NCBI RefSeq assembly: GCF_000380165.1
Contig: NZ_KB904693.1
Span: forward strand, 1 to 36,261
Direction: 5' to 3'
Source of the DNA: Wenjunlia vitaminophila DSM 41686
Lineage (GTDB): Bacteria > Actinomycetota > Actinomycetes > Streptomycetales > Streptomycetaceae
Length of the DNA: 36,261 nucleotides
Shown: positions 1 through 36,261 of the stretch, piece by piece
How positions within the stretch are numbered: the first letter of the stretch is position 1
Layout of the letters: every line of letters begins with the position of its first letter
The notes under the pieces: model-generated
The model's database searches: none
What the model saw: the letters and a program-made list of their open reading frames with translations, nothing else
What the model was told of the DNA's origin: nothing
Program-made: the position numbers and the translations under genes

Positions 1-92
1 CTGGCGCTGAGGGCGCAAGACCCCCGGGAGCGCTGCTCCCGGAGGCAGCCTGAGCCAGGAATCCCCTCCCTTCAGGGAGGGGAGGATTCAAA
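1..92 (+). mobile_element. IS200/IS605-type right end with omega-RNA-like hairpins (partial)
   Basis: Two compact hairpins lie back to back. An 8-bp perfect stem with a 3-nt loop spans 24-42 (CCGGGAGC / GCTCCCGG). An 8-bp stem with loop TTCA spans 63-82 (CCCCTCCC / GGGAGGGG). The block ends in GGATTCAA at 84-91. This arrangement, a terminal G/C hairpin closely followed by TTCAA, resembles right ends of IS605-family tnpB elements in actinomycetes, where the right end also encodes the 3' part of the TnpB guide RNA (omega RNA) and the guide is the flanking DNA. The tnpB gene itself would lie left of base 1 on the + strand and is not visible. No transposase is in view, so the assignment rests on the end structure alone. 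Confidence 0.6.
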
Positions 93-163
93 TCGACGGA
101 CCACTCCACCGGCCCGGCCGCGACCGGTGCGCTCGACCACCGCGGTTCGTTCACCGGCGATAA

Positions 164-180
164 CGATTTGTGCAAAATCG
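164..180. repeat. Inverted repeat upstream of lipoprotein gene
   Basis: A 6-5-6 inverted repeat, CGATTT-GTGCA-AAATCG, lies about 110 bp upstream of the lipoprotein start and could be an operator. The surrounding A/T content is higher than in the rest of this intergenic region, as expected near a promoter. I could not place a convincing -35/-10 pair. Confidence 0.35.
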
Positions 181-288
181 GTTCCGGATCGGGTCCAGGT
201 GCAACCGTCGGTGGGGTCCACCGGTCGTAGTCGTAAGACCGTCGGGGGGACCGCCCCACGTCGCTCATTTCTGAAGGGTGTTGTCGTG

Positions 289-1491
289 ATGCGTAGGACC
301 GTGACCGCTGTCGGCTGTGCCGCGGCCCTCACCGTGGGTGTCGTGGCCTGTGGCACCGTGGAGAACCTGAGCGCCGGCCAGAAGGTCTCCCGGGCCATGG
401 ACCGGCTGGTGGAAGGGGAGTCCCTGTCGGTGACGGTGGACCTGGAGTCCACGCCCGACCAGTTGATGGCCATGGTCACTGACTCCTCCGATCCCATGCC
501 CCCGGAAGCGGCTGACGTGTTGGCCAACAGCACGATCAAGTTGTCGGTGAAGGCCGACAAGCCGCTGAAGGACGCCAAGGAGTCCGACCTGGTCGCCGCC
601 GAGCTGGTGTTCGCCAAGGGCAACACCAACCTGTTCGAGCTGCGCGTGGTCGAGGAGACCGCCTACGTCCGCGCTGACCTCGAGGAGATCGCCGCGATCT
701 CCGGCGAGGAGATGCCCCCGGTGGAGACGATCAAGAGTGAGCTGCCCCCGGGGTCGGAGTTCGCCGAGCGGTTCCTCGACGGCGGCTGGGTCGCCATGGA
801 ACAGTCGGAACTCGAGAAGAGCAGCAAGATCGTGGAGGACTACACCGGCGAGGACACCGGTTGGGACTCCGAGTCCGCGCCCAGCCTGAGCGACTCGGCC
901 AAGGACAAGATCTTCGGCGCCGTCAAGCAGGCCCTCGGTCAGGGCGTGACGATCGAGGAGAAGGGCAAGAAGGACGGCACCGAGCACCTCCGGGTCAGCG
1001 CTCCCGCCCGGACCCTGCTCAACGGCCTGGTGGACAAGCTGAAGCCGCTGGAGAGCGAGATCCCCGGCGCCGAGCTGCCCAGCTCCTCCGACATCCAGGA
1101 CGTTCCCAACCGTCGGGTCGCGATGGACATGTTCCTCAAGGGCAAGGACCTGAAGAAGCTCACCGTCGACATGGCCCAGTTCGACGACGAGCTCAGGAGC
1201 GCGGGCAAGCTCCCGCTGTCCCTGTCGTTCGACAAGGGCGGCATGGTCTGGGCGCCCAAGGACGCCGTCAAGATCACGTCTGCGGACCTCGAGAGCCTGA
1301 TGAACGGCGCGGCCGGCAGCAACTACGACGACGGCGGCACGTTCGAGGACGACAACCCGTTCGGTGGCGACCCGGCCGACGACAACCCGTTCGGTGACGC
1401 GAGCCAGGACGCGGGCAACCCGTTCGACGCCACCTGGACGTCCGCGATGTCCAGCGCGTACCCGGGTCTGTCCCTGCTCGAGAGCGCCTGA
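289..1491 (+). CDS. Putative lipoprotein with C-terminal NPF-rich acidic repeats
   Basis: The product is about 400 aa and secreted. Positively charged MRRT is followed by a short hydrophobic stretch and a lipobox-like GVVAC, with Cys21 as the likely lipidated residue. It would therefore be anchored on the outer face of the cytoplasmic membrane. The ATG at 289 is preceded by GAAGGG at 273-278; a GTG at 286 has better spacing and would add one Val. The frame stays open far upstream, but sequence before 286 does not look like a signal peptide. The mature part is acidic, Lys/Glu/Ser-rich, without a catalytic motif I recognise. The C-terminus carries Asp-Asp-Asn-Pro-Phe-Gly repeats encoded by a 19-bp DNA repeat (1348-1366 and 1378-1396) plus a third NPF. 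The fold may be of the LppX/LprG lipid-carrier type, as may that of the lipoprotein at 13994, but this is inference. Confidence 0.85.
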   Translation: MRRTVTAVGCAAALTVGVVACGTVENLSAGQKVSRAMDRLVEGESLSVTVDLESTPDQLMAMVTDSSDPMPPEAADVLANSTIKLSVKADKPLKDAKESDLVAAELVFAKGNTNLFELRVVEETAYVRADLEEIAAISGEEMPPVETIKSELPPGSEFAERFLDGGWVAMEQSELEKSSKIVEDYTGEDTGWDSESAPSLSDSAKDKIFGAVKQALGQGVTIEEKGKKDGTEHLRVSAPARTLLNGLVDKLKPLESEIPGAELPSSSDIQDVPNRRVAMDMFLKGKDLKKLTVDMAQFDDELRSAGKLPLSLSFDKGGMVWAPKDAVKITSADLESLMNGAAGSNYDDGGTFEDDNPFGGDPADDNPFGDASQDAGNPFDATWTSAMSSAYPGLSLLESA

Positions 1492-1522
1492 GCGCACCCC
1501 CCACGCCTCACCAGGACGGCGC

Positions 1523-1571
1523 GGGCCCGGTCCGACCGGCGGAGGATCACTCCGTCGGCCGGTCCGGGCCC
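1523..1571. terminator. Bidirectional terminator-like hairpin between convergent genes
   Basis: Two 22-nt arms (1523-1544 and 1550-1571) pair with three imperfect positions, one of which can form G-U, around a short loop. The hairpin sits between the stop of the lipoprotein gene and the 3' end of the convergent amidohydrolase gene, and overlaps the latter's last codons. There is no T-run, which is common for actinomycete terminators. Confidence 0.5.
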
Positions 1572-2860
1572 CTGTCCTTTCCGGTGCGCACCTGACGGGG
1601 CAGGTCGAGGGCGGTCGTGTCGGTGTACTCGCGCACCGCGCTGGTGCGGCTGACCACCCGCCCGCGGTGCACCACCACCCGGCTGTAGCCCACCGAGAGC
1701 ACCCCGGCGACGCAGTCCCCGCGGACCGCGAGCAGCTCGGCCGGGAACCCGGCCTCGAGCCGCACCTCGGGGAGTCCCATCACCGCCCGCGCCCGGCCAC
1801 TGACCGCCTCGTAGGCGTCCGCGGCGTCGGTCGCCCCCCAGGACGCCAGCAGGTACGCCGACTCCAACGGGTCCGCCCGGCCCACCGGGTTCGCCTGGTC
1901 CCGCAGCGCCCCGCCGCCCGCGGCCACCCGCACCCCGGCCGCCCGCAGCGCCCGGACCGGGGCGACCCAGCCGGCGCGGCCCCCCGCCAGCGTTCCGCAC
2001 CCGCCCTGCGGCAGACACACCACCGCCACCCCCGCCGCGGCGAGCTGCGCCGCGGCCCTGGCCACGGCGTCCTGCGGCAGTCGTGCCAGGCCCTCGCACG
2101 GTCCGATGGTCACGCTGGGCCGCAGCCCGCCGGCCATCGCCGCCAGCCGCCCGAGACGCGCCGGGTCGGCCGCCTCGCTGTGCAGGTCCACCGCGCAGCC
2201 GAACTCCGCGGCCAGCCGGAGCACCGCCTCCACGTACCCGGCCGGGTCGGGGTCGAGGTCCGGGCAGCCCCCGACCACGGACGCGCCCATCTTCAGCGCG
2301 TCCCGCAGCATCGCCAGGCTGTCCGCGCCGGCCACCCCGGTGAGCACCCGGGGCACCGCGACCGCCGAGATGTCCACCAGGCCGCGCAGCGCCCGCCGGG
2401 CCCGGAGCACCGCCTGCAGTGTGCGCAACCCCTGGACGTCGCCGATGCGGACGTGGGTGCGCACCGCGGTGGTGCCGTGACCGAGCTGGAGCAGCGCCGC
2501 CTCGGTCACCCGCCGCTGCACGTCCTCGGGGCCGTCCGGCGGGGGCCCGCCGAGGCTCTCCGCGGTCAGCGCGGTGTCCAGGTGCGCGTGCGGCTCGGCG
2601 GGGGCGGGCAGCAGCAGGTACCCGGACAGGTCGAGACCGGGACGCTGGTCGCCCTCGCCGGACCCGTTCCGGGGCGCGGCCAGGCTTCCCGGGGTGCCCA
2701 CCGCCTCGATGCGTCCGTCGCTGAGCCGCACGTCGACGGTGCGGCCGTCGGGCAGCCGCACCCCCGACAGCAGCAGCGTCTCGGCCTCGGGCTGGCCGTC
2801 AGCGGTCGGTTCCTGACCGGCGGGGCCGGAGGACCCGCGGGAACGCTTGCTGCCGGGCAT
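1547..2860 (-). CDS. Amidohydrolase, cytosine-deaminase-like, with degenerate active site
   Basis: The product is 437 aa. The start ATG (2858-2860) has AGGAG 9 nt upstream on the minus strand. The fold signature is of the amidohydrolase superfamily, closest by eye to CodA-type cytosine deaminases: EPHAHLDT (His91, His93) matches the first metal motif, VDLHSE (His227) the next ligand, and DQANPVGRADPLESAYLL (321-338) the region after the catalytic Asp. The alignment shows losses, though. The Glu that follows the His in CodA (E217) is Ala230 here, the His of the VTxSH motif (H246) is Pro254, and the metal-binding Asp (D313) falls on Gly317. Deamination in the usual way therefore seems unlikely. 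It could be a binding protein or have a changed chemistry. Alignment residues are from memory of E. coli CodA. Confidence 0.75.
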   Translation of the reverse strand: MPGSKRSRGSSGPAGQEPTADGQPEAETLLLSGVRLPDGRTVDVRLSDGRIEAVGTPGSLAAPRNGSGEGDQRPGLDLSGYLLLPAPAEPHAHLDTALTAESLGGPPPDGPEDVQRRVTEAALLQLGHGTTAVRTHVRIGDVQGLRTLQAVLRARRALRGLVDISAVAVPRVLTGVAGADSLAMLRDALKMGASVVGGCPDLDPDPAGYVEAVLRLAAEFGCAVDLHSEAADPARLGRLAAMAGGLRPSVTIGPCEGLARLPQDAVARAAAQLAAAGVAVVCLPQGGCGTLAGGRAGWVAPVRALRAAGVRVAAGGGALRDQANPVGRADPLESAYLLASWGATDAADAYEAVSGRARAVMGLPEVRLEAGFPAELLAVRGDCVAGVLSVGYSRVVVHRGRVVSRTSAVREYTDTTALDLPRQVRTGKDRGPDRPTE

Positions 2861-3170
2861 GGCGCTATCTCCTGCTCGACTGGTTGTGGGACGGGTTTCG
2901 AAGGCGTGCTGGTCGGTCGGCTCGGGCCGTACATGATCACGTGGTTCGAGCCTAGGACGACGGGCCGCGCGCAGCCGGGAGGAGGGAAATAGTCGTACTG
3001 GTGCGGTCGGATTCCGGTGAGTGCCGGGGACGCCTCCGGACCGGGGCGGCCGCCCCCGGATCGCCGGGCCGGCGGGGCGGGGACGGCGGTGGTCGGTGGG
3101 CCGGTCGGGGCGCCCGCGGAACGGGGCAACTGGCTGGTGGCGCCAGTGGATCGCCCGTCCGGATACGGAT
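2861..3170. other. Intergenic region upstream of amidohydrolase and tRNA-Thr
   Basis: No protein-coding gene is convincing here: the overlapping frames have no ribosome-binding site and no recognisable family. The left part must hold the leftward promoter of the amidohydrolase gene, which I could not place. The right end leads into the tRNA-Thr promoter. Confidence 0.5.
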
Positions 3171-3199
3171 TTCACCTTCGGCGACGAACGGTGTAATGT
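3171..3199 (+). promoter_or_regulatory. Promoter of tRNA-Thr
   Basis: TTCACC (3171-3176) and TAATGT (3194-3199) are separated by exactly 17 bp and stand 12 bp upstream of the mature tRNA 5' end. This fits a housekeeping sigma-70/HrdB-type promoter with a very short 5' leader. Confidence 0.6.
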
Positions 3200-3210
3200 C
3201 TTCCTCGCTC

Positions 3211-3283
3211 GCCCCAATAGCTCAGTCGGCAGAGCGTCTCCATGGTAAGGAGAAGGTCTACGGTTCGATTCCGTATTGGGGCT
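3211..3283 (+). tRNA. tRNA-Thr (GGT)
   Basis: A full cloverleaf folds. The acceptor GCCCCAA pairs with TTGGGGC, the D stem is GCTC/GAGC, the anticodon stem is TCTCC/GGAGA with loop ATGGTAA (anticodon GGT, reads ACC/ACU), and the T-arm is TACGG-TTCGATT-CCGTA. The discriminator is T and no CCA is encoded. It is the first of two tRNAs ahead of rpmG. Confidence 0.95.
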
Positions 3284-3329
3284 CGGATGCGACGGTGCCT
3301 CGTCGAAAGGCGGGGCGCATGTCCATCGT

Positions 3330-3402
3330 GGCGGTGTAGCTCAGTCGGTAGAGCAAGCGGCTCATAATCGCTGTGTCACCGGTTCAAGTCCGGTCACCGC
3401 TA
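3330..3402 (+). tRNA. tRNA-Met (CAT), elongator type
   Basis: The cloverleaf has acceptor GGCGGTG/CACCGCT, D stem GCTC/GAGC, anticodon stem AGCGG/TCGCT, loop CTCATAA (anticodon CAT) and T-arm ACCGG-TTCAAGT-CCGGT. The paired first acceptor position (G1-U72) and the absence of the three G-C pairs in the anticodon stem argue for the elongator, not the initiator. It lies 46 bp after tRNA-Thr and probably shares its transcript. The Thr-Met-rpmG order is common in actinomycetes. Confidence 0.95.
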
Positions 3403-3408
3403 CCCCGC

Positions 3409-3447
3409 GTAGCCGATTGTGGGGTTGGTACCCCGGTCGGCTACTCT
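3409..3447 (+). promoter_or_regulatory. Hairpin and -10-like element between tRNA-Met and rpmG
   Basis: GTAGCCGA (3409-3416) and TCGGCTAC (3437-3444) are perfect 8-bp inverted arms, with an inner GGGG/CCCC pairing. A -10-like TACTCT (3442-3447) overlaps the right arm, with TTGTGG (3417-3422) as a poor -35 at 19 bp. The element may end the tRNA transcript, start the rpmG transcript, or do both. Confidence 0.4.
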
Positions 3448-3489
3448 CGTCTGCGTACCTGGTCTTTTTCGCTCTAGGAAGGCACTCCA

Positions 3490-3654
3490 GTGGCTGCCAC
3501 CGACGTTCGCCCCAAGATCACGCTGGCTTGCGTGGAGTGCAAGGAGCGCAACTACATCACCAAGAAGAACCGTCGGAACAACCCCGACCGGCTCGAGCTC
3601 AAGAAGCACTGCCCGCGCTGCAAGGCCCACACGGCGCACCGCGAGACCCGCTGA
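3490..3654 (+). CDS. rpmG: 50S ribosomal protein L33
   Basis: The product is 54 aa, the usual length for L33. It starts at GTG with AGGAAG 7 nt upstream. It is a small basic component of the large ribosomal subunit near the E site. Two CxxC pairs (Cys14/Cys17 and Cys41/Cys44) form the zinc ribbon of the zinc-binding (C+) form, so a Zur-regulated C- paralog may exist elsewhere in the genome. The position directly before hadA/hadB matches the rpmG2-hadA-hadB order known in mycobacteria. Confidence 0.97.
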
Positions 3655-3729
3655 CCTCGGTCGGGCGCGGCGTCCGCTCCTGGAGCCGTCCCCCGGGTGT
3701 CGCCCGGCCGGGTCCACCCGGCAAGCTTT

Positions 3730-3759
3730 GAGGCTGTCCCCGCTCGCGGGGGCGGCCTC
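3730..3759 (+). terminator. Terminator-like hairpin after rpmG
   Basis: GAGGC (3730-3734) and CCCCGC (3738-3743) pair with GCGGGG (3746-3751) and GCCTC (3755-3759), with a symmetric internal loop. There is no T-tail. It lies between rpmG and hadA and could end the rpmG transcript. Confidence 0.4.
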
Positions 3760-3842
3760 GTGGCGTTGGCGGTGGCATGTGGGACACGTCGCCGCCGCCC
3801 GGCCCCCGTGGGCACCCACCGTTGCACCGTGAGGAGCTGCCG

Positions 3843-4295
3843 ATGCCGCTGGACCAGTCCTTCGTCGGGCGGAGCTACCCGCCCACCAGGCCGTACGAGG
3901 TGGGGCGGGAGAAGATCCGCGAGTTCGCCGAGGCCGTGGGCGACACCAACCCCGTGTACACCGATGTCGAGGCGGCCAGGGCACAGGGGTACCCGGAGGT
4001 GATCGCCCCGCCGACGTTCGCGTTCATCCTCACGTACCAGGCGGCCGACCAGGTGGTCAACGACCCGGAGCTGGGCCTGGACTACAGCCGGGTGGTGCAC
4101 GGCGACCAGAAGTTCGTGTACTCCCGTCCGCTGCGCGCGGGGGACCGGCTGACGGTGACCTCGCACATCGACTCGATCAAGTCGCTGGCCGGGAACGAGG
4201 TGCTCGCGGTGCGCGGCGAGGTGTACGACGAGGACGGCCAACACGTGGTCACCGGGCACACCGTGCTCGTGGCCAGGGCACCGGAGGGGGAGTGA
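3843..4295 (+). CDS. hadA: MaoC-like hot-dog dehydratase subunit, HadA-type (non-catalytic)
   Basis: The product is 150 aa, a single hot-dog domain of the MaoC/FAS1_N type. The ATG at 3843 has GAGGAG 6 nt upstream. In mycobacterial HadAB and HadBC, which dehydrate (3R)-hydroxyacyl-ACP in FAS-II, HadA or HadC is the substrate-binding partner and HadB carries the catalytic Asp/His. This fits here: the hydratase motif reads VGDTNPVY with Tyr39 where the catalytic His would be. The gene overlaps hadB by 4 bp (GTGA) and follows rpmG as in Mycobacterium. Since most genera with this locus lack mycolic acids, the exact acyl substrate is open. Confidence 0.85.
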   Translation: MPLDQSFVGRSYPPTRPYEVGREKIREFAEAVGDTNPVYTDVEAARAQGYPEVIAPPTFAFILTYQAADQVVNDPELGLDYSRVVHGDQKFVYSRPLRAGDRLTVTSHIDSIKSLAGNEVLAVRGEVYDEDGQHVVTGHTVLVARAPEGE

Positions 4296-4726
4296 CGGTG
4301 GCGGCGCGGATCAGCTACGACGAGGTCGAGGTCGGCACCGAGCTGCCCGGGCAGCAGTTCCCGGTGACCCGGGCCGCACTGGTCAGGTACGCCGGCGCCT
4401 CCGGCGACTTCAACCCGATCCACTGGAACGAGCGGGTCGCCAAGGAGGTCGGGCTGCCCGACGTGATCGCGCACGGCATGTTCACCATGGCCGAGGCGGT
4501 CCGGGTGGTCACCGACTGGACCGGAGACCCGGGGGCGGTGGTCGAGTACGGGGTGCGCTTCACCAAGCCGGTGGTGGTGCCCGACGACGACAAGGGCGCG
4601 ACCGTCGAGGTCTCCGCCAAGGTCGCACAGAAGCTGGATGACCGCAGGGTGCGGGTGGACCTGACGGTGGTGAGCGCGGGCGTGCGGGTCCTGGGCATGG
4701 CCCGGGCCGTGGTCCAGCTCTCCTGA
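4292..4726 (+). CDS. hadB: MaoC-like hot-dog dehydratase subunit, HadB-type (catalytic)
   Basis: The product is 144 aa with the complete hydratase-2 motif SGDFNPIHWN, giving Asp39 and His44 as the probable catalytic pair, followed by the conserved VIAHGMFTMA helix. It should pair with the upstream product to form a heterodimeric (R)-specific hydroxyacyl dehydratase. The start GTG at 4292 overlaps the hadA stop (GTGA), which predicts translational coupling. A second GTG at 4298 is also well placed behind GGAGGG (4282-4287). No third subunit gene (hadC) follows. Confidence 0.87.
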   Translation: MTVAARISYDEVEVGTELPGQQFPVTRAALVRYAGASGDFNPIHWNERVAKEVGLPDVIAHGMFTMAEAVRVVTDWTGDPGAVVEYGVRFTKPVVVPDDDKGATVEVSAKVAQKLDDRRVRVDLTVVSAGVRVLGMARAVVQLS

Positions 4727-4736
4727 CGCCCCGGTC

Positions 4737-4778
4737 GGGCCCCGTTCCCCTCGGCCCCCGCCGGGGTTGACGGGGCCC
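4737..4778 (+). terminator. Terminator-like hairpin after hadB
   Basis: GGGCCCCGT (4737-4745) and ACGGGGCCC (4770-4778) form a perfect 9-bp stem around a loop that can itself pair (CGGC/GCCG). It lies 11 bp beyond the hadB stop and has no T-run. Confidence 0.4.
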
Positions 4779-4858
4779 CGCCCAGCGCTCCTGGCGGTGA
4801 GCCCGCCGACGCGCCCCTGGTCCCGCCCCCGCCACCTGCCGCGCGGGGGCCCGGCGAG

Positions 4859-4887
4859 TTGACTAGATAGTTATTACTAACTAAATT
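4859..4887 (+). promoter_or_regulatory. Promoter plus embedded operator of the TetR gene; leaderless start
   Basis: TTGACT (4859-4864) and TAAATT (4882-4887) are 17 bp apart, a near-consensus promoter. The ATG at 4895 stands at the expected transcription start, 7-8 bp after the -10, and no Shine-Dalgarno precedes it, so the mRNA is probably leaderless. The spacer contains ATAGTTATTACTAACTAA (4867-4884), a palindrome with arms TAGTTA/TAACTA. A close copy in the opposite orientation sits upstream of the MFS gene (5602-5619). Binding here would block RNA polymerase and give autorepression. Confidence 0.7.
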
Positions 4888-4894
4888 CCTCTCC

Positions 4895-5527
4895 ATGGAG
4901 CAGAGGCGAACGCGGATGTCGGCCGGGGAACGTCGGGAGAGCGTCGTCGTCGCCGCTGTCGCCGAGTTCGGCCGCCGCGGCTACTACGGGACGTCGACCG
5001 AGGCCATCGCCCGGCGGGTGGGGGTGTCCCAGCCCTACCTGTTCCGGCTCTTCCCCGGGAAGCTCGCGCTGTTCAAGGCCGCCGCCGAGCGGTGTCTCGA
5101 CCGGCTCGCCCAGACCTTCGCGCAGGCCGCCGAGGGGCTGAGCGGGGCCGAGGCCATGGACGCGATGAAGGAGGCCTACCCGCGTCTCATCGTGGACCGG
5201 GACCTGCTGATGATGCAGATGCAGCTCTACTCGGTCGCGGCCTCCGCGGAGGACCCCGAGCTCGGCGCGTTCGTCCGGCGGCGCTGGGTGGAGCTGTGGG
5301 ACCTCGTGCGCAGCCGTACCGGCGCCGACGACGCGGAGATGCGCGACTTCTTCGCGATCGGCTTGTTGATCAACGCGCTGCTGTGCCTCGACCTCCCCGG
5401 GCGGCACCGGGCCTGGGCGGGTCTCGACGGGGCCTGCCGGGTGGCGGCGTCCTCCGCGTCCGACGAGCCCGACGAGCCCGACGCCCATCCGGAACCCGCG
5501 GCCCCCGCGGGCCCCGCCCCCTCCTGA
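4895..5527 (+). CDS. TetR-family transcriptional repressor (exporter-linked)
   Basis: The product is 210 aa. The N-terminal TetR DNA-binding domain has its helix-turn-helix at about residues 33-52 (STEAIARRVGVSQPYLFRLF). The helical C-terminal part (about 60-180) would bind ligand and dimerise. The tail is rich in Asp, Glu and Pro and looks disordered. The ATG at 4895 appears leaderless. The gene directly precedes an MFS exporter on the same strand, and both have the same palindrome upstream, so it likely represses itself and the exporter until a toxic ligand binds. The ligand is unknown. Confidence 0.9.
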   Translation: MEQRRTRMSAGERRESVVVAAVAEFGRRGYYGTSTEAIARRVGVSQPYLFRLFPGKLALFKAAAERCLDRLAQTFAQAAEGLSGAEAMDAMKEAYPRLIVDRDLLMMQMQLYSVAASAEDPELGAFVRRRWVELWDLVRSRTGADDAEMRDFFAIGLLINALLCLDLPGRHRAWAGLDGACRVAASSASDEPDEPDAHPEPAAPAGPAPS

Positions 5528-5601
5528 AGCCCCCCGCCGGCCCGTGGCGCCGGCGACCGCGCCCCGCGCCGCACCGGATCACCCCCGTGCGCCCCAAGAA
5601 C

Positions 5602-5619
5602 TTAGTGATCAATAACTAT
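5602..5619 (+). promoter_or_regulatory. Second copy of the TetR operator, upstream of the MFS gene
   Basis: TTAGTGATCAATAACTAT matches the reverse complement of the site at 4867-4884 at 15 of 18 positions and keeps the TAACTA arm intact; the other arm is TAGTGA instead of TAGTTA. It is an A/T-rich island in very G/C-rich DNA, about 100 bp upstream of the MFS start. Confidence 0.65.
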
Positions 5620-5716
5620 CCCGTCGGTCACCGGCCCACCAGCCCGCGGGGGTTCCGTGAGAGCAACCAGCCCCCGCGCGGCCCACCCGCACCGACGACC
5701 ACACCGAGGAGCCCCC

Positions 5717-7186
5717 GTGTCCCACACCGCGGACCCGCCGCCCACCGCCAACCTCCGCACCGCCGTCTGGGCGCTGGTGGTCACCGCTCTCGCCGGCTTC
5801 ATGGCCTCCCTGGACAACCTGGTGGTCACCACCGCCCTGCCCTCCATCAGGAACGACCTCGGCGGTGCCATCGAGGACCTGGAGTGGACGGTCAGCGCCT
5901 ACACCCTCACCTTCGCGGTGCTGATGATGCTCGGCGCCGCGCTCGGTGACCGCTTCGGCCGCCGCCGGCTCTTCCTCATCGGGATCAGCATCTTCACCGG
6001 CGCCTCCGCCGCCGCCGCGCTCTCCTCGGGAGTCACCGGACTGATCGCCGCCCGGGCCGTCCAGGGCCTCGGCGCGGCGATCCTGATGCCGCTCACCCTG
6101 ACCCTGCTCACCACCGCGGTCCCGCCCGAGCGCCGGGGCACCGCCTACGGCATCTCGGGGGCCGTCAACGGCCTCGCCGTCGCCATGGGACCCCTCATCG
6201 GAGGAGCCCTCACCGAGCACCTGTCCTGGCAGTGGATCTTCTGGCTCAACGTTCCGCTGGGCCTGCTCCTGCTGCCGCTGGCCCGGTTCCGCCTGGACGA
6301 GAGCCGCGGGCCCCACGGCCGGCTGGACATCCCAGGCACCCTGTTGGCCAGCACCGCCCTGTTCGGCCTGGTCTTCGCGCTGGTCAGGGGGAACGCGGAC
6401 GGCTGGACCAGCCCCCAGGTGCTGACCGGCCTCGCGGTCGGCGCGGTGCTCCTGCCCGCGTTCGTCGCCTGGGAGCAGCGGGCAGCCGCGCCCATGCTCC
6501 CCATGCGCCTGTTCCGCAGCCGCGCCTTCAGCGCCGTCAACGCCGCCAGCCTGCTGATGTTCCTGGGCATGTTCGGGTCGATCTTCCTGCTCAGCCAGTT
6601 CCTCCAGAACGTCTCGGGCTACTCGCCCACCGAGGCCGGCGTGCGGATGCTGCCGTGGACCGCGATGCCGATGGTCGCCGCGCCCATAGCCGGCGTGCTG
6701 TCCGACCGGATCGGCGCCAAACCGCTGGTCGCCGCCGGACTGTTCCTCCAGGCCGTGGGCCTGGGGCTGTACGCGGTGGTGCTCGCCCCCGACGTCTCGT
6801 ACCCGGCGCAGCTCCCCGCCCTGGTGGTCAGCGGGCTCGGGATGGGGCTGTTCTTCGCCCCCGTCGCGTCGGTGGTGATGGGCAGCGTGCGGCCGGAGGA
6901 ACAGGGCATCGCCTCCGGCGCCAACAACGCGATGCGGGAGGTCGGCGGTGCCCTCGGCGTGGCGGTACTGGCGTCGATCTTCTCCGCCCGGGGCGGCTAC
7001 GAGTCCGGACAGGCGTTCGTGGACGGCCTCACCCCGGCCCTGTGGGTGGGCGCCGCGATGGTGACGCTGGCCGCGCTCGCCGCCCTGCTGGTCCCCGGCC
7101 GTCGGTCCGCGCAGGGCCCCGGGCCCAAGGACGGACGGCCCCACACGGGCGGACGGCCGGCCCGGCATCCCGTCACCACCCGGTAG
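5717..7186 (+). CDS. MFS multidrug exporter, DHA2 (EmrB/QacA) type, 14 TM
   Basis: The product is 489 aa, the usual size for a 14-helix drug:proton antiporter of the DHA2 family in the cytoplasmic membrane. The GTG at 5717 has GAGGAG 5 nt upstream; an in-frame GTG at 5657 has no such site. TM1 carries the DHA2 signature MASLDNLVVTTALPSI. The loop between TM2 and TM3 has motif A (GDRFGRRRLF), and a motif C-like glycine stretch (GLAVAMGPLIGGAL) marks an antiporter. It is controlled in all likelihood by the TetR regulator upstream. The TetR-MFS pair interrupts the otherwise conserved housekeeping order and may be an accessory cassette. Confidence 0.92.
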   Translation: MSHTADPPPTANLRTAVWALVVTALAGFMASLDNLVVTTALPSIRNDLGGAIEDLEWTVSAYTLTFAVLMMLGAALGDRFGRRRLFLIGISIFTGASAAAALSSGVTGLIAARAVQGLGAAILMPLTLTLLTTAVPPERRGTAYGISGAVNGLAVAMGPLIGGALTEHLSWQWIFWLNVPLGLLLLPLARFRLDESRGPHGRLDIPGTLLASTALFGLVFALVRGNADGWTSPQVLTGLAVGAVLLPAFVAWEQRAAAPMLPMRLFRSRAFSAVNAASLLMFLGMFGSIFLLSQFLQNVSGYSPTEAGVRMLPWTAMPMVAAPIAGVLSDRIGAKPLVAAGLFLQAVGLGLYAVVLAPDVSYPAQLPALVVSGLGMGLFFAPVASVVMGSVRPEEQGIASGANNAMREVGGALGVAVLASIFSARGGYESGQAFVDGLTPALWVGAAMVTLAALAALLVPGRRSAQGPGPKDGRPHTGGRPARHPVTTR

Positions 7187-7248
7187 CCGTCGCCCGCCCG
7201 GTCGGTGCCGAGGGTCCGTCCCGGGCGGGCCCCGCTCCGGCCCCCACA

Positions 7249-7254
7249 TACCCT
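7249..7254 (+). promoter_or_regulatory. -10 element suggesting leaderless murB
   Basis: TACCCT (TANNNT type) ends 6 bp before the GTG of murB and no Shine-Dalgarno is present, the pattern of leaderless actinobacterial genes. No clear -35 is visible at 17-18 bp. Confidence 0.4.
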
Positions 7255-7260
7255 GGTCCC

Positions 7261-8316
7261 GTGCAGGAACTCCACGACGCCCCCCTGGCCCCCCTCACCA
7301 CGCTGCGGCTCGGCGGGCCCGCCCGCCGGCTCGTCGTCGCCACCACGGAGGCGGAGGCGATCGACACCGTGCGCGCCGCCGACCGGGCCGGTGAGCCGCT
7401 GCTCGTCGTCGGCGGCGGCAGCAACCTGCTCATCGGCGACCAGGGCTTCGACGGCACCGTGCTGAGACTCGCCACCACCGGTTTCGAACTGGACGGCACC
7501 GAGCTGACGCTCGCCGCCGGCGAGGTGTGGAGCGACGCGGTGGACCGCTGCGTCGCCGCCGGGCTCGCCGGTGTCGAGTGCCTGGCCGGCATCCCCGGCT
7601 CGGCCGGCGCCACGCCGATCCAGAACGTCGGTGCCTACGGCCAGGAGGTCTCCGCCACCGTCACCGAGGTCACCGCCTACGACCGCGACGACCGGCGGAC
7701 GGTGGTGCTGGGCAACGCCGACTGCGCCTTCTCCTACCGGCACAGCAGGTTCAAGGGGAACCCCGGTAGGTACGTGGTGCTCAGGGTCCGGTTCCGGCTC
7801 GCCGACGCCGGCGGGATGTCCGCGCCGGTGCGGTACGCGGAGGTGGCCCGCGCCCTCGGGGTGGAGCAGGGGGACCGGGTGCCGGTGGCCACCGCGCGGG
7901 ACACCGTGCTGCGGCTGCGCGCCGGCAAGGGGATGGTGCTGGACCCCGACGACCACGACACCTGGTCCGCGGGCTCGTTCTTCACCAACCCGATACTGGA
8001 CAACACCCAGTACGCCGCGTTCCTGGCCCGGGTGCGGGACCGGCTCGGCCCGGACGCCGTGCCACCCGCCTACCCGGCGGGGGAGGGCCACATCAAGACC
8101 TCGGCCGCCTGGCTGATCGACCGGGCCGGCTTCACCAAGGGCTACGGCACCGGGCCGGCCCGGATCTCCACCAAGCACACCCTGGCGCTGACCAACCGCG
8201 GAACCGCCAAGACCGAGGACCTGCTCGCCCTGGCCCGCCAGGTCCGGGACGGGGTGCGCGAGGCGTTCGGGGTGGAACTGGTCAACGAGCCGGTCATGGT
8301 CGGCGTGGGTCTCTGA
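7261..8316 (+). CDS. murB: UDP-N-acetylenolpyruvoylglucosamine reductase
   Basis: The product is 351 aa, a type I MurB length. It is a cytoplasmic FAD enzyme that uses NADPH to reduce UDP-GlcNAc-enolpyruvate to UDP-MurNAc in peptidoglycan precursor synthesis. FAD-binding motifs are visible: VVGGGSNLL (49-57) and IPGSAGATPIQNVGAYGQE (111-129). SYRHSRFK gives the conserved Arg160 that stabilises the substrate. AGSFFTNP holds Ser239, the equivalent of the proton-donor Ser of E. coli MurB. The C-terminal VNEP Glu343 probably matches the other conserved catalytic residue. The GTG at 7261 is chosen because the homologous N-terminus begins here. Its last 23 bp overlap the convergent deaminase gene. 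Confidence 0.95.
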   Translation: MQELHDAPLAPLTTLRLGGPARRLVVATTEAEAIDTVRAADRAGEPLLVVGGGSNLLIGDQGFDGTVLRLATTGFELDGTELTLAAGEVWSDAVDRCVAAGLAGVECLAGIPGSAGATPIQNVGAYGQEVSATVTEVTAYDRDDRRTVVLGNADCAFSYRHSRFKGNPGRYVVLRVRFRLADAGGMSAPVRYAEVARALGVEQGDRVPVATARDTVLRLRAGKGMVLDPDDHDTWSAGSFFTNPILDNTQYAAFLARVRDRLGPDAVPPAYPAGEGHIKTSAAWLIDRAGFTKGYGTGPARISTKHTLALTNRGTAKTEDLLALARQVRDGVREAFGVELVNEPVMVGVGL

Positions 8317-9349
8317 CCGCGGCGGCACCGCCCGCCAGCCAGTCGTCGATCCCGGCCAGCAGGGTGTCCCGCACCTGCGGCGGGGCCGTGGACGCCCGCA
8401 CCGACTGCCGGGCCAACTCGGCGAGCTCCGCGTCGGTGAAGCCGTGACTGACCCGCGCCAGCTCGTACTGCGCCGCCAGCCGGGAACCGAACAGCAGCGG
8501 GTCGTCCGCACCGAGCGCTATCGGCACCCCGGCGTCGTACAGGGCGCGCAGCGGCACCAGCTCCGGCTTGTCGTACACGCCCAGGGCCACGTTGGACGAC
8601 GGGCAGACCTCGCAGGTCACCTCGCGCTCGGCCAGTCGCCGCAGCAGCCGGGGGTCCTCCGCCGCGCGCACCCCGTGCCCGATCCGGGTGGCGTGCAGGT
8701 CGTCCAGGCAGTCCCGGACGCTGCCCGGGCCGGACAGCTCCCCGCCGTGCGGCGCCGCGAGCAGGCCGCCCCTGCGGGCGATGGAGAAGGCACGGTCGAA
8801 GTCCCGGGCCAGCCCGCGCCGTTCGTCGTTGGACAGCCCGAATCCGATCACGCCCTGGTCCCGGTACCGCACCGCGAGGCGGGCCAGGGTCCTGGCGTCC
8901 AGCGGGTGCCGGGTCCGGTTGGCCGCCACCACCACCGCCATCCCCACCCCGGTGTCCCGGGAGGCGGACCGCACCGCGTCGAGGATCACCTCGAGCGCCG
9001 GGATGAGCCCGCCGAGCCGGGGCGCGTACGAGGTCGGGTCCACCTGGATCTCCAGCCACCCCGAACCGTCGGCGGCCTCCTCCTGCGCCGCCTCACTCAC
9101 CAGGCGCCGGATGTCGTCGGGGGTGCGCAGCACCGACCGGGCGATGTCGTACAGCCGTTGGAACCGGAACCAACCACGCTCGTCGGTGGCCCGCAGCTTC
9201 GGTGGCTCGCCCGACCCCAGGGCGTCGGGCAGGTGTACCCCGTACCGGTCGGCCAGCTCCAGCAGGGTGGCCGGGCGCATGGACCCGGTGAAGTGCAGGT
9301 GCAGGTGGGCCTTGGGCAGCAGGCGTACGTCACGTGGGCGTTCTTCCAT
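8294..9349 (-). CDS. Adenosine deaminase family hydrolase
   Basis: The product is 351 aa. It has the full zinc and catalytic set of the adenosine/AMP deaminase family: LHLHFTGS (His17, His19), PHGGE (catalytic Glu), RIGHGV (His), CPSSN, and GADDP (two Asp). The expected role is hydrolytic removal of the 6-amino group of adenosine or a related purine in nucleoside salvage. In the first motif, the Asp that usually follows (HLDG, which contacts the ribose 5'-OH in mouse ADA) is Thr21, so the substrate may differ from adenosine. The start ATG (9347-9349) has only a weak upstream purine stretch. The gene is tail to tail with murB (23-bp overlap) and downstream of aspC with a hairpin between. Confidence 0.87.
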   Translation of the reverse strand: MEERPRDVRLLPKAHLHLHFTGSMRPATLLELADRYGVHLPDALGSGEPPKLRATDERGWFRFQRLYDIARSVLRTPDDIRRLVSEAAQEEAADGSGWLEIQVDPTSYAPRLGGLIPALEVILDAVRSASRDTGVGMAVVVAANRTRHPLDARTLARLAVRYRDQGVIGFGLSNDERRGLARDFDRAFSIARRGGLLAAPHGGELSGPGSVRDCLDDLHATRIGHGVRAAEDPRLLRRLAEREVTCEVCPSSNVALGVYDKPELVPLRALYDAGVPIALGADDPLLFGSRLAAQYELARVSHGFTDAELAELARQSVRASTAPPQVRDTLLAGIDDWLAGGAAAVRDPRRP

Positions 9350-9480
9350 CCTGAGATGGTGCCGCACTGTCAGGACGCGCAGGTAGCAGATCCACGAACG
9401 AGACGGGGCCCGGGGCCGGCCGTCCGCTGCCCGCCACGCCTCTGCCCGCCGCGCAGCTCGGGAGCACACGCCCCGACGAC

Positions 9481-9519
9481 GACGGGTCCGTGCCCGACGG
9501 TGCCGGACACGGACCCGTC
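9481..9519 (-). terminator. Hairpin terminator downstream of aspC
   Basis: GACGGGTCCGTG (9481-9492) and CACGGACCCGTC (9508-9519) form a perfect 12-bp stem with a 15-nt loop, 15 bp beyond the aspC stop on the minus strand. It separates aspC from the deaminase gene. No U-run follows. Confidence 0.6.
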
Positions 9520-9534
9520 ACCGGGCACCGGCCG

Positions 9535-10773
9535 TCAGGCCTTCGCCTCGCCCAGCAGCTTCTGGAGCCGGGAGACGCCCTCGACCAGGTCGTCGTCGCC
9601 CAGCGCGTAGGACAGCCGCAGGTACCCCTGGGTCCCGAACGCCTCACCCGGCACCACCGCGACCTCGACCTCCTCGAGGATCAGCTCGGCGAGCTCCACC
9701 GAGGTGGCCGGCCGCCGGCCGCGGATCTCGCGGCCGAGCAGTGCCTTGACCGAGGGGTAGGCGTAGAACGCGCCCTCGGGAACCGGGCAGGTGACCCCCT
9801 CGATCTCGTTGAGCATCCGGACGATGGTGCGCCGCCGCCGGTCGAAGGCGGTGCGCATCCCGTGGACCGCGGAGAGGTCGCCGGAGACCGCGGCGAGCGC
9901 CGCCACCTGCGCCACGTTGCTGACGTTGGACGTGGCGTGGGACTGGAGGTTCGTCGCCGCCTTGGTCACGTCCTTGGGGCCGATCATCCAGCCGACCCGC
10001 CAGCCGGTCATCGCGTAGGTCTTGGCCACGCCGTTGACCACGACGCACCGGTCGGCCAGTTCGGGCACGAGCACCGGCAGCGAGGAGAACGCCGCGTCCC
10101 CGTAGACGAGGTGCTCGTAGATCTCGTCGGTGAGCACCCACAGGCCGTTTTCGACGGCCCAGCGACCGATCTCGGCGACCCGCTCGGGCGGGTAGACCGC
10201 GCCGGTCGGGTTGGACGGGGAGACGAAGAGGAGCACCTTGGTGCGCTCGGTGCGGGCCGCCTCGAGTTGCTCGAGCGAGACCCGGTAGCCGGTGGTCTCG
10301 TCCGCCACCACGTCCACCGGCACCCCACCCGCCAGCCGGACCGCCTCGGGGTAGGTGGTCCAGTACGGGGCGGGCACCAGCACCTCGTCGCCCGGGTCGA
10401 GGATCGTGGCGAACGCCTCGTAGATGGCCTGCTTGCCGCCGTTGGTGACCAGCACCTGGCTGGCGTCCACGGCCAGGCCGGAGTCACGGAGCGTCTTGGC
10501 GGCGATGGCGGACCTCAGCTCGGGCAGCCCCCCGGCCGGGGTGTACCGGTGGTACCGCGGGTCGCGGCAGGCCTCGGCCGCGGCGTCCACGATGTACTCG
10601 GGCGTGGGGAAGTCGGGTTCGCCGGCCCCGAAGCCGATGACCGGTCGGCCGGCCGCCTTCAACGCCTTCGCCTTGGCGTCGACGGCCAGGGTCGCGGACT
10701 CGGAGATCGCGCCGACCCGGGCCGAGACCCGGCGTTCGGCGGGGGACTGTGCTGGGGAGGTAGCTGCGGTCAT
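9535..10773 (-). CDS. aspC: Aspartate aminotransferase-type PLP enzyme
   Basis: The product is 412 aa, a class I/II (subgroup I-gamma-like) aminotransferase. It moves the amino group of aspartate to 2-oxoglutarate with PLP, linking the TCA cycle with amino-acid synthesis, in the cytosol. SPSNPTG (185-191) contributes the conserved Asn and Pro for cofactor and substrate binding, DEIY (216-219) the Asp that binds the pyridine nitrogen, and [14 protein letters not shown] has the Schiff-base Lys251. YLRLSYA near the end holds the Arg for the substrate carboxylate. The start ATG (10771-10773) gives the usual N-terminus, without a clear ribosome-binding site. The aspC - tRNA-Trp - secE order is conserved in actinomycetes; substrate assignment by sequence alone is less sure. 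Confidence 0.9.
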
Positions 10774-10962
10774 GTCTGCATCGTCGCAGACGCCGCCGGG
10801 GGCGGGCACGGGAGATCTGCCACGGCCCCGCACCGGTTCCTGTTCGACCGGAGGGCACTTGACCACGTACACTCTTGGGTCGGTGGCCCTCCACCTCATG
10901 AGGCACGCCTCGGCGAACGCCTCACCGTGGTGTCATGCGGTAGGTTGAGGGGACTGCAGCAA

Positions 10963-11035
10963 AGGGCAATAGCTCAATTGGTAGAGCACTGGTCTCCAAA
11001 ACCAGCGGTTGGGGGTTCGAGTCCCTCTTGCCCTG
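10963..11035 (+). tRNA. tRNA-Trp (CCA)
   Basis: The acceptor AGGGCAA pairs with TTGCCCT, the D stem is GCTC/GAGC, the anticodon stem is CTGGT/ACCAG with loop CTCCAAA (anticodon CCA), and the T-arm is GGGGG-TTCGAGT-CCCTC. G is the discriminator, as in bacterial tRNA-Trp. A -10-like TAGGTT stands at 10941-10946. It precedes secE, the same place as trpT in Mycobacterium. Confidence 0.96.
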
Positions 11036-11139
11036 CTACACGCATCTCCATCACGGTGCGTGCGACCCTATGTTGAGAAGCACTCGCCGTGCGGCCGGGA
11101 AGGCTCGCGACGGGGCATGACCGGATCAGGTGAGGATGA

Positions 11140-11421
11140 GTGACGGAAGCCCTGGGCTCCACCGCGACGCCTGAGCGTGGTCGTCCCGAGGACCAGACCA
11201 GCCCGTCGCGACGGGGCAAGCGTAAGAAGAAGGGCCCCCTCGGGCGCATGGGGACCTTCTACCGCCAGATCATCGCCGAGCTGCGCAAGGTCGTCTGGCC
11301 CAAGCGCAACGACCTGGTGACGTACACGACGGTCGTCATCGTCTTCGTCGTCGTCATCATCGCCTTCGTCTCCGTGTTGGACCTGGGCTTCGCCAAGCTC
11401 GTCGAGTGGGTCTTCGGCTGA
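11140..11421 (+). CDS. secE: Preprotein translocase subunit SecE
   Basis: The product is 93 aa with a basic cytoplasmic N-terminal region and one predicted transmembrane segment at about residues 62-85. The conserved amphipathic helix GTFYRQIIAELRKVVWPKR lies just before it, the hallmark of SecE. It clamps SecY in the SecYEG protein-export channel of the cytoplasmic membrane. The GTG at 11140 follows AGGTGAGGA. A -10-like TATGTT occurs at 11069-11074. secE-nusG is the standard bacterial pair. Confidence 0.95.
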   Translation: MTEALGSTATPERGRPEDQTSPSRRGKRKKKGPLGRMGTFYRQIIAELRKVVWPKRNDLVTYTTVVIVFVVVIIAFVSVLDLGFAKLVEWVFG

Positions 11422-11499
11422 TCCCCCCCGCGGAAGAGCGGGCCCCGGGGCCGCCTGACCGCACTGGTTCCACCCCCTTGATTTCAGGAAGAAGCCAAC

Positions 11500-12354
11500 G
11501 TGTCTGACCCGGACCCGAACCTGTACGAAGCCACCGAGCCCGCCCCGGGCGAGGAGGCGACGACGGCCGACGAAGCCGCGCAGCAGGCCGCGTCCCCCGA
11601 CTCCGTGGAGCTGGGTGAGGACGTGGCCGAGGAGTCCACGGAGCCGGAGGCCGCCGGGGGGGCCGACGCCGGGGAGACCGCCGCGGAGGAGACCGCCGCG
11701 GAGGAGGCCGAGGAGCCGGTTGCCGAGCCGGCCGCCGAGCCCGACCCGGTCGCCGAGTTCCGCAGGTCCCTCCAGAGCCTGCCCGGCGAGTGGTACGTGA
11801 TCCACACGTACGCCGGCTACGAGAACCGGGTGAAGTCGAACCTGGAGACCCGCGCCGTCTCGCTGAACATGGAGGAGTACATCTTCCAGGCCGAGGTGCC
11901 GCAGGAGGAGGTCGTCCAGATCAAGAACGGCGACCGCAAGACCATCCGGCAGAACAAGCTCCCCGGGTACGTGCTGGTCCGGATGGACCTGACCAACGAG
12001 TCCTGGGGCGTCGTCCGCAACACCCCGGGGGTCACCGGCTTCGTCGGCAACGCGTACGACCCCTTCCCGCTCACCCTGGACGAGGTCGTCAAGATGCTCG
12101 CCCCCGAGGTGGAGGAGCGGGCCGCCGCCGCGGCGGCCGAGGGCGGGGCCGCGGTCCCCAGCCGCAAGGTCGAGGTCCAGGTGCTGGACTTCGAGGTCGG
12201 CGACTCCGTCACCGTCACCGACGGTCCCTTCGCCACCCTCCAGGCGACGATCAACGAGATCAACGCCGACTCCAAGAAGGTCAAGGGCCTGGTGGAGATC
12301 TTCGGCCGGGAGACCCCGGTCGAGCTGTCCTTCGACCAGATCCAGAAGAACTAG
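11500..12354 (+). CDS. nusG: Transcription termination/antitermination factor NusG
   Basis: The product is 284 aa, about 100 longer than E. coli NusG because of an Ala/Glu-rich acidic N-terminal extension (about 1-85) typical of Actinobacteria. The NGN domain follows, starting near [15 protein letters not shown], and binds the RNA polymerase clamp. The C-terminal KOW domain ([15 protein letters not shown]) contacts Rho or ribosomal protein S10. It joins transcription to translation and termination. The GTG at 11500 has AGGAAG 8 nt upstream. Confidence 0.96.
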
Positions 12355-12412
12355 CGCCGTTCCGGCCGTCCGGGCCCGCCCGGCCGGCCGGTTCGACCGA
12401 CGACGTCCGTCC

Positions 12413-12445
12413 GGGCCGGCCCGGGGGTCAACCCCGGCCCGGCCC
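12413..12445 (+). terminator. G/C hairpin after nusG
   Basis: GGGCCGGCCCGGGG and CCCCGGCCCGGCCC pair around a tiny loop with one mismatch, 58 bp after the nusG stop and before rplK. There is no T-tail. It could end the secE-nusG transcript, partly or fully, before a separate rplK start. Confidence 0.4.
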
Positions 12446-12555
12446 GCTCGGTTTCCAGCCGTGCCGCGACACCCGTTATCGTGGTGCGGTATGCCTGACG
12501 TCCGGCCGGAGCCGGACCGGGGCGAACACCTCTCACTCAAGGACCCGGAGAGAGC

Positions 12556-12990
12556 ATGCCTCCCAAGAAGAAGAAGGTCACGGGGCTGATCAAGCTCCAG
12601 ATCCAGGCCGGCGCGGCCAACCCGGCGCCGCCGGTGGGCCCCGCGCTGGGCCAGCACGGCGTCAACATCATGGAGTTCTGCAAGGCGTACAACGCCGCGA
12701 CCGAGTCGCAGCGCGGCATGGTCGTCCCGGTGGAGATCACGGTCTACGAGGACCGGTCCTTCACCTTCGTCACCAAGACTCCGCCGGCGGCCAAGCTGAT
12801 CCTCAAGGCCGCGGGTGTGGACAAGGGCTCCGGCGAGCCGCACAAGACCAAGGTCGCCAGGATCACCCGGGACCAGGTGCGGGACATCGCCACCACCAAG
12901 ATGCCCGACCTGAACGCCAACGACCTCGACGCCGCCGAGAAGATCATCGCCGGCACCGCCCGTTCCATGGGCATCACGGTCGAGGGCTGA
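12556..12990 (+). CDS. rplK: 50S ribosomal protein L11
   Basis: The product is 144 aa, the usual L11 length. It binds the GTPase-associated region of 23S rRNA with the L10-L12 stalk, takes part in factor-dependent GTP hydrolysis and in RelA activation, and forms part of the thiopeptide (thiostrepton) binding site. The N-terminal domain has the Pro-rich face [20 protein letters not shown] (19-38), and the C-terminal RNA-binding domain includes [20 protein letters not shown]. The ATG at 12556 follows a GGAGAG. It is followed by rplA, as in most bacteria. Confidence 0.98.
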
Positions 12991-13084
12991 CCCTTCCCCG
13001 CGGCCCACGGGCCCGCCGGCAGTCCCCGTGGAAGGACCAGGCGCTGGTCCCCACCACGACTCCGAACGACACTCAGGAGCAGCA

Positions 13085-13807
13085 GTGAAGCGCAGCAAGA
13101 CCCTCCGCGCTGCGGACGCCAAGGTCGACCGGGAGCGTCTCTACGCCCCGCTGGAGGCCGTCCGTCTCGCGAAGACCACCGCCACCACCAAGTTCGACTC
13201 GACCGTCGAGGTCGCCATGCGGCTGGGCGTTGACCCGCGCAAGGCCGACCAGATGGTCCGCGGCACCGTGAACCTCCCGCACGGCACCGGCAAGACCGCC
13301 CGGGTCCTGGTCTTCGCGACCGGTGACCGTGCCGCGGCAGCGGAGGCCGCTGGAGCCGACATCGTCGGCTCCGACGAACTGATCGACGAGGTCTCCAAGG
13401 GCCGCCTCGACTTCGACGCGGTGGTCGCCACCCCTGACCTCATGGGCAAGGTCGGCCGGCTCGGCCGGGTGCTCGGCCCCCGCGGTCTGATGCCGAACCC
13501 GAAGACCGGCACGGTGACCCCGGACGTCGCCAAGGCGGTGACCGAGATCAAGGGTGGCAAGATCGAGTTCCGTGTGGACAAGCACGCCAACCTGCACTTC
13601 ATCATCGGCAAGGCGTCCTTCGCCGAGCAGCAGCTCGTGGAGAACTACGCGGCGGCGCTCGAGGAGATCCTGCGGCTGAAGCCGTCCGCCGCCAAGGGCC
13701 GGTACATCAAGAAGACGTCGATCAGCACCACCATGGGCCCCGGCATCCCGGTCGACCCGAACCGCACCCGCAACCTCCTGGTCGAGGAGGACGCGGCGGC
13801 GGTCTGA
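13085..13807 (+). CDS. rplA: 50S ribosomal protein L1
   Basis: The product is 240 aa. It forms the mobile L1 stalk at the E site and in many bacteria represses its own operon by binding the mRNA. The L1 signature [20 protein letters not shown] is present, as is the conserved MGPGIPVD near the end. The start is GTG at 13085 with AGGAG 5 nt upstream; the frame extends to 13028 but that stretch is not part of L1. A strong terminator follows 20 bp later. Confidence 0.98.
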
Positions 13808-13826
13808 GCACCGTCCGTCCGACGCG

Positions 13827-13869
13827 GGACGGGCCCCGCCCCCTCGGGGGCGGGGCCCGTCCGTGTTTT
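13827..13869 (+). terminator. Strong intrinsic terminator after rplA
   Basis: A perfect 17-bp stem (13827-13843 with 13846-13862) is followed by GTGTTTT. This is one of the two clearest terminators in the window and should close the rplK-rplA unit. Confidence 0.85.
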
Positions 13870-13993
13870 CCGGCCGACCAGGTCCTGATCTGGTCACAGA
13901 CCGTTCCCGCGTCCGTAACGAGAGTGGAGTCGCCGCCTCCAGGTCACACAGATGGGTTACATTTCATATCCCATGCCGTGAGGGGGACACACC

Positions 13994-14905
13994 ATGCATC
14001 GGAAAGACGTCCGTCGGGCCTGCGCAGCCCTTGCCGCAGCCGCCGCTCTCACCGGGCTCGCTGCCTGCGGATCGGACAGTGACGGCAAGGGGCAGAACCC
14101 GTTCCAGAAGACCGAGCAGACCACCGGGAGCGAGGCGCCCTCGGGTAAGTCCGCGACCACCATGTCCATAGCCGCGCTCCAGCGCGTCGAGGCCGCCACC
14201 GAGGACAAGGAGTCCGCCAAGGTCAGCGGTTCCATGGAGATGGGAACCCAGAAGATGACCATGGACGGGGCCATCGACTGGGCCGACGGCCTGCTCGGCA
14301 ACCTGACCATCGAGCAGCAGGGCGGCACCGCCGCCGGCGTGGGCACCGACGGCAAGATGCTCGCTCGCTATACGCGGGGAGCCATGTACCTCAACATGGG
14401 GCCCACGGTCGCCAACCAGATCGGCGGCAAGAGCTGGATCAAGTACGACTACGCCAACCTTGCCGAGATGAACGGTGCCTCCGGCGCGGTGATGCAGGAC
14501 CAGCTCCAGAGCCAGAGCCCCACCAAGTCCGTGAAGCTGCTCCTGGCCTCCCCCGACGTGAAGAAGGTCGGCACCGAGCAGATCGGCGGCGAGGAGACCA
14601 CCCACTACTCGGGCACCATCGACGTGGCCGACTTCACCGAGCAGGCCTCGGAGAACGTCAGCGCCGAGGAGCTGGAGCAGTTCCGCAAGGAGCTCGAGCA
14701 GAACGGCGTCACCACCGAGACCATCGACGTGTGGATCAACGACGAGGACCTCATGGTCAAGAAGGTCGAGAAGGCGGACACCGCGCAGGGCAAGATGCTC
14801 TTCACCGCCAACTACTCCGAGTACGGGGTGGACGTGGACGTGGAGATCCCCCCGGCGTCGGAGACCGCCGACTTCCGGGACCTGATGCAGCAGCAGACGG
14901 GCTGA
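13994..14905 (+). CDS. Putative lipoprotein, LppX/LprG-like
   Basis: The product is 303 aa. The signal peptide ends in LAAC with Cys25 as the lipid-modified residue, so it is likely anchored outside the cytoplasmic membrane. The mature domain is soluble, rich in Lys, Glu and Thr, and about the size of LppX/LprA/LprF/LprG-type lipid-binding lipoproteins, a weak family guess. A lipoprotein gene between rplA and rplJ is, as I recall, also found in Streptomyces, so the position is probably conserved. The ATG at 13994 has GAGGGGG upstream. Function is unknown. Confidence 0.8.
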   Translation: MHRKDVRRACAALAAAAALTGLAACGSDSDGKGQNPFQKTEQTTGSEAPSGKSATTMSIAALQRVEAATEDKESAKVSGSMEMGTQKMTMDGAIDWADGLLGNLTIEQQGGTAAGVGTDGKMLARYTRGAMYLNMGPTVANQIGGKSWIKYDYANLAEMNGASGAVMQDQLQSQSPTKSVKLLLASPDVKKVGTEQIGGEETTHYSGTIDVADFTEQASENVSAEELEQFRKELEQNGVTTETIDVWINDEDLMVKKVEKADTAQGKMLFTANYSEYGVDVDVEIPPASETADFRDLMQQQTG

Positions 14906-14952
14906 GGCCCCTCCGGTCCCGACCCGATTTGCCTGCGCCCCGGCCGTTCGCG

Positions 14953-15150
14953 TAGCGTTGCGTCCTGAAGCCAAAGACCGCTGGTCGTTGCCGTGCACTC
15001 GTCCCCATCCAGGGGTACAGGGGCGCGGTGGCCGAAGGAGCCGCTGACGCGGACGGCCTGCGCAGGTGAATGAGGTCGCTCCTCCCGTGGGCTCGTGTGC
15101 GAGCCGTCACGGTCGAGTCACGCCCCGTGCGCCTGCGCCGGGGCGTTTTC
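14953..15150 (+). promoter_or_regulatory. rplJ promoter -10 and L10 leader with attenuator
   Basis: TTGCCT (14929-14934) and TAGCGT (14953-14958) with an 18-bp spacer form the likely promoter. The transcript begins near 14965 and opens with the sequence around GACCGCTGGTC (14976-14986) seen in actinobacterial rplJL leaders. A hairpin follows at 15090-15105 (GGCTCG/CGAGCC). An intrinsic terminator comes next: CGCCCCG (15121-15127) pairs with CGGGGCG (15139-15145), then TTTT. It lies 170 bp before rplJ, so it must be conditional. L10(L12) protein binding to the leader is the expected signal (L10 leader type). Confidence 0.7.
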
Positions 15151-15320
15151 CGTGGCCCCCCTTCCCGCTTCGCCCCCGACCGGGGGACCGGGCGCACGCC
15201 CAGGTCCCGTGCCGGTCCTGCGGCGCGGCGGAGTGCGCCCGACGTGGGCGGTCCGGCCCAAGGCGGCCGCCCGGCGGGGCGGCCAAGGATCGCATCACCC
15301 GGAAGGAGGCCGAGGCTCAG

Positions 15321-15884
15321 ATGGCGAGGCCCGACAAGGCTGCCGCGGTCGCCGAGCTGACGGATCGGTTCCGCAGCTCGAACGCCGCCATGCTGACCGA
15401 GTACCGCGGTCTCACCGTGGCCCAGCTCAAGCAGCTGCGCCGTTCGCTCGGTGAGAACGCCCAGTACGCCGTGGTGAAGAACACGCTGACCAAGATCGCG
15501 GCCAATCAGGCCGGGATCAACCAGTTCGACGACCTGCTCGTGGGTCCGTCGGCCGTCGCCTTCGTGACCGGTGACCCGGTCGAGGCGGCGAAGGGCCTGC
15601 GTGACTTCGCCAAGGAGAACCCCGCTCTGGTGATCAAGGGCGGTGTCCTTGACGGCAAGGCGCTGTCCGCCGAGGAGATCACCAAGCTCGCGGACCTGGA
15701 GTCCCGTGAGGTGCTGCTCGCCAAGCTGGCGGGTGGCATGAAGGCGACCATGGCCAAGGCCGCGGCGACCTTCCAGGCTCCCCTCACGCAGTTCGTTCGT
15801 ACCGCGGAGGCGCTGCGCGCCAAGCGGGAAGAGCAGGGCGGTGCCGGTGCGCCGGCTTCCGCCGAGGCCGAGGACGCCGGGTGA
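15321..15884 (+). CDS. rplJ: 50S ribosomal protein L10
   Basis: The product is 187 aa. It is the base of the ribosomal stalk: its N-terminal domain binds 23S rRNA together with L11, and its C-terminal helix holds the L7/L12 dimers. The N-terminus [17 protein letters not shown] and the [16 protein letters not shown] block are typical. The Ala/Gly/Glu-rich end after the L12-binding helix is common in actinomycetes. The ATG at 15321 has AAGGAGG 11 nt upstream; the frame is open back to 15066 but that part belongs to the leader. It is probably autoregulated through the leader. Confidence 0.97.
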
Positions 15885-15888
15885 CACC

Positions 15889-15912
15889 GGTCACGCCCGT
15901 CCGGGCGTGACC
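15889..15912 (+). other. Intercistronic hairpin between rplJ and rplL
   Basis: GGTCACGCCCG and CGGGCGTGACC form a perfect 11-bp stem just 5 bp after the rplJ stop. There is no T-run, so it may be an RNA processing or stability element that helps set the excess of L7/L12 over L10. Confidence 0.5.
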
Positions 15913-16012
15913 ATCCCGACCCTCTGCCACCGCGGGCCCGCCCAGTGCCGCGAGGCACCCGCCCGCTGATATCCACCCCGGCACCAGCCACAGATCAGGA
16001 AGGACCGCCACC

Positions 16013-16399
16013 ATGGCGAAGCTCGACAACGCCGAGCTCCTCAACATCTTCAAGGAGATGACCCTCCTTGAGCTCTCGGCCTTCGTGAAGGAGTTCGAGG
16101 AGACCTTCGACGTCAAGGCCGCCGCCCCCGTCGCCGCCGTCGCCCCGGTCGGCCCCGGTGGCGCCGAGGCCGCCCCGGTGGAGGAGCAGGACGAGTTCGA
16201 CGTCATCCTCACCGCCGCCGGCGAGAAGAAGATCCAGGTCATCAAGGAGGTCCGCGCGCTGACCTCCCTCGGCCTGAAGGAGGCCAAGGACCTGGTGGAC
16301 GGCGCTCCGAAGCCGCTGCTGGAGAAGGTCAACAAGGAGACCGCCGACAAGGCCAAGGCTGCCCTCGAGGGCGCCGGCGCCAGCGTCGAGGTCAAGTAA
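16013..16399 (+). CDS. rplL: 50S ribosomal protein L7/L12
   Basis: The product is 128 aa. The N-terminal dimerisation helices (1-33) that bind L10, an Ala/Pro/Val-rich hinge (about 35-60) and the C-terminal domain with [20 protein letters not shown], which recruits EF-Tu, EF-G, IF2 and RF3, are all visible. Several copies per ribosome form the flexible stalk. The ATG at 16013 has AGGAAGGA upstream. Confidence 0.98.
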
Positions 16400-16421
16400 C
16401 ACCAAGGCGCGAGCAACACCT

Positions 16422-16472
16422 GGCCCCCTCGGGGGCCCACGGGGGCGGCCATCCACTGCCGGGTGGCCGCCC
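16422..16472 (+). terminator. Hairpins after rplL (partial terminator)
   Basis: A small GGCCCC/GGGGCC hairpin is followed by GGGCGGCCA (16443-16451) paired with TGGCCGCCC (16464-16472). No T-run is present. Given the separate rpoB promoter further down, this may lower read-through from rplL into rpoB. Confidence 0.4.
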
Positions 16473-16884
16473 TCCGGCATGTCCGCCCCCGTCGACCCGC
16501 GGGGCGTGCCTGTCCTCGGTATCCGAACTGGTGTACGGTTTTCGGTAGTTGGCGAGGCGGGGCCACCGGTCCCGGCGACGCGGCGGAGGCGGGGCTCCAC
16601 CGCATTGTCAGCCCCCGCGAGTATGGTGATCACCATCGGTTCGGCCAGGCCTGATGAAGATCACCAGGAAGGGTCCCGCGACAGGGGGGCCTTGACGAAC
16701 CGGACGCAGCGCGCAATTCTCAGGACGCGTCGCCACATTGGCCGGGCTCCGCAGGCATGGATCGCGGCCGAGGTGGGAATGCCTTGCGACAAGCGCAGAC
16801 CCTGAGCCTGCCTGGGGCAAGCCCGGTTCCGAGGCCCGGGCCTGACAAGGAGGGGGCGAAGATTCGGACTCCGAATCGCGGCTC
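16473..16884. other. Long rplL-rpoB intergenic region with two palindromes
   Basis: No gene is supported in this stretch. Two symmetric sites stand out. ATGGTGATCACCAT (16623-16636) is a perfect 14-bp palindrome, and GATTCGG-ACT-CCGAATC (16861-16877) is a perfect 7-3-7 inverted repeat ending 7 bp before the -35 of the rpoB promoter. Either could be an operator or form an RNA hairpin in read-through transcripts. TGTACGGT (16532-16539) resembles an extended -10, but I see no matching -35. Confidence 0.5.
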
Positions 16885-16913
16885 TGGACAGCAGTGTGCC
16901 TAATGGCTACACT
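16885..16913 (+). promoter_or_regulatory. rpoB promoter
   Basis: TGGACA (16885-16890) and TACACT (16908-16913) are separated by exactly 17 bp, close to the sigma-70 consensus. Transcription would start near 16920, giving a leader of about 155 nt to rpoB with a small CCCC/GGGG hairpin. Confidence 0.65.
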
Positions 16914-17076
16914 GTCCCTTTGCGCTGCCTGTTAGCTGCTCCCTGGCCCGTCACCAGGAGCTCGCCCTAGCCCGACCACGAACCGGAAACGCCTCTCATC
17001 AGGGCGTATGCCCCGTGTTCGGGGATGGGCCACCGGTATGCGCGTAGTGAGTCCGAGCCCTCGGAAGGACCCCCTC

Positions 17077-20562
<3,486 letters not shown>

Positions 20563-20567
20563 CCGGT

Positions 20568-20596
20568 TGGCCGGCCGGGTCACCCCCGGCCGGCCA
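20568..20596 (+). other. Intercistronic hairpin between rpoB and rpoC
   Basis: TGGCCGGCCGGG (20568-20579) and CCCGGCCGGCCA (20585-20596) form a perfect 12-bp stem with loop TCACC, 5 bp after the rpoB stop. It lacks a U-tail. It may be an RNase III-type processing site or a stability element; rpoC must still be transcribed through it. Confidence 0.5.
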
Positions 20597-20688
20597 CCGC
20601 AGGCCCCCTCGGACCAGTGAAGCCTTCAGCAACTGCCGGACATTGCCCAGGCAGCGGCGACAAACCCCGAAAGAGGGATTGACGACAA

Positions 20689-24588
<3,900 letters not shown>

Positions 24589-24605
24589 CCGGGTCCATCC
24601 CGCGG

Positions 24606-24666
24606 GCGGCCCCTGCCCCTCGCCCTCCCCTGGAGCTCCAGGAGGAGGGGGAGGGGCAGGGGCCGC
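24606..24666 (+). terminator. Long hairpin terminator after rpoC
   Basis: GCGGCCCCTGCCCCTC (24606-24621) pairs perfectly with GAGGGGCAGGGGCCGC (24651-24666); the inside folds further through CCTGGAGCTCCAGG. The 16-bp outer stem begins 17 bp after the rpoC stop. Only a weak CTCTGGTTTCC follows. It should end the rpoBC transcript. Confidence 0.75.
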
Positions 24667-24685
24667 CCTCTGGTTTCCTCGCTCG

Positions 24686-24706
24686 CAGACAGACAGACAG
24701 ACAGAC
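24686..24706 (+). repeat. CAGA tetranucleotide microsatellite
   Basis: Five consecutive CAGA units plus C, followed by a degenerate ACGGACGCGG and a GCGGGGGC-rich run to about 24733. Tetranucleotide microsatellites are unusual in this G/C-rich setting. It is non-coding, between the rpoC terminator and the DUF1707 gene. Confidence 0.9.
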
Positions 24707-24822
24707 GGACGCGGAGGCGGGGGCGGGGGCGGCAGCCGGTGGTCGGCCGCGGGTCCGCGTGTCACGACCCGGCAGATCCCGAGCTGGCCACATCAACCCT
24801 TCCACGCGAGCGGAAGTCCTTC

Positions 24823-25437
24823 ATGATGGACACAGGTTCAGGTGTGGGGAGGGACACGGTGCCGATGCAACCGACACAGCCAGACCAGCCGTGGCGGGGT
24901 GGGGGCCAGCCGCCGTGGTATTCCGGTCAACCTGCCCCGGGCGGCATGGACGGGATGCGCGCCTCGAACGCGGACCGGGAGAGAGCGGTGGACGTGCTGA
25001 AGGCGGCGTTCGCCGAGGGCCGACTGACCAAGCAGGAGTACGAGCAGCGGGTGGAGTGGGCCTACCAGGCGTACACCTACGGCGACCTGGGCCGGCTCGT
25101 CGCGGACCTGCCGCAGGGCCCCCTGCCGCCCGCTCCGCTGGTTCCGGCCCCGATGGTCTTCCACCCCCGGCCCGTGGCCCCGTTCCCCGTGATGCTGCCG
25201 CCTCCGCCCATGCCCCGCCGCCCCACCAACCCGTACGCGATCGGTTCCCTGATCTGCGGCCTGATCGCCCCGTTCGGCGGGATCACCGCGGTTCCCGCGG
25301 TCGTCCTCGGGCACGTGGCCAAGTCCAAGCTCAGGGGCGGTGGGGAGGAGGGCGACGGGCTGGCCGCGGCAGGACTGGTGCTCGGCTGGCTCAGCATCGT
25401 CTTCTGGCTGATGGTGGTGATCGCGACAGCGGCCTGA
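24823..25437 (+). CDS. DUF1707/DUF4190 membrane protein
   Basis: The product is about 204 aa. An N-terminal Gly/Pro/Gln-rich segment is followed by a DUF1707 domain (about 45-97: RASNADRERAVDVLKAAFAEGRLTKQEYEQR), a proline-rich linker, and a C-terminal DUF4190 domain with two hydrophobic helices (NPYAIGSLICGLIAPF and GLVLGWLSIVFWLMVV) that anchor it in the membrane. Both domains are common in actinomycetes and of unknown function. The ATG at 24823 has GGAAG at 6 nt; GTG 24859 or ATG 24865, behind GGGAGGG, are serious alternatives. It stands alone between rpoC and the str operon. Confidence 0.8.
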   Translation: MMDTGSGVGRDTVPMQPTQPDQPWRGGGQPPWYSGQPAPGGMDGMRASNADRERAVDVLKAAFAEGRLTKQEYEQRVEWAYQAYTYGDLGRLVADLPQGPLPPAPLVPAPMVFHPRPVAPFPVMLPPPPMPRRPTNPYAIGSLICGLIAPFGGITAVPAVVLGHVAKSKLRGGGEEGDGLAAAGLVLGWLSIVFWLMVVIATAA

Positions 25438-25477
25438 ACGAGCTGGTCAGCACCGTCGCACGGACCCCCCTCTTGTT

Positions 25478-25506
25478 TTGACCTGAGGCGATGCGGTAGG
25501 TACGCT
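25478..25506 (+). promoter_or_regulatory. Promoter of the str operon (rpsL)
   Basis: TTGACC (25478-25483) and TACGCT (25501-25506) with exactly 17 bp between them form a near-consensus promoter. Transcription would begin near 25513. Confidence 0.7.
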
Positions 25507-25512
25507 CTGTCC

Positions 25513-25736
25513 TTGTGCCTGGGGTGCCCCCGGGTTCCTGTGCGTGCCGTCGCGGCCACCGCGATGTGGGCGGCACGGGACACCGAGATTTCCGCACGTC
25601 CTGACTTCATCACGATGCTGTGATGAGGCGAGGGGCCCATGCAGAGCATCCGACACACCCGACCGCGTGGGTCGGGCAGTGGCCGGAGCCCTCCAGGTTA
25701 GCTTCATCACACTGGCACACAGAAAACGGAGAAGCG
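25513..25736 (+). other. Long 5' leader of rpsL
   Basis: The leader is about 224 nt and non-coding as far as I can see. It holds CATCAC/GTGATG (25608-25625, loop GATGCT) and a near-palindromic CCTGGGG-TGC-CCCCGGG. A regulatory role is possible but unproven from sequence. Confidence 0.45.
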
Positions 25737-26108
25737 GTGCCTACGATCCAGCAGCTGGTCCGGAAGGGCCGGCAGGACAAGGTCGAGAAGAACAAGACGC
25801 CCGCGCTGAAGGGCTCCCCGCAGCGGCGCGGCGTCTGCACGCGTGTCTACACCACGACGCCGAAGAAGCCGAACTCGGCGCTTCGCAAGGTCGCACGTGT
25901 TCGCCTGACCAGCGGGATCGAGGTGACCGCCTACATCCCGGGCGAGGGCCACAACCTCCAGGAGCACTCCATCGTGCTCGTGCGTGGTGGCCGTGTGAAG
26001 GACCTGCCGGGTGTTCGCTACAAGATCATCCGCGGTTCGCTGGACACCCAGGGGGTCAAGAACCGCAAGCAGGCCCGCAGCCGCTACGGCGCCAAGAAGG
26101 AGAAGTAA
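25737..26108 (+). CDS. rpsL: 30S ribosomal protein S12
   Basis: The product is 123 aa. It starts at GTG 25737 with GGAGAA close upstream. It belongs to the decoding centre and is the streptomycin target. [17 protein letters not shown] shows Lys43 and [10 protein letters not shown] shows Lys88 in wild-type form, so no streptomycin-resistance substitution is seen. It is the first gene of rpsL-rpsG-fusA-tuf, with 2 bp between its stop and rpsG. Confidence 0.98.
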
Positions 26109-26110
26109 GC

Positions 26111-26581
26111 ATGCCTCGCAAGGGTCCTGCCCCGAAGCGCCCGGTCATCGTTGACCCGGTCTACAACTCTCCTCTGGTGACCTCGCTGGTCAACAAGATC
26201 CTGCTGAACGGCAAGCGCTCCACCGCCGAGCGCATCGTGTACGGCGCCCTGGAGGGCCTGCGGGAGAAGACCGGCAACGACCCGGTGATCACCCTGAAGC
26301 GCGCCCTGGAGAACGTGCGGCCGACCCTGGAGGTCAAGTCCCGCCGTGTGGGTGGCGCCACCTACCAGGTGCCGGTCGAGGTTCGTCCCGGACGCTCCAC
26401 CACGCTCGCACTGCGCTGGATCGTGGGCTACTCGCGCGCCCGCCGCGAGAAGACCATGACCGAGCGTCTGATGAACGAGCTGCTGGACGCCTCCAACGGC
26501 CTCGGTGCCGCGGTCAAGCGCCGCGAGGACACCCACAAGATGGCGGAGTCCAACAAGGCCTTCGCGCACTACCGCTGGTAG
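26111..26581 (+). CDS. rpsG: 30S ribosomal protein S7
   Basis: The product is 156 aa, standard length. It starts assembly of the 30S head by binding 16S rRNA and touches E-site t[15 protein letters not shown] and the [14 protein letters not shown] block are characteristic, and the end [12 protein letters not shown] is the usual actinobacterial C-terminus. ATG 26111 is two bases past the rpsL stop; its ribosome-binding site AGAAGGAGAAG lies in the end of rpsL, so the two are coupled. Confidence 0.98.
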
Positions 26582-26624
26582 TCGACCCCCGCTAACGACG
26601 AGAACCGAGAGAAGACTGAGCCAC

Positions 26625-28733
<2,109 letters not shown>

Positions 28734-28783
28734 CACTCCGTTGCTCAGCACCTAGGCTGAAGCACTAGGCTCGGGACAAACCG

Positions 28784-28807
28784 CCGCACACCGTCTGTGG
28801 TGTGCGG
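28784..28807 (+). other. Hairpin in fusA-tuf spacer
   Basis: CCGCACACC-GTCTGT-GGTGTGCGG is a perfect 9-bp stem in the 205-bp spacer. Just upstream are two direct copies of CTAGGCT (28752-28758 and 28765-28771), the second of which could be a -10 (TAGGCT) with TTGCTC (28741-28746) at 19 bp. The tuf gene may thus have its own promoter in addition to read-through from fusA, as in Streptomyces tuf1. Confidence 0.4.
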
Positions 28808-28938
28808 TGGGACCCCGGTAGCCGGCCCAAAGCGAAGCGGTCAAGGGCATCCCCCTCGGGGTCCTGGCCGGTTCGGTAGACCCAACTGGCAGCCGTACCG
28901 CGTATGGCGCTCAGATACCAGTCCACAGGAGGACCCCA

Positions 28939-30132
28939 GTGGCGAAGGCGAAGTTCGAGCGGACTAAGCCGCACGTCAACATCGGCACCATCGGTCACAT
29001 CGACCACGGTAAGACCACGCTCACCGCGGCGATTACCAAGGTGCTGCACGACGCGTACCCGGAGCTGAACCCCTTCACGCCGTTCGACCAGATCGACAAG
29101 GCGCCGGAGGAGCGGCAGCGCGGTATCACCATCTCCATCGCGCACGTCGAGTACCAGACCGAGTCGCGTCACTACGCGCACGTCGACTGCCCCGGTCACG
29201 CGGACTACATCAAGAACATGATCACCGGTGCGGCGCAGATGGACGGCGCCATCCTGGTGGTCGCCGCGACCGACGGCCCGATGCCGCAGACCAAGGAGCA
29301 CGTGCTCCTGGCCCGCCAGGTCGGCGTGCCGTCCATCGTGGTGGCCCTGAACAAGGCCGACATGGTGGACGACGAGGAGATCCTGGAGCTCGTCGAGCTC
29401 GAGGTCCGCGAGCTGCTCTCCGAGTACGAGTACCCGGGCGACGACATCCCCGTGGTCCGCGTCTCGGCGCTCAAGGCCCTCGAGGGCGACACCGAGTGGG
29501 GTGCCAAGCTCGTTGACCTGATGCACCAGGTGGACGAGGCCATCCCCACCCCGGAGCGGGACGTCGACAAGCCGTTCCTGATGCCGATCGAGGACGTCTT
29601 CACCATCACCGGTCGCGGCACCGTGGTGACCGGCCGCATCGAGCGCGGTGTCCTGAAGGTCAACGAGACCGTGGACATCGTGGGCATCCGGCCGGAGAAG
29701 ACCTCCACCACGGTCACCGGCATCGAGATGTTCCGCAAGCTCCTCGACGAGGGCCAGGCCGGTGAGAACGTCGGTCTGCTGCTCCGCGGCATCAAGCGCG
29801 AGGACGTCGAGCGCGGCCAGGTCGTCATCAAGCCGGGCTCGGTCACCCCGCACACCTCGTTCGAGGCCCAGGCCTACATCCTGTCGAAGGACGAGGGTGG
29901 TCGCCACACCCCGTTCTTCAACAACTACCGTCCGCAGTTCTACTTCCGTACCACGGACGTGACCGGCGTGGTGACCCTCCCCGAGGGCACCGAGATGGTC
30001 ATGCCGGGCGACAACACCGGCATGACGGTCGAGCTGATCCAGCCCGTCGCCATGGAAGAGGGCCTGAAGTTCGCCATCCGTGAGGGTGGCCGGACGGTGG
30101 GCGCCGGACAGGTCACCAAGATCCTCAAGTAG
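28939..30132 (+). CDS. tuf: Elongation factor Tu
   Basis: The product is 397 aa, starting at GTG with AGGAGG 6 nt upstream. The GTPase delivers aminoacyl-tRNA to the ribosome. GHIDHGKTT (G1), [12 protein letters not shown] (effector), DCPGHADY (G3), NKAD (G4) and SALKALEG (G5) are intact, and domains II and III are complete to [10 protein letters not shown]. It is the last gene of the operon and is closed by a perfect 17-bp terminator. Confidence 0.98.
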
Positions 30133-30152
30133 TTCCGAGGATCCTGCGCCTC

Positions 30153-30190
30153 AAAGGGGCCCGCACGACCACGGTCGTGCGGGCCCCTTT
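30153..30190 (+). terminator. Strong intrinsic terminator after tuf
   Basis: Arms of 17 bp (30153-30169 and 30174-30190) pair perfectly with loop CACG; the stem runs from AAAGGGGCCC to GGGCCCCTTT, so it ends in T residues. The near symmetry lets it work for the opposing hxlR-type gene too. Confidence 0.9.
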
Positions 30191-30251
30191 CGCATGCCCT
30201 GCCCCGCGAGCCCACCCCGGACCTGGGAGCCCCCGGGGAGCGCCTCGCCCG

Positions 30252-30632
30252 TCAGGTGCCGAAGCGGTGGCGGGCCGCCTCGATGTGGCCAAAGTACCGG
30301 TGGGTCCAGTCGCACATCCCGTCCACGGTGGCCCGGAGGGCTTGGCCGGGCTGGGTGAGGGTGTAGTCGACCCGCGGCGGCACGGTGGGGTGCACATGCC
30401 GCTCGACCAGTCCGTTGCGCTCCAGCATGCGTAGGTTCTGGGTGAGCATCTTGTGGCTGATGCCCTCGACCTCGTTCCGCAGTTCACTGAAGCGCATGGT
30501 GCGCTCCCCCAGCGTCTCGATGATCAGCAGTGCCCACTTGTTGGCGATGTCCGAGAAGATCTCCCGTGCCAGGGAGTCGGCGCGCGTCAGGTCTGCTTCG
30601 TCGGGTGAGCCCTTGGGCTGTGTGGTCACCAT
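30252..30632 (-). CDS. HxlR-family transcriptional regulator
   Basis: The product is 126 aa, a single winged helix-turn-helix domain: IANKWALLIIETLGERTMRF, then SELRNEVEGISHKMLTQNLRMLERNGLV with the recognition helix, then the VPPRVDYTLT wing. Members bind inverted repeats near their own promoter and sense electrophiles, aldehydes or other small molecules. The N-terminal Cys that acts as redox switch in YodB/HypR-like members is absent; the only Cys is near the end (GMCDW). It is divergent from a Rid-family gene across 138 bp that carry three palindromes, so it most likely controls that gene and itself. Confidence 0.9.
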   Translation of the reverse strand: MVTTQPKGSPDEADLTRADSLAREIFSDIANKWALLIIETLGERTMRFSELRNEVEGISHKMLTQNLRMLERNGLVERHVHPTVPPRVDYTLTQPGQALRATVDGMCDWTHRYFGHIEAARHRFGT

Positions 30633-30645
30633 GAGGTTCCCCAGT

Positions 30646-30725
30646 CACTTATAAGTGCGTTCTTCCACGTCAGCACACACTCTCCTATGGTTACCTTGTA
30701 ACCGCAAGAGATCGTAAGGATCTCT
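30646..30725. promoter_or_regulatory. Divergent control region with three palindromes
   Basis: Three palindromes line up between the HxlR-type and Rid genes: CACTTATAAGTG (30646-30657, perfect 12 bp), GGTTAC-CTT-GTAACC (30689-30703), and AGAGATC-GTAAG-GATCTCT (30707-30725). The middle one resembles HxlR-type operators by eye. TATGGT (30686-30691) may be the -10 of the Rid gene, with TTCCAC (30663-30668) at 17 bp, and overlaps the middle site. Confidence 0.6.
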
Positions 30726-30770
30726 CGACAGATGCGAGCCCACAGGCTCACATGACAAGGAGAGCCAGCC

Positions 30771-31178
30771 ATGGCCATCACTCTGGTGGACCCCGAAGGA
30801 CTTCCCAAGATCGACCTCTACCGGCAGGTGTCGGTTGCGACCGGCTCGAAGCTGGTCTTCATGGCCGGGCAGGTCGCCTGGGGCGCCGACGGCCACACGG
30901 TCGGCGTGGGCGACCTCGCCGCTCAGGTCGAGCAGGCCTACCTCAACGTCGGCACGGCCCTGGCCGAGGCTGGTGCCTCGTTCGACAACGTGGTGAAGCT
31001 CACCGTCTACCTCGTCGACTGGACCCCCGACAAGATGCCCCTCTTCGTCGAGGGGGTCGCCCGGGCGTCCGCGAAGCTGGGGATCACCTCCGCCCCGCCG
31101 CTCACGGGGATCGGCGTCGCGGCCCTGGCCGGGCCCGACCTCCTGGTCGAGGTGGAAGCCACCGCGGTCATCGACTGA
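30771..31178 (+). CDS. Rid-family (YjgF/YER057c/UK114) protein, non-canonical
   Basis: The product is 135 aa, one chorismate-mutase-like domain that normally forms a trimer. RidA hydrolyses reactive imines and enamines released by PLP enzymes. The conserved Arg of the RidA motif PAR(S/T) is missing: the matching segment is SAPPLTGIGVAALAG, with Leu in place of Arg, while the Glu of VEVEATAV is kept. It is therefore not RidA itself and should fall in one of the Arg-lacking Rid subgroups, whose substrates are poorly known. The ATG at 30771 has AAGGAGA at the right distance. It is divergent from the HxlR-type gene. Confidence 0.88.
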   Translation: MAITLVDPEGLPKIDLYRQVSVATGSKLVFMAGQVAWGADGHTVGVGDLAAQVEQAYLNVGTALAEAGASFDNVVKLTVYLVDWTPDKMPLFVEGVARASAKLGITSAPPLTGIGVAALAGPDLLVEVEATAVID

Positions 31179-31193
31179 CCCGGTGGCCTCCGC

Positions 31194-31238
31194 TGAGCGG
31201 TCCGGCTGTGAGTGGTCCGGCCCTGAGCGTGGTCGGCC
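31194..31238 (+). repeat. Three imperfect 15-bp tandem repeats
   Basis: Units begin with TGAG at 31194, 31209 and 31224. Units 1 and 2 agree at 12 of 15 positions; unit 3 is more diverged. They lie in the 3' flank of the Rid gene, outside any gene. Confidence 0.5.
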
Positions 31239-31243
31239 TGACA

Positions 31244-31275
31244 CCGGCCGGCCCCGCTCGCCGCTGGCCGGCCGG
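31244..31275. terminator. Hairpin between convergent Rid and Uma2 genes
   Basis: CCGGCCGGCC (31244-31253) and GGCCGGCCGG (31266-31275) form a perfect 10-bp stem with a 12-nt loop. The placement fits a bidirectional terminator; no T-run. Confidence 0.5.
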
Positions 31276-31385
31276 ACCCCTGGGGACCGCGTCACGCGGT
31301 CGCTGAAGCCCCTGCGGCTCACGGTCCGGCCCGGCAGGCGGCGTCGCTCGGCCCCGAGCCCCGGCCCCGGGCGCCCCGGCCCGGG

Positions 31386-31973
31386 CTACCGGTACCGCGG
31401 CAGACCGTCCGTGGAGATCGTCCACTCGCCGATCGTGACGTCCTCCCCGTACACGAAGTCCTTCCTGGTCGCGTAGCGGGGCCCGGTCGGCGTGGGATGG
31501 ATGTCGGACAGCACGGCGCCCTCACCCGTGCGGGGGTCGAAGACGACGTACAGCGGGACCCCGAGCAGCGGGTAGTCCCGCATCTTCCCCACCCAGTCGT
31601 TGTCCGGGTTGGAGCAGGAGACCACCTCGACGGCGGCGATCAGGGTGCGAGGGTCAAAGGACCCCTCCACCTCCATGTCGGCCTCGGAGATCACCATGAT
31701 GTCCGGATGGCGCAGCACTCCTTCGCGGGCATCCTCCACATCCGGTGTGCCGGTGTGCGCCAGCAGCCCTTCCGGCATCACCCGCTCCAGCCGCCGACTG
31801 ATACGCGCCGCCGTCAGCTCGTGCGGTCCCTTCGGGAACGTCATGTCGTGCACGATCCCTTCCCTGGTGACCTCGAGCTTGCCGGGGACGCTGTGCCGCA
31901 TCCGCTCGGTGACGTCCCGCATCGCCTGGTAGACGAAGGCGTCGTGCTGTGGGCGGCCAGGAGCGATCGTCAC
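31386..31973 (-). CDS. Uma2 family (DUF820) PD-(D/E)XK nuclease-like protein
   Basis: The product is 195 aa from GTG 31973, which has GAGGAG about 8 nt upstream; the frame is open far upstream without homology. HPDIMVI, then LIAAVEVVSCSNPDNDWVGK and the MRDYPLLGVPLYVVFDP block match the Uma2 fold, with the probable catalytic Asp (HPD), Glu (VEVVS) and Lys (VGKMRDY) of a PD-(D/E)XK active site. Such genes occur in many copies in actinomycetes and cyanobacteria. Their role is unknown; they are often near mobile elements, and a decayed mobile region follows here. Confidence 0.85.
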   Translation of the reverse strand: MTIAPGRPQHDAFVYQAMRDVTERMRHSVPGKLEVTREGIVHDMTFPKGPHELTAARISRRLERVMPEGLLAHTGTPDVEDAREGVLRHPDIMVISEADMEVEGSFDPRTLIAAVEVVSCSNPDNDWVGKMRDYPLLGVPLYVVFDPRTGEGAVLSDIHPTPTGPRYATRKDFVYGEDVTIGEWTISTDGLPRYR

Positions 31974-32290
31974 GGTGCTCGCTCCTCGCTGGCGGCGGCT
32001 CGGCTGGTTGCCGAAGTTCCTGCGTTTCATGCTAACGAGGTGGTGGCTCACACCCCCGCGCCTGGCACCCGGCCCCGGAACCCCCACACCCTCACGCCGC
32101 GGTGAACGGAGCCGGAACCCCGGACCGTCGCCGGGTACCTTCGCGGCAGTCCCGGCAGCGTCCCGGTTCCGCGGCGCGGAAGGCCCGATCACCAGAGTCG
32201 CAGTTCTGGAGCGGGGGCACTGGCCGCCCTGTCCCCGCCGGGCAGCGCACCTGCGCCCTCGGCACCTGCGGCCCCGGCACTCGAACTCGG
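31974..32290. other. Non-coding stretch between Uma2 gene and recombinase remnant
   Basis: No frame has a credible start plus family match. The left part must carry the leftward Uma2 promoter; the right part probably contains the decayed 5' portion of the recombinase, too degenerate to follow. Confidence 0.45.
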
Positions 32291-32561
32291 GCACTGCCTG
32301 TGGCTCCCCGCCGAGGGGCCCCGTGCGTGCGACCTCTACCTGACCTGCGCGACGTTCGTCACGACTCCGGCCTACGCCCCATGGCCACGGGCAAGACGCA
32401 AGGTCGGTCGAGAACGCCCTCGCCACCGACGCCGCCAATCACGGCTGGACACGCGAAGTCGAGCGTCACCACTGCACCGCCGGCCGAATCGAGAAGCTCC
32501 TGAACGCCCCGGCCAGCCGCTCGAAGACCCCACCGACACCCCGGAGAAGGGTCACCACTGA
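32291..32561 (+). pseudogene. Recombinase/integrase C-terminal remnant with two frameshifts
   Basis: Translation makes sense only if two frames are joined. ACDLYLTCATFVTTPAYAP (to about 32388) is in one frame, ENALATDAANHGWTREVERH and CTAGRIEKLL (about 32410-32505) in another, and GQPLEDPTDTPEKGHH with the stop at 32559-32561 back in the first. The pieces resemble the C-terminal part of site-specific integrases of actinomycete mobile elements, with the CDLYLTC-type cysteine motif. No start or catalytic core is left. Family naming is from memory of similar proteins and so moderate. Confidence 0.6.
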
Positions 32562-32570
32562 TCAGCGAGT

Positions 32571-33175
32571 CGGGAAGGGAAGCAGCGCAAGGTCCCATTC
32601 GTCAGCCGCGTGAAGCAGCGCAGCCGCGGCCACGACCTGATCCGCATGCCCTCCCGGGACGGCAAGCCGACGGGGCTGGGCGACGCGTTCGCCCATTACG
32701 GGCGGATCTTCAAGACCCTGACCTGCTCCAGTTCGTCTCGGACGAGGGATACCGGCGGATGATCGGCGCTCAGCTCAACGTCACCGAGGCACGCCACCGC
32801 CTCGACCGGAAGATTTTCTTCGGGCAGCGCGGCGAACCGCACCAGCACTACCGCGAGGGCATGGAGGACCAGCTCGGCGCGCTCGGTATGGCTCTGAACG
32901 CGGTGGTGCTGTTCAACAGCCCCTACATCGACACCGCCGTCAAGCAGTTGGCTGCCGACGGCTTCCCGATCACCGATGAGCTGATTGCTCGCCTCTCTCC
33001 GCTCCAGTACGGCCACATCAACTTCCTGAGCCGCTACGCCTTCACCCGGCCGCCGGCTCCGGGACCGCGGCAGCTGCGCGACCCGCACAGCGACGACGAG
33101 ATGGACGACGACGAGCGCGGATGGCCGCGAGCCCGTGCAGCCGAAAGCGGTCCCGCCCGGAGTCACCGTTTATGA
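32571..33175 (+). pseudogene. Tn3-family transposase, C-terminal fragment with frameshift
   Basis: The fragment reads VSRVKQRSRGHDLIRMPSRD ... AHYGRIFKTL in one frame to 32720, then needs one extra base to go on as LLQFVSDEGYRRMIGAQLNV ... EGMEDQLGALGMALNAVVLF ... LSPLQYGHINFLSRYAFTRP. The latter blocks are characteristic of the C-terminal domain of actinomycete Tn3 TnpA proteins (about 200 of some 1000 residues). The N-terminal part and most of the catalytic core are absent, and no 38-bp terminal repeat is visible. It is a dead remnant. Confidence 0.8.
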
Positions 33176-33182
33176 CTCCGGG
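33156..33182. other. Hairpin at the end of the Tn3 remnant
   Basis: CCCGGAGTCA (33156-33165) and TGACTCCGGG (33173-33182) are perfect 10-bp arms with loop CCGTTTA, overlapping the stop codon of the transposase fragment. It could end transcripts from both sides: transposase remnant rightward, hydrolase remnant leftward. Confidence 0.5.
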
Positions 33183-33199
33183 CCGGACTGCCTTGTGCG

Positions 33200-33418
33200 T
33201 CACGGTGAGTCGAGGCGTCGGTGGCCCAAGTGCCCCACCGATGCCGCGCACAGAGCCGTCTCCCCCGCTGGTGTGGGCTGCCCGGGGCCGTCGAAGGTCA
33301 GGACGTGGTAACCGCGTTCCTGTCCGCCGACGTCCGAACCGTCGTAGACGACCAGGCCGAGATTACGCAGGGTCTCGAACCAGAACTGCTGATCGTCCTG
33401 GAACATCAGCTGCTGCAT
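33200..33418 (-). pseudogene. Alpha/beta-hydrolase remnant with internal deletion
   Basis: The 72-aa frame starts at ATG 33418 behind GGGAG, overlapping the 3' end of the NmrA-like gene by 13 bp. Its first part (FQDDQQFWFETLRNLG) resembles the start of actinomycete alpha/beta-hydrolases of the acyl-peptidase/esterase type. It then jumps to LVVYDGSDVG and ERGYHVLTFDGPGQ, sequences that in full proteins lie well over 100 residues further in, around the strand before the nucleophile. The Ser-His-Asp triad is absent. The end is followed by the Tn3 remnant. It was probably the third gene of the operon before deletion. Confidence 0.6.
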
Positions 33419-34254
33419 CGCGTCTCCCTCCCAAGGAGGGCCCGAAAGGCGCGCGGGGGCCGACCGGTGAGGCGCTGGACGGCGTCGGTGATGCGGTCCT
33501 CCGCCCCTCCGGCGATGGCACGGTCCATGCCGGCCAGCATTGCGGCGAACCGCACCGGGACCTGCGTCGTGAGGTGATCGCACATCTGCTCGTAGGACAG
33601 ACGGTGGTGCACCACGGACCGACCGGTGACCTCGGTGATGATCGCGGCGATGTCGTCGTAGCCGAGTGCCTCGGGTCCGGTGAGGACGAGATCGGTGTTG
33701 GGGGCCTGCTCGTCGGTCAGAGCGCGGACGGCGACGGCCGCGATGTCCTCGGCGTCGACGAAGCCGACCCGGCCGCTTCCGGTGGCGGTCCGGATGATGC
33801 CCTCGTCGCGGATGCTGCGGGCGTGCGCGTGCTCGCCGGTGAAGTTCTGCATGAACCACGAGGGCCGCAGTACCGCCCACTGTTCGAACAGACCGGGCAG
33901 GGCCTGGTGCACCGTTCCCACCGCCGGGCCGCCCTCAGGGATGGCCGAGGAGCTCAGCAGCACCGCGCGGTGCACACCGGCGGTGCGGGCCTGACGGAGG
34001 AACGGCAGCATGATCGTCGCGGGGTCGGAGTCACCCACGGGCGGTATGAGGTAGACGCCGTCGACGCCGTCGAGGGCGGCCGCGTGGGTGGCGGGGTCGT
34101 ACCAGTCGAAGGGGACCGGCTCGGTGCCGGCGACCGGGGTGGCCCGGCGGCTGGCGGCTTTGACGCGGTGACCCGCGGCCGTCAGCTGTGCCGCGGTGCG
34201 GCTGCCGGTGGTGCCGGTGGCGCCGATGACCAAAGTGGTGCCGGCGGTGGTCAT
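33406..34254 (-). CDS. NmrA-like/SDR NAD(P)-binding protein
   Basis: The product is 282 aa, an atypical short-chain dehydrogenase fold. The N-terminal VIGATGTTGSRTAAQL (9-24) is the GxxGxxG dinucleotide-binding loop; VYLIPPVGD, AVLLSSSAI and LRPSWFMQNF are typical of the NmrA/YtfG (quinone oxidoreductase-like) group. Its substrate is not known; members reduce quinones or sense NADP. The start ATG overlaps the stop of the SnoaL-like gene (ATGA, 4 bp), so the two are translationally coupled. It should be repressed by the divergent TetR protein. Confidence 0.9.
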   Translation of the reverse strand: MTTAGTTLVIGATGTTGSRTAAQLTAAGHRVKAASRRATPVAGTEPVPFDWYDPATHAAALDGVDGVYLIPPVGDSDPATIMLPFLRQARTAGVHRAVLLSSSAIPEGGPAVGTVHQALPGLFEQWAVLRPSWFMQNFTGEHAHARSIRDEGIIRTATGSGRVGFVDAEDIAAVAVRALTDEQAPNTDLVLTGPEALGYDDIAAIITEVTGRSVVHHRLSYEQMCDHLTTQVPVRFAAMLAGMDRAIAGGAEDRITDAVQRLTGRPPRAFRALLGRETRCSS

Positions 34255-34676
34255 CGGCTGCTCCTGGTGAAGTCGGTGCCGGGTTCCTGGACGGCGAGGG
34301 GGTTCCAGTAGTCGCGGTAGGAGATGAGGTGTCCGTCTCGAACGGTCACGACGGCGATGTAGGTCATGTCGAAGGGAGCGTCGCTCTCCACCAGGCGGCC
34401 GACGCCGCGCATCTCGACCACGATGGTCGCCGGATCGGTGGTCTGGTGGATGCGTAGGTGGGGGAAGTCGTGCAGGTCGATGTGCTCGGGGTAGTGGCGC
34501 ATGTAGGCGGCGATGGCCTCCTTGCCCTCCAGACGCCGGGGCCAGCCGTCGGGGGCGAAGGGGAACTCCATGAGGCCGTCCTCGGCCCACAGGGCGACCC
34601 ACGCGGGAATGTCCTTGTCGAGCAGCAGTCGCAGGCTGTGGCGGTACAGACCTGCCGGGGAGGTCGGTGCGGACAT
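34251..34676 (-). CDS. SnoaL-like (NTF2 fold) protein
   Basis: The product is 141 aa, one alpha+beta barrel of the NTF2/SnoaL superfamily: LLLDKDIPAWVALWAEDG, MEFPFAP, GKEAIAAYM and DYWNPLAV are the usual landmarks, close to PhzA/B-like entries. Such proteins act as small isomerases, cyclases or binding partners. GGAGG stands 6-7 nt before the ATG (34674-34676). It is the first gene of a leftward operon with the NmrA-like gene and a damaged hydrolase, under twin operators shared with the TetR gene. Confidence 0.88.
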   Translation of the reverse strand: MSAPTSPAGLYRHSLRLLLDKDIPAWVALWAEDGLMEFPFAPDGWPRRLEGKEAIAAYMRHYPEHIDLHDFPHLRIHQTTDPATIVVEMRGVGRLVESDAPFDMTYIAVVTVRDGHLISYRDYWNPLAVQEPGTDFTRSSR

Positions 34677-34699
34677 GGGTATCCTCCAGTCACAGAATC

Positions 34700-34740
34700 C
34701 GGACCCTAGGTCCGCTTCAATGATACGGACCGCAGGTCCG
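34700..34740. promoter_or_regulatory. Twin TetR operators between tetR and snoaL-like operon
   Basis: Two identical-arm palindromes, CGGACC-CTA-GGTCCG (34700-34714) and CGGACC-GCA-GGTCCG (34726-34740), are centred 26 bp apart in the 86-bp divergent spacer. The A/T-rich stretch between (CTTCAATGATA) probably holds the promoter -10 elements, e.g. TATCAT on the minus strand. Two bound dimers would block transcription both ways. Confidence 0.8.
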
Positions 34741-34762
34741 TTTTGCGAAAGGGAGGAGCGGC

Positions 34763-35374
34763 ATGCCCGAACGCCAGTCGTCTCGCAAGGACGCCATCCG
34801 CAACCGGGAGGCCGTGCTCGTGGCCGCCGACGCCCTCTTCACCCGCCGTGAGAGTGCCGAGGACGTCACCATGGCCGACGTCGCGACCGCGGCCGGCGTC
34901 GGCAAGGGCACGCTCTTCCGGGCCTTCGGCGATCGCGCCGGGCTGCTCCGCGCACTGTATGAGGCACGGCTCGAACCGATCAGGCAGGCGGTCGAGACCG
35001 GCCCACCACCCCTGGGACCCGCGACCCCACCGCACGATCGCGTACCCGCCCTGCTCGACGCCGTCCTGTGCTTCAAACTCGACAATCGGCGCCTCGCGCT
35101 GGCCCTGGAGGAAGGCGGGAGCAGCAGCCCGTACCGGGCGGAGCACTACGAGCCGTGGCACAGCCTGCTCCGAGCCGTACTGGAGCAGATCCCCGGCCTG
35201 ACCGACAGCGACTTCACCGCCCATGCCCTGCTCGCCGCCACACGAGCCGACCTCGTCGAGCACCTGGCCGGAGAAGAGCGCATTCCGCGGGAAAGAATGC
35301 GGGCACAGTTGGCGAACTTCGTCACCAGAGTCCTGGCCTCCGGCCCACTGCGAGCGCTGACCGCCGAGGAGTGA
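34763..35374 (+). CDS. TetR-family transcriptional regulator
   Basis: The product is 203 aa. The helix-turn-helix lies at about 35-54 (VTMADVATAAGVGKGTLFRAFG), followed by the ligand-binding helical domain. The ATG at 34763 has GGGAGGAG just upstream. It is divergent from the SnoaL/NmrA-like operon and flanked by two perfect palindromes that are the obvious operators. It probably senses a small molecule handled by the operon, and represses it and itself. Confidence 0.92.
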   Translation: MPERQSSRKDAIRNREAVLVAADALFTRRESAEDVTMADVATAAGVGKGTLFRAFGDRAGLLRALYEARLEPIRQAVETGPPPLGPATPPHDRVPALLDAVLCFKLDNRRLALALEEGGSSSPYRAEHYEPWHSLLRAVLEQIPGLTDSDFTAHALLAATRADLVEHLAGEERIPRERMRAQLANFVTRVLASGPLRALTAEE

Positions 35375-35424
35375 TCGAGGATCGGGCGAGTCCTTGATCG
35401 GCGGGGCCTCTCGCGAACGACCCT

Positions 35425-35607
35425 TTGCCAGACACCGGCAAGCGCAAGGGACAGAACCCCTCGGTGGCCAGCGTTTACCGGGCACTCGCCGAGCACGCCA
35501 AGCGTGAGACGCACCCCGCAGCCGTCGAGGCAGCACACGCCGACTTCGCCGCCCTTCAGAACGGTGAAGTCCCCTGTCCGCGTGCGGAGACCGAGCCCGC
35601 TCGGTGA
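35425..35607 (+). other. Short unassigned ORF, possible gene fragment
   Basis: A 60-codon frame with only a TTG start and no ribosome-binding site. The peptide (SVASVYRALAEHAKRETHPA in the middle) is helical and has plausible codon use, so it may be the tail of a lost gene. I do not recognise it. Confidence 0.3.
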
Positions 35608-35689
35608 CGAGTGGGTTACGTCAGCGGCTACCGCTGATTTCCGTTCGGGTACTCCCCGAGGGCCGATTTCCACCCCCACGTCGGTTCAA

Positions 35690-35782
35690 ATCCTAGAACA
35701 CAGGCACGGAATCCTCCGGGCTCAGGCCTTGTCCCCGTGTGAGTCGCTGGCCTTCATCGGCAATCTGCTGGGAGAAACATGA
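35690..35782 (+). pseudogene. C-terminal stub of an XRE (DUF5753-type) regulator
   Basis: The frame ends with LRAQALSPCESLAFIGNLLGET and a TGA that overlaps the ATG of the DUF397 gene (ATGA). XRE/DUF5753 regulators in actinomycetes typically end with such an ALSPxES(L/R) helix and overlap a DUF397 gene in just this way. All upstream domains, including the helix-turn-helix, are missing within the preceding 300 bp. Confidence 0.6.
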
Positions 35783-35973
35783 CCTGCAAGCCATCCGAAC
35801 TGGACTGGTTCAAGAGCACCTACAGCGCCAGCAACAGCAATGACTGCGTCGAAGTGGCCCGCACGCCCGACACCATCCACGTTCGTGACTCCAAGGACCC
35901 CCACGGCCCCCAGCTCACCTTCACTGCGGAGGCCTGGGCCTCCTTTGTCACCCACGTCGGGACGTTGACCTAG
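35779..35973 (+). CDS. DUF397 family protein
   Basis: The product is 64 aa: WFKSTYSASNSNDCVEVART, VRDSKDPHGPQLTFT, then AWASFVTHV are the complete DUF397 domain. The ATG at 35779 follows GGGAGAA. DUF397 proteins accompany XRE/DUF5753 regulators in actinomycetes, in pairs that act in developmental signalling (for example the BldB-WhiJ-like systems of Streptomyces). Here the partner is reduced to a stub, so this copy is an orphan and may have no function. Confidence 0.88.
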   Translation: MTCKPSELDWFKSTYSASNSNDCVEVARTPDTIHVRDSKDPHGPQLTFTAEAWASFVTHVGTLT

Positions 35974-36105
35974 CCGGTGTGGCGCCTGTTGCTCACAGGA
36001 CCACGCGCCACCACTTCCCATCCCGGCCAACGCCCCACGGGCGGCTGTGGCCGCACCGCCTCCTGTCCGGACCACGCCCCTGACGAGTGATGGATGAGTA
36101 CGGTG
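35974..36105. other. Intergenic stretch after the DUF397 gene
   Basis: I see no gene and no clear terminator in this stretch. It is followed by a promoter-like pair for the ORF at the right edge. Confidence 0.4.
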
Positions 36106-36133
36106 TTGACGGGCGGGGAACGCAAGGTAGTCG
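36106..36133 (+). promoter_or_regulatory. Promoter-like pair near the right edge
   Basis: TTGACG (36106-36111) and TAGTCG (36128-36133) are 16 bp apart. The -35 is good and the -10 weak (it lacks the final T). It would drive the ORF that leaves the window. Confidence 0.35.
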
Positions 36134-36142
36134 GCTGGTCAC

Positions 36143-36261
36143 GTGGTTTGGCCGCAGAGGTCCCGGGGGGCTGGGGTGGGCTTGGGGTTGGGTCCTTTCG
36201 ACGCGGGTGACTTCGTTCCTGATCCGGTTGAGGACGTGGTCGAGAAGGGCAAGGAGAAGGC
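36143..36261 (+). CDS. Unidentified protein, N-terminal part (runs off the window)
   Basis: From the in-frame stop at 36128 the frame stays open to the edge. Start candidates are GTG 36143 and GTG 36176, without a good ribosome-binding site. The visible peptide includes GPFDAGDFVPDPVEDVVEKG, which has the Val/Asp/Glu pattern of real coding DNA, but I cannot name a family. A transposase is possible in this context. Confidence 0.35.
   Translation, partial: MVWPQRSRGAGVGLGLGPFDAGDFVPDPVEDVVEKGKEK

Follow-up and report, generated by a model that had tools for sequence, protein, structure and literature searches.

A TnpB element right end with an omega-RNA-like fold at a contig edge in Wenjunlia vitaminophila

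The window, which is the whole stretch of 36,261 nucleotides analysed here, is contig C59 of the Wenjunlia vitaminophila DSM 41686 genome (assembly of 6.43 Mb in 111 contigs), taken from its first base. Base 1 is a contig edge and falls inside a tnpB element of the IS200/IS605 superfamily (IS1341-like), whose right end (RE) occupies window 1-91. The features at the locus are given below.

1..53, + strand: 3' end of the tnpB coding sequence, overlapping the RNA scaffold (base 1 is the second base of a codon, whole codons run from 3, stop TGA at 51-53)
1..58, + strand: nested stem, omega-RNA-like scaffold (1-5/54-58, 12-14/48-50, 21-31/35-45; from fold and covariation)
59..62, + strand: GAAT, candidate right guide tetranucleotide (GR) for a Y1 transposase (from sequence; same as the IS608 GR, PMC5934647)
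62..83, + strand: RE hairpin, subterminal palindrome (pairs 62-70/75-83; from fold and covariation)
88..91, + strand: TCAA, candidate right cleavage site (CR), with which the element ends (copies diverge there; same as the IS608 CR, PMC5934647)
92..107, + strand: putative guide of 16 nt in the host flank (from the boundary at 91; length taken from ISDra2, PMC8612924)
289..1491, + strand: host gene for a putative lipoprotein of 400 aa (open reading frame; insertion flank, outside the element)

The earlier note had described two tight hairpins within bases 1-91 and a TTCAA end, and both were recovered. Window 1-110 folds strongly (minimum free energy (MFE) -53.6 kcal/mol, z -2.55, 3 of 200 shuffles being as good), with the nested stem at 1-58 as the first hairpin and the plain hairpin at 62-83 as the second, and TTCAA is read from the sequence at 87-91. 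The MFE structure pairs 11-14 with 48-51, the structure counted below uses 12-14/48-50, and in the window the stem 21-31/35-45 is interrupted by a C-A mismatch (23/43). Across the whole window, Rfam at its gathering threshold returned three tRNAs and nothing else, and a promoter and terminator scan of window 1-400 found none.

The scaffold overlaps the end of a tnpB frame, which translates in the window as GAEGARPPGALLPEAA followed by the stop codon. Further full REs were found at three places in the same genome, on contigs C2, C81 and C72 (100%, 77% and 76% identity to window 1-91, respectively). The identical C2 copy begins to diverge from the window immediately after base 91. TCAA is likewise the end of the C81 and C72 copies, whose flanks differ beyond it, the C72 flank giving one extra common base. 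This sharp boundary turns the approximate guide start near 92 that had been proposed into an exact one, with base 91 as the last base of the element. Directly upstream of the RE, C2 and C72 encode PF07282 (Cas12f1-like_TNB; 27.5 and 29.8 bits against a Pfam cut-off of 26.3 bits, both domains being interrupted by contig ends), and on C81 the 71 bases preceding the RE are tnpB at 100% identity. The C2 tnpB frame stays open through the RE to the TGA equivalent to window 51-53, which supports the proposed identification as a tnpB right end.

The left part of such an element is present on C1, where a left end (LE) hairpin is followed by a divergent 52-aa open reading frame (Pfam Arc) and by a tnpB with PF01385 and PF07282, whose frame is open and keeps RuvC and zinc-finger motifs, N letters aside. 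These N letters would fit near-identical copies having been collapsed by the assembler. Six contigs (C1, C29, C32, C94, C17 and C80) carry an LE-side half at an end, and four (C59, C2, C81 and C72) have an RE within about 170 bases of an end, LE and RE counts thus being different; the contig break at the window start is likely due to repeat content.

Downstream of the boundary, the lipoprotein gene has a signal peptide judged by eye to end in ...VVACGT, no Pfam family, and matches in 108 of the 200 family genomes searched (own included). Two genomes of the genus, own included, were searched with the right-flank DNA, which had no close match in the other one, G001. In G001, the genes of the window are followed by those of the C80 end; its lipoprotein gene, missed in the region comparison, is known through a 47-residue match. 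Among 21 regions compared, what we take to be an amidohydrolase-like gene and yajQ occurred in the same three, on the expected side, and a presumed DinB-like gene beside the C80 left end occurred in none (these names, as well as AIM24-like, were assigned from the look of the sequences and not through a family search). When the C80 and C59 flanks were joined and compared by blastn with a G001 stretch, flank homology alone was returned and no base-level empty site. On the strength of this synteny the left side of the window is probably contig C80, which ends in an LE after GTTCAC, so that the donor site would probably read GTTCAC followed directly by ATCGACGG.

To set these copies in a wider frame, we used related loci from a scan of named genomes with 279 TnpB residues, namely the best 80 of 304 relatives (L082-L161), 75 of which are titled Streptomyces. 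A GAATC-hairpin-TCAA RE stands behind tnpB in 67 of these best 80 and is absent at 13, the presence of GAAT and TCAA being by construction since the search pattern demands both. The earlier note is hence supported on every testable point: a tnpB-like reading frame adjoins the RE in C2 and C72, and other copies of this end exist both in the genome itself, where their flanks diverge after TCAA, and in relatives. Of 74 related and sister TnpBs, 73 have the RuvC-I motif, 73 have RuvC-II and all 74 have the zinc finger, and RuvC-III was matched in 62 of 74 by a pattern made for this analysis. In the C1 sister and the related loci, LE and RE enclose tnpB, and L133 apart no Y1 match was seen: a single query, the C35 TnpA at E 0.01, had no match in 79 of the 80 related loci and a partial one in L133. 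Judged from the sister copies, the element is therefore of the IS1341 kind, with tnpB and no transposase gene. Lengths of 1383-1581 bp were found for 54 related elements. As a separate observation, 13 related loci (including L116, L119, L129, L132 and L133) have longer REs of 113-152 nt, several of which carry an additional GAATCCCC-like stretch ahead of the terminal hairpin.

The fold is conserved among these ends. Alignment A1 holds 57 REs in 55 distinct rows, those of the window, C81 and C72 together with 54 simple-length REs of related loci; the identical C2 copy, the 13 longer REs and the 13 loci lacking the pattern lie outside it. With the 28-pair structure, 96.0% of cells are paired (shuffles give 81.2%, and sliding the partners gives no more than 58.4%), both-side changes occur in 21 of the 28 pairs (199 such cells against 65.7 in shuffles), and covariation amounts to 0.375 against 0.132. 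None of 500 shuffles was as high on any of the five measures, both controls leaning somewhat toward the structure, which was taken from the window fold and applied to related rows. RNAalifold alone gave 22 pairs on A1, 16 of them with both-side changes, and inner-helix pairs such as GC:32 CG:22 would be difficult to account for without a conserved fold. A covariance model built from A1 matches 12 of the 41 genomes searched (own one counted); in the own genome it finds 8 places, with the four REs at 107-111 bits and the next at 59.7 bits. This next place is the degenerate RE of an internally deleted element (C2:262445-263027, L033), which has GAAA instead of GAAT and keeps its left end and ribbon-helix-helix region, most of tnpB being gone.

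The left ends bear a common motif. In all nine C1-type left hairpins of the own genome, the shared sequence starts after TCAC. A model that combined seven LEs of the own genome with three loci chosen by eye among the 80 matched 65 of the 80 related loci, leaving 15 without a match, and TCAC stands 15-26 nt ahead of the hairpin in 56 of the 65 and is missing from nine; without the three eye-picked loci the count is 53 of 62. The next commonest tetramers, CACC (51) and ACCG (28), overlap TCAC. The left guide, read from the model register, is GATG in 39 of the 56 TCAC loci, GAGG in 7 and GGTG in 4, with six further variants seen in one locus apiece. Hairpins resembling left ends after TCAC and lacking an adjoining tnpB were also seen on C72 (L007:2089-2137) and C23 (L036:1501-1549), possibly minimal or deleted elements.

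Guide tetranucleotides thus match cleavage sites at the subterminal hairpins, at the RE as in IS608 and at the LE mostly as GATG with TCAC. The left guide of IS608 uses its bases +16 and +17 to pair with bases -3 and -4 of the target (PMC5934647), and at these contact positions GATG on TCAC gives G-C and A-T. The genome has two Y1 TnpA genes, and the TnpA-bearing elements on C35 (L018 and L019; two elements, read by eye) have a CTAC site and the left guide AGTG, giving A-T and G-C, so that both contact positions are swapped together relative to the TCAC/GATG elements. This end code of the IS608 type points to a Y1 transposase rather than a serine recombinase (IS607 family), and since the tetranucleotides are read by DNA guide bases, the C35 TnpA could move such elements in trans.

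Together with the boundary at 91, TCAC ahead of the left ends suggests window 92-107 as the guide and TCAC as the motif flanking the target (TAM). The sole exact match of the 16-nt sequence in the genome is window 92-107 itself, and two-mismatch places number six, against four for a reversed control pattern, which is near chance. Of 293 genomes of the order, 203 contain the uninterrupted target of the sister element on C72, TCAC followed by AGCTTCTCCTCNGANGCCTG; they belong to 2 of 10 genera, and the own genome is not among them. These empty sites support both the boundary and the placement of TCAC beside the guide. For the window copy no empty site was found: TCAC joined to the initial 12 bases of the guide, searched for in 61 relatives, gave one-mismatch matches only, one of them the RE itself.

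Four elements, the C72 copy (L007:258 onward) and L095, L100 and L106, lie at one gene end with the same or a near-same guide, the first 16 flank bases of C72 being the same as those of L095 and L100 and one mismatch from those of L106. L100 and L106 have TCAC at the left and the guide at the right of the element. On the TnpB tree, which does not include the C72 tnpB, L095 is close to L106 with L100 apart, and the RE variants of L095 and L100 differ; more than one arrival at this gene end, or replacement, is likely.

Overall, we consider it highly probable that the window begins in the RE of a tnpB element inserted after TCAC, with an omega-RNA scaffold and a guide at 92-107, whose TnpB would cut the rejoined donor site after excision in trans. 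According to this model, the element would have inserted 3' of TCAC, about 200 bp upstream of the host gene, and would carry an intact tnpB beyond the contig edge. The tnpB transcript would read through the RE into host DNA, and its 3' part, after processing, would form the nested stem and hairpin and be bound by TnpB as omega-RNA, the final ~16 nt (window 92-107) acting as the guide. Excision by a Y1 transposase supplied in trans would rejoin TCAC and guide at the donor site, where TnpB would cut, and the sister chromosome would then serve as repair template to bring the element back.

The same end could instead be an inert remnant, that is, a leftover transposition end in which the RE serves as a DNA hairpin for TnpA and the copy makes no working TnpB complex. 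The tnpB of the window copy lies outside the assembly and a degenerate sister, L033, does exist, which would be in keeping with such a fate; against this, the window RE does not differ from that of C2, keeps GAAT and TCAA where the deleted copy has GAAA, and scores 110.9 bits as compared to its 59.7, the C1 sister retains its open tnpB, and the stem at 1-58, which would be unneeded in a bare DNA end, covaries as well. We regard this explanation as improbable. Far less credible is that the RE supplies the guide-RNA end for a domesticated TnpB devoid of nuclease activity (TldR-like), which would regulate a gene instead of cutting. TldRs have lost the RuvC catalytic residues, whereas 73 of the 74 related TnpBs have RuvC-I and RuvC-II; the position upstream of a host gene would suit regulation, but the guide has neither a second exact match nor an excess of two-mismatch places in the genome, and a scan of three syntenic regions (L074, L170 and L171) showed no RE at the equivalent place. 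An ordinary intergenic structure (terminator or REP-like repeat) with no relation to TnpB, although GC-rich intergenic hairpins are common in such genomes, is contradicted by the sister copies and can practically be dismissed, as the structure overlaps a tnpB frame, stands behind tnpB in related loci with flanks that differ past the boundary, and no terminator-like site occurs in window 1-400.

With this RE a known kind of system, TnpB/omega-RNA, gains a further clear example, and many relatives carry in addition a small regulator-like gene. A ribbon-helix-helix (RHH, Pfam Arc) gene lies upstream of, and divergent to, tnpB in 42 of the best 80 of 304 related loci, as it does on C1 (L016) between LE and tnpB. 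The RHH label, carried by 40 of the 74 rows of the TnpB tree, is clustered on it yet scattered (12 changes against 24.6 in shuffles; the bootstrap is not settled). Uncorrected pN and pS are 0.21 and 0.39 for RHH (820 pairs from 41 frames, pN below pS in 97% of pairs) and 0.12 and 0.36 for TnpB (25 of 38 frames); by these values the RHH gene is under purifying selection. An operator-like repeat (GGTGTC or GACACC, N3-6, GACAC), a motif picked after inspecting the sequences, occurs near the tnpB start in 17 of the 42 RHH loci and in none of the 38 others; it is missing from the remaining 25 and from the own copies C1, C29, C32 and C94.

These results raise the possibility, which we put forward tentatively and hold to be somewhat less probable than its opposite, that the actinobacterial elements represent a regulated TnpB transposon, in which an RHH protein encoded in the usual place of the transposase would repress tnpB and omega-RNA and a resident Y1 TnpA would move the elements in trans. 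If RHH does repress tnpB, this would show how transposase-less elements restrain a chromosomal nuclease. In a search of literature that mostly excluded subscription papers, no listed title described a pairing of TnpB with a ribbon-helix-helix, Arc-like or CopG protein; given this scope, we make no claim of priority. The elements further offer a compact TnpB and RNA scaffold with a predicted TCAC motif, a covariation-backed fold and several natural guides, and the four at one conserved gene end (C72 and three Streptomyces loci) are a natural case in which to ask if TnpB guides bring elements to one and the same place in different species.

In ISDra2 of Deinococcus radiodurans, the reRNA/omega-RNA spans the tnpB 3' end, the RE and a flanking stretch of about 16 nt; the footprint left by excision is cut by TnpB beside a motif, which adjoins the guide and is also the insertion site (PMC8612924). 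The present element resembles it in its structured tnpB 3' end and RE and in the abutting flank that would serve as a guide of ~16 nt of a putative RNA, as well as in a predicted guide-adjacent motif that coincides with the insertion site, and differs in having TCAC instead of TTGAT and sister elements without tnpA (PMC8612924). With IS608 of Helicobacter pylori it shares an identical GAAT and TCAA at the RE and, apparently, an insertion point 3' of a tetranucleotide that the left guide reads, whereas most related left ends combine TCAC with GATG where IS608 has TTAC with AAAG (PMC5934647). Unlike in the IS605 group, a Y1 tnpA gene within the element was not found in 79 of the 80 related loci (single query). 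In gene content the related elements resemble the IS1341 group, with TnpB between hairpin ends and no transposase gene; that group is described, in the available part of the source, as TnpB only and of a single structure, whereas many of the elements considered here add a divergent ribbon-helix-helix gene (PMC9956272).
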